Source: Owenia fusiformis
Lineage: Eukaryota; Annelida; Polychaeta; Sabellida; Oweniidae
Direction of reading: 5' to 3'
DNA length: 64,000 bases
Assembly (NCBI GenBank): GCA_903813345.2
Contig: CAIIXF020000010.1
Coordinates: forward strand, 3,649,169-3,713,168
Positions 1 through 64,000 of the stretch are shown one piece after another. Under the pieces are notes generated by a model, which saw only the letters and a list, made by a program, of their open reading frames with translations, did not search any database and was not told where the DNA came from. How positions within the stretch are numbered: position 1 is the stretch's first letter; the number at the start of each line of letters is the position of its first letter. The position numbers and the translations under genes were made by a program.

Positions 1-409
1 AACCGGCACATGCGATGACAATGTCAATCGCTTTATCAAAATAAATATAATGGAAAAACGACAATTTCGAGTGTAAGACGTTCGCGCTTTTCAGTAACTT
101 CGTATTGACTCCCAGTAGGCTTCGGGCGAATTTCGTGCAGAAGCACGATTGACTATGGCATTGCAGGAGCTGGTTCATTTTCTCTGCATGAGAAATGAGC
201 AGCTTTTCAGTTGATTAGTAGATTGTGTGGAAATAATGGAATTCTTGTTCTTGACCTACTACGCCAGGTCTGACAATTTAATATAGCACAATGAATATTA
301 TTTACGAATTAATTCTACGTGTGCATGGTATACATATCATGTACTCCAGTCTAGAACTGAATGAAAACGACATTATATAAATCTTCATCCGATATAATTC
401 TTATTTTAG

Positions 410-508
410 AATGAAATGACGTGTTTACATTTAGCAGCGGCAAATGGTCACGTTGAAATGATTGAAAAACTAATTGAGCTTAGAGTAGACGTGGAAGCGA
501 AAGATAAG
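410..508 (+). CDS. ANKDD1: ANKDD1-like, ankyrin exon (first visible)
   Basis: Acceptor ttattttag, donor GTAAGG. 99 nt, phase 0, 33 residues containing TCLHLAA and a GHVEMIEKL helix. No convincing upstream exon was found in 1-409, so the 5' end of the gene is missing from the window. Confidence 0.82.
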
Positions 509-3500
509 GTAAGGTAGTTTAAATTCAAAAAGTGAATTATTGTAAAGATTTCTAACTTTATCCTCCAATGTCCTTATTAGAAAATCTTGTTTACTGGCGT
601 TTCCTCCACTTGAAACTAGCATTTTGTTTCGATTTCATTTGAACGTGTTTCAAATGCCCAACGTACACATTTGAACCTTTTTTGTGTAACATCGAAAATA
701 TGATAGACAAATCCATAAAACACTTATCACCACTGCGGTAAGATAATTAAACCTTATTTAGACATTTAAAACAGTACCAATACGATCTACTATATATCAG
801 TTCATTTCTAAAATAACGTACAACACGTCTCTTAGTCTACTCCAATTTCTAAAGTAATTAAAACTACCCTGAAGACCTGACGAATGCCTGGAACAAACAC
901 GTGCAATTTCCCTTGTGAAATTATATTAGTCAAATATACATGTAGATATAACAGATATCAGATATACTAGCAATTGATATATACTATATTTAGTCAAATT
1001 GTCAATATAAATTGCTATCCGATCTCACATGATGATTGATTGATATGATATGATATGACTAGAATAGTTTTTCTCGTTGTAAAGTTACACGAACGGAATT
1101 AAATAGTTTGGAAAAGACCGGTTGCACACTGACAGATCACTGAGACACTGACAACTTGTATGGTATTACATTTAAACTATCCCAATTAAAGTTAAATTTT
1201 GAAGATTTTAACCAAGAACGTAGAAATTGAATCATTTCTCGAATCGCTGCCAAGATTCTGTAGGTAATGGTAAATATCTTTATAGTACCAAGCATAAGTT
1301 TTGATGAAAACTGGTGATCAAAAAACAAATCTAGAGTCAAGTCTGCCAAAAGAATATGTGTATTTGAAACCTACACATAACTGAGCTCATATAGTACAGA
1401 AGTCGCACGAGAGTCAATTTTAACTTTGAAGGTGTACATTTAAAAGTTGTTATTTTCATATTTTATTGAAAAAAATTCCAGCATGGTCATCTTTTTCTCA
1501 ATGAACGTTTATAAGCTTGCAGCGATTGAAAATGATTTATTCTATCTATTACAATTTGTCAATTTCGAGGTTCTATAATACTCATCAGCTGACTTTTTAG
1601 AAAGGTAAATGATAGGTTTATAAACATACATGTACATGGAAATAAAACAGTCAAGACATGCCACCCACTTGCTGCTGATGTACTCTTTCAGTTGGGGCAA
1701 ACTGCCCTTCATACCGCAGCAAAGGTCGGTGCAGTGGCTGCTATTGAGGAACTCCTAAAGACATCCATTAAGAAAGATGAGCCTGATTTGGTAACCGAAA
1801 TTACCCTTATCATTTGCTTTTTCATTTAAAGGTCTATTATATTTAACTTTAAGGAATTCGGTATCTTACAAAATAAAAATAATTTTAAGAATTCATCAAG
1901 AACATTGACATTATATTCAAGGCATCAATATGATGAATTTGATCTGCATTGACTGATTAATAGCTCATATTATTTCTTTCTAGGAAGGAAAGACTGCATT
2001 GCACCTCGCGGCAGAATGTGGCGACTCACACGCTGTTGACGTACTCCTTGCTTCAAAGTTAAACCCAAATTGCATAACATCTGTAAGCCATTTATTCCTA
2101 ATATCTTGTTTATTCATCTCATATTTAAAAAGAATCTATGTCAAATTGAAAATTGTTTATATGGCGTGCACGGACCTGGGGACAATTCGGGAAATGCGGG
2201 CTTATCTCAGCTTTGAACGTTAATCTCTGCCTTATTTAAAAAGCCAACTATGTGTTTTACATATCATTTTGAAGTATTTTTTATTCGCATTTCAATGAAA
2301 TTATTTTTCCTGCAAAATTTTGATGGGATCCAACACATTTTTAAAGTTAAATATACTCCGACATCGTCAAATACGCTGTAAGACGTAACACTTTACGCTT
2401 ACAGTGCTCGTTGAAATTGAGATAACTTTTGAAATAATGATCAAAATCCCACTTAAATTTTACAATTTATTCAATGGAACATTTGCATTTATGACGTCAC
2501 AATTGCTTAACGGCTACATTCCAAATTATCTTATACGAACGCTTTTAAAATTTTCAAAATTGTGTAAGGTTTTGAAGGCGAATGGGACGAGCAATAAGTT
2601 TACCTTCATTTAACCTTCTAATTTAGGTCTGATTTGAAAGAAAATTTAACTGCACAATATTGTCATGGAGAAATTTACAAAACAATAACCGGTTTGTTTA
2701 TTTTGCAAATAATATCAAAATAAGAGCTGGTTTTCGAGACTTGAAAAAATGTGACGCATCGATTTTTTACCACATATTCCATACATATCAATTTTTACTA
2801 ACGCCCCAAGTGGATTTCTTGACCGTTTTTCAAAATTCAAAAACATTTTAGAAATATTGTCCTCGAGATCTTTCTACCCTGTAAATTTTGTAATGATTAG
2901 ATAAGGATAAAGTATTTTATTTTTAGGTTGACTAAACTTGTAAAAAATGTGACGCTTGTCGTTTTTGACGTTGTAAGGCTGTTTGCGCCCTATACTGCTC
3001 ATTGTTTTTTTTTTTTTTTTTGACGCCATAATGTTACGCTAATTGTCCCCAGTTTCGTGCGACGTGTATTAATCCTTTACTAATTGATCATGAATAATTA
3101 AGCTTTTAACAAGATCAACCAGATTTTCAAAAATCATAATAGACTAGTTAACGTTAACGTTATTGACCGATGTGTGCCGCACACATTCCCCCCCCTGTAA
3201 AAAGTATGGGTATTCATAGCGATTTAAACAAAATGGCTGCAATGTTTCTCCAGCATTTTTACAAGAAGTCTTCAAAGTAATGCAGCAACTCAATGTAAAA
3301 TATTGGTAGAGATGGGACATATGACGTGTTTCACGAAGTTTGTACTTTTAGAATGTAGAATCTCCAAAATGTAATGTAATCTTGCTTTCATAGAAAATGA
3401 TGACCCCACTCCACTTGGCAGCCATGAAGGGCCATACTGATGTTTGCGCAGCTCTTCTCAAGCGTGGTGCTGATGCAGATGCCAAAAACTATGTAAGTAT

Positions 3501-6500
3501 ATAATGTAAAAATTTGAAAAACAAAAACAAAAAAGGTTCATATACTCAAGGGGCGAGGAGGAAAATTCTCAATAAATGGTGTATAGTTGGTTTGGCAGCA
3601 TTTTTAGTTAGGGGAGAGTCTTGGATGAAACTTCCACCTAGGTGATAGCTTTACAGAGTGGTAGGAAGTTCTTATTTTTGAAGAGTTAGCCCCCCACCCC
3701 CCAAAAACACCCCACCCGGGGGAAAAAATGGTTCACACTAAATAACCTTAGATATTTTGATGTTTGTAAGTGACATACATAGATATTATATATATGATTC
3801 ATTTGCAGTATAATTGATGCTGATTGCTCCTAAGGAAATTGAATATTAGTACAAAGTGTGTACCCCAGGGGGCAAATTCGTGACTCATTTTCTTACTATT
3901 TTGATCCTAACTTTTCAATTAGACACTGTACGAGGTTGAAAAAATTCATGGGAAGTGCCCAATAGCAGGGTTAGTAAGCCTGAAAGATGCAAAGCCATTG
4001 ATAAGGTAGGAGCTGAGAAAAAAATTGTTGATTTTTCGAAAAATTTGACATTTTTGACAGTTGGATTTTGTGTATGACTATAGCTGACCCCTATAGTTTC
4101 TAGATCCATCCCTCTATAATGATATTTATGGTTTTATAGTGTGAAACTAAGATGTAAAACATAATTTAGATGGGTTTTAAGGAAGTTGAAGGTTTTAAAC
4201 AAGTCCAAAATTTGAAAAATTGTAAATATAAGGTTTCAAATTTACATATACCAGGTATAGCCATGGCTGACCCCTATAGTTTCTAGATCCATCCCTCTAT
4301 GATGATATTTATGGTTTTGCCATGTGGAACTAATATGTAAAACACAATTTAGATGGGTTTTAAGAAAGTTTAAGGTTTTAAACAATACAAAATTTGAAAA
4401 ATTGTGAATATAAGGTTTTAAATTTACGAATTTCAGGTATAGCCACGGCTGACCCTTATGGTTTTTACATCCATACCTCTATGATTAAATATACAGTTTT
4501 AGAGTGCGGGACTAAGATTTAACATATCCAAAATGAATTTTAAGGAAGTTTTAGGTTTTAAACAAGTCCGTAATTTGAAGAATTGTAAATGTTAGGTTTC
4601 AATTTTATGAATTTCAGGTATAGCCAAAGATGACCCTTATGGTTTTTACATCTATACCTCAGGGATGAAATATATAGTTTTAAGAGTATTTAACTAAAAT
4701 GTAAAAGATACCTAAGATGAGTTTGAAGGAAGTTCAAAGTTTTAAACAAGTGCAGAATTTGAAAAATTGATCTCAAAATTGGTCTCAAATTCATGTTATT
4801 CAGGTACAGCCTTGAATGAGCCCTGATAATTGAAGGTTATGAGCATAATAGTTTCAACTATGACATCATAGCTTAGAGACCAGGTGTAGAATATATACCT
4901 GTTGCAGCAGTTAGTCTGCTGCATATAGATGGAGTGAAAAGTCGTGAACTACAGTAAAATCTCTCTAATCTGAATGCTACTGGTATTTGGACCAGCTAAA
5001 AGCATTCTAATTAGGAGTTTTGAGGTTTTTCCATCTACAATACAAGTTCTGGATTTTGAAGAAATATGAATGCATTCTCAATGAAAAATATTAATAATAT
5101 TTATACTGACCACATAAAAAGCATTCCAAAATCCAATTCAAAAGTTTTGATATCATAACAATTCAGTGTGAAACTGACAATATTTGAGCAATTTTGTAAG
5201 AAATATGTGATATTTGGTAAAAAGAGTTCAAGTTAGACAGGTTAATTTTTCAAATATGAGTGTTCACTGTTCGAAGTAAGGGGTATTCAGATTTCAAGTT
5301 TTTTTTTAACATAGGAGTCAATGGGAGGAAAAATTGGACTTGGAAAAGTGTTCAGATTGGTTGGTGTTCAGATTAGTCAGGTGTTGGGATGATTGGTAGG
5401 TATTCACAATAGTCAGATGTTGGGATATACAGGTTTCACTGATGATATATCATTTATACAAGATGATGAACTAGAACTACTGTACTAGGTGCATTTGATA
5501 ATTTTTACCACAATGTTAATACTATGTCAGGAAAAGAAAGCACCCATGACACTTTGCTTGTATAACTTGAAAATCAACAACACTTTAAGATTTGATAAAG
5601 GTGTCTACCAAATGAGTAATCCACATTAATTCAAATACAAGCACTTGGCATGCTATTCCCTATGATGCTATTTATAGATTTTTAGTCAATGTTATTGATC
5701 AGCTTATTGGTTTCATTACTTTCTCTAGAATCTAAAATTGACCTTGGGTTTATGAGAGTAGTAAATTGGAATGCAGTTATATGGAGTATTGAATTGGCTG
5801 GAATTGGACACACGTTGACTAGCTATGTGTGAGTAAACTATGATCTTATATGGATACAAACAGTTCGTTTGACAATGATCATCTATCTTATCTGTAAAAT
5901 CAGAACTTAAAAAGGGGTTTGAAATGGAAATCGATGAAACCATACCACAAATTGATAAAACTTTCATGATCGATGCAATGGCTATGACAAAAGGAAAATT
6001 AAGATTAACTTATATGTTGAAATTTGGAGAGTTTTCGAAAGCTATATTTGACTACTCCATCAAATCTAGTAAAGGAGCCCAAAGAATAGATTTCATATTA
6101 GACTCCTAGTAGTCTCCATCAGTAAAGGATTCTGAAAGAATGCGAAGAATGTATGCTTCCCCTACTGAACTTTAATCCAAAGAAGAAATTACACCATTAC
6201 CTAAAAACATGAATACCTTTTGGCCAAGTCATATTATACAAATTTTCAAAGATTACAAAGAAATTTAATAAAGCAGCATTCTAAAAGTGTGCCAAATGTC
6301 AAGATTGTTAAAAGTGGAACTATTGGAAAGAACTCAAATATCTGTGAAAATGATAACTGAAATCCCCTGTTAAATTCCACTCTTGAAGAGGCTGATTTTA
6401 AACTTATTCACTCTGTTTTACATATAGCAGGAGAACATGTGGGACTTCAGTAATTTGCATCAAATGACACTGATTTTCTAATTTTATGACTATCATTTCA

Positions 6501-9500
6501 ATAAATGTAAAAAATTCTTCAACTGCTAGAAAATGTCATCTGCAAAGTCAGTATGTAAACATTTTCTACAATGTCTGTTTGTTTGAAACATATTGATCAT
6601 ATATATCATCATATATACTTTTTTGATCTACATGAAGATTTTAGTGTGACAAGACCCTTTTATCCTGGAGTTCCTAATCTCATTGCACTAACGGGAGTTT
6701 CTAGGCCCAGCAGGGTATGATCCTTATAATCCTTATTTTCCCAAATAATTACTGTTGCCTGATGACAAGTTGTTTTATTGGGAGTGTAGTGATTATAATT
6801 TGATAATTTATAATAATATTTTGTATTAGGAGATGATCATTGCTTAATTACTGTATGGGCATAATAAAATAGAGAGAAATCATGTTTCTTTTAATTAACC
6901 ATGTCTTTATGTATTTTGACAATGTAGAACATTACATCGAACATGTTGATGTGAAAAAGTAAAAATGCTATATCACATAATAAATATCATCAAATAATAA
7001 TTAATTAGTTATAATCCATTTAATCAATCAATTACTACACTGTATACGATATCCCTAAGAGCAGTTACACTTTAGGGGGGGGGGGGATTTATTAACCTCT
7101 CACCCCCTTAGGAACTCTAGGGTAAGGTCCTCAACTCTAATGATCTTTCTTTTAACAATACTTGTAACATGGATCAAACCTGACCACAATATTTTCAACA
7201 TCTAATTTCTAAGCTAAAAAAGTCATACATTCAAAAAGAGAGACAGCCAAGGCAATACCTGAAATCGTAAAGGAGGACTGAAAGTATCGCAACAGATTTA
7301 GGACAGTTACATGTTTGATTTTTGCTATTTTCTGGGGATTTGAGGAGGTGCATATGTTAGGCAAATGCATTACCTCCAGGAAAAGCACTCAAAGAGATGA
7401 TAAAATAATTTCTATTTGAGACAGGGTGCAAACAACCCACCCACATGCATCAATATGTTGTGTTTTGACACACAGTTAACCCCTTTAAAGAAATAATGCA
7501 TTCCATCAGGGGTTTAAAAGATATCAAATATGGGTGACCAAAATTAAGCTGAAAGTAATGGAGCACATGAGTTTTCCCTTTGGGAAAATAACAGGAAAAT
7601 ATTGTTTTCTGCTTTATCTAAAAGGAATTTATTATTCCTTTTTATGGGTTAACTATGTCTCAAAACGCAACATATTGATGCAACAAAAATTGAAAAAGCA
7701 GGGGTAAAGGGCTTGAAAATCAGGACAACATTTCCGAAAAAACATGTGGGTGGATTGTTTGCACCTTCGCTGTCTCAAAGTCCAAACTATTTTATCATCT
7801 CTAAGAGTTCTTTTCCCGTAGGTAATGCAATGGCCTATCATATGCACCTGCTTAAATCCTCAGGAAACAGACAAAATCTAACATATGACTGTCTGAAATA
7901 TGTTGCGATACTTTCCGTGCTCCTTTGAGACCTGATATTTCTCAATTTTTCAAACATTGCACTACTTGTTAAAATTCTTAAACTTCCTTAAAATTCATCT
8001 TCGGTATGTTTTACTTCTTAGTTTCACACTCTAAAAATATATGTTTCATCATAGAGGTATGGATGATTTTGGACTTGTTTAAAATCTTTAACTTCCTTAA
8101 AACCCATCTAAATTATGTTCTACATCTTTAGTTCCATACTTCAAAACCATAAATCTCCAAAGAGGGATGGATTTAGAAACTATAGGGGTCAGCCATGGCT
8201 ATACCTGGAATTTGTAAATTTGAAACCTTATATTTACAATTGTTCAAATTTTGGACTTGTTTAAAACCTTTAACTTCCTTAAAACCCATCTAAACTATGT
8301 TTTACATCTTAGTTCCACACTATAAAACCATACATATCATCATAGAGGGATGGATCTAGAACCTATAGGGGTCAGCCATGGTTATACCTGGAATTCGTAA
8401 ATTTAAAACCTTATATTTACAATTTTTCAAATTTTGGACTTGTTTAAAACCTTTAACTTCCTTAAAACCCATCTAAATTATGTTTTACATCTTAGTTCCA
8501 CACTATAAAACCATAAATATCATCATAGAGGGATGGATCTAGAAACTATAGGGGTCAGCCATGGCTATACCTGTAATTCGTAAATTTGAAACCTTATATT
8601 TACAATTTTTCAAATTTTGGACTTGTTTTAAACCTCCAACTTCCTTAAAACCCATCTAAATTATGTTTTACATCTTAGTTCCACACTATAAAACCATAAA
8701 TATCATTATAGAGGGATGGATCTAGAACCTATAGGGGTCAGCCATGGTTATACCTGGAATTCGTAAATTTGAAACCTTATATTTACATTTTTTCAAATTT
8801 TGGACTTGTTTAAAACCTTTAACTTCCTTAAAACCCATCTAAATTATGTTTTACATCTTAGTTCCACACTATAAAACCATAAATATCATTATAGAGGGAA
8901 GGATCAAGAAATTATAAGGGTCAGCTATAGTCATACACAAAATCCAGCTGTCAAAAATGTCAAATTTTTCCAAAAATCAACAATTTTTTCTCAGCTCCTA
9001 CCTCTTCCATGGCCTTGCACCTTTCAGGGTTACTAACCCTGCTATTGGGCACTTTACATGAATTTTTCCAACCTCTTACAGTGTCTAATTGAAAAGTTAG
9101 AATCAAAATAGTAAGAAAATGAGTCACGAATTTGCCCCCTGGGGTACATACTTTGTACTAATTTTCAAATTCTTTAGGAGTAATCAGCATCAATTATACT
9201 GCAAGTGATTCATATATATAATATCTATGTATGTCACTTACAAACATCAAAATATCTAAGGTTATTTAGTGTGAACAATTTTTTCCCCCGGGTGGGGTGT
9301 TTTTGGGGGGTGGGGGGCTAACTCATCAAAAAAAAGAACTTCCTACCACTCTGTGAAGTTATCACCTAGGTGGAAGTTTCATCCAAGACTCTCCCCTAAC
9401 TGAAAATGCTGCCAAACCAACTATACACCATTTATTGAGAATTTTCCTCCCCGCCCCTAGAGTAATACTGTACATACGCTTTTGTTTGCTTCATAACTAT

Positions 9501-12500
9501 TTAGGGTAATCCCCGAAACAAAATATTGTCTAAACAGACAGTAACTTGAATATATAATGACATAATTTTTAATGATCAAACCATTAACAGCAGGTCCGAA
9601 AAACTAAGTTGTCATAAATGGTGTTCTCGGGATCTTTCGAATGAGGCAATTTTCAAGAGACAACTGCATCAACTCGTAGAACAGAGGAGGTTTGGTTGAG
9701 TTTGCCTGATCATGCCTGGTGGCTTAAAACGCAGGAATCGTTTGTCTAATTCATCAAATAAAATAAAAATAGAATCAGTCGGCAAAACCTTTTTATGCAT
9801 TTGTTCCAGTTTCAATTAAGTTGACCATTTGTTTACTCTGTTATGTTTCAGCAAGGAAACACTGCTTTGCACCTTGCTGTAGTTGCCAACTATCCACTCG
9901 TCGTTCAGACCCTCATTGATGGTGGATGCGGGTTAGATCTGCTAAATCACGTAAGTTAATTGATATAACAACACGTTTTAAATCATTGTATGCAGTTTCA
10001 CATGTTTTGTCCGTACATCTATGTTTTTGCTCAAATGTACAATCCATCGAACTAAGTTTGCAGGTAATTCGAAAACGTATCTTTTTATACAACAGGTTTT
10101 GTCATTTTGTAGATCAAACAGCATGTAATAAACTTTACAATAGTTGCAACAAACATTTCCCATTAGGTGTTCTGGTCCTGGCTTGTGATATTGGATCTCG
10201 ATTGGAGGGGGGAGGAGGGGGGAGGAGGGGGGGGATGTTAGACATTGTTTCTTTTCACGTTAGATCATGGTTTTGGGATATATGGGGTCTACTTTTCTTA
10301 TGACAGATTTACACTTACAGTTTGCTTTTCTTTTTGGGTTTCCTTAAAGTTTTTAGTCACCCTTCCCTTTTGGCATTTGTGTTTATATATTCATATCAAT
10401 ATACTGTATACTCCCGGTAATTCGCATGCTTCTATATTTTGCACTTTTCGCGAGTTTTGGAAGATTCGCGAAATATAATTGCCACAAAAGCGATCGAAAC
10501 AACCATCAAATTTTTTTTTTAAAAAGACAATTAAACCACACACAACAATGACAGAAAAATATGAATTAATTTAATTATTGACCATTTGTTACATTAATAT
10601 ACTATCATCTTTATTTTAATGTTAACTTCAGAGACAGCAAACGGCCCTGCATATTGGCACCGAGAGTGGATTGTCTGACATAGTTGATGTTTTGCTTTCC
10701 TCAGGTGTTGACCTGTTTATAAAGGACAAGGTAACTGTTTTCATGATTTAAAAGGGCGTGTTATAATTTAATATAGTTTAAACAGTTACAATTGGTTCCC
10801 GCTCGTTATGTACCTAAAACCACAGTTAGTATTGAATACACCAATTTATAGTCCATGGTGTGACTCCCGAATATGAATACCATTTGCTGAAAAAACTTCC
10901 GGCTTTCGGGTCGAAAAATCTCAAGGGGTCAAAAAACGTAAATATTTTATTTCGAATACATTTTATAAGACACGGAACGTTATTCTAAGCATACGAAGAA
11001 AAGAGATTATAATAACCAGCTCCTTTATTAGACGTCCTAGAGATTTCATACCATGGACTATTACACTTATTTGTATTACTGCCAATTCTATACACATACT
11101 AGCAAGTCTTCACTTAAAACAATGCCGTATCACTCCGTGTGTGTATTTTTGCAAGTCAGTAGCATTTATCCCTTTGCAGTACAAATCACACTAATTACCA
11201 TTACTTAAACATGGCTTTTCAGATGTTTTTCAACGAAAACCGAAATAAAGACCATAGGTAATATATCTCTAGTAATGTATCTCTTTTATCCTAGTAAACT
11301 ATCCCAGCTTTTTAATTTTTTCCTTTCCCTGCTACAAGCAATTTTTATAACAACGAAAGATTTGTTTTCAGACTGGAAAAACAGCACTCTATATTGCAGC
11401 CAGAGGGAGCTATATTAAGATAGTTGATATGATAATTAAAGCTGAACGTGGGTTTTCTAAAAAGGTAAATTACATATATACGAGGTCTTTAACTCGTGTT
11501 ACACAATCAGCATTATTAACTTCCTCCTTAACTCTGTTTGACATTACATATAAGTGGACTACTTTTAGTCAGAATAACCTTAACAATGTTGCACTAGCTT
11601 ATACTGATAGCATAACGGTATATATCATGAATAATCCTGGTTCATGATCAATAATTCCATCTTATCTTTCCAGAAAAAAGAATTGATACAGAATATTAAT
11701 AAAGGATTTCCCAGTCAACCATCCACATCTTCGAAAGATAATTCCAGACAAGTAACTCCCAGTATTGATGAATTATGCTCCACGAGTGATACACCCAAAT
11801 CCTCAAGAAGTTCAGCATTTATCCCTCAACAATCTACGCCAACATTAAAACTTAAAAGAAACGTCAGCTTTGATGATCTTGATAAGGACCCCGATGAAAG
11901 AAGCATTGCACTCAGTCGTATCTCGCATAACACGGATGATATTGGCCAGGACAGTGTAGACGAAGCTTCCACAAATGAAAATAAGGACATTCCTGCAAGT
12001 TCTGAAAGTGGATCATGCAGTCTATATTACACATCAGACCATAACCCAAATGAAGGAAACAACGGAACAGATAAATCTATAGAGACTAGTGATATCTCAA
12101 ATGAAAATGATAAATCCAATGATGTAATATGTTCTGAGATTGTGCCTGAGGATACTTTTAAACATGTTAGTGATGAGAGACTGTGTAATAATAACAAATC
12201 AGAAGCAGCTGAATCCGTGCTTGGCTGCGATTCTACTGAACCGACAACAGAAACAGCAGTAAGTGATGACGGGTTGACTGAATTTGATTCTGCAATAGAC
12301 CCCAATGAACAACCCAGTGACCAGGTCACTGACTATATCTCAGAGAAACACCAGTTACGTAAACAATTTTCAACGTGCAATCATGCATCATTTCACTACA
12401 TGAACGATGTTTTATGGAAGCTGGCTAAGAAACAACTACGGAAAGATGAATGGAGAAAATTGGGGTCATACTGGGAATTCACTGACACGCAGATTCTGGC

Positions 12501-14495
12501 AATACAACACCAGTATACAGGTATCATGAGAACACGTTAATAGATCAACACATTCACACATATGCTTCTCTTCATAGAGACTATTCAATGAATTTTTTCA
12601 ACTCACTAAAAGTGGTGGCATATTGTTATGTTCTTCAACTCTTTTTTGTGGACGGTGTTCAGCGTTCGGCGTTTGTAACAAGTTGCAGCAGGTGAACATT
12701 TGCAGGTTATTGTTATAAAAATAATTTATTCTGATTCTAACAGTTTGCCGTCAGGGAGCCTAATAAGTACAATTAAATGATAATTTAATTAGCCCAATTA
12801 AAGGGATATGTTTCATAACTTACTTAGAAACATCCCTTAATTAGCTTAATTAGGCTAATCATCTATTGATTCTTATTAAATTAACGTGGGACATACGTCC
12901 TAAAGATATTTTATTGGTTGGCTTACTTTAATATGTTCAATTGTTATCTATTTTACCCTAAATTTCTTGGTTCAAGGGTGGATTGGTTTCAGTAGTCATA
13001 CTTCTTTGAAGTTCAGTGGAATAATGAAGTCCCAGTAACCTCGTGACCTTGACATCGGTCATGTGATCTTTGCCCTGGGGATTGATCATTCTTACTTCAT
13101 TTTCCTATATCTTAATATGTACTACTCCCCTCAACAAACTGTTTATAATTTCATAAATCCAATTACTGCATAATTATAATTTACTTTCACATCTTGTTCA
13201 TTGATGAGTTGTTGTGTGTTGAGAATGAAACCGAAGGTGTTCTTACACTACCCACCATCTTCAGAAAATGTTGCCGACTTTTAATTTATTTTGTTATTTG
13301 TGGCCTATAAGGACACAATCTTCAGAAAATGTTGCCGATTTTTAATTTATTTTGTTATTTGTAGCCTATACATGTTAGGACACAATCTTCAGAAAATGTT
13401 GCCGACTTTTAATTTATTTTGTTATTTGTGGCCTAAAAGGACACAATCTTCAAAAAATGTTGCCGACTTTTAATTCATTTTGTTATTTGTGGCCTATAAG
13501 GACACAATCTTCAGAAAATATTGCAGACTTTTAAATTACTTTGTTATTTGTGGCCTATAAGAACACAATCTTCAGAAAATGTTGCTGACTTCCGGTTATC
13601 GAGTACCAACTGTCCGCGAGTTGATAATTACCCTGGTTATGTTTTTTGAATTTTAACACATACCTATTGAATTTAGATCTCTACATGAAACACTATGTTT
13701 TTAGGAGAACAGAGCTGGAAGGAACATGGATACAGATTAATGCTAATTTGGCTATACGGTATTCCACCCGAGGAAAATCCAATGAAGTATCTATATGAAG
13801 GACTTTGTGCAATTAAAAGAAATGACATTGCAGGTACATTTTGTTACACACTCAAAGATTGGCAAACCTATATCAGCTCGACATTGTAAACAGATTGCAA
13901 ATTAAATCGAAGTATATCAACGTTATTTATAGTCTCACGCATCCATAACGCAAGCATGGGTGACCATTTCCTCTCTTAATGTGTTATGTATTGCTGTTGC
14001 AAGGCTAGAAAACAGAATTCGAGGATAATCTATAAAACGTTCTATATTAATTGACAGTCTTATATTAGATTTTTGACATTTGAGCGTTGTCTTCTATATG
14101 TCCCAGCCACAGCGCTTTTAAAAGCACAAATCATACAGACCTTACTACACGTGACAGAGTATAAGTTCATATATTTTTGGATGAATTAAAAATACTCCAG
14201 AACATTGATATTTCAAATGACGTCGATGAGAACTCTTCTTAAAATATGTAATTTTGGTAATTGCAAACTTAACAACTTTTTATAATTGACACAAAATTGG
14301 CATAAATATTACGAATCCATTTTAGACTTTCGAAACATTTCGGGAAAAAATTAAAGTATCTGATAACTTTGTACACGTAGTGCATATCTTTTTTATTTTT
14401 ATTTTCCTATTAATTCAATTTTAGAGATGATACGAAGGAAAGCCAACGCAGATGCAGCTAAGGTAGCGACTGGATCAAAGTGTACTGTCATGTAG
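410..14495 (+). CDS. ANKDD1: Ankyrin-repeat and death-domain protein, ANKDD1-like (3' part, 10 exons)
   Basis: Intracellular adaptor-type protein. Ankyrin repeats bind proteins and the C-terminal death domain would mediate homotypic interactions; the exact partners are unknown. Exons: 410-508, 1692-1790, 1984-2082, 3394-3492, 9852-9950, 10632-10730, 11372-11464, 11674-12520, 13705-13833, 14425-14495. All have AG/GT borders and the phases agree, giving 577 visible residues. Residues 1-229 are seven ankyrin repeats (TxLHLAA motifs; one repeat per exon, six of exactly 99 nt). Residues 230-468 are a Ser/Asp/Glu/Asn-rich, probably disordered linker. Residues ~473-560 look like a death domain (EWRKLG, then KRNDIAEMI), and the protein ends in C-T-V-M, a CAAX box. 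ANK repeats followed by a C-terminal death domain is the ANKDD1A/B layout. The start codon and any earlier repeats lie upstream of the window. Whether it is the 1A or 1B type is not resolved. Confidence 0.82.
1692..1790 (+). CDS. ANKDD1: ANKDD1-like, ankyrin exon
   Basis: Acceptor ctctttcag, donor GTAACC. 99 nt, phase 0. Contains GQTALHTAAKVG, a standard ankyrin helix-1 signature. Confidence 0.82.
1984..2082 (+). CDS. ANKDD1: ANKDD1-like, ankyrin exon
   Basis: Acceptor tttctag, donor GTAAGC. 99 nt, phase 0. Contains GKTALHLAAECGD. Confidence 0.85.
2174..3063 (+). repeat. Interspersed DNA repeat in ANKDD1-like intron (copy 1)
   Basis: The stretch from about 2305 to 3063 matches the reverse complement of about 41529-42265. 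The shared landmarks, in order, are AAGACGTAACA, ATGACGTCACAATTGC, GGTTGACTAAACTTG, GACGCCATAATGTTACG and AATTGTCCCCAG. CTGGGGACAATT near 2176 and AATTGTCCCC at 3041 are inverted, suggesting TIRs of a non-autonomous element. No coding capacity is seen. Confidence 0.6.
3394..3492 (+). CDS. ANKDD1: ANKDD1-like, ankyrin exon
   Basis: Acceptor ctttcatag, donor GTAAGT. 99 nt, phase 0. Contains TPLHLAAMKGH and LLKRGADADAKN. It is followed by a 6.36 kb intron that carries the large foldback element. Confidence 0.86.
4080..4800 (+). repeat. ~180 bp subterminal tandem repeats, left arm
   Basis: Four diverged units begin at about 4080, 4259, 4440 and 4621. Each starts with an ATAGCCATGGCTGACCC-like motif and continues with a conserved GATGGGTTTTAAG(G)AAGTT segment and AAATTTGAAAAATTGT. 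Confidence 0.75.
7251..7945. repeat. Nested inverted repeat inside the foldback element
   Basis: About 7251-7460 (AATACCTGAAATCGTAAAGG, AGTATCGCAACA, GAGATGATAAAATA, CACCCACATG) recurs in inverse at about 7735-7945, with arms of ~200 bp and clear divergence. It sits between the unique core and the right-hand tandem units. Confidence 0.65.
7960..8935 (-). repeat. ~180 bp subterminal tandem repeats, right arm
   Basis: About five units of the same ~180 bp repeat as the left arm, in reverse orientation. GGGTCAGCCATGG occurs near 8188, 8371, 8553 and 8736, with a diverged form near 8919. The copies are more alike than those of the left arm. Confidence 0.77.
9852..9950 (+). CDS. ANKDD1: ANKDD1-like, ankyrin exon
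   Basis: Acceptor tgtttcag, donor GTAAGT. 99 nt, phase 0. Contains GNTALHLAV and VVQTLIDGG. Confidence 0.85.
10205..10237 (+). other. G-rich tract, potential G-quadruplex
   Basis: Three runs of six or more G separated by AGGAG spacers, on the sense strand of an ANKDD1-like intron. This fits a G-quadruplex-forming pattern. Any function is inference. Confidence 0.5.
10632..10730 (+). CDS. ANKDD1: ANKDD1-like, ankyrin exon
   Basis: Acceptor aacttcag, donor GTAACT. 99 nt, phase 0. Contains QQTALHIGTESG and VDVLLSSGVDLF. Confidence 0.85.
10849..11060. mobile_element. ~212 bp MITE-like element (TAGTCCATGG ends)
   Basis: TAGTCCATGGT at the left and ACCATGGACTA at the right form short inverted ends. 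The 3' part (CAGCTCCTTTATTAGACGTCC and AGAGATTTCATACCATG) recurs in inverse at about 43520-43565, so this is a dispersed family. Confidence 0.6.
11372..11464 (+). CDS. ANKDD1: ANKDD1-like, last ankyrin exon
   Basis: Acceptor tgttttcag, donor GTAAAT. 93 nt, phase 0, so it is two codons shorter than the other ankyrin exons. Contains GKTALYIAARG. Confidence 0.83.
11674..12520 (+). CDS. ANKDD1: ANKDD1-like, linker and first half of death domain
   Basis: Acceptor atctttccag; the donor G|GTATCA leaves phase 1. 847 nt. About 239 low-complexity acidic/serine-rich residues are followed by the first death-domain helices (NDVLWKLAKKQL, EWRKLGSYWEF, ILAIQHQYT). Confidence 0.82.
12761..12878. repeat. ~118 bp imperfect palindrome, MITE-like
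   Basis: TAATAAG...CTTATTA ends, with arms containing TAATTTAATTAGCC / GGCTAAT...AATTAAG and GATATGTTTC / GAAACATCCC. It lies in the intron between the linker exon and the second death-domain exon. Confidence 0.55.
13256..13592 (+). repeat. ~61 bp minisatellite, about 5.4 copies
   Basis: The unit contains GACACAATCTTCAGAAAATG, TTGCCGACTTTTAATTTATT and TTGTTATTTGTGGCCTATAA. It repeats at ~61-68 bp spacing with few differences. It ends ~110 bp before the next coding exon. The small ORF in it is an artefact of the repeat. Confidence 0.85.
13705..13833 (+). CDS. ANKDD1: ANKDD1-like, second half of death domain
   Basis: Acceptor gtttttag, donor GTACAT. 129 nt, entered and left in phase 1. Encodes the helices with MLIWLYG, NPMKYLYEGL and AIKRNDIA, which complete the death-domain pattern. 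Confidence 0.82.
14425..14495 (+). CDS. ANKDD1: ANKDD1-like, terminal exon with CAAX box
   Basis: Acceptor aattttag, entered in phase 1. Encodes EMIRRKANADAAK and ends in KCTVM-stop. The last four residues (Cys-Thr-Val-Met) fit a prenylation box. Confidence 0.78.
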
Positions 14496-14948
14496 AATAT
14501 AACAGACCGTCTGGAGAAATGGGAGATGATACTTGTTTTTGACTGAGCACTATCATGCAGGGTTTCATTATGAGTCAATCAAGATTGACGTTAAGACATG
14601 TCTGAGGGCATCGACTTAGATTACTCTTAGTGCAGATGTATTGTCGTCGTGTATCAGACACACTTTAACACGTCTGATTCTAGATCGCACGCTACAAGTA
14701 TGGTACACTCCTCGATTGAGCAAGGTTGCCTGATAATTGATTTGTTATTTGAATTTTGGTGTTTTGGCCAGAGTCAATGTAGCAAACACGTACGTGTAAA
14801 CATGTCTAGTTGTGGATTGCTCTATCACCAGTTACATTGACCATGTGATAACATATAACATTCTGAGTTACATTCCTGCATCTAAATCTGCATACATTTA
14901 AATACGAATAACGTTTTCAGAGATTGAAGGCAGTGTGCATTAATACAT

Positions 14949-15495
14949 CATGGCGTAGAATAATGGAAATAGCGTCATAAATCCCGGGACAATGAATCTC
15001 GGATCCAAATACCTCATCAATGGTTGAAAATCAAAATATTGACATAATTATATTCTAAAAGGCCGAAAGATTATGCGGCAACTATTGAAACGGGGTTTGT
15101 CAACATATTGTACTAGCTTTGATCTCTTAGAATCCGTTGAATTTTAAGCGATTGGAGTTGTTTAGATCACTTAACGAATGATATGAAATAATGAGGATTT
15201 AGGTTTTTTCGAAGTTTATAATGGCGGCCAATTGTGGATTTTAGCAAAATATCCCGAAAATTAAATCATTAAAAGGCCGAAAGATCTGTTGATGGATTTT
15301 GCTGTTTTATATATCAAAACACACATCTTTGCGGGTGTAACAAGGATCCGTTGAATCTTAAGAAAATAAATGATTTGCTAAAAAGTTATTAAGATTACAT
15401 TTTAATGACAACTGCTCTCCATTGAAATCTTTGGATCATGTAATGTCGATTTACGCGCATGCGTTGTGATGTTATTTCCGTTATTCTACGCCATG
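14949..15495. mobile_element. ~547 bp TIR element in 3' flank of ANKDD1-like
   Basis: CATGGCGTAGAATAATGGAA at the left matches the reverse complement of the right end (TTCCGTTATTCTACGCCATG) over ~28 bp with few mismatches. Internal direct repeats of TAAAAGGCCGAAAGAT lie near 15055 and 15271. There is no ORF. It may lie within the 3' UTR: an AATAAA occurs at 15766-15771. Confidence 0.62.
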
Positions 15496-16039
15496 ACTGG
15501 CCAAATGTCACACTTTGACAAACATTTACTTTACTCTTCGTATTTTTCAACATTGTGATATCATTTAGTACTTATTGTATGACCCTCGTATCATTCGAAA
15601 AAGCAAATCTTGTGATTTATTGTCATAACTGCAATGTATGCATGTATGTCACTGTAAACTGTAAAACTTATTTAGACATTTAAAAAAGGAACACATTAAA
15701 TACGTTTGTGCATATTCATGATTTAATAATTATTTTATGACATATTTAACAAAATATTGTATTTGAATAAATCAATATATTCCTGAGTTTATTAGAAAAT
15801 ATTACCGTTTTTAAATAAAAAACAAACATGACATGTCTTTAACGACTGACATATATACAGTAAACCAAGCCCTTTATGGACTTTTTGAAATGATTATGAA
15901 GAAGTAACGTAGTTGTAGAAATCTTAGTATCCAATTTGGGCCATTATTAGGATTCAAGTATGAAATCAACAGATACTTACTATTACTTCAACGCAATAGA
16001 ATTATAAAAATTCTCCAGTATATATAATTATATATATCT

Positions 16040-19000
16040 AATTATTAGACTCCAGATGAAATCTGGAGTCTATTGTTTTCGTCAGTTTTCTTATTCTTCT
16101 TATTAGACTCCAGATTGAAAATCTGGAGTCTATTGTTTTCGTCAGTTTTCTTATTATTATTCTTCTTATTATTATTCTAACCCAGTTTTCTCAATAACCA
16201 TAAGGTCTTCAGTAAAGTCAATCATTTGGTCAATTTAGGTTCAGAATCTAGTTCTCTGGAAATTGGGTCAAAATTTTATCTAGGTCAAAGGTCAAGAACT
16301 AGGTCAAATCCAGTACTTCGTCACTTTTTTCGATTTTCTCGGTCGTCCTTCAATATTTTCGATCCGGGTTTTTTTCATTGTGTTCCTTATAAAAAAGTAG
16401 GAAAGCTAGGGTCGATTTAGTTTTTTGATATCTCAAACCGATTTCGAGATATCAGTGTCCGAAAGCGAGGTCCAAAAAAAAGTTCTCCGAATCAAATGTC
16501 CAGGATATTAGTCTTATAGGAAATTTTCTCAGGATTCTGAATCTGCAAACCAAATTTCGATCAGACTACCGGTTCGGAAGTTATGGCGTTTTGAAAACTC
16601 AAAAATCGCTAAATTTGGTGCCCATGTTAAGTCAATGGGAAAAAATATTTTTTTGAAGTGAAAAATACGGAATATAGACTGAGTTCAGCTTCATATAATC
16701 AAAGCCTTTAAAAGAAGGGGACCTCAAAAGCCATCTAGCTTCAAAATTTGGACACCGAAATGCCTAGGTCAAAATCTAGGTCAAATTCATAGGTTTTCCT
16801 TATTTTTTCGATTCTGACACTACACTTTAATTATATTCTTCGAAATTTTGTATACATGTAGCCAAGAATATGCTAATAGTGTTAGCCTTTTGCCGTCAGA
16901 AAGTATTTTGACCCACTTTTGAGATATGGTGTCCGAAAAGTAGGTCAAAATAAAAAGTTCTCCAAATTTAATATATGAGTTATGAATTAAGAAAGGAATT
17001 TTGTCAGGAATCCGAATCTGCAAATCAAATTTCGATCCGACTTCCGGTTCGGAAGTTATGGCGTGTCCGAAAAGTAGGTCAAAATAAAAAATCTCCAAAT
17101 TTAACGTATGAGTTATGAATTAGGGGTAGAATTTTGTCAGAAATCTGAATATGCAAACCAAATTTCGATCCGACTTCCGGTTCGGAAATTATGGCGTTTT
17201 GAAATTTCGAGAAAAACGATCTGATGGTATCCTGATAAAAAGTCAAGAGTAGAGAAGAAAATATTGAAAAATTCATCCATCCTTCCTATCTCATCCTATC
17301 CTTCCTATCTATCCTTCCTTTGTATCTTTTCCTTCCTATCCTTCCTATCCTATCCTATCCTATCTTCCTATTCTATTCTATCCTATCCTTCTTTCTTATT
17401 CTATCCTATCGTTCTTTCCTATTCTATCCTATCCTACCTTCCTATTTTATTTATCCATCTTTTTCTGGATGACTCAGCTTATTCTGGATGACTCGGCTTA
17501 TTCTAGATGACTCGGCTAAAAAAAGTCTAGATCTGGAGTCTGAAATTGAACTCGTTCAATTTCCAAAATCTAGTTATTATTCTATCCCAGTTTTCTCAAT
17601 AACCATAAGGTCTTCAGTAAAGTCAATCATTTGGTCAATTTAGGTTCAGTATCTAGTTCTCTGGAAATTGGGTCAAATTTTTATCTAGGTCAAAGGTCAA
17701 GATCTAGGTCAAATCCAGTACTTTGTCACTTTTTTCGATTTTCTCGGTCATCCTTCAATATTTTTGATCCGGGTTTTTTTCATTGTGTTCCTTATAAAAA
17801 AGGAGGAAACCTAGGGTCGATTTAGTTTTTTGATATCTCAAACCGATTTCGAGATATCAGTGTCCGAAAACGAGGTCCAAAAAAAAGTTCTCCGAATCAA
17901 ATGTCCAGGATATTAGTCTTATAGGAAATTTTCTCAGAATTCCGAATCTGAAAACGAAATTTCGATCGGACTTCCAGTTCGGAAGTTATGGCGTTTTGAA
18001 AACTCAAAAATCGCTAAATTTGGTGCCCATGTTAAGTCAATGGGAAAAAATATTTTTTTGAAGTGAAAAATACGGAATAAAGACTGAGTTCAGCTTCATA
18101 TAATCAAAGCCTTTAAAAGAAGGAGACCTCAAAAGCCATCTAGCTTCAAAATTTGGACACCGAAATGCCTAGGCCAAAATCTAGGTCAAATTCATAGGTT
18201 TTCCTTATTTTTTCGATTCTGACACTACACTTTAATTATATTCTTCGAAATTGTGTATACATGTAGCCAAGAATATGCTAATAGTGTTAGCCTTTTGCCG
18301 TCAGAAAGTATTTTGACCCACCTTTGAGATATGGTGTCCGAAAAGTAGGTCAAAATAAAAAGTTCTCCAAATTGAATATATGAGTTATGAATTAAAGGTA
18401 GAATTCTGTCAGGAATCCGAATCTGCAAACCAAATGTCGATCCGACTTCCGGTTCGGAAGTTATGGCGTGTCCGAAAACTAGGTCAAAATCAAAAATCTC
18501 CAAATTTAACGTATGAGTTATGAATTAGGGGTAGAATTTTGTCAGGAATCCGAATCTGCAAATCAAATTTCGATCCGACTACCGGTTCGGAAGTGATAGC
18601 GTTTTAAAATTTCGAGAAAAATCGATCTGATGGTATCCTGATAGAAAGTCAAGAGTAGAGAAGAAAATATTGAAAAATTCATCCATCCTTCCTATCTCAT
18701 CCTACCCTTTCCTTCCTATCTATCCTTCCTTCATATCTTTTCCTTCCTATCCTTCCTATCCTATCCTATCCTTTCTTCCTATTCTATTCTATCCTATCCT
18801 TCTTTCTTATTCTATCCTATCATTCTTTCCTATTCTATCCTATCCTACCTTCCTATTTTATTTATCCATCTCTTTCTAGATGACTCAGCTTATTCTGGAT
18901 GACTCGGCTTATTCTGGATGACTCGGCTAAAAAAAGTCTAGATCTGGAGTCTGAAATTGAACTTCGTTCAATTTCCAAAATCTAGTTATTCTTTTTATTA

Positions 19001-20860
19001 TTCTTTTTATTCTTATTCTAACCCAGTTTTCTCAATAACCATAAGGTTTTTAGTAAAGTCAGTCATTTGGTCAATTTAGGTCCAGAATCTAGTTCCTTGG
19101 AAATTGGGTCAAATTTTTATCTAGGTCAAAGGTCAAGAACTAGGTCAAATCCAGTACTTTGTCACTTTTTTCGATTTTCTCGGTCGTCCTTCAATATTTT
19201 TGATCCGGGTTTTTTTCATTGTGTTCCTTATAAAAAAGTAGGAAAGCTAGGGTCGATTTAGTTTTTTGATATCTCAAATCGATTTCGAGATATCAGTGTC
19301 CGAAAACGAGGTCCAAAAAAAAGTTCTCCGAATCAAATGTCCAGGATATTAGTCTTATAGGAAATTTTCTCAGGATTCTGAATCTGAAAATTGAATTCGG
19401 ATCAGACTTCCGGTTCGGAAGTTATGCCGTTTTGAAAGCTCAAAAATCGCTAAATTTGGTGCCCATGTTAAGTCAATGGGAAAAAAGATTTTTTTGAAGT
19501 GGAAAATACGAAATATAGACTGAGTTCAGCTAAATATAATGAAAGCTTTTAAAAGAATGGGACCTTAAAAGCCATCTAGCTTCAAAATTGGGACACCAAA
19601 ATGCATAGGTCAAAATCTAGGTCAAATTCAAAGTTTTTTCTTATTTTTGCTATTCTGACGCTACAGATTAATTATATTCTTCGAAATTTTGTATGCATGT
19701 AGCCAAGAGTGTACTAATAGTGTAAGCCTTTTGCCGTCAGAAAGTATTTTGCCCCACTTTTGAGATATGGTGTCCGAAAAGTAAGTAAAAATAAAGAATT
19801 CTCCAAATTTAACGTGTGAGTTATGAACTAAGTATAGAATTTTTGTCAGGAATCCGAATCTGCAAACCAAATTTCGATCTGACATCTAGTTCGGAAGTTA
19901 TGACATTTTGAAAGCTCAAAAATCGCTAAATTTGGTGCCCCATGTTATGTCAATGGGAAAAAAGATTTTTTTGAAGTGTAAAATACGAGATATAGACTAA
20001 GTACAGCTTAAAATAATGAAAGCCTATGAAAGAAGGGAACCTCGAAGGCTACCTAACTTCAAAATTTGGACACCAAAATCCCTAGGTCAAAATCTAGGTC
20101 AAATTCATAGTTTATCCTTATTTTTGCGATTCAGACACTACACTTTAATTATATTCCTCGAAATTGTGTATACATGTAGCCAAGAGTGTGCTAATAGCGT
20201 TAGCCTTTTGCAGTCAGAAAGTATTTTGACCCACTTTTGAGATACGGTGTCCGAAAAGTAGGTCAAAATAAAAAGTTCTCCAAATTTAACGTTTGAATCA
20301 TGAATTAATAATAGAATTTTCTCAGAAATCCGAATCTGCAAACCAAATTTCGATTCGACTTCTGGTTCCGAAGTTATGGCGTGTCCGAAAAGTAGGTCAA
20401 AATAAAAATTCGCCAAATTTAATGTATGAGTTATGAATTAGGGGTAGAACTTTGTCAGGAATCCGAATCTGCAAATCAAATTTCGATCTGACTTCCGGTC
20501 CGGAAGTTATGGCGTTTTGAAATTTCAAGAAAAATCAATCTGATGGTATCCTGATAGAAAGTCGAGAGTAGAGAAGAAAATATTGAAAAATGCATCCATC
20601 CTTCCTTTCTGATCCTATCCTATCCTTCCTATATACCCTTGCTTTGTATCCTCTCCTTCCTATCCTTCCTATTCTATCCTTCTTTCCTATTCTATCCTAT
20701 CCTTCCTTCCTTTTTCATCCATCCATCCATCCATCTTTTGCTGGATGACTTAGCTTATTTTGGATGGCTTGGCTTATTCTGGATGACTCGGCTAAAAAAA
20801 AAGTCTAGATCTGGAGTCTGAAATTGAACTCGTTCAATTTCCAAAATCTAGTTATTAATT
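16040..20860 (+). repeat. Higher-order tandem repeat array, 3 units of ~1.4-1.8 kb
   Basis: Units begin near 16176, 17577 and 19013 (CCCAGTTTTCTCAATAACCA). Each ends with a pyrimidine-rich microsatellite, then TGGATGACTCGGCT and a terminal block GTCTAGATCTGGAGTCTGAA...CAATTTCCAAAATCTAG. Within each unit a ~140 bp module ending in CTTCCGGTTCGGAAGTTATG recurs three or more times. Unit 3 has an extra ~480 bp internal duplication. The left edge has two GACTCCAGAT...ATCTGGAGTC hairpins (16048, 16106). Short ORFs recur once per unit only because the DNA repeats. It lies between convergent genes. Confidence 0.85.
17273..17470 (+). repeat. Pyrimidine-rich microsatellite (CCTATCCTTCCT-type)
   Basis: Irregular CCTTCC/TATCC/TATTC tract in array unit 1. 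Equivalent tracts lie at about 18682-18870 and 20597-20745 in units 2 and 3. The long homopyrimidine strand could adopt triplex DNA; that is inference. Confidence 0.7.
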
Positions 20861-21128
20861 AATTTGCAAAATAGTTTAAAAACAGTGGCACAATGGAAGA
20901 CATGTTGCAATAATGCAATAATTCATTTAACCATCATGTTCATCGTAAACTACGTTTTAACCAGCCAGTCATCACACCAAGACTAACGTCGAGAATCCAG
21001 TGCAAATTAAAACCTTTTAATAAACCCTTACAATTGTATAGAAATCTAAATTTTGTTATATTTCTAATTGATCGAGTTTTGTTGGTAATTCTATTCTTCG
21101 TTTTTCCAGTTTTTAAAATATGTAGATG

Positions 21129-21289
21129 TTACGAAAGGTCGATCTCTTTTAAGTGTGTCAACCGTTCTCTTCTATCTTGCCACTTTGCAATTCTCCGAAG
21201 AGGGATGCATATCACTCCTGCTAAGGCCACGGTTGACCCAGCAACGTAGAATGATATTGTGTAATTCCCAGTCACATCAAATAAAAACC
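21129..21289 (-). CDS. SLC16-like exon 6 (TM12 and C-tail, stop)
   Basis: Acceptor aattttcag. 161 nt. Encodes [18 protein letters not shown], a hydrophobic segment and a basic/acidic tail, stop TAA at 21129-21131. Confidence 0.85.
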
Positions 21290-24200
21290 CTGAAAATTAA
21301 ATCAAAGTGTCATGACAAAACCTGAACATGTAGAAATCATTTTTTGGATGTTAAACAAGATTTTTTTGTCAAGTGTGCATTTTTGAAATTCTGTATTGAA
21401 CCCCGTAAAATGCATCAAAAAAGAGCAATATCTCCAGCACAACTCTAAAAAAGAATGTTATGTATATAACGTAGCCATGGCGGCTAGACGCTCAATAGCC
21501 TTTTTGGGTACAATTGGTATTCTAAAATGACATAAGTTTGGTACTAGTATTTTTTTTCTGATTCAGTTTATTTAAAAACCCTCTAAAAATTAAAGTCCTT
21601 GTACGTAAATGATGGCTTCATGCCCGACTGACAAATTCTGACATATAGGATAAAATAAGCACAAAGAAACATACCGGCTAATGGAGCTCCAAGGAAAGAT
21701 GATAGGCCCTGACACAGTGTGACCAAGCCAAAAGAATTGGTTAATCTCTCGAGGCCAATCAGTTCAACCATTATGATGGAACGCAACGAAACAAATACAG
21801 CTGAAAAAAGAAAAACAAATCTGTTACACAAACTTCGTTCTATATGATATTTTTTAAGGTTTAACAAGAGAATAAACGTTAAATTGTAATTTAATTTGAT
21901 ATCTTACCGATTCCAAGCCCAAATACTACTGAATATGTTGCTAGGAGCCCATAATGCAGAAAAAATGGAAGAACTATTGTGATACTTCCGCCACAAATCA
22001 AAGCAATGTTGTTGATAATGAGGCAATCTGCCCATGGCTGATCTGACACCCAACCACACATGATGCGACCAATGGTGTTAGCTATTCCTAATATAGAGAT
22101 GAGGAACGCCGCCTGCTCTTTGCTGACACCCATAGCTTGGGCATGATCCGGAAGATAAATAAATGGCACAAAGAAGCCTGAAAAACAACGTTTATTTTGA
22201 AATGTAGTGTATTATAAAATGTCTATAAGGCTCACTTCCCCATAAGTTTAGTAACCGGAAAAATAGATAAAATATCAAAACCTCTGAATGTTGGAATCTT
22301 AATTCTATTCTTTTATTACAGTAATTTGGAAGTATATGACATATCTGATGAATTACTTTAATTTTGGCAAATACAAACAGGCTTTGATAGGTGATTCAAA
22401 AAGTGATTTTCGGTTGCCAAACTTATGGAGGGGTGTACAGTATGTATACGTGCCGCTTATACATCAACACTGATCAGTATCAGGCGAAGGTAACGGCCGT
22501 CACCTTCGCATCAACTATGGCGGACGGGAAGTATCTTCAACCGCTTAAGGGAAGGTAACTTGGATTTGGGATTTACAGGTTATAAGATGACTGATATGCG
22601 GTGATGGGGTAACGTTATGAGAAAATTTATAATTGAGAGCTAAGAAAAGCCGGGTGGAAGATATCCTTGAACTGTGGCGCCCACTCATGATATATGAACA
22701 AATTATCATATTCAGTAGTTCCCATGCCATATGAGTCTGATTTGGTCCAAATATCAAATTAATTCGATGAAAACGATAAAAAACCAACACTTCCCGTCCG
22801 CCATCTTTGATGCGAAGGTGACGGCCGTTACCTTCGTATGATACTGACCAGTGATTAAAGGAATAGCACAGATTGACTAATAAGATATCTCCTTTCATAT
22901 TGTTATTCATGAGAGGGCTTGGTTTTCAAGGTGTCGTTTATCAGGTTAATGAACAGAAATCTGGATACCTCTAGGAGCAGACTATCGTATAAATTGAAAT
23001 TAATAAATTGGTCTGTGTTAAGACAAAGGTTCTAAAACATTATATTACGGGTTTATGTTACATGAAAATATTGTTACTAAAATTATTTTAGATTTATACC
23101 TCTCTGAACTGTGTAATATGAGGCAACAAAATATTAGAAATAGCGTATTGTAAATTATATGTGATAAGTATATATACATGTATATGGTCTATGTTCTCGG
23201 AATCATATCGGTTTTAAAAATAAAAAGCAATAATTCTTAATTGTCATCTTAATATTGGGCGAGTTTTGCGAGTAGTCTTATTTACCAAATAAGTTAATCC
23301 ATCTTTAAACAGATACCATCATGGTCCTCTATTAGTTCCTTTCTAGAAGGTTATGAGTGAGTTAAAGTACTTCGATTTGGCCCGTACAATTTTGCTCAAA
23401 ATGTTACGGAACAGTTAAATAGACTGCAGAGATCAACTTGCCATGAGTATCAAGAGAAAGCATAGCCTGAAGTGGAGTTCAACGAATCAAATCGCTTTTA
23501 AAGCTATGATTTTGATGGTTTTTGTCCAAATATATTTTTCATGACTATTTTTAAAAAAAAAAAAAGATTCTTTGATAAATCGAAGAAAGTCAGTTTTTTT
23601 CATTTTATAATAAGGTGACTAGGCGATTTAAGGGAATTTTTTCAAAGTGTTTGTCAAAGCCTATCAAAGATCACGAAAATATGAATGAACTTATAGTTAC
23701 TGGCTCTACAATTACACTGTAACCAGTATTTAGCAATGACTATGACTGCCGATCACCTTTCTGGTTAACCTTTGTATATTATAAGAAAATGGAATGGAAG
23801 AACATCCTTACGAAACAGAACATATAGAGGGCTCACCTGTCATACAAAGGAAACAACTCAGTCCATACAGCACAAAAACAGGATTTTTCATCAGTGAGAA
23901 ATCAAACATTGTCTTGAATATATCAATGATTGATCCACATATATTTCCACATTTGGTCCTATCGTTTCGCCCTTCACTTGGAACGTTTGTTATACTTTTG
24001 TGGTATGCCTTCGAATCCTCTTTGAATTCAGGTAAATGTGTTACACTACCACTATAGAATATATCCTTTCTGTACATAGGTTTATTTATATATTTTTGTC
24101 GGATTTCAGCTTCTTGTTTATGATTAGAAGAAGATGGTTCATAAATGCAGTCTGTACTTCTACACATTCTTTTGCAATCTGTGTCTAATTGTTTATTTGT

Positions 24201-27200
24201 TTGACTCAAATCAAGATTGGATTGAATGGCTATATTCTCGTTTGCTCCGTCACCAAATCCATTTTGGTCAAATTTTTCTTTATGCTTTCGGTAGAGTATA
24301 CTTTTTGGATCATCATGTTTTGGTTTTGATATGCCATTAGTTCTGTTTCCACCCTCATTTCTCTGTTTGACTACAAGATCTGTCGTCTCCTCCAAACTCG
24401 CTGTGTCGTCAAGTTGCTGTTTTTTCCTCCTCGGGGGACCCTCAAGAGGGCGGAATAATGCTCCCATTACTACCCCATTCAACACAATTCCTGATATGAT
24501 CCACGTGGCACCTTTCCATGTAAACGTGTCAATAAGATACCTGCAAAAGGGGGCAAATACAAATGCTCCGATACCACTGCCACATACAGCGATTCCTGTT
24601 GCAAGAGCACGTTTTTTCTCGAAATAGAACCCAACCATTACAATTGCTGGCAAATACATCAATCCAAATCCAGCACCTGAAAAACAAAATAAGAAAATAT
24701 AGTAAAAGTAGGCTTATGCGTACTTGTTATGGGGTCTCGATCAACAATTAACTAAAATACAGTTAATAATACCTGATGGCAGAAAATATTTTTTGAGATT
24801 CCTGATGTCGGAGGGGGGGGGGGGACCTGCCCCCCACTAGGTTGGGCCCAGAAACATGTTTTAGGGCCCCAACATTTTTGTAGAGCCTCAAAATATGGGC
24901 CTTTTTGGGCATAACTTGGCCTCTTTGGGCGGAAATGTTTTTCCTGATTTGAAATGAGTCCCCTTTGTTAATTTCTGGATCCGCAAGTGGATCTTGCGTG
25001 CAAAACTACGTGTTTAATTGCGTCACCTGCATAAGTATCTTTAAAATATCATTTACTCATACATGTACTACTCAAATATATTATTCGATGATACCTTTCA
25101 AATTGTTCAATGAATGAATGAATGGGATTGCTATTTTCGATATGAGAAATCATATTGAATATTTTTTTGATTTCATAATACTCTGCATGATCTTAAATGA
25201 GTTCAACAAAACAGGATGAGTTTAACGTCAAAGCATGGGATACGATGGCGTCTGAACATTGGCATATCAAATTGCAAGAAAGTTCAGTAGTTCACCCTCA
25301 TATCGTATAGGTAGGTATCAAGGCAGCAGCCTCTATAAAATTATCTTAATATATTTGTCAGAGCACAAACACCTGAGTCGGCCATTTTGTTTTCAAATGG
25401 CTCCTGTATTTCGTAGATTAGAGTACAAGATTAGAGCAGCGCTATTCAATAAAATGTTATGTGCCATTGAAAAAGGATGCTAGACAAACAATAAATGGTA
25501 AAGGAAGCCTATTAATGGGTAAAGTGATATAATGATCAGTAAAATTGACCAATCGTGTATTCAAATGATGAAGTGCAATGTCTACTACAAACAAGTACAA
25601 GTGGCACTAAAAAGGTTTATTGTGTGTTTGTATATAATTATTAGGCCAGATTCATAAACGTTTGCAATATTAAAAGCATTTTTCATCTTACTTTATACTT
25701 GCATATGGGCAAATTTACGATAATTGATATTTTCAAATATAGTCAAATTCTGTTATTCTACCAAAGCCTGCGCCATGTGTGTTGATATCAACGGCATTAA
25801 ATGTGTGCTATTTTGATGTCAACACAATTGGCTGTCATGACCATGCGATATATACTGAAATTATTGCTTATTAATTCTTAAAAACAACTTTACGATGATT
25901 TTTTGGACAAAAATCAAAGTTTGCTAAAACAAACTCAGACAACATCTTAACAAATACTGTATCTTGTGGTTCAATAATTTCCAACTTGTTAATTAAGTAT
26001 GTTTGTAACCAGCTCTCAAAAGAGATTTGCTTAATATTTCATATTCATAAAAAGAACACATTTTATCATGTCCATATGATTTGTATCCTCCAACACATAG
26101 GCAACACATTCAATTTACCAAGAAACTAGATATAATTGAGAATTTATATAACAATCATTGAAATACTACATTGGATTAGTTTCATTTTTCAAAATAATTA
26201 TTTGAAATTGTATCGGTGCGTAGCTGAAATCTGACTGTTTAGAAGATATAAAATATTGGACAGCAAAACCTAAATTCACCATAAAAATAACAATATTTCG
26301 TCTGATGTTTCCGTTGTCTGTCATTTAAAAGGTAACCCCTAAAGGCACTTTCTGGAGAAGCTTTCAAGAAAGTATTCATCAACAACGTTTATTTAAGCAG
26401 TGTGTTGGAGGATACAAATCATATGGACATAAAAAGATGTTTTCTGTTTTACGAGCATAAGTATCAAACAACCCTTTTCCAAGAGCTGGTTGCAAACATA
26501 CTTTGTTAACAAGCTGGAATTTATCGAAGCACATGATATATTATTTTTTATGGTGTCTGAGTTTATACAAGAAAATTTTGAAGTTTGTCCAAAAAATCAT
26601 CGTTTAGCTGTTAATTAATTAATAAGCAATATTTTCAGAATATATCGTATGGTCATGATAGCTAGTTGTGTTGACATTAATTAGCACACATTAAATGCCG
26701 TTGATATTAACACACATGGCGCAGGCATTTGTTGAATAACAGAATTTGACTCTATTTGAAAATATCAATTATCGTAAAGTTGCCCATATACGCTCTTGCG
26801 TTGTTGAAATAACTAAAATGATGTAACAATAGAACACGTATTACACCTGAGGGCCATGCTATATGTTTTACTTTTTCATGACTATCAACATACTGTGATC
26901 AATTACTGTAATTAACACGCGCGGTTGTTATTGGACCCCTTTTTGTTCGTGAAGACCCGTGGCACTTTCATGAGATGATGAATAGCCTCTCAGAATATCA
27001 CGTTTCAAAGATGCGCATGATCATGATGTTTTCACGTCGATAGTAGGAATATAAGTTATTGAATGATTTGAAGTGCAATACAGGATCTATTCTGCTCGAG
27101 AAATCCCGCATTGGAACGAGACGAAAGTGAGTACCAATACAGAATATCGAGAGCAGAATATATCTGTTATATTACTTTCTGCGCTTTACTATACTCGTGA

Positions 27201-29795
27201 CAAAAATAAGAATACTTATTCACTGGCCAAGCATGTGATGTCAGTAAAAAGGCGAATTCAATTAGACATATTCATCGGCTGTGGCGTTATGTAAAGTTTC
27301 ATAGAGGCTATAAATAGTTCCGAGTGTAATACTCTCTAAATGTGTTAACCATCTTCATAAACTTTTAAATTTTTACAAATAAACCAGAGGACGCAGGACT
27401 TATTATTAGCATATTTCGGGCGTCCGAAAAAATGAGACACGTTCAAGTATTTTCTCGGAAACTGATGAACCAAATTCACTGAAAATTTGTACAAAGTACT
27501 CTTAGAGCATCATCGGCAAGGTGTGCAAATATAATAAAGATCGAGTAAATACTCCACAAAACTAAGAAATAAAAAAAGCATTTGAAAATTCCTCATTCCG
27601 GAGCTCTGCGATTAGATCTCTAGCGAATGTATCAGCTATCAGTGATAGCATCTGTTAATCATTTAAAATAGCTTGTCTGTGTGTCATGTCTACTTAATTC
27701 GTTTCATTCTTCTCAAATATCCAAAGTCCGTTCATTCTAAAAAGTTCTTTGGAGGTGTTATTGTTAGAATAATTACAGAAAAGTATTTTGCTTGGAAATG
27801 GATTAATACGTGACTTTTACATTGATATTGGTTATTTTGACATACTGTCTTTAATTAAAAAAGCACACATAATATGAGGCCAATCTCTTACAAATTCAGA
27901 GCAATCGGCAGAAGATATCCTTATGTGTTTTAAGATTTCAAAAAAATTTGGCTTATTTGTTGAGAAATTACATGTCGAATTGCTTCTCATTTTTGGTACA
28001 AATGCTATGAAGTTCTCATTGCGTTGCTCCGTTATGGGATATTATGACATACTATCTTGATTTTCTTAGTTTTCAGATAACATTTACCTGATCTTTGTTG
28101 TATTTTTGTACCTTGCTAGCGATACACTTGGGCCACTTTGTACCAATCTTAAGTAAATTTGATTCATCAGATACCGGGAAAATAATTGTCCAAAAGTGTC
28201 TCATTTTTTGGGACACCTGATATATCCAAGTAAACCCTACCTCCGAGGCCACCGTAGAGAACAATTAAGGCGTCAACATTCGGTGAAAAGGTGCTAGCAA
28301 AGAACGACGCTGCTGCCAACAGGCTACCTGCTATTGAAACTGCTCTACATCCAAATTTGTTAGCTAACCCCCCGGCTATTGGACCTATAATAAACAATAA
28401 CTAAATGTATTAACATATGGCTGAAATAGGGCAAAAACTGTATCTTGATTCATACACCTGAACAATATATTAATCGATGTAATTTTGAAATGATGAAGTG
28501 AAGAAATTGTGAAATTCTGAAATCTTAAACATAGATATTAAATCTTGTTATTAGATATAGTGTAGGTAGAAGTATTTTGAACAAGTTGAAACGAAGGGAA
28601 ACCTCTTAATTTCATATCGCACATAGCATCTGATATTCTAAATCAATTTTAGGGCTGACGTTAGGCTGATGTTACATGATAAGCCCTACGTCATTATATT
28701 GAATCAAAATTGATTTTCATGAAAAAGTTGTCATTCAAACATATGACATATGACTATCGATTATATTTATGATATGTTCAAACTCATTCTCTGTCAATGT
28801 GTCCTTTATGGTACTCAATGTAGCAGCTATTAACATGTAAGCCATATGTCCAGTAATAGTAGATGCCCCCAATGTGTAAATTCCATATTCAATATTTAAA
28901 TACATACCATACAACGTAGCTTCCATTAATAAATTCAGATCATACATCTTTGAAATACCATTCAATATGCATGTAAATTGCATGTACTCACCTATAGTCT
29001 GATACATGACATTCAATGTGGCTGCTCCAGTATAGAAATTGCATGTACTCATCCATAGTCAGATATATGACATTCAATGCAGCTGCTCAAATTTGGAAAT
29101 TGCATGTACTCACCCATAGTAAGATAGATGTCATTCAATGTAGCTGCTCGAATATGGAAATTACATGTACTCACCTATAGTCAGATACATGTCATTCGAT
29201 TTAGCTGCTCCAATATTGAAATTGCATGTACTCACCCATAGTCTGATACATGTACATGCAATTCAATGTTGCTACTCCAATATGGAAATTGCATGTACTC
29301 ACCTATAGTCAGATACATGCCATTCAATGTAGCTGCCAGCAATATGTAAATTGCACTCACCCATAGTAAGATACATGCCATTCAATGTAGCTGCCTAATA
29401 TGGAAATTGCATGTACTTACCCATAGTCAGATACATGCCATTCAGTGTAGCTGCTCGAATATGAAAATTACAGGTTCTCACCCATAGTCAGATACATGCC
29501 ATTCAGTGTAGCTGCTCGAATATGAAAATTACAGGTTCTCACCCATAGTCAGATACATGCCATTCAGTGTTGATCCAACCCATGCAGTCTTTCCTTTGCT
29601 TTCTCTGTAGTAATCCAGGAATTCGAGGTAGAATATTCCAGCTGAGAAACATACCCCATCAACCAGTACGTTCATTATGAATGACGAGAACACTATCACC
29701 CAACCCCATCCACCATCAGGAGGAACGGGTGGGCCGATGGAATCATCTGTAGCTACTTCATCGTCATCATCGCTGCGCTGAATCTTGTCAGTCAT
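21129..29795 (-). CDS. SLC16-family (monocarboxylate-type) transporter, complete, 6 exons
   Basis: Plasma-membrane major-facilitator carrier. Family members move monocarboxylates, thyroid hormone, creatine or carnitine, so the substrate cannot be told here. CDS exons in order: 29795-29543, 28384-28241, 24676-23837, 22177-21908, 21800-21675, 21289-21129, every junction in phase 1; 597 residues. Hallmarks: [11 protein letters not shown] in TM1 (residues ~28-38), and [20 protein letters not shown] (TM5 region, ~150-170). A long hydrophilic loop (~215-390) separates the two six-helix halves. The second half has [10 protein letters not shown] and LGAPLAG(F), and a short basic C-tail. A noncoding acceptor at 29801 (tttgtttag) implies an upstream 5' UTR exon. 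The long central loop resembles MCT9/12/14-like members more than MCT1-4, but orthology is not established. Confidence 0.88.
21675..21800 (-). CDS. SLC16-like exon 5 (TM10-TM11 region)
   Basis: Acceptor cttttttcag, donor GTATGT. 126 nt, phase 1 to 1. Contains [15 protein letters not shown] and [10 protein letters not shown], both strongly SLC16-like. Confidence 0.9.
21908..22177 (-). CDS. SLC16-like exon 4 (TM7-TM10 region)
   Basis: Acceptor gtttttcag, donor GTAAGA. 270 nt, phase 1 to 1. Contains [28 protein letters not shown] and VFGLGIG. Confidence 0.9.
22232..22440. mobile_element. ~210 bp MITE, short relative of the 36.45 kb palindrome
   Basis: CACTTCCCCATAAGTTTAG at the left and CAAACTTATGGAGGGGTGTA at the right are inverted. 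They match the termini of the larger palindromic element at 36453-37308. Lies in an SLC16-like intron. Confidence 0.55.
22469..22855. mobile_element. ~390 bp inverted-repeat element
   Basis: Arms of ~65 bp: CACTGATCAGTATCAGGCGA, CGAAGGTAACGGCCGTCACC and ATGGCGGACGGGAAGT, repeated in inverse at the right end. A single diverged arm occurs again at about 38240-38302. Intronic, no coding potential. Confidence 0.7.
23837..24676 (-). CDS. SLC16-like exon 3 (TM5-TM7 and central loop)
   Basis: Acceptor gtttttcag, donor GTGAGC. 840 nt, phase 1 to 1. Holds the [10 protein letters not shown] motif, a ~175-residue charged loop with RRKKQQ at its start, and the TM7 start [12 protein letters not shown]. 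Confidence 0.9.
25702..26797. mobile_element. ~1.1 kb foldback element in SLC16-like intron
   Basis: Left arm ~25702-26105 and right arm ~26400-26797 are inverted copies. Shared blocks include ATATGGGCAA, TTTTCAAATA, AACAGAATTTGACT-type, TGCGCCATGTGTGTTGATAT and TTGGAGGATACAAATCATAT. There is a ~300 bp central loop. No transposase. Confidence 0.72.
27420..28222. mobile_element. ~0.8 kb mariner-like non-autonomous element
   Basis: Both ends carry AAAAAATGAGACAC followed by ~55 bp of similar sequence (TATTTTC.CGG...CTGATGAA.CAAATT.ACT) in inverted orientation, giving TIRs of ~70 bp. The GTCC(C) terminal context and flanking TA fit Tc1/mariner-type insertions. It stops ~18 bp from SLC16-like exon 2. 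No transposase ORF. Confidence 0.55.
28241..28384 (-). CDS. SLC16-like exon 2 (TM2-TM4 region)
   Basis: Acceptor tttattatag, donor GTAGGG. 144 nt, phase 1 to 1. Encodes [20 protein letters not shown] and ends LYGGLGG. Confidence 0.88.
28980..29542 (-). repeat. Tandem copies of the SLC16 exon-1 donor junction (~60 bp x 9)
   Basis: Nine ~56-70 bp units, read on the minus strand, each contain the exon-1 end (CTGAATGGCATGTATCTGAC), then TATGG|GTGAG or TATAG|GTGAG. Donor GT positions (plus coordinates) are 29480-29481, 29419-29420, 29359-29360, 29301-29302, 29234-29235, 29173-29174, 29112-29113 and 28990-28991. The copy at 29051-29052 has lost the GT. The true donor is 29541-29542. The two copies nearest the exon are almost identical to it and farther ones diverge. 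Confidence 0.85.
29543..29795 (-). CDS. SLC16-like exon 1 (start codon, TM1, start of TM2)
   Basis: ATG at 29795-29793, followed by an acidic N-terminus, then DGGWGW. Ends ...NGMYLTM plus one base before donor GTGAGA (phase 1). The last ~35 nt and this donor are copied nine times in the adjacent intron. Confidence 0.9.
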
Positions 29796-29801
29796 ACTTT
29801 C

Positions 29802-30690
29802 CTAAACAAAGGACATGTCGTTTGATTATATTGAAGTATACGCTGTTGTCGATTACAGAATAGCAATCGTGTTACCAGTACAGCGATTAAGCCTTGAACT
29901 TGAGTTTTAATTGATTTTTAAAATTGTTGAAGTAATTTGAGTTATTTTCTCGTTTGTGAGCTAGCTTAAAATGATTTAGATCAATATTTATTAGTCCCTC
30001 TTGACACATAGAACTGTTTGTCTTATCAGGATGACCTTCAGTGACAGTGCACACTGTGCTCGACCTTCAATGACAATACGCATTTTATTTGTCGACACAG
30101 GCCTACCATGCAAAACAAAGAGTGTGATTTAGAAGTAACCTAACAAACGCATGGCAATTTTTTTCTTTTAATTAGGCAAATAATTAATCTATTCAATAAC
30201 TATTCTGCTATTACTAGTTAAGTGAGTGCACATTGTAGTTATTACAAAAATAGTACACCCCTAACTTGTATGTAACGCAATTTGCCAAAGTTCCTATTTA
30301 GTTAGAGTATGACATATTTAGTACCGTGCTTGCAGTTTAAAGTCTAACATATGTTTGGTCTTTTACGTAACCAACGAGGGTCTAAAGTACAGAATTTCTT
30401 CTTGTATAAAATATGATAACAACTGTTTTTAATATCATTGACCTATCATGTTGTTTGTTGATTTTTTTGTATAATCAATGTGCAAGTCGTTGCATTTGTT
30501 GTCTTCTCTTCTTTGAATGTCAGTTGCCTCATATCGAAATATTATATACTACTCAAAAATGTTAAGGACCAGTATTTTTCCTCGTAGGTTTACATGTTAA
30601 CCACCCCGTATGTTTGAACTATATTCACTCAGCTCGAAACCAAAAAACTGATAATGCAAATGTACCTTGACTCTATTTTTTGTTTCAAGA
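29802..30690. other. 5' flank of SLC16-like gene, no gene seen
   Basis: Likely contains the 5' UTR exon and promoter of the SLC16-like gene, because an acceptor occurs at 29801. I cannot place the upstream exon. AT-rich, with no convincing ORF. Confidence 0.4.
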
Positions 30691-30699
30691 GAAAGTCTG

Positions 30700-32357
30700 G
30701 TCGCACAATGTCGGTGTGCGCACGTATTGCAATTGATGTCCGATCGCGCAACACCGTTAACGTCCCCAGTAGGGTCGAAGTTCGGAAGTTCGGCAAGTAT
30801 ATTGAACGTTTCTAAACTAGGATGTCATCTCATTTGAACTACGTTGTCACACGATCAAATAACAGAACGGTATGGTCGCAATCAAATTTTGTATTGATTC
30901 AAAATTCTAAATCACCTTCCCGTCCGAACACGTCAATGAAGTTCGTAAATAGACCGTAGAAAGTTGCAGCTACGTTCACTCAGTTCTCACACAGTTTTAA
31001 AACCAGTTCGACAAACGTTTTAAAAAACGCCGTGGCAAATAATTTGTTGTGATACCTATATTTTTGCTGAGTATAACAAGCAGTGTTAAATACGTCCTTA
31101 AACAAATTAAACCTGTTTAAACCCGTTCTCAGTACACAGCCAATATAATTCGGCGCCGTTTCGGCATCGAAAAAAAATCAGCGCTGTTCCGGCACCGTTT
31201 CGACACCGTTCCGGCACCGAAACCTTTCGACACCAAAATTTGCCACCGGACTCGAAATTTGGCACCGAAACGGCGTCGAAAATCAGATTGCACTTTGGGG
31301 GTGTACTTCCCGATACAGTTCAACTCGTTCTTAAAGCGTCCCTAGTAGAATTGAAGTACGATAGTTCAATTCGCGGTTCGTCCAGCGCGTCTCAAATATG
31401 TTGTCACTCGTTCTGATTGCAGAACGTGGCGACCACTAGAACATTTTGAGCACGCTTTAAGTTTCGGTGGATCTACCCGCTCCAGTGCGTTCATGAAGAT
31501 TGTAACGTTACTAACCCTACGTTACAAACCCTACTACGTTCTCGAAAACGGGTTTCAACTTTGTACGAACGGACTGGACGTACTTAGAACCGTTTGGGGT
31601 ATATTTACAAACTTCATCGAACGTACTCCAACGGGTAGGTCCTCTAGAACTTAAAGCATGCTCAAAATGTTCTACAATTAGAACGAGTGACAACCTACTA
31701 ACGACGAGCTGGACGCACTACGAACGGAACCGTCGTACTTCAATCCTACTAGGGACGTTTTACAACGAGTTGAACTGTCTGAGGACGTATTGAGAACGAG
31801 GTAGAACTACTTGCAAACGGGTTAAAACTGATTAAGAACGTATTTATGAACGAGTTAGCAAAAATATAGCTATCACACCAAGCAAGTTGCCACTGCGTTC
31901 TTCAAAACTGGTTTTAAACTGTGTGCTAACGGAATGAACGTAGCTACAACGTTCTACGGTTTGTTTACGAACTTCATGGACTTTCCCGGACGGGGAATAT
32001 GATTTAGAATTTTGAATCGATTCAAAATTCGATGGCGACCATACCGTTCTGTAATCAGGCCATGATGACCTTCAAAACTAAGGGACGCGTTATACGACGT
32101 TGCACACCGACGTGGTGCGACCTGAACGAACTGCGAATGAAATGGACGTATTGAAGACTGTTTATGAACGAAGTAGCTAATTATTTTAGACATATTTGAC
32201 GACCACAGCCAGATTGAGCCCGTTTTACGACGTTTTCGTAGGACTGGCAAGAACGGGTAAGAACTAGTTTGGTGTGATACGGGGATAAGTACGTCCAATC
32301 CGCTCGTATACAGGTGAAGCCCGTTTTCGAAAGTGATAACTTGGTGTGATAGTAGGG
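30700..32357. mobile_element. ~1.65 kb near-palindromic element (GGTGTGATAGTAGGGTAA family)
   Basis: The two halves are inverted copies about a centre near 31560. For example, AACGGTATGGTCGC with GATTCAAAATTCTAAATCA (30866-30915) is mirrored at 32000-32055, and CGTCCCTAGTAG...TTGAAGTACG (31339) is mirrored near 31740. The right end has two nested termini (about 32284 and 32357) with TTGGTGTGATA. The left arm has a CGGCACCG-rich insertion (31149-31290) and lacks a matching terminus. A 114-codon ORF here is shared with the copy at 46.3 kb but shows no coding constraint. Confidence 0.65.
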
Positions 32358-33220
32358 TAATTGTACATCATTTCTCACAGCTCCTCTACTGGTTGAGAGG
32401 GGGTTTGCTGTGTAATGAAGTTACACGGCAAAGTTCCAAAAGTTAATGAATATTCCTGTAAATATTAGTTTCCCAAAACTGTTGATTTTAATTCAAAATC
32501 GAAACAAAACTCAATGACATGGTCAGTGGGTGTAAAAATGTGAGGAACTCTCCTCATAATCTTTCTACAGTTATCAATTGAAATGTATCGACTGATAACC
32601 TTCTCTCACATTAATATTTTTGTTTGCAATAACAATCGAAATTGATAAGTAGAGAGCAACAAGTAACCATACAGGTTATTACAACCATTTATAAGCCTCC
32701 TATTGTCGATCATGTTTTTGACTCTTAATCAGATAAAGATATATTATACGAGTAAAAATACTTTCAATTACACTAACCGTGACTATAACAAAGCATCGTG
32801 GCCTCCATTTAAGTATACTAAGAATTACGGTATCTATAAATTCAATGTTCTCACCTTTTTCACAAATGCATCAAATGCCCAAGCAATTATCCAATAGCTT
32901 TATTTTGTTTCAAATAAACATAATCACGTACAACTTTTTAATTAAACATTTCCAAAAGGATGTGAACACGCGTTTCTATCTCTTGTTATCTATTATAAAG
33001 TGTATACGTAACCTTCTCAACATATTCGGATTGATAATTATTGCCTAGCAGGTGTTTAACTTTAATGCAACTTACATGTAGATACATTTAATTTAACTAT
33101 TCACAGCAAGATATATAGAATGCAGTACAATTACGCAATGTCATATAAGCCGGTTTAGTTTTTTTATTCATCATGTTTTATTCAATACAATAATATATTT
33201 TAAAATAAAATTTCCAAAAA

Positions 33221-33575
33221 GGCGACTTTATTTAACATTCGAACATGACTGTATTCACACCTTCTATAAACTGTAAACAAAGTCAACATTTCACCCGGGG
33301 TATATTCGCGAAGAAAACCCCTGGTAATACGTGTAATGTGTGACGTCATAACGGCAGGTCGTAGTAATGGCGGACCATAATGAATATTCGAAACATTTTG
33401 GTGAGTTTTCATGTTCGAATCGTAATATACACCTCAGAGCAGGGATAATATCGTCAAATACACCCCTTAGGGCTAGGCACAAAATTTTTCGAACCCCCTT
33501 CGTTCGTTCTGGGTGCAGAAAATATTTGTGCCTAGCCCTGCGGGGTGTATTCGACAATATAACCCCTGCTCTTCG
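33221..33575. repeat. Composite repeat with 55 bp-stem hairpin
   Basis: 33437-33571 is an inverted repeat (GAGCAGGGATAATATCGTC ... GACAATATAACCCCTGCTC, with AGGGCTAGGCACAAA inside). The flanking ~33221-33430 (TTCGAACATGACTGTATTCA; ATGTTCGAATCGTAATATA) recurs in inverse at about 42260-42735. Confidence 0.6.
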
Positions 33576-33619
33576 GTCTATATTTCTTAATTATAAGTCG
33601 CAAAGTTAATTAACAAAAA

Positions 33620-36450
33620 TTTTATTTAAAAAGAACAATCCATTTGGTGAAGTAAATTGGTGAATAAACTAAGCATAGAAGGTTTGATAATTGCCTCTAA
33701 CACTCGGACACTTACACACTTCTGGAGAAAAGAGGCACTTGGTTAGCCGGTTTAGTCAATCAAACAAATAGGTAATTAAATATAGTAAAGCTTAATCAAG
33801 GACAACAAACAAACAAACAAATAAACAATCAATCAATAAATAAACAAACAAACAAACATGGGTTGAACTGACCTGTCAGCTTATGTTTCTGCATTGCCAT
33901 TTGATGCTGACTTGACAAGGACAACAATGTATCTGATGACAGTGTTGACAGAATATACATCTACCTAACTGATCTTACAGGCCCTGCTGATGTAAATGTC
34001 CATATGGTGCGACAAATAAAGGCTCAGAGACATGCCGACATACGTTGCAATATTGCTCAGCTCCATCAACATATTTTACCATCGATATCAATAAAGGATG
34101 AATTATTATAATGGCAACACCCAAGCTCAATAAAGCAGTAAGTCGCCCGTATGTTTAAATGCTATATCAGCATGTCAGAAAGATATCAACGATTTTTGCT
34201 ATTTAACAAGAGTATCTATAAGAAAAAAAGAAAAATTGTTTAAAGTGAAAAAGTCGTTAAGAAAATTCTTGCTTGAATATGGCGTTTGGAAACATTCAAT
34301 ACCTTCGATTTTTAAAATATGACTGTTTTGATTAATCTTTAACCATAAAGTCTCTGTCGAAGCATGACATAGTTTTACCCTGTTTATTTCTACAAATCAT
34401 TCAGGCACCATTTTCTCATGAAAGATTTGCAAACAAGTTTTTCAGTGAGTAACAGGTCTGTCAACACTTTCATTAAAAAAACGTCAACTTTACATTACAG
34501 ATCGATTTTGCGATGATCAATACATAACTGTCTTATTTGAAAATAATATAACACCAGCGTTCCCTTTCTTTTATAAAATAGCAAATATTTGACAGCACAA
34601 AAACATTGACATCACTGCCCAATAAGCCATTGCATTTTACTTTTCTTGCGAATCGATAAGAAGAAACATACCTTATTTTTGTGTAGCTTAGTATTAGTAA
34701 GTGTGTATCAATCGACGATGCCCGCATTTGATTCCTTATACCATGTACATGTATACTATGTTGTTGCATACATTGATGATGGCATAAAGTCGTGAAACTA
34801 CACGATAATGTAACTAAAATACATGTACTACGTTACATTTGACATGCCTCCAAGTATTTACATAATCAAGAAACGAAATCAGAACTTCAGAAATACTTAT
34901 CAATAAAGTAAAATACTAGTTATATTTAGAGATATGTATACATTTATCAATTTCAGCCATTGCTATTTGAATTGTCCAGCGAATGTCCAACGAATAGCCA
35001 TGCAGTTTTCAATAAAGCACTTTTCTGTCTCAAGTTTTATTGCCTGTCTATTTTAATCTTTTTGCTGATGTCATATAAAACAAATAACCAAAAGCTACCG
35101 TAGAGTAAAACGGATGAACTTTTTCTCCATCACTTTCAAGTCTAGGATTTTTTTTGTTCAAAAAATGAGATAAAAAACCATCAAATTCAATTCACCATAA
35201 GTTTTTTAATTAAAGTTAACTTGAAACAATTTCGAGATTGCATTCTACATTCATATGGTCACAATATCAACCGAAACTTAAACTTGGGTTTATTTCTATC
35301 AATATCCAAAGGCTAATTGCACTGATTTATTGAGCTTGTGTGTCAAATCCTTCCACAAGATATAAATGCCCAAAAGTCAGAAGGCCATACGTGTTTTTCC
35401 CCATATTCCCTAATACGAATAATTATCTTGAGATAAAACTCTTGATTAAAAGCTCGAAGACATTCTTGAAAAGGGTACAGACAGTGAAAAATGTATTGCA
35501 AGATATTATAGAATTGTAGTATAGTATAATAGTATATTTATATTAAGTGAAAACGATTTTTCTTGGTGTGATTCATCTCATGTTTAGGAATTGATTGTCA
35601 TGCATATACGTACGTACGTACGCGTGAGTCACGAAAGGGGGAAATGCACAAACTCATCCTGATGTTTTTGAGATATTCATCGAGGTTAAGAAAATACTAT
35701 TTGACATTGATACAATGCAATACAAAGCAATACAATACATAATGCAATACAATACATATGTAATGCAATACATATTCACTTACCAAGCTAAGGTGCCAGT
35801 AGGTAGTACTCGGTTTCACCACCAGGTGGCTTATTCGGGTCAGATACTACGGCAGACCATACAATGTATCAGATAAAGCAACAAATAGTTCCCATTAACT
35901 CGAATTTTCAATAGATTTAGTGGATAAATGTTGATATAACCCTTTTGAAAATTGAAAATATGTCATTTAAAGAAAAAATTATAATACATGAACATATATA
36001 ATTTCACTGTTCACGATTTCATAATATGGGCTCATCTGACCTAAAAAAAATTAAAATTTCAAAGTTGTCATTAACAATTTTCAAAGCCACATTTTAGGTG
36101 TTTTATTTGACAGAAAATTTGGAATATTTGATGACTTATATCAGGATTATTTCCGCTTGTGTCTTGTCAATCGCAAAAAGTTGTTATTCAAAAAAAGGAA
36201 ATCAAATAATTTATCCAAGAACGATGTCAATTCATAAAAGCACTTTTATAAAGCGATTCAAAATGGCGCTCAGATATGTACTATTGATGATCAGCTCTAG
36301 GGGTTTTACATTTGCATTCTAATACGTGTACATCTAAAGTTATTCAATGAGCGAATTCATAGAATCGTGATGAGAAGAAATATAATGATGAAGTATATTC
36401 AAGATGAGATTTCCATCAAACATTTAATCAGCACTATAACGTGATATTCT
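33620..36450. other. AT-rich intergenic stretch, no gene seen
   Basis: Contains simple repeats only: CAAA/CAAT runs near 33805-33858, TACG tandem near 35610-35624, and AATACAATGC-type repeats near 35708-35772. TTTCACCACCAGGTGGCT at 35813 is related to 56148. Confidence 0.4.
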
Positions 36451-36452
36451 CC

Positions 36453-37308
36453 TACACTCCCCTCCATAAGTTTAGCAACCTTAGCTCCCCCATTGAACTA
36501 TGTGTTAAAGCCTCTTTACCTTTGAATTCTTTATTTACTTAACCTGCGATGAAAATACTTATACTATTGATGGAAACGTACATGTACTATGACTTTTCTT
36601 ATTCCTCAATTACAATAGGTCGCAAATTGATGATAAATTTGATGAATTTTTGAAAATCGACATTCCCATGTTAACCAATGGGAAATGGTAGGTTTGTCAC
36701 AAGTCATATGGCAGAATATCCATTCATCCATCCATCCGAGTCCCTGCAAAAATACAAGTTATGCTGGCAATTAATTTGCTAACTTTATTTGACAAATAAT
36801 TGATACGTTTCTTCAGGTTCAACAAACTTATAGGTCTTTAAAGTCAAAATTGTTTTTCAAAAAACCTCTCCCATTGAAATAACACAGGAGGCGAAAAATG
36901 ATTTTCAAAAATGACTTTGAAGCTCTGTAACTTTAGTATTCAGCAAGTAAACTAAACAATTCAATTTTCTATATAAATATAGTTTTTGCTAAATCGTTTA
37001 CTGAATAGATATCCTGATTTCTGATTTGCCCCGAACCCACCATTTCCTATTGGTTAACATTGGAATGACGATTTTCAAAAATTCATCAAATTTATCATCA
37101 ATTTTCGACCTATTGTAATTGTGGAATAAAGCTGAGAAAAATTTGGAGTTATTGAAAATAAAGTCAAATTACGTTTCCATTAATAGTATAAATAATTTCA
37201 TCGCAGGTTAAGTAAATAAAAAATTCAAAGGTAAAGAGGCTTTAACACGTAGTTCAATGGGGGGGGGGGGGGGGCGCTAAGGTTGACAAACATATGGAGG
37301 GGAGTGTA
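36453..37308. mobile_element. ~856 bp almost fully palindromic element
   Basis: TACACTCCCCTCCATAAGTT at the left and the inverse at the right (ATATGGAGGGGAGTGTA). The arms stay complementary through AAGCCTCTTTACCTTTGAAT, TTACTTAACCTGCGATGAAA, ATTACAATAGGTCG and ATTTGATGAATTTTTGAAAA. A likely TA target duplication is present. A 14+ G run sits in the right arm (37260-37274). Confidence 0.75.
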
Positions 37309-37464
37309 TATCTAAGCAAATTTAAAATAAATCCAATTGGCGGTTTTCTTGGAATCGTGATAGACAGAAATATAAATTCATGTATAGAAACGTTAAAGAA
37401 TGATACAAAAAGGTTGCCCTTAGTTTCTGTGTAATTTACATGTAATTTCACTGCGGGTTTTATG

Positions 37465-37950
37465 AACCGACAACGTGTAATGATCCTCAATAGCAAGTTA
37501 CAGCTCAACTGCGTTGATCAAGTCTTGGAGGCTCAGGTATAGAGCTTTGGACTCTGGAATGGAAGTCATTGCAGAGATGTCATAAGGCTATAGACACCTC
37601 AAAATAAATAAATATCTATAACAACGTTCTTGTCTAAAATCAAACTTATATTCCTTAGTTCTTATAGGATGATATTGCACATTTCTAATCAACACTTCAC
37701 TGTTAGTACCTCGGTGTATCGACTCTAACGTCCAAGTCCATCCAATGACCTTTGGTTATATGCAAAAACAATGGTGTAATGATTACCCTCGATGGCAAGT
37801 AGGGGTAGAGTTTCGGACTCTGGATTGGAAGGTCCTGGGATATATTCTCGCACAGGGCACTTTCATGTCCAGCAATGTTTGCACTTCTCAAGAGGCGCCC
37901 TTGAGCCGTAACCAACGCATGTCAAATGATTTTGGTAACAAAGACAATAT
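37465..37950 (+). repeat. Two related SINE-like segments (tentative)
   Basis: Two segments (~37470-37590 and ~37770-37950) share GTGTAATGAT, then TAGAG.TT.GGACTCTGGA.TGGAAG. The A-box/B-box-like spacing resembles a tRNA-derived SINE head. The match to a tRNA is weak and no poly-A tail was found. Confidence 0.3.
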
Positions 37951-39413
37951 CCCAGATGCAAGTGGAAATAATCTTGATTTAGTTCATTAAAAATGCACTA
38001 TTCATTCAAACTGATATCATATTTGGAATCTACATGTAAAATTACATATAGAAATGTGGTTTTGCATCAACTATCCTTTCTTGAGTTGGGTAGATAATAT
38101 TTTCTCTTACTGGACATATTTTAATTTGTATACCTATCACATACATAAGGGTAATATGAAAAGCATCAAGTATACTATAAAGTCAACTAAAAAGTAGTTT
38201 AATTCGATGAAAACTAAAAAATATCGAAATTAACACTAACCGTCTGCGATTTTAGATTCGAAGGTTACGGCCGTTTACCTTCACTTGATACTGATCAGTG
38301 ATAATAGAGTTGAAGTCTATTAAAATCGGACCATTTCAGAGTATCCCTGCTGCACATTTTAGCACGACGGAATGTGACGTCGTTTTGGATTTCAGCATGC
38401 TTTTAGTTTCTGCAAACATGTTGCTGTGTTTGGAAAGAGATGGGTAATACTAGCCTGTAATTCATTTGGAGTGAAATAAAGATTTAAAGTTATCTGATAT
38501 CTACATGTAGAATTTTTGTTTCAAAACAAGGCTCGATTGCTTACCAGAATAAATAGTGTTTACACCTGGTCCAAAGCTAAACCTGAAATGCTGTACTGTT
38601 ACTTACAGTAGATGGGTAATATGCTAAAATCAGCTGATCGATGTATGCAGTTGCCTACTTGTACGCTCTAAGAGCACGAAAGGTCGGTCGTTGTAAACAG
38701 TTTGAATGTTAAAGCAACTTGTACTTAGTACTGAAGAGCAAACGGACTTGACATTTAAAATGTCGAAAACTGAATACCATAATATTGCACTGCTTTATAT
38801 TGTGATGCAAGTCATCTTAAAAACGATCTTTCTCTTTCTTCAGGTACTGTTGGCGACAGGTGTCATTGATTGCTTTTTGTTGAATTCTCATGGCTTATTC
38901 TACTTATCTGTTCATTACATTACAAGATAATCAGACTCAGGCATTTTCCAAGAATCTGATAAATCAAAAGCAATGTTTTTGTTTTGCTCAAAATCATGTA
39001 CCAAATACACCTGACCACTACCTCATAAATCAGTTTTTACAACCGTCTAATCAAAATAAGTTAGTTTACCAAAATATTTGGAATTGAATTATCTTTATTT
39101 TGTGTCAACGCACTATTTTTACCCACTCCACATATTGTGTACAGAGAAGGGAGAACCAATCTAAGCATTCATAAGTCGAATATTTCAGTTTTGTTATGAA
39201 TAATATTAGTTAACGTTGAAGGTACAGATACAGCAAAACCTGTCTAATCCGAACGCCTCGGTAACAAAATATCGAACATCGAAGCTACGGTTTTTATTTT
39301 TCCTTAATTCATACCTTGTAGGCAGAACTCTCACAACATGTTTATCAGTACGTGTATCAGCAACATACGTTTAAGAAAATGTACACATTTGCGAACAAAT
39401 AGTTTAGAAAACG

Positions 39414-39527
39414 ACAAAATCGTCGATTTAATTCCTCATTTAACTTACAGAAACGGTAGATCTGCATTTTTAACCCAAACTGTGTCTGTAACTTGAGTGA
39501 GGAATTAAATCGACGATTCTGTTGTCT
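39414..39527. repeat. Short inverted repeat
   Basis: CGACAAAATCGTCGATTTAA with TTCCTCATTTAACTTACAG is mirrored by GAGTGAGGAATTAAATCGAC and GATTCTGTTGTC. Stem ~35 bp, loop ~45 bp. Confidence 0.6.
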
Positions 39528-40907
39528 TCTGAGCTATTTTTCGCAAACATGTACCTTTTCTAAAACCTACGATACTGATACACGTTTTGTGGGAAAAAAC
39601 GTCGTGGGGATTTTACCTACAACGCGTGAAATAGGGAAGAAAGAAAATCGTACCTTCTCACCAGAGGATATACTAATTAGTCAGACAGGCACGTTTGTCA
39701 GCCTTATATACACGATATCAAATTTAAATATCCCTTTGTCTTCATGTTATTCCCCAAGCGTTGTAGCTTCTTACAAAACGTTGAAAGGCAGAATCGGATC
39801 TCTTGGGAATGACAAAACTGCAAGCGATGTACATGTACAATTGATCTACCAACGTATTGGTTACAGTCTAGTCATGTATAACATATCCCAACATATCCAC
39901 GTTGCAATTGGTGTGGATGTCTAAGTTTTAAAGTGCAAAAATGGTAGAAGCTGTGTTTAGATTCTCCCAAATAATGAATATGGTAACCATATTTATAAAA
40001 ATATGAATGCATTCTTGTAAAAATCTTTAGTATTCCCAAATAGTACTAAACATTTATGGGATTAAAGGAAAAAGACATAGCAAGGATAACGAGTTTGAAA
40101 CACATCTTGTCGAGAGTACTACAGTGTCAGATAGCTAGAGCTGATGCTACCTTTTACATAAAAATTAAAAGCAACTTACTTAGGCGTCGAATATGCTACA
40201 TCAAATCCACACCGTACACCCACTAGTAATTACGTAGCCATTATATGATGATAGCATCTGCGTTCAAAGTTTTCCACGTATATCTCCTATTATACCGGTG
40301 CTCAGTTTGTGATCAAGACTAGGCCTTGTCCTATTGTGTTGAAGTATACATTCTTATCAGGTGTTGATTAGCTTTAAGTGACTTTATTCTAATGTGTACG
40401 AATTATTCATGCACAAGTTCAGTAGTTTTAGTGGTCCTTCAAATGACAGCAGAGTAAAATAATTAGAAGACTATAAATTTAAGGTTCTAGCATATATTTT
40501 TGTTACCAAGGTCCAGGTGTGAGTCTCAGCTGATAAGAGTGATAGAATATATACAGTTAAGCTAACTAAACATGTATGTGTAACTTGAACGTAAAGCTGT
40601 AAATTCACCTTTGATGCAGGGAACATATGCCCACCGTATATCACACAAGACTGATGCCACGATCTCACTATCGTATTCGTTTAATCTAGTTCGTTTGAAC
40701 GATTGCAGTATATATATCAAATACAGAAAGATATCATACACAGATATCATGTAGAATTAGAGCTGACTTTGTCCTTTACCGAATTATCTACTTTTGCTGA
40801 TAAACAAATTTACAATTTAAACGTTTAAGAAAGATAGCGACTGTGTCTATTGGCCTTCATACATGTATAGACTAATCTGTATTCCATAAGAAATGTTCTT
40901 AAAGGCC

Positions 40908-41304
40908 CATTCAAACATGACCGTGCTCTATTCGAATTTCTCAACCAATCAGAATGCAGCATAGCCAATATAGAACGTTCTCTAATTCTCCATAGATGCA
41001 CGACCATGCTCTATTCAATCTGCAATTTGCATTGTTTTGAGTGACGTCACATCTCAGCTGCACATCTGGGACTCTGTCCGGGGATAGCTGTTCCTTCATG
41101 CCCGTTCCACAGACACGGCTTTTACTGATTTTTATGTTTGAATCGGAATAAATAATGATAGGCCATTCAATATGGTGAAATTCAGCACTCGTTGGACAGA
41201 ATGTTAGTACAAATGCACTCACCTTCGGTTCGTGCTTTTTACAACATTCTGTCAAACTCGTGCTGAATTTCACCATATTGAATGGCCTATCATTATTTAT
41301 TCCT
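40908..41304. repeat. Dispersed repeat with strong hairpin (copy 1)
   Basis: Near-identical to 45713-46095. Contains TTCAAACATGACCGTGCTCT, AACCAATCAGAATGCAGCA and a TGACGTCA (CRE-like) site, then a ~60 bp-stem hairpin (41147-41304: AATAATGATAGGCCATTCAA ... TTGAATGGCCTATCATTATT). Confidence 0.78.
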
Positions 41305-41528
41305 TAAATACAGTTTCAAGTAAACCATTGTTTCATGCAAATAATACGTGTTGTCCTCATATATACAATACCCACTTATCCTACAATGAAAAGTATTAAA
41401 CAATGGTGAAAACTACCCAACATCTTGATATTAGCCAAAGCAAACAGAACATATTCTGGGGACGAACGTAGTAACACCTAGACTGCGCTTTTGAACCGCC
41501 CGCGATGCAAGTATATTGCATATACAAG

Positions 41529-42265
41529 TCGCACGAGACTGGGGACAATTAGCATAACATGGCGTCAAAATACCAAAACAAAACAATGGGCAGAAAAGGG
41601 CGCAGAGACTTATAACGTGAAAAACGACTAGCGTTACATTTTGTCAAGTTTAGTCAACCTAAAAATAAGATGCTTTATCCTTAATCCTGTTAAAATTCAC
41701 AGAGCAACAAGATCTCGAGGACAATATTTCTAAAATGTTTTTGATTTAAAAAAAAGTCAGTCAGGAAATCCACTCGGGGCGTTAGTAAAAATTGATATGT
41801 ATGGAATTTGTGGTAAAAATCGATGCGTTACATTTTTTCAAGTCTATAAAATCAGCTCCTATTTTGATATCTTTTGAAAAATAAAAAAATCTATTATTGT
41901 TTTGTAAAGGCCATGAAAATATTGTGGAGTTAATTTTGTTTTGAAATCAAACCTAAATTAGAAGGTTAAATAAAGGTAAACGTATTGCTTGTCTCCTTCG
42001 CCTTCAAAACCTTACACAATTTTGAAAATGTTAAAAGCGTTCATTTAAGACAATTTGAACTGTAGCAGTTATGCAATTGTGACGTCATAAATGCACATGT
42101 TCTATTGAATAACATGTGAAATAGTAAAATTCTGATCAGTATTTCAAAAGTAATCCCGATTTCAACGAACCGTGTAAGCGTGAAATGTTACGTCTTACCA
42201 TGGACTTCAAATCAAAATACGGTAGATCCCATCTAACTTTTCAAGGAAAAATAGCCCTTCTTTGA
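41529..42265 (-). repeat. Interspersed DNA repeat (copy 2)
   Basis: Reverse-complement copy of ~2305-3063. GTCGCACGAGACTGGGGACA marks one end, and TGACGTCATAAATGCACATG lies inside. No coding capacity. Confidence 0.6.
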
Positions 42266-42735
42266 GGTCTATATTACGATTCGAACATGAAACCTCACCA
42301 GAATATTGCAAAATTGTCAATTTCGATGTTCATTTCCACTTTTTTCATTTCTACTTCAGGTTTTCCGTTTGGGTGTTTCAATTTGTTTACTGTCCTCCTG
42401 ACCCCGACTTAAGTTTTTTTATTGACATTTCGGCCTGTTTTATTGATTTCACGCATATATACTACATTGATAATTGTTGAAATTAATTCTATATTGCCCA
42501 GAATATAGACAGAAAATTTTGGCTCCCGACAATTTCTCCCTGAAATTTTGAACTTTGCAGACGAGAGGGGGATGTGAAAAGAACGGAACGGCCTAAACTG
42601 ACCAATGAAAACACTTTGTACTCAGAGCCGGGGCACTAATCTCGAATATAACCCAGCTGAAGCATAGACTTTCTTCACAGTTTATAGAAGGCGTGAATAC
42701 AGTCATGTTCGAATATTATTAAATAAGTTTTCCCC
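42260..42735. repeat. Repeat related to 33221-33430
   Basis: TATTACGATTCGAACATGAA at one end and TAGAAGGCGTGAATACAGTC plus ATGTTCGAATATTATTAAAT at the other match the 33.2 kb locus in inverse. Confidence 0.5.
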
Positions 42736-43329
42736 CTAGGAATTAAGAAAAAGAAAAATGAGCCCATGCGTTGCAAATTAAATGCTCACATGTTTCCAAC
42801 AAAAGCAGGTTATCCAAGCGCACATAAACCGCTAATTACTTAATACGCTGTGGCAATCTTGTCTGCTACTCGCGTGTGTCAACCACGCCGGCTTATTGCT
42901 AGTGCACTGCAATAAACCATAGTAGCTTTCAAAAGAATAATGTGAGTGTAGGTGCGCTGGGATAAGCTATTTTTGTTGAAAATACACGAGCATGTAATGA
43001 GGACTGCATGGCATATTGTTCTTTTAGTGATGCCTGGAGAGAAACCTCATTAAAATATTATGCAATTCACTAGCACCGCGGGCATACAGCATAATCCTCG
43101 TAAATCGCTTGCAAGAACTGTCCAAAATTCACACATAATATAACATTCATAAATATAAACTAATTATGACTTCCACGCGCATTTATGCAAATAGCTGTAG
43201 GATTTCTTCAGCGTTGGATAGCTTCAGTCAGCCATATATGTTAGATCTGACCAAGGCTTTAGTTAAGCTTATTAATGTCCTGTTTAGAACCTTACTATTT
43301 AAAACATTCTAGTTAAAATACTCTCCGAT

Positions 43330-45000
43330 GTGAATATACTGTGATACGGGTGAATATGCCAAACTCATCTGTGGTATATGGCATATGCCGCAGGTGAGTA
43401 TGCCATATTCCGCAGTGAATATGTGATACATCGATTTCAGTGAATGTAAGTGTGTGTAAGATAATAAGCGAAAGAGCACAAAGAGGTCACCATATAAGTC
43501 AATTAATAGGACCTCTTACTAGTTCATGGTATGAAATCTCTAGGACGTCTAATAAAGGAGCTGGTAGCACACTATAGTGCAGCGATAATTGACCTAACAT
43601 TAACATACCTAAATATATTCCCTAATAATTTTTTATTATAACCGTTTAATATACTTCCGGCTTTTAGGCTGAATTATGCCTGCCATTAACAGAGGTCAAA
43701 AAATTACCAAAAAATAAATCCCAATTTTTCACAATTTGGAGTACACTATGCAACAGAAAATAATATAAAATGATTTTAAATATATGATTTAGGTTTCTAA
43801 GACATAAGTTTGAGGTTATTTTTCTAATCAATACCAAAACATTAATATGTAACTAGTGTATCGACGTGTTGTATTGTTTCTCAGGTATTAATAAGATAAT
43901 GCTACAAATGAATCAGTTTTATATTAGAATGACAAATGCTTAAATTATGCTAGGTTTTCACAAAATGGGTCTCAATACGTTTTGAGATATGGACTTTTAT
44001 TCAGCGGTGAACATTATCAATAAAGGAGGGTCCATTGCTCTTCCTTGACTAATTCGGACTACAGCTAAAATTCTATTTCTCGTAGTTAGATATAGCTCAG
44101 TTGCTTATAAAACAACCATCAAGGCTTGGTCGAATTCATGAATAATTGAGAAAATTCGTTATCATTATCTTCCTTAAATTTGATTATATCCAGCGGTAAG
44201 AATTGTAAGGCGTTCAATTACATACGACTCTAATTGAATTTTAGACATGCCCTTGGAATATATGAACATTCCAATACCTCTGTAACATTTCATTAGATAT
44301 AAATCTTACATAGTTGTTATTGTTTTATAAAACATGAACAATAATTTGTTGTTTGACCCCTTGCGATTATATGGAAGAATTCTGGTAATAAAATGTTTTA
44401 AATGGTAAGAAATTTAATATGTTCACAATCATAAATTACCCAAATATTCGACACATTTTTGTTGAATCTGGTTGGTTCAAATTTGAAAAATCAAACAAAA
44501 TCTGAAAAATAAACTTGCGTAATCACACTAATTAAACACATATTTTTATTTTCTGCTTCTGCTTTTTCTGATACTTCTGCATTAGTTGATATATTCAATG
44601 CACTGTACTGTTGATTCAGTAATCATTATAATTATTTATAAACTTTTACCCGTTCCTTCAATCGATGCAATTGACATTGGTTAGTGAATATGCCATATAC
44701 CGTAGGTGAATCTGTCATACACCAATGGTACCTGTATTGATTGTTTTATGTATGTTTTACTCGCAAATACACACTTAAAGGAAACATTATTACGCAAAAT
44801 CTTTCTTAATAATTCATATATTAGTTCTCGAAGCGCTAACAATATGAATTGGTAATTCAGTGTAATTCTACATTTAGGGTCTATTCTTTTGACAAATCAA
44901 ATCGAGACTTCTGTATCACGTTTTCACCTGCAGTATATGGGATACTCCTTAGGTGAGTATGACATTTCCGCAAGTGAGTATGACATTCAGTATGTGCTCG
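43330..45000. repeat. Region bounded by GTGAATATGCCATATACC-type motifs
   Basis: Short ~20 bp motifs (GTGA[AG]TATG.CATAT..CG) occur at 43350-43440, 44676-44722 and 44930-44995, mostly in mixed orientations. A partial copy of the 10849 MITE family lies at 43520-43570. No ORF. It may be one ~1.65 kb element with subterminal repeats. Confidence 0.4.
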
Positions 45001-45014
45001 ACCGAGAGAGTGAT

Positions 45015-45185
45015 TAAGAATTTTGAATTATTTCAAAATTTGAGGTGGTCATAACGAAGTAACTAATTACTTTAGACATATTTCCCGACCACAGCCAGAT
45101 TCAGCCTGTTTATGACTTTTTGTAAGACTGGAAAGAACGGTTGAGAACAAGTTTGTTGTGATAGCGGGGTTGACACCTCCCTATT
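45015..45185. repeat. Fragment of the GGTGTGATAG palindromic family
   Basis: GAATTTTGAATTATTTCAAA, TTTAGACATATTTCCCGACC and a degenerate TTGTTGTGATAGCGGGG terminus match the right ends of the 30.7 and 46.3 kb elements. Confidence 0.55.
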
Positions 45186-45712
45186 AGGGTCGAAGTACGG
45201 CAGTGAGAACTAGTGTTAAATCCCCTCTTAGCCTGATTGAAGTTATACCCAGTTTGTTGCTATCTCTCATCAGTCGATCATCAATCACGTCCCACTGGAC
45301 AACGTAGTAATACCACACCGGAATAGCCTGACAACGGTGTAAAGTCAGATACCGTTGTCGCAAATGTCGGACAGAACCGTCGCTTCAATTAGATTTTCAT
45401 GAACTGTATGTTTAATAGAGCACCTAAAACAAGGGCTTATTTAATACCCGGGGCTTAGTTGTGTACCAAACGAAACGAGAAACGACAGGACATCCGGGGC
45501 TTTGTTTGGTCTTCATTAGACAATGTTGTATAGAGGGGTAGGTTTTCTCAGACCAAGGTACCTTTTTCTGTACCGCTTGCGGTTATTTTACTCTATGGCA
45601 ATGCAATCCGTTCAAATCATTAGCTACATAATTGATAAACTTAAATATATGACATGTAAAAAAGGGTTTAGTTGAATGCCCATGTTGATACGAACAGAAT
45701 AAACAGGAAATT

Positions 45713-46095
45713 CAAACATGACCGTGCTCTATTCGAATTTCTCAACCAATCAGAATGCAGCATAGCCAATATAGAACGTTCTCTAATTCTCCATAGATGC
45801 ACGACCATGCTCTATTCAATCTGCAATTTGCATTGTTTTGAGTGACGTCACATCTCAGCTGCTTATCTGGGGCTCTGTCCGGGGATAGCATGCGTATTCT
45901 TCCTTCATGCCCGTTCCACAGACACGGCTTTTACTAATTTTTATGTTTGAATCGGAATAAATAATGATAGGTATGGTGAAATTCAGCACTTGTTGGACAG
46001 AATGTTAGTACAAATTCGGTTCGTGCTTTGTACAACATTCTGTCCAACTCGTGCTGAATTTCACCATATTGAATGGCCTATCATTATTTATTCCT
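45713..46095. repeat. Dispersed repeat with strong hairpin (copy 2)
   Basis: Direct duplicate of 40908-41304, ~95% alike by eye, with a small insertion near 45889 and deletions inside the hairpin. Confidence 0.78.
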
Positions 46096-46334
46096 TAAAT
46101 AAACTATAGAAAATATGTTACGTTATAAGGATATATTGTTTTTACTTAACAATCATCAACATGTGCTGACATATTCAGTTCTGGACTTTATGTCCAAGAG
46201 GGGGGGGGGGGGGTACACACATCGTCAGAATAAATTTTAAGTTCTCACACCCCATTATTTAATGAGCTACTTAAATCGGATGCGGTAAAAAAACGAACGC
46301 CAATTTATGTTCGCCTTTGCCTAAACTAACTGTG

Positions 46335-47331
46335 TTACCCTACTATCACACCAAACTTGTTCTCACTACGTTCTCGAAAACGGGCTTAAACTTTGCACGA
46401 ACGGATTTGAAGTACTAAGAACCCACTAAGAACCGTTTGGGATATGTTTACAAACTTCATGAAACTACTCGAACGAGTCGGTCCTCCAGAACTTAGAGCA
46501 TGCTCAACATTTTTAGGTGATCGTCACGTTCTGCAATCAGAGTGACAATGTACTTAAGACGACCTGGACGCACTGTGGACACACTACGAACGGAAGTGTC
46601 GTACTTCAATCCTACTAGGGACGTATTACAACGTTGTGTAGTCAGGCGTAAATTGCCGAACCCCAATCTAGTCCGTTTGTAGCTCGTTCATATTCTGTTC
46701 GTAGACAGACCCAACTCGACCGAATAACGTCCTTCCCGTTTATAAATTTGGTGGATAATTCAGTGACATATTAGGACGTATTGAGAACGAGGTAAAACTA
46801 ATTGTTAACTGGTTTAAACTGATTAAGGACGTAATTGAACTGCTTGGATACGATGTGTAGACGAGACGAACGCACAATTTTACCCGATCTAAACTTGATA
46901 GCTATCACACGAGAACCAGTTGTCACTGCGTTCTTCAAAATGTTGCCGAATCGGTTTTAAACTGTGTGGAAACTGAATGAACGTAGCTACAACGTTCTAC
47001 AGTCTGTCTACGAACTTCATGGACTTTCCCGGACGGGGAATTTGATTTAGAATTTTGAATAGATTCAAAATTCGATGGCGACCATACCGTTCTGTAATCA
47101 GGTCATGGCGACCTTCTAGACTAAGGGACGCGTTATACGACGTTGCACACCGACGTGGTGCGACCTGAACGAACTGCGAATGAGATGGACGTCTTGAAGA
47201 CTGTTTATGAACGAAGTAGCTAATTATTTTAGACATATTTCCCCAAAACAGCCAGATTGAGCCCGTTTTACGACGTTTTCGTAGAACTGGCAAGAACGGG
47301 TAAGAACTAGTTTGGTGTGATAGGGGGGTAA
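46335..47331. mobile_element. ~1 kb TIR element, GGTGTGATAG family
   Basis: Left end TTACCCTACTATCACACCAA, right end GTTTGGTGTGATAGGGGGGT-AA. It is homologous to the right half of the 30.7-32.36 kb palindrome. A further terminus of the same family (TTTGGTGTGATAGTAGGG) follows at 47790-47807, so a nested or larger 1.47 kb element (46338-47807, flanked by TTA on both sides) is also possible. Confidence 0.65.
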
Positions 47332-47810
47332 GTAACAACAATCAATCAAAGTGTCGAAATACTCATTGTACATAATAATGTGCTACCATCGAAATAAAGT
47401 ATCTAATTTACTGTAACCGATCAAAATGAGATACGGGACAACGGACACTGTAATTACCATATGCCATTGTCTTTCTAAATTACTCAGAGTCTGATGTCAT
47501 TGACGATATCGAAGACGCTATATTGTTGCGATTCACGACCCAATTTGATCGAAATTGGGATTTCATAGAAACATCATCACAAAAGCTTAATACATGCACA
47601 GAATTAGCGACAATAAAATCCCATGAAATGAGGGTCAAGTGATTATACAGTTGAAGCGACGGTTATGTCCGCCATTTGTGACAACCGTATCTGAATTTAT
47701 TTATTCCAGGGTGAATACGTCCCTAGTATGAGAGGGACAGAGAGACTGATATAATATAAGTCAAAATGGCGAGACACTAGTCAGTGTAGTTTGGTGTGAT
47801 AGTAGGGTTA

Positions 47811-48875
47811 CTATTGTTCCAAATACGTCAGAAGATGTTCGTTCTTGGTAGGATCGAAGTACGTCTATTCGTTCATCTCGTTTTGTCAAACTATGATGAC
47901 ACTATACACCGGGATGGACGAAAATAATTTTTGAGCAGACTCGACGTTCTGTTCATGGAGTTGAAGTAAAAATATCAAAAAGTTATAATTACGTCGCACT
48001 CATTATTAGTTTGTTTGGCATCACGTTTGAATGAAGTGAGAAGTACATCGAGTTTGTCATAGTGTTTCAAACCGCGTGCCTAGCTAGTAGACTCGCAGCT
48101 TGACTACTAGGCTGTGTATTTGCTTGAGGAAGTTGTTTATGCAAATGTTACTATGGATTCTGTTATTAAATGATCGCAATGACGGGCAAAAATTTCGTTA
48201 ATAAGAGATATTAAGTCACTGTCCGGTTTAACAAAATATATATTTTTTGTTCTTTATATACACATGCTAATAATTCTTTACATATGCAAGACAATTGTCC
48301 CTATTATGTTATAGATTCGGAAAATAAAGATAAATATCTGAATAAATGTCAATCAATATTTGTGTGCCTCAGGTGCACAAAAATACAGTCGGATGGTTGA
48401 ATTTACAAATTTTCCCATAACTGAGCTTCGTTGGCAAGTTAACTCTGAATCTGTTATGAATTATAGTTGGTAAACATCAGGCTTTGGATTATCCTTCAGT
48501 TCTTGAAGTTTTCTTTACACATCGATGTGCCACACTTAGGCCGTGCGGGCTTACCGTTCGTCAGCGTGTGAATACTTTTGGGCAGACGTCGAGGCACGAC
48601 ATGGTACACGGTTGCCTTTACAGCAAGATATACCCTATTACATCAAATACCAAAATTAAGTTATGAATTGAAAGGAAATGCATTAAAAAAGTAATGCCCA
48701 AAGTTACCCAAACGGAGGCGAACGGTGGAGAGCCCACATGGCAAGCCAAATGTGTCCAGCAACTCTGCGGTTTGCATGCAAGTTCTCATCGTTCTACTTA
48801 TTGTCGTTCATTTATCATGTTTGATATGAACTACGAGTGATCCATTTACTTATCTCTGGTACTGTCATCCGCCTA
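47811..48875. other. Intergenic, no gene seen
   Basis: Includes some more diverged GGTGTGATAG-family sequence (47820-47960), then AT-rich DNA. A less AT-rich patch at 48500-48650 has a 60-codon ORF with no recognisable motif. Confidence 0.35.
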
Positions 48876-49433
48876 TTAATTCTTAATATCAATGTTATTC
48901 TTCAAGCCATCAATTAATTGAGACTCATAATTTTCTTCATTCATATAAATGTCTGTCAAGTCTTGCTGATCTACATCACGTTCTTCTATCTCACCTTCAA
49001 ATTGGGTTCCCTCATTGTCCTCGGATCTTTTAGAGGCAGTCATACCAACGCTTGCTACAAGGCCATCTCGACAAGGCCGACACTCACACTCTGTTGGTAC
49101 TGCGATCTGTAGGAGAATTTGATGATATGTATTGGCATTCTTTCTTCGACATGTGAACGTTGCTGTTCTGATACGGTTCTGGCCAATGCTCTGACAGCAC
49201 GTGCAGTGTCTTGTGAGTTCCGACGTGTTTGTGCGAGAAACCTCTGTGTACGAAATACACGTTCCGTGACATCCGAACATAGGGAGACTTCGGGGGAAAC
49301 AACCTTCGGGACGGATGATCTTCAGCATCAATCGCTTTCGACATGTTTCTCTGTAACGACTCTCGGCATCACATACTGCCACTAGGAAGAGGCACAAAAC
49401 TGATAGCACACACACATTGTAAGGAGTCTCCAT
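48876..49433 (-). CDS. burs: Bursicon-alpha-like cystine-knot hormone
   Basis: Secreted cystine-knot neurohormone subunit. In arthropods bursicon alpha pairs with bursicon beta and signals through the LGR2/rickets receptor; the role outside arthropods is less clear. 185 residues on one uninterrupted exon. Signal peptide ~1-23; the knot spans 31-121 with 11 cysteines at 31, 45, 55, 59, 77, 79, 80, 95, 116, 118 and 121. The spacing is C-x13-C-x9-C-x3-C-x17-C-x-C-C and the domain ends CECRPC, which is the bursicon-alpha pattern (CxCC, then CxCRPC). One N-glycosylation sequon is at N69-T-S. An acidic 64-residue tail (122-185) is longer than the tails I recall for arthropod bursicons. Start: the only Met before the signal peptide. 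An acceptor (ttattttcag) 23 nt upstream, with the exon resuming at 49455, implies a 5' UTR exon. No bursicon-beta partner gene is seen in the window. Confidence 0.85.
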   Translation of the reverse strand: METPYNVCVLSVLCLFLVAVCDAESRYRETCRKRLMLKIIRPEGCFPRSLPMFGCHGTCISYTEVSRTNTSELTRHCTCCQSIGQNRIRTATFTCRRKNANTYHQILLQIAVPTECECRPCRDGLVASVGMTASKRSEDNEGTQFEGEIEERDVDQQDLTDIYMNEENYESQLIDGLKNNIDIKN

Positions 49434-49457
49434 TGTATTTGCCGGTTTTCTCTCACT

Positions 49458-51900
49458 GAAAATAAAGAAATTCTTAGAATGAAAGCAAAATACAGTTTTA
49501 CATTTTGTACTTGTTTATACTAGTGGTGGTTAATTGTGATGTTATAGTGAGCAATAATTTTGTTCGAAAGTCAGATTGGAACATCGGTATGGTAGATCAC
49601 TAATATTCCACATCAAAAATGGCATTCGAAAATACTATGGTACAATTCTCGATTCGACGATGTTGATATCATGGCTAAAATAATAACACCGGTCAAGTTT
49701 GGAATCATGCAATTGATTCTTTGAATTTGAACGTATATATTGTCATCTATACATAGCTAGGCAAGGTGTTTCCAATTCCAGCCAATCAGAACACATTATT
49801 TTATATAATTGCATTACATGAAATTATAATTCACACATTGCTGGGTGTGTCAAATTCCAGCCAATCAGAACACGCCATTTCACGTAACTGCATTCAATTA
49901 TACAACCGATCACCGCATCCATCGAATGCTAGTCAATGGTTAGCAAGGTGAGAACCGATATCTACAAATTGAGATTGATGCTTTGCCAACTTGACCCTCG
50001 CAAAAGGTTTTATTGAAAATATGTTCTTTTCGTGATTTCGTATCTTTTAAGTGACATGGTAGAAAATATTTTGCAATGTGTGAAAAGAATTTAAGTAGCC
50101 ACAGACTCAATGAATTGTGATATGTCAATATATTTCAGGCGTTGGTTCTTAAAATTAACACTCGATTCTGGCGCATTTGTGAAAAGGATTGGTATCGATA
50201 TGGAGAACTGAATTCAACAATGTTTTTATCTTAAACCAATTATTGAATACATTTTGTAAAAAAACACGGTCCTTTATGTAATGTTGACTGATTGACAACA
50301 ATTGAATGCGAAAATAATTTATACATATTTTATATAACTGTTTTTGTTAACATTTTTTTTTGTTTTTTAGTGCATCCGTTTTTTGTTCCTTTTTACCATT
50401 TCATGAGAATGAAATAAAATATCTCTCCGAAGCTTGTTTAAACAAAATAGCATATACAACATTTTCCTAGACTTCCCAATATTAGAGTTGTACAAAGGAA
50501 ATTTTTGTTGATTTAACAAAAAGTATTCAAAAAATTAAAACAAAAACCCCTGAAATAGATAAAAACTTAGATAAACCTTTAATTTCATTAACAATATACT
50601 TTTTTTTAAATCAACCAAACTTTCCTTTTATTTGGAGTATTACAATATTGAGAGACATAAACACGTTGTGTCATTTTGTTCAAATGAGGTTCGGATAGAT
50701 GTTTCATTTCATTCCGAACATATGATACCAAGAACAAAAGAACTACCCGATGTGTTTTCTAAAACAATATAGAGAAAAGTATATTTAACTATTTCAAATT
50801 ATATTGTTACCATTCAAAATATAACCATTAAATTGACAATGTGTTAACTTTTCAGAATCTTTTGATGACTGGTTTAAATGAAACGTGTGTTCGCCATATC
50901 GATACCCATCCTTTCGGAAAGTTAGACCTTCAACCTTCAAACTCAAACTCAATAGTCAGTCCTCAAACCACCCACCACCCTGATGCACCCAGGATATTTT
51001 TAGATTCTGTTGAAACTGATAACACCAATCTCATATTTGAGTGAAGAATATTTTCATAGAGAATAACAAGCAAGGTGCATATGTAGATCAAATGGTTAGT
51101 GTTTGGTTTATTCGAAGTTATTATATAATTATTATTTAGTAGTTCTTGTTAAAACACTGTTAGTCGGTGCATAATATTTTCGTCAAATCTCATTTCTGGT
51201 AAAAACATCAAATCTGACTATTTTTGTAGCATTATGCACTTAATAACCCCATCTTCATCCTGTATTTTTGATGTTACATCTAGAAATAATGTATTATGAC
51301 CATAGGGATATTTGCCCATAATTGCACCTGGTCTCTTTTACTAAAAATATGATAGCTACGTAATTGACATTAGGCACCATCTTCTGATTTACAAAGGTTG
51401 CCAATAAAACGCTCAGAATCCTTCGTCATATCCACTTAGTTAAAATAAGATGTGTCAGTAAATGAGTTTCAATATAGCTTTGAAATCTCGCTTATTCTCA
51501 TTTTTTCATGTGATTTTAAGAGATTTGAACTTCTAACCTCTAATGACTAACTTTTTTTTATTTTACTATCGTTACAATGAAAACGTTTCCACAAAAAACT
51601 CTGATTTATACAGATATGCCCTTTAAATAATTTTACATGACTTCTTTAATAAAAAGTTGGGAGAGATCTCCATTAAAGCAATGCTAGGATTCTTTAAAAC
51701 ATTGGATTCGGAGAAGGGTGATATTTATTATTTCACCTTATCCAGCTACTTTGTAGAATATAGAAACTATACTGTTCGGCCAAATTCTAAAACCCGCTAA
51801 GGCCTAATGTGTATTTTGAGACTTCTAGATTGTTCTTTCTTAGTATGTCTCATAACTCTAATTTGATCGACTTTAACTTGAGGAGCTATAGGACCAACTG
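49458..51900. other. Intergenic or 5' UTR intron of the bursicon-like gene
   Basis: AT-rich. A direct duplication occurs: TTCCAGCCAATCAGAACAC at 49776 and 49855, with similar flanks (CATTACATG / AACTGCATT). A 67-codon ORF begins at 50841 and continues past a plausible acceptor (acttttcag, near 50855), stopping at 51044. It has no recognisable domain and no partner exons. Confidence 0.3.
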
Positions 51901-52437
51901 AATTTTCCAAATCAACATCAACATTAGCTCGAGCTAACATTTTTGCATTAGAAACCAACTATGAATCATGGCGCATGACTGATGGGTTTTGTTCATTCTG
52001 CGATACAAAATTAAAGAGAATGACATTGTTCAACATAGAATTTTAGAATGTATTCATTTTAATGAGGAGCGCCAATCACTTTATTTTAGTTTAAGCCAGA
52101 AATGTAATGAAATGGCATTTTCATATTTTATCCCTGCAAATATAGAAAAGAAACTTGGTTTTATTTGTGGTGATGATGTATTTTTTATGGGGGCATGATC
52201 ATCTTAAAGTTGTTGATAAGATGGTAAAAACAGTTTTTAAGTAAAGTATACAAGCCTAGAGCTACAACTGTCTTGATATCACACCAATATTTTATTCTTA
52301 ATGTATGATATTTTGATTTTAAATACTGTAACATGTTTTAGACGCGTCTAGAATTTATATAACTTTTGTGTGCCATCGTTTCAAAGATGTAGTTCCTGAA
52401 TAATAAATAAAATAAATAAATAAAATAAAAAATAAAT
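51880..52437 (+). pseudogene. Decayed 3' end of a non-LTR retrotransposon
   Basis: The translation contains a pattern typical of the C-terminal zinc-knuckle region of LINE-type polyproteins: C-x2-C, then ENDIVQHRILEC and NEERQSLY, split by a one-base frameshift near 52005-52020. It is followed by ~200 nt of 3' UTR and an (AATAAA/AAATA)n tail at 52399-52437. The reverse-transcriptase core is absent (5' truncation). The clade is not assigned. Confidence 0.45.
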
Positions 52438-52498
52438 AGCATCGTAGCCATGTCTTACATGCCCAGTTTTCTGGACCCAATATGTGTTGTCATATACC

Positions 52499-52566
52499 TG
52501 TCTTTCCAGGCTGTCAATCATTCGATTCATGATGGCACGTGGACTTTCCCTCGGGACATTTTTCCT
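52499..52566 (-). CDS. Orphan candidate exon, function unknown
   Basis: On the minus strand, tttctccttag precedes and GTATAT follows a 68 nt open segment encoding NVPRESPRAIMNRMIDSLER. It is markedly more GC-rich than its surroundings and has AG/GT borders. I do not recognise the peptide. No neighbouring exon with matching phase was found, so it could be a lone exon of a gene whose other exons I missed, an exon relic, or chance. Confidence 0.25.
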
Positions 52567-52639
52567 AAGGAGAAATAGTATTTGGTTGATGAAAACACAG
52601 AATGAAATCATAAAATTGAAAAAATAGATCACAACCTTC

Positions 52640-54700
52640 TATTTCTAAATGCGTTTAATTGATGTCTGATATTTCCTCTTACAACTATAATGGTAAAGTT
52701 AAAAGCTTTCTTGCGTGAGCGAAGATGGGGCTTTTACATGATTCTATATTAATCAAACATTTACAGAGCAAAATGTCACCACCTGGTTCCTTACAACATC
52801 AAAGATGGGACACGTGCAGTCCATAAACCCCAATGTCTGCAACCGATTATATATAATTATCAGGGCGATTGTCCAACGGTGTTTCACTTTATTCCAAAGC
52901 TGCTTTATAGCAGTGGAGCCCCACTCAAAGGGATGGATTCAAGAATGTTTTGATTGGGATAAACTTTATTCAATTACTGTACCTCTTCAAAAAGTATTGA
53001 TTTTTGAAAAAGTAGGTTAAGAAGAAATAATGAAGAATAAGGACAAACTTTTAAAAAATTGATTTGACTCACATTTTGTCCTTGACCTAGATAAAAATTC
53101 TTTCACGCAAAGTTCAGTCTAGGTCCCAAGTAGGAGCATAGGAGTTAACTCATGCCTCACTGGAACTATGAAAAGAACGCGTAGGACGAATAAAGATGAA
53201 GGAAAATAAATAGAAAGTATTTACAAAATATATAGGAACCCCCCACCCCCGATGGGGCCTCCTTATAAATAAAGAATGAAGAAAAGCAAACAAAGCCTTT
53301 TGAACAGCGGGCCCTTAATTATAACAATTGTCTCTATGTGATCGTTGCTGTTTGTTTTGCAAGACAATGGCATGTTTTATCAGGGTCTCATAATATGTTG
53401 TCATGATAACATAAATTAGCTAAAATCAGCATACTCCTAAAATCTTAAATTAAGGTTAAATCACCCTATCCTATGAATGTCATCACAACTCATTTTTTGA
53501 TTCAGGACACTAGCTTTACATGTCTTTAGGGCGCGTTAACCCAAAAATGTCGTTTTGGAATACTCAATGAATATGGTTCAAAAAGTTAAAAGTACAATGC
53601 AAAATGCATTCATACAGTCATTTATTTTTTAGATCAATCTAGTTTCTCCATATCAGTTGTAACTCAATACTCCTTGGATTCATACAATACTTAATGCCTC
53701 ACTCATATTTGGGAGCTGCCCCATAACGGTAGCCGCATGGCGTAATTTTAATTTTTGGAGACAGAGTAAAAAAATGAAAAGTCTTTATGATCGAATTTGT
53801 TAATTATTTTATAATTTATTACGATTCCGTTGAAATTTGCCCACAAAAATATTTTGTTTTCATAAATTTATTTTGTTCTATTTTTAACCCTACTAACGAA
53901 TCCGTATCTTTGCAGTGATACCTTGTTTTGGACTTTAGCTCAATAAAAACACATGTCTGAAAAATAAGAAATTGTATTGTTAAACATTTTGTGTCATCAC
54001 AATATCTATTTTCACGAATTGCTCGTTTACTCGTGGTTAGGAAATGCTCGGTAAAGCAAATAACATAAATGCAAAATAAGATAACAGGCAACCGTTGTTT
54101 CCTTTGTTATGTCTCTAATATTATGAAGATTGATCACAAATGAAATGTATAGGTTAAAGCACCCTGTCTAATAAATGCTATCATAACCTACTTTTAAGTC
54201 AAAGATATTATACAAAGGGTTCATTCTATTGGAATTAATGCATCATTCACATGCATTATTCCCGATCGCGAAGATCAGCTGGATGTACCCCTACGATCAC
54301 ATTTTCCATATCGATTTTGTAAAGCTACGGCCGCCGTAGAGCAAATCTGACTGATTTTAGGTTGCAGTTTGCAATGTTAACAAAAGAAAATCCTAAATCT
54401 ATTAGTTTATACGTAAATTCAAAGCATTGCTTCTTATAACTTTGGAACAAAAGCAGATTTTTAGTATTAACACAAAAAAATATCAATTCTGGCAAATATA
54501 TCTCTTGTTCCTGCAAAATACGGAGCGGAAGGGTTAAATGCGGAACCGTCTATTCGAACAAGTTGCCCTGCTCTTTATAACACCCACACGAATTCTCACG
54601 TAAGCTCCCATATACGTTTAATTATTAGTATTTCATTATATGGGGACCAAACATTTTTTGCGTGGAATCGATTTTGCCTGGTTTTAAGACGAACGTTCTA
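52640..54700. other. Intergenic, no gene seen
   Basis: AT-rich DNA between the orphan exon and the CAP gene promoter, with no ORF above ~90 codons and no recognisable domain or clear repeat structure. Confidence 0.35.
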
Positions 54701-54735
54701 GACACCAACTGGAATAAAATGACGCAGTAGGTGTT

Positions 54736-54742
54736 TATAAAG
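54736..54742 (+). promoter_or_regulatory. TATA box of the CAP-domain gene
   Basis: TATAAAG lies 51 nt before the ATG. Initiation ~30 nt downstream would give a 5' UTR of about 20 nt. Spacing and sequence fit a focused TATA promoter, as is common for tissue-specific secreted proteins. Confidence 0.5.
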
Positions 54743-54786
54743 ACACCAAGAGCACTTTCTGCTTTCTATTCAACATCGGTCAGCAA

Positions 54787-54841
54787 ATGGAGCTGTATTA
54801 CGGGATACAACTTCTCCTATTGGTAGTCTCAAATGTAATGG
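54787..54841 (+). CDS. CAP gene exon 1 (signal peptide)
   Basis: ATG after a TATA box at suitable distance. 55 nt, donor G|GTATGT, phase 1. Encodes 18 residues with a hydrophobic core. Confidence 0.75.
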
Positions 54842-57800
54842 GTATGTACTTTAATTAACTCTAAATAAAACAATTATTTATATTCATAACTATATCGAGT
54901 GACACTTGTAAGTATCACGATTAAGACATATTGATGAAATTACAATAATAAACATGTTACATATAAGTTGGATTGATTATATATAGTACCCCACACACAT
55001 TTTTGTCGCCTACTTTGATGTATTGTGGAAAAATATCCAAAAAGAGTTTGCTTATGAAATTCGGCATACTTTAACTTGAAACATTTTGTGACACTCATTT
55101 TTTTTTATTTGGAAATTTAAATAATATTGACGAAAAACAAGCAATTTGACGAGAACAGACAAAAGAAAGATGCAGAAATAGGGAATTTTGCTAATAGCAT
55201 CGGATGGACAGGGAGTAGACATAGTATTTGTTTATATGAAAGATCTAAAAATGAATTAAGGTCAGGGTGCACTTTGATGAAAAGACCACGTGCAGTATGG
55301 CAAGTGATTTAATACGGTCATATCTTTCACCATGAGTACTTTCTGGGCATAAATACAGTAAATGTATCGCTCTATTCAATGTGTATGACAGACATACACG
55401 ATTAATGTCAGTGTAAGAACGACTAGATCAACCCACCCATCCAGCCATTCAAATGTGTGTCATTGTTTTACAGTAAGCCTAATCGTTCCATTTATGTTTT
55501 ATAAAAAATCTCTGACAGTGTGTAGTAATTATAATTCCTTACCTCATTCTTTTTAAAACCTTTGTATCACTTTATAAGTAAACATTATTAAGATTTATCA
55601 AACAAATCAGCACGCAAAATCCCAAAATGACCGTGCGATGCCACCGGGCGCCGTAAGATAATCGTACGATGACCGGGCGGGACACGGCCGGGTAGGTACC
55701 GATGAGTTTGGTTGAGAAAAAATCGCCAAGACATCGGCAACTTTTATCTCCGCGATAAAACTACCGGCGCCCGTACGATGTCTAAAAATCGGCCGATGAG
55801 TGGCGATCATCGCCCGGCGCCCGTACGATGCCCGGGCTCGCCTGCCGATTTCGAACAAAATACTAATCGGCCGGGCGCCGTAGTGAAAATCGGAGCCTAT
55901 GTGACCAAGGCATAACTGAAGCAAGAAAAAAGGTAGAATTCAAAAACGTTCATTCATCATTTGAACAATAAATGTCAAGTTATATCTCGAGTTACATCTA
56001 GTTGCCCAAACAACAGCTGAAATAAACAGACGAAAAGTGCACAGATAATTTAATTTGCTGGAAAAGACTGAGTACAGGGACGAATCGTAAACGTGTTACC
56101 CTAAAATCAGGACAATAACCCAGATGCGATTAGATTATTACCAGTTTCACCACCAGGCGGCTAATTCTCTTCGATCAGCATGGGAGATATCTGAGAAAGT
56201 TAAACTTGAATATCAGTTAAAGTGGATACATGTTTGTAACCCTTATGTGTCTGATAATTATACAAATGAAAATATACACAGTGAAAGAAAATAGTATCTG
56301 TCCAACAGAAGAAAAAGATATTTCACTTTTTCACATTTTCAAAGGATTTGAAATTTCAAAGTTGACAAGCACTTTCTGATCATCTCTAGATGCATTTGAC
56401 ATTTGTTTTAGATGTTTGCACCTACAATACACAGGACGCTATATCGGTGAAGCAAATTCTAAGACAGCACAACAAATACAGGAGGCGACTAAAGGCCTCC
56501 AACGTACTTAAAATGGTAAGTTTTTCCGGGTTTGAAAAATGTAAAGACTCTGTCATCTTGGGTTTCATATAATTTAGTAACGTAAGTCCAAAAAGAGATC
56601 CGCTTTTCTTCAAGTATTTTCTCAGCAATTGATGACTCGATTTCATTGAAGATGTCTATAAGCTATGCTAAGGTTATCATTAGTAAGTGGTAGAAATATG
56701 GAAGAGATTGATACCATATTATGTTAGTCATGTCAAAAACTCTATTATAAGAGCTGCGCAATGAGGCCTTCATAGCGTTTGTGCCATGTGAGAGCATCCG
56801 TCAATCTGTTCAATCAGTCATGTGTTTTTGTCAGTTGAGTATCTGATAGTTATACAAATAGGTCGAATGAAAGAAAACATTATATTTCTAATAAGATACA
56901 AGATATTTCACTTTTTGTGGTTTTATAACATGGGATCTATGGGGAATCTCCCAGACCAAGAAGTCACATTTTCAAAGAAAGTTAAATTTTCAAAGTTAAT
57001 TAACACGTTTTTAAAACTACATTTCTAGATGTAATTTGACATGTAGATTTCAAATATGATATCAGTTTGACTAACTTTTAAATTTTAAATGACGTAAATG
57101 AAGATTGTTTCTACTCGCATCTAGTCTATTATTCATTCATATTAATTTTCTGGAGAAGTCACAAGAGTGCCCCCTTTTGGAAAAGAATTCAAAAATGATT
57201 ACCACGTTTTTCAATAATATATCATGCAACATTGGGTCAGGAAGGAAAATGCTATCAACTGTGATTTTGTTACAGACTTGGAACAACACCCTTGCGGATG
57301 AGGCTGCAAAATGGGTTGGAAATTGTTCAAACATCGACGCTACTTATAGATCTGCAAAAAAAGATAACCTCGTACCACTTATAGGTAATCAATGTATACG
57401 TAATTACAGTCACTATTTTTAATAACAAAGTGGGCAAAAATAGCACTAACCTTATTAATTGTATAAAAATAGCAAAAATGGCAAAAATAGAATAAATGAA
57501 CAATATTTTTACCTTAAATAAAGTTTATTTTTCTCCAAACACCAACATTTTGAAATTCTTTTCTATTGACATTGTAATTTAGCTCATCCATCATCATCGA
57601 CTTTATATGCAAGCTTAAACTCTCTAATATTCCTTTGAACTGTTAACCTTTGGATACTATCGCTATATGTAGGGGTGAGAACTTCAATATCATTAAATCT
57701 TTCTTCTCCAGTTTTTATGAGATTGCTGAATAATCTATGAATTGGAAATATGGAGCTTGTTGGCTCATTCATCATAATTTGAACATACGAAATGTAAAAC

Positions 57801-60800
57801 ATTAAAAATGCTTTCACCTTATTGTATTGTATTGTATTGTATTGTATTGTATTGTATTGTATTGTATTGTGTTGTATATTTATTTACCTCTAATCACTAG
57901 AGAGTTACAATGATAAAGTTACAAATTGAAATAATGAATAAAAACACACATATTTAAAATAGTGAACAAAGGACGGGTGTCATTAAGGGCCCTTTTTAGC
58001 CCCCAAAGATATCTGATAATAATGCATATCATATTGAAGAAAAATCATTTGTGCTTTATAAAAATACAATTTCAGCGAATTTTGACCTTTGATGTTCACA
58101 CAACAGTCATTTAAAGATCATATACCATTTTTGGTGTTTTTACAAAAAATTCTTCATTTATTGTTGTCTAAGTAAATAGTATATAAATATTAAGCAATAT
58201 AAATATATTAAAATGTAATATATGAAATACTGAAGAAAAGATACGATTAAAATTATTTTCATGGAAAAGCACATAGGGCAATATTGACAAAATGCAAATG
58301 CTATTTTGGTAGGTTCTGGGCTAGCAATGTGTACATTTCAATTGTGACTGTAATGGATTACTATTGACTTTTATCAACATCACATGGCAACATTTAAGCA
58401 ACTTAAATACAAGGAAAATCAAAGATTTCCTCTCATTTCTAAAACGAGGAACAAAAGCATGAATTCAAGGAAAATAAATGATGGCCTGTGCCAAAATATA
58501 TAACATATGAGAAAGTTGTGGCACAGTAAAGGATATGTATAGGATATCATATGATTTTATCTTTATCTCAGAGTTGATATCAATATCTTGCCAAGTTAGC
58601 ATAGCGAATTAGCGCAGATATTGATATCAATGAGTTAGATTAACACAATATCACGAAAATTCATAGGATGTTCTATTTTTCCCATAGTTCACCTCTAAAA
58701 CTAAACAAAGCATATCAAAACAACATCCATTCATTCATTCATCCCCGTGATGTCATGAAATCACTATGTAACAAAACACATCATATTGGTGGTAGTTTTC
58801 AAATCCCTGCCAAAAGGTGATATCTGTGAAATATTTTCCGTATTCCACAGATATCACTTTTTCCACGCATGTGCAAAATATCATAAATATGTTTTCATGT
58901 TACCTAACAGAGTGGAACAGAGTTCAACTATGGGATAAAGAATAAAAAATAGGTACATAATTGAATTACCACTCCAAAAATATTAAATATGAGGGTTTAA
59001 AGAAAGAATATTGAATATGAGATTCAAAAAGACAAGTGGCCTCATGTCTCACATTACCCAAACCCCATATCCTTGATGTCATATATACTTGTACACTGTA
59101 TATCAATGTTATTTACTGGGAGGATTAAATATGGAGTGTATAGCAATGGTCAATACGATATTTCCAGATGGTTTATTTTTTCCCTAGAAGCGGAACCCAA
59201 ACTCAGTCATGACATAGAAGCTAACTTTTGCAATTAATAGAAACTTGTTTTTTATTATATTTTTGTGTTCTATATTTGAGATGAAATAATATGAGATTCA
59301 TTTCTACAAGAGGATGGAACGAATGTGAACTTGTATATTGAATTATACTCCTTTTCTGAATAAACAGAACAACATTTTATCCAAGCCAATTAAGAAAACC
59401 AAGGCCAATGAGTGTAATTTATGCCCAGTTAAACTAACACAATAACAACTTTTTGTCTGGACTCACTTATTATGTAAGAATGAATTGTATTACTGTTTAC
59501 TGCATTGAATGTCAAGTATACTATCTGTATTTAATTTCAAATGCCTATCTCACTTATTGAAGGTATACAAGAAATGTTATTTTGAAACAAATTCAGCACA
59601 ACCAAAACCATGTCCACATAATATGACATATCCAAGATGGCTGCCATAATTTTAGATCCATGCACATGTGAAGAAGTTAGAAATACACATGGTCCACAAG
59701 TTCCATCCCCAATAAAATGGGAAGTTTAAGGTTTTCACACATATCAACTCTATTCCTATATACTTTTTATTTGTGGTAAGGCTTGTGATCTAGGTAAACT
59801 TAGCATGTTCATGTACCTCCTATCCTCTGAAGCTAAAAACAGAAATAGTGACTTCAATTGAGAAAAATGAATCTTATGGGCTCCATATACATTTTGAGTG
59901 GCTGTCCGGCTAAAGTTAGATACTACTGATAATCTGAGATTGAAAATTATGTCAAGTTTAGTCCTCAGCCTCTCATAACGGATAACTTCGAGGTAATTGT
60001 GTTGTTACTGCAAAAACCTCTATTTCTTCATCACAAATCTACCATCTTTTGCACCTGTCAAAACCCTTCATTTCATGTTAATTTTCAGACTTTTGCTTGT
60101 GCCATCATTAAATATATATATTCAACTTGTTATTCAGAATATTTTAAGAACTTTTCATGAATTTTTTTATTTTCACACTTTTGAAAAAATGACTAAGTCA
60201 GAGAATGGCCTCTTAATGGCATGTCCCCTTTATATCCCCAGTTGAGATGAAACCTCTATAGTGACCCATGCCATCTTCCCAAAGGTCGATAGCTCAGGAC
60301 CAAAATAGAGTTATCATACCAACAACGAATTTCTTTTGATTTGCATAGCCAGAATTATGTCTGCTGTTTTTAACTGAATTTCGGTTGTACTTTCACCAAA
60401 TATTTGTTTAACACGTAACTCATTGCTCATATTATAATCGTTATCTAAAAAAGATGGCACGACTGTCTAATTAAAAAAACTGTAATAAGCAAGCGTGAAA
60501 ATTAAACTATCAATCTAATCCTTACTACCCGAAATACATTTCCCTCTAAGAGTCCTTGATATTTAATTGATGTAGCTTATTAGCACCAGTAATTAATATG
60601 GCGTTGGGCAAATTCTGGACTTCTTAGTACCCCGGACAGGTTGTATGATGCAGTCGTTTTTTACTCTATATTTGCAATAGAACAACCATTCTTATTAACA
60701 TTTTCAGATTTTATTCTAGAGATAATTTCCAATATGGAAAAAATATTTTATCGAAATTCCCAATTTTATGATTTTGACGGGCTTTTTTCAAAAACACTAC

Positions 60801-63353
60801 ACTGTCAATAAAATACAGGTTTTTGCTTGAACAATTGAACTTTTAACGTCATTTCAAATGTTGTCTGGCTATTGAATTTCCGGCCGCCTTAAGTCTTTCC
60901 AGATATATAAAAACTTGTTGCTCTGGGTCTCGTTTTGTGAAGCGTTCCCTCCATTGAGTCCAGATAGAGGAGGTCAATCTTCTTGTCCACGGACATGAGT
61001 TCAACCCGATCGAACTGTTCGATACTGTCCAAAATGAAGTAAAACATTACGAATCTCCAATTTCAAGTATTCTTGGCATTAGATTCTTCAGAGATGTTGA
61101 TATAGCTGTGTCAAATTTTATCATGAAGTTGTCAGGGATACCTGACATTTTAAAAGCATGGTACAATTTACGTGCCACGGGCTTGCATGCTGAGTGACGG
61201 TGGAGGAAAAACCCAGTGGAGAAAAGGGTGCGTTTTCAGAGGAAACGTGACCCAGAGTGACAAGTTTTCCATTGGCCTAATGCACTGTAATAATATTAGG
61301 CCTATTGAATATGACAAAAACGAATAACAATAATCGGCCATAATCAATATGGCATCAAATACATCTGGAAAGACTTTAGACGGCCAAAAATTCAATAACT
61401 AGACAATCTTTAAAATGACGTTAAAAGTTTAATTGTTCAAGCAAAACCTGTATTTTATTGACAGTGGAGTGTTTTTGAAAAAAGCCTATCAAAATCATAA
61501 AATTAGGAATTTCGTTAAAATACTTTTTTTTCCATGTTGGAAATTGTCTCCAGAATACAATATGAACATTTTAATAAGAATGGTTGTTCTATTGCAAATA
61601 TAGAGTAAAAAAACGACTGCATCATACAACCTGTCCGGGGTACTATGGACAGGTAACAAATCGTACAACGAGCAAGGCTAATATGAGGGTAAATCTGAAC
61701 ATGATATCTTTATATTATTTTGATATCGCTGTACCTATTTCATGCTTAATTTCATGTCCATGCTATTGGCAAGTGCTCGAGACAACATTCGTGTACAGCA
61801 TTTTCCACAGCATTACTTCACAATTATTGAAGAAGAAACTTCATGATTCTGAGGAGGCTACATTTTGTCTTGTTGGCGATGTCTTAACGTCATGGGGCTG
61901 TTATCGTTTCATTCATTCTTTATAAAACGTTTCGATTTTCAGGAATGAATGCCGGTGCAGCGAAATATAGAACTGTCTCTAGTTTTTTAAAAACGTGGTA
62001 CAGACAAAAAGCCAACTACAGCTCACGCTGGAATGGTTGTCTGCCGAATTCCAAATGTCTTGCATATAAGCAGGTGGGTATATTTTGGACCGAGGGAAAC
62101 AGTATCTGTAACAGACTTATTTTATAACTATTGGGGTTCGAGGTGGCATACTCTAATTTTTCCGGTTCCAAAGTAAAAAGAATAGTGAACAATTTTATAT
62201 TTAAAATAAAAAAATAAAAAAAAATTCAAAAATATCCATCCCACTCAAAAGATACTGGGGGGTATATGCCAATTAACGCACCTCTTCCTTTCAAATGTAT
62301 AGTTTTCACATAAAGATTCAGTTTGATACTTATTTAATAATTGTTAATCCATAGGATACTTCATGACGCTAGAATAACTTTTAAGCATGCCTTTTTTGTT
62401 CTCCAAAAACCTTTTATATTGAAATAAACATTCGATCCAAATGAATGGTATATTTGAACATTAGGACAAATTACGTAATTTGTTTTTCATATTAAGTGTT
62501 GATACCCTCTTTTGTTCAGTTATTAGTAAATAATCTGCACTAACATCATTCAGGGTTGTCATTTAAATGACTTTTCTGGAGTCATTGTGATAAAATACGA
62601 TAGTAGTATTACGTAATATATCAAACTGCATGTTTTAGATGGTATTTGCGAACGTAAATAGCGCTGGTTGTGCCCTGCAGTCTTGCAAGATAGCTTCGAC
62701 GGAAATTAATTTCTTCGCTTGTGCGTATAGCCCTGGGTAAGAGAAATTTAATCATCTTTCTTTTTTTTAATTTGTCACCAAACTCACGACACGTTCATTT
62801 CAAGAAAAAATGTAGTTCCCTTTCTTTATATGGTCCTAATACCTATGAATAAGGTTATAGATATGGGTGTTTACATATTGCAAAGATCTATATACACGCT
62901 GATGATTGATAACACTCACATTCACATCTAATATTTTGATTTAAACAATGTGCTCTTTGGCTCTAAAAGATGGAGCAAATACCAAAATATGATTATAATT
63001 ATTGCAAAATACTTCTTGTATAATCAAACATTGCTACGAGAACTACCAGTGTACAAAAAATGTATTTAAAATATTGTAAAGAAAATGGTAATAAGATATG
63101 GAATGAATGAAGAAGGATGTGTGTGAAATGGAGTGAATGTGTAAAATATACTATGTAAGAATATATTACAGAAGTCAATATGTTTTTTAATAATAAAAAA
63201 AGATCAAAAAATAATTCGACACTGAGGCAAACCATGAGGCAAATGTAAATATTTTAATTATAAAAACAAAAAACACAAATCTGCTAATGGGATGCATTTT
63301 GTTACAGGTACATTAGAACTTCAGATTATAACGGCGATGACAATAGATCATAA
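54787..63353 (+). CDS. Secreted CAP-superfamily (CRISP/Ag5/PR-1) protein, 6 exons
   Basis: Small extracellular CAP-domain protein of about 180 residues; CAP proteins have varied roles (sterol/lipid binding, immunity, reproduction), so none is assigned. Exons: 54787-54841, 56412-56515, 57276-57384, 61943-62073, 62639-62736, 63308-63353, in compatible phases. Signal peptide ~1-18 (hydrophobic LLLLVV). Residues 31-55 carry the first CAP helix with HNKYR. W55, LADEAAKW (59-66) and C70 follow the family pattern. FLKTWYRQ (104-111) matches the FxxWYxE region. QMVFANVNSAGC (133-144) matches CAP signature 1, and FFACAYSPGG matches signature 2. Residues usually forming the His/Glu pocket are replaced (no HS after C70, GMN for GEN, LAYKQ for GHYTQ). 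The final exon is the least certain. There is no Cys-rich hinge. Confidence 0.78.
55620..55910. repeat. GC-rich patch of short repeats in CAP intron 1
   Basis: About 290 bp far richer in GC than its surroundings. It is built from CGGCGCCCGTACGATG (twice), GGGCGCCGTA (twice, opposite orientation) and ATCGGCCG/CCGATGAG motifs. No coding or RNA gene signature was recognised. Could be a SINE-like or palindromic element from a different base-composition background. Confidence 0.6.
56412..56515 (+). CDS. CAP gene exon 2 (first CAP helix)
   Basis: Acceptor tttgttttag, donor GTAAGT. 104 nt, phase 1 to 0. Contains VKQILRQHNKYRRRL, the conserved start of CAP domains. Confidence 0.8.
57276..57384 (+). 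CDS. CAP gene exon 3
   Basis: Acceptor ttgttacag, donor GTAATC. 109 nt, phase 0 to 1. TWNNTLADEAAKWVGNC matches the W..xLA..A..W...C pattern. Confidence 0.82.
57823..57872 (+). repeat. (TATTG)n microsatellite
   Basis: About ten perfect TATTG pentamers in CAP intron 3, ending in a GTTGTATAT variant. Confidence 0.9.
58569..58862. repeat. Two small hairpins in CAP intron 3
   Basis: TTGATATCAATATCTT...GCAGATATTGATATCAA (58569-58636) and AAAGGTGATATCTGTGAA...TTCCACAGATATCACTTTTT (58813-58862) are near-perfect inverted repeats with short loops. Confidence 0.55.
60630..61640. mobile_element. ~1.0 kb TIR element in CAP intron 3
   Basis: Inverted arms of ~230 bp (60630-60860 and 61410-61640) start CCCCGGACAGGTTGTATGAT and are flanked by TA on both sides, as in Tc1/mariner-type insertions. 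Further shared blocks are ACTCTATATTTGCAATAGAA and GACAGTG/CACTGTC. The ~550 bp core has no transposase. It ends ~300 bp upstream of exon 4. Confidence 0.75.
61943..62073 (+). CDS. CAP gene exon 4
   Basis: Acceptor cgattttcag, donor GTGGGT. 131 nt, phase 1 to 0. Encodes FLKTWYRQKANYSS and two cysteines (122, 128) before YKQ. Confidence 0.8.
62639..62736 (+). CDS. CAP gene exon 5 (CAP signatures)
   Basis: Acceptor catgttttag, donor GTAAGA. 98 nt, phase 0 to 2. Contains MVFANVNSAGCALQSC and FFACAYSP. Confidence 0.84.
63308..63353 (+). CDS. CAP gene terminal exon (probable)
   Basis: Acceptor tttgttacag. 46 nt, entered in phase 2, giving SPGGYIRTSDYNGDDNRS then TAA; PGGY fits the usual PPGN(Y) turn. 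An alternative acceptor at 63381-63382 (gcgtttcag) would instead give GLHDKFH-stop at 63383-63404. Confidence 0.5.
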
Positions 63354-64000
63354 CCAATTTAATTTATTTTTGTGCGTTTCAGTTTACATGATAAGTTTCA
63401 TTAGAAATTCCACCCCATGCAGACAGATCGCCTAAAATTACATTCGAATGATGGAGACTCGACATTCACCAGGAAAGTAGAAATATTTTGTCACCCATGA
63501 TGCAAATTAATTTTTTACTGATTAATAAATGATGAATGACAGTCATATTAAGTTCTATAAGTATGAGAATAGCATGTCGTCTTGATATTTCATGGTAACT
63601 CGTTCGAAAAATTATGGCGGTGATTAAAATAACGATGTAAAGATAAAACCGCAACAAAATATATAATAGATTTCTTTGAAAGACTAAGAAATAAACATCA
63701 CATGTTTTAGCCAGTTTGGCAAATTTCAGTTGGATTTGAACTTTGTTATATGCAACAAGTGTTGTGTTGTTTGAAATATTTTGCTGACTGGTAACAGTTA
63801 AATGGTTAGTATTGTGCTGTCAGAGTATTGTATGGGAGGGGTTTGCAGGTCAATTTGTGAAAGCATTGTGTAGAAGGGGTTGGTGAGAGAAGGGTCCACC
63901 CTACTCCACATGGACAATGCACATGCCCAAAGATCTCAAAATGTTCAGAATACAATATCCCTGGACCTCAAAATGTATCCCTTGACCAATGCACCATATT
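63354..64000. other. 3' flank of CAP gene, no further gene seen
   Basis: Contains the alternative terminal exon (63383-63404) and AT-rich DNA. No new ORF with recognisable content. Confidence 0.35.

Follow-up and report, generated by a model that had tools for sequence, protein, structure and literature searches.

A probable mirage-type minisatellite at the exon-1 edge of an SLC16/MCT-like gene of Owenia fusiformis

The end of coding exon 1 of an SLC16/MCT-like gene of Owenia fusiformis, together with its 5' splice site, was found to be copied in tandem nine times inside the following intron, as an earlier note on this DNA had proposed and as repeat analysis and a count of the donors bore out. 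We are fairly confident from sequence comparison that this array is a mirage-type minisatellite at the exon edge. A segment of about 61 bp spanning the 3' end of exon 1 and the 5' splice site would have undergone repeated short tandem duplication and unequal exchange, and selection on the protein would preserve the exon end as the copies in the intron drift. In splicing the exon-1 donor would be used for the most part, and the array would leave with intron 1. The array would have no dedicated function and is probably repeat growth without purpose; strong decoy donors within it may lead to a share of transcripts that are truncated and presumably unstable. In a sister gene there are signs that the true exon end is at times exchanged for one of the copies, and the mosaic exon end of that gene is the most interesting part of the case.

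The host gene and its exon-1 junction

The window, meaning the whole stretch of 64,000 nucleotides that was analysed (C10:3649169-3713168), was taken from an Owenia fusiformis assembly of 498 Mb in 525 contigs, and the host gene lies on its minus strand. The product of exon 1, exon 2 and the start of exon 3 matched solved MCT2/MCT1 with E values of 1.2e-36 to 4e-33 (phmmer), with MCT10 and MCT8 also among the matches. Against Pfam MFS_1 the exon-3 frame scored above the cut-off and exons 1-2 alone below it. By its relationship to solved MCTs the host is a predicted animal lactate-type (SLC16/monocarboxylate) transporter gene, and the SLC16-like host first named for this locus stands.

Exon 1 is 253 nt long (84 codons plus 1 nt) and ends in phase 1, and in five paralogues that were inspected the junction with intron 1 has the homologous position. 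Intron 1 runs from 28385 to 29542, and the array occupies about half of it. The positions of the coding features in the window are as follows.

29543..29795, minus strand: coding exon 1 of the SLC16/MCT-like gene (open frame; product matches solved MCTs)
29541..29542, minus strand: authentic 5' splice site, tgg/GTGAGAAC (predicted U1 duplex -9.3 kcal/mol)
28241..28384, minus strand: coding exon 2 (homology to the sister gene and to solved MCTs)

Anatomy of the array

TRF analysis of 28971-29570 gave a period of 61 with 9.8 copies and 85% matches. The repeat unit spans the exon-intron boundary, so that nine extra exon-1/intron-1 junctions stand beside the true one, with copy donors starting at 29481, 29420, 29360, 29302, 29235, 29174, 29113, 29052 and 28991 (copies 1-9). 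Copies 1-9 in the list below rest on the donor count and a frame check, with a comparison of the units added for copy 3.

28971..29570, minus strand: 61-bp tandem array covering the exon-1 end and half of intron 1 (TRF; repeat family D1)
29480..29511, minus strand: copy 1, exon-like 30 nt and GT
29419..29450, minus strand: copy 2, exon-like 30 nt and GT
29359..29390, minus strand: copy 3, exon-like 30 nt and GT (3' half and donor flank match the sister's real exon-1 end)
29301..29332, minus strand: copy 4, exon-like 30 nt and GT
29234..29271, minus strand: copy 5, exon-like 36 nt (6-nt insertion) and GT
29173..29204, minus strand: copy 6, exon-like 30 nt and GT
29112..29143, minus strand: copy 7, exon-like 30 nt and GT
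29051..29082, minus strand: copy 8, exon-like 30 nt, donor lost (AT at 29052)
28990..29021, minus strand: copy 9, exon-like 30 nt and GT
about 28869..28921, minus strand: decayed further copy beyond the array (nhmmer E 7.4e-5)

The splice signals of these copies are largely as first described. GT was counted at the donor of eight of the nine, AT standing at 29052, and the near-consensus context claimed for these donors is supported. AG precedes the exon-like segment in all nine copies, and in six it is present as GAGCAG. The exon-like segment has no stop in phase 1 in any copy and is 30 nt long in eight of them, so that the proposed 30-nt phase-1 segment holds for the open frame throughout but not for the length of the one copy with 36 nt. 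The exon end is indeed copied, but identity covers about the final 28 nt of coding sequence and not the roughly 35 nt that had been suggested.

Probable growth at the exon edge

The farther a copy lies from the exon, the less it resembles the exon unit (Spearman -0.98), the identities for copies 1-9 being 0.95, 0.85, 0.82, 0.84, 0.82, 0.82, 0.79, 0.75 and 0.74, and the claim that the copies nearest the exon are the most like it was thus confirmed. In copy 1, 58 of 61 positions are those of the exon unit. Copy 1 contains both the exon's CACTG and the exon's donor flank GTGAGAACC, and in copy 2 the CACTG is present while the donor flank differs and reads GTAAGTACATG. These two patterns, the fall in identity and the decayed outer copy (nhmmer score 11.0 vs a best of 4.4 among 200 shuffles) fit growth by duplication and exchange close to or right at the edge of the exon, in which the copies deeper in the intron would be the older ones.

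A dispersed or mobile repeat was considered and rejected: a dimer of the unit gave eight matches at E up to 10, and these fell in the window locus (six) or the sister gene (two). The 14-mer GCTACATTGAATGG has nine occurrences genome-wide (reversed control, one), and six of these lie in the loci of the window gene, the sister gene and a further SLC16-type match, L051, indicating that it does not belong to a dispersed family. L051 also has a separate 43-bp array carrying GCTACATTGAATGG, which we take as a coincidence.

A sister gene with a mosaic exon end

Searching the assembly with exon 1 gave 33 matches, itself included. The closest other match, the sister gene (L002), lies 91 kb away on the same strand with an 85% identical exon-1 protein, and at the same exon-1 junction it carries a diverged array (L002 1360-1788, periods 127 and 65). 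This homologous, differently diverged array argues against an assembly artefact in which the repeat was wrongly expanded, as does the difference of up to 26% between the copies and the exon unit. The locus is present once in the assembly and the copy number comes from one assembly alone; an artefact is nonetheless hardly credible, even if the exact number of the near-identical copies 1-2 could be wrong.

Window gene and sister differ with a dS of 0.41 over exons 1 and 2. Taken separately, codons 1-70 of exon 1 give 0.72 and exon 2 gives 0.22, and with values so unequal gene conversion between the two genes is possible.

The end of exon 1 in the sister was compared with each of the ten window units. 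At the columns which separate the window's exon unit from copy 3, it agrees with the exon unit at four of four upstream and with copy 3 at 10 of 11 downstream, where four of the 10 columns are one 4-nt gap and the last few align less surely. From GAATGG onward the sister's exon end matches copy 3 at 45/47 positions with no gap columns and the window exon unit at 40/46 with 5 gap columns; of the ten units none matches it better than copy 3, and the next one reaches 41/46 with 5 gap columns. On this alignment the sister's real exon end is a mosaic, exon-like in its 5' part and like window copy 3 in its 3' part and donor, and the exon end of one gene now corresponds to an intronic copy of the other. 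A mosaic of this kind implies that the true exon end takes part in exchange with the array. Two histories are compatible with this: after the two genes separated, edge units were added in the window gene, or the sister's exon end was exchanged with a copy and units were lost. Each of them requires exchange in which the coding end of the exon takes part. We give an even chance to the proposal that in the course of evolution intronic copies take the place of the last 10 or so codons of exon 1 and its donor, or that the old end is left in the intron, the exon end being a moving member of the array.

Copies as coding sequence

The earlier note had suggested that each copy could act as an in-frame microexon. 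Under this reading every copy would be a 30-nt phase-1 cassette exon that adds 10 residues within transmembrane helix 2 and gives rise to length-variable isoforms. AG, a length divisible by three and a frame without stops are found in all nine window copies and GT in eight, and copies 2-9, which lie at 92-521 nt from the exon-1 donor, leave room enough for an intron. However, N:S in the exon-like parts was near neutral when changes were counted on trees, being 15:7 on a tree from intron-like columns and 13:6 on a tree from all columns, against an expected 3.09:1 (binomial p 0.46 and 0.43, respectively). When eight copies (all but copy 5) were set directly against the present exon, the count was 13.5 N to 15.5 S, which resembles constraint. 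We take this excess of S as silent changes of earlier exon ends which were inherited by several copies and counted repeatedly, and the tree-based count was made because of this repeated counting of shared changes. The copies appear to evolve about neutrally as coding sequence, with no sign of the purifying selection expected of a microexon cassette.

Other features of the array also speak against microexons. The gaps from donor to next acceptor measure 28-31 nt, which is short for an animal intron and speaks against chaining, and ten extra residues within a membrane helix would probably break the fold. Among the seven intronic copies of the sister, three have no AG and two an in-frame TGA, leaving two usable. 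If any of the nine window copies were used as an alternative exon-1 donor, a stop is predicted at codon 89, so this use could give truncated products only. With near-neutral N:S, such short gaps and five of seven sister copies spoiled, the microexon claim is not supported as a working design; we hold cassette microexons to be very improbable, and a function of the array as isoform generator is unlikely.

Copies as donors

Seven of the nine window copies have a stronger predicted U1 duplex than the true donor (-11.5 to -12.0 vs -9.3 kcal/mol). One of the remaining two is equal to the true donor in U1 pairing, and in the other the donor is lost. Such strong intronic 5' splice sites could be decoy donors: by binding U1 they would reduce or adjust productive splicing, or they would affect the intron in some other way. 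The predicted stop at codon 89 after use of any copy agrees with this proposal, as does human IFI6, in which two downstream repeat units are described as serving as splice donors in passages of PMC4526556.

Conservation within the unit was also considered. The GTGAG columns carry two changes over the 18 units of both genes, and changes were as few in 2.6% of 20,000 random five-column sets; among 56 six-column windows, only the one over the donor and the one shifted from it by a single column were conserved to this degree. No other stretch of the unit is as conserved as the donor, which hints at selection on the donors but does not prove it, because the units were chosen by the donor motif, the decayed copy without a clear donor being excluded.

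Other observations argue against the decoy proposal. In the sister only two of seven copies are stronger than its own donor, and five have predicted duplexes of -7.1 to -7.6 kcal/mol; GTGAGT is present in all seven, with unfavourable preceding bases in five. At another SLC16 exon edge (L006, described below) three copies have lost the GT, and 30 of 33 SLC16 exon-1 edges are without a nearby copy, which indicates that there is no family-wide decoy role. On balance a decoy function is unlikely, though less so than cassette microexons. Whatever their role, one weaker true donor beside seven stronger decoys (as predicted) amounts to a natural experiment on 5' splice site choice.

Other exon edges

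A nearby copy of the edge was found at three of the 33 SLC16-type exon-1 donors (window, sister and L051), these donors having been chosen by rule as the strongest U1 pairing near the match end, with a few doubtful (L027, L045). Two of 39 exon-2/exon-3 edges in the fetched DNA also had one (the L005 exon-2 acceptor and the L006 exon-2 donor). For the 39 edges the yardstick was 200 shuffles, for all others 100 shuffles with a margin of 2 points; a fortieth exon-2/3 edge had too little flank and was left out.

At L051 (C5:37537400-37539300, donor at 300) there is one decayed downstream intronic copy of about 100 nt of exon and 10 nt of intron, with a score of 66 vs 38 in shuffles. At L005 (C10:29552500-29557400, gene-strand 1070-1225) the exon-2 acceptor and the first 27 nt of exon 2 are duplicated in tandem at an offset of 89 bp, with 67 nt aligned at 95.5%, and by its sequence this duplication can be classed as a recent 3'-splice-site mirage. 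At L006 (C4:3880500-3885200, gene-strand 3679-4001) the exon-2 donor of this further SLC16 paralogue borders an array of 82 bp x 3.9, and its three intronic copies have AT instead of GT at the donor. None of eight exon edges in the window, taken with approximate ends, had a nearby copy. An edge copy at L031 was dropped, as it scored one point above shuffles with a short query and was not above them with a longer one.

Taken together, 5 of 72 edges had a nearby copy (four events if the sisters share one), compared with 5 of 124 random intronic 90-mers drawn as controls from 31 of the same loci. An exon-edge hot spot is not supported by this comparison (Fisher p 0.50; p 0.47 after the sisters were merged into one, as was a repeated control locus). 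At these small numbers copies lie near exon edges about as frequently as elsewhere, and the arrays appear to be a side effect of short tandem duplications, which are frequent.

Other arrays in the genome and the window

Genome-wide, GGTGAGT repeated at 42-72 nt gave 533 + 514 overlapping matches, compared with 443 + 280 for the reversed pattern, so that such arrays are only mildly enriched. At least 11 arrays were counted by hand among the matches listed (C1), and five were fetched. The array of L012 (C1:4041500-4047000, 2297-3442) is 66/72 bp x 17, with a unit FNDINTYVTGVSMRPDQCNG ending at GTGAGTAC and open in frame. It adjoins a long open frame, and the 66/72-bp unit is open on both strands. 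The exon matched its own locus only (17/17 matches) and had no Pfam match, and L012 is either an exon-edge array or a coding repeat. The other four fetched arrays had no clear coding edge as judged by open frames alone.

Some further repeats were observed on the way. L013 (C1:13514500-13520500, 1899-4811) has a 67-bp x 43 array with a unit of CTCCCTACAG, six bases and GTGAGTATG, an arrangement that resembles an acceptor and donor pair. Within the window, arrays of 182 and 183 bp lie at 4083-4769 and 8066-8936, about 3.3 kb apart, and by eye their consensus units resemble mutual reverse complements. The stretches 16929-17517, 18334-18928 and 20247-20793 each combine a duplicated unit of 133 bp with an ATCCT-rich part and a repeat of 19 bp, and would form a larger repeated block.

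Discussion

Mirages are said to have been described in amphioxus Adh3 by Canestro in 2002. In passages of PMC3087553 and PMC3902484 they are presented as minisatellite-like tandem duplications of an intron-exon boundary, 5' or 3', with units of 10-72 and 150-160 bp, AG/GT in many but not all copies, and normal splicing by RT-PCR. The hosts named there are Adh3 and the globins BflGb6 and BflGb9 (PMC3087553), to which TnC and PGBD5 are added (PMC3902484). The former source also speaks of haplotype length differences, somatic instability and a proposed role as a source of new introns (PMC3087553).

The present array has, by its sequence, the anatomical features of this kind. As in the amphioxus mirages, the repeat unit spans the exon-intron boundary of a real coding gene, the boundary is conserved outside the array, and many copies keep their splice signals (GT in 8/9, AG in 9/9). 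In contrast to them, the Owenia fusiformis array probably belongs to another phylum and is common to two sister genes with a mosaic exon end. A homeobox search of the assembly gave 15 matches, 11 of which fall within C1 17.97-18.47 Mb; homeodomains were read for 10 of these 11, and their Lox5-like KLTGP and Lox2/Lox4-like flanks suggest a lophotrochozoan rather than a lancelet. A COX1 search of the assembly gave no match, which is no proof of absence. The differing arrays of the two sister genes speak indirectly for the length instability seen in amphioxus mirages. Cluster-internal units of BflGb6 are homogenised and boundary units are not, according to passages of PMC3087553, whereas here identity falls away from the exon. 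Our search of open-licence papers found no mirage outside amphioxus. The array had been called unusual; the kind already has a name, and in this genome three further SLC16 exon edges have duplications. The observation itself is true, and we regard it as a good example of a kind that has been described but is little known, here probably from a phylum in which it is new.

From its title, Turri et al. 1995 reportedly found that a tandem repeat at an exon end of IFI6 (6-16) supplies several donor sites. The present array is likewise a tandem repeat at an exon end with several candidate donors. Passages of PMC4526556 state that two repeat units of human IFI6 are used as donors, giving three mRNA species; in contrast, use of a copy here is predicted to truncate the protein. 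Tandem duplication is also described as adding splice signals with change of gene structure or intron gain (in part of PMC3443670), and human variable repeats at exon-intron boundaries as possibly forming new introns (in part of PMC2812944). Splice signals are added in both situations, but here an existing junction is spanned and an existing intron lengthened, and a new intron is not indicated at this array.

Mirages are described from amphioxus and have been proposed as material from which introns could be gained. A case in what is probably another phylum, along with further SLC16 edge duplications, suggests that they are a general by-product of frequent tandem duplication. The mosaic in the sister shows that a working exon boundary can trade sequence with intronic copies, a concrete, testable way in which exon ends and the strength of splice sites may change. 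If exon ends are indeed replaced in this way, it would be the reshuffling of junction copies that shapes donor strength and the coding tail, as on a 'conveyor' for exon ends in a lineage outside chordates.
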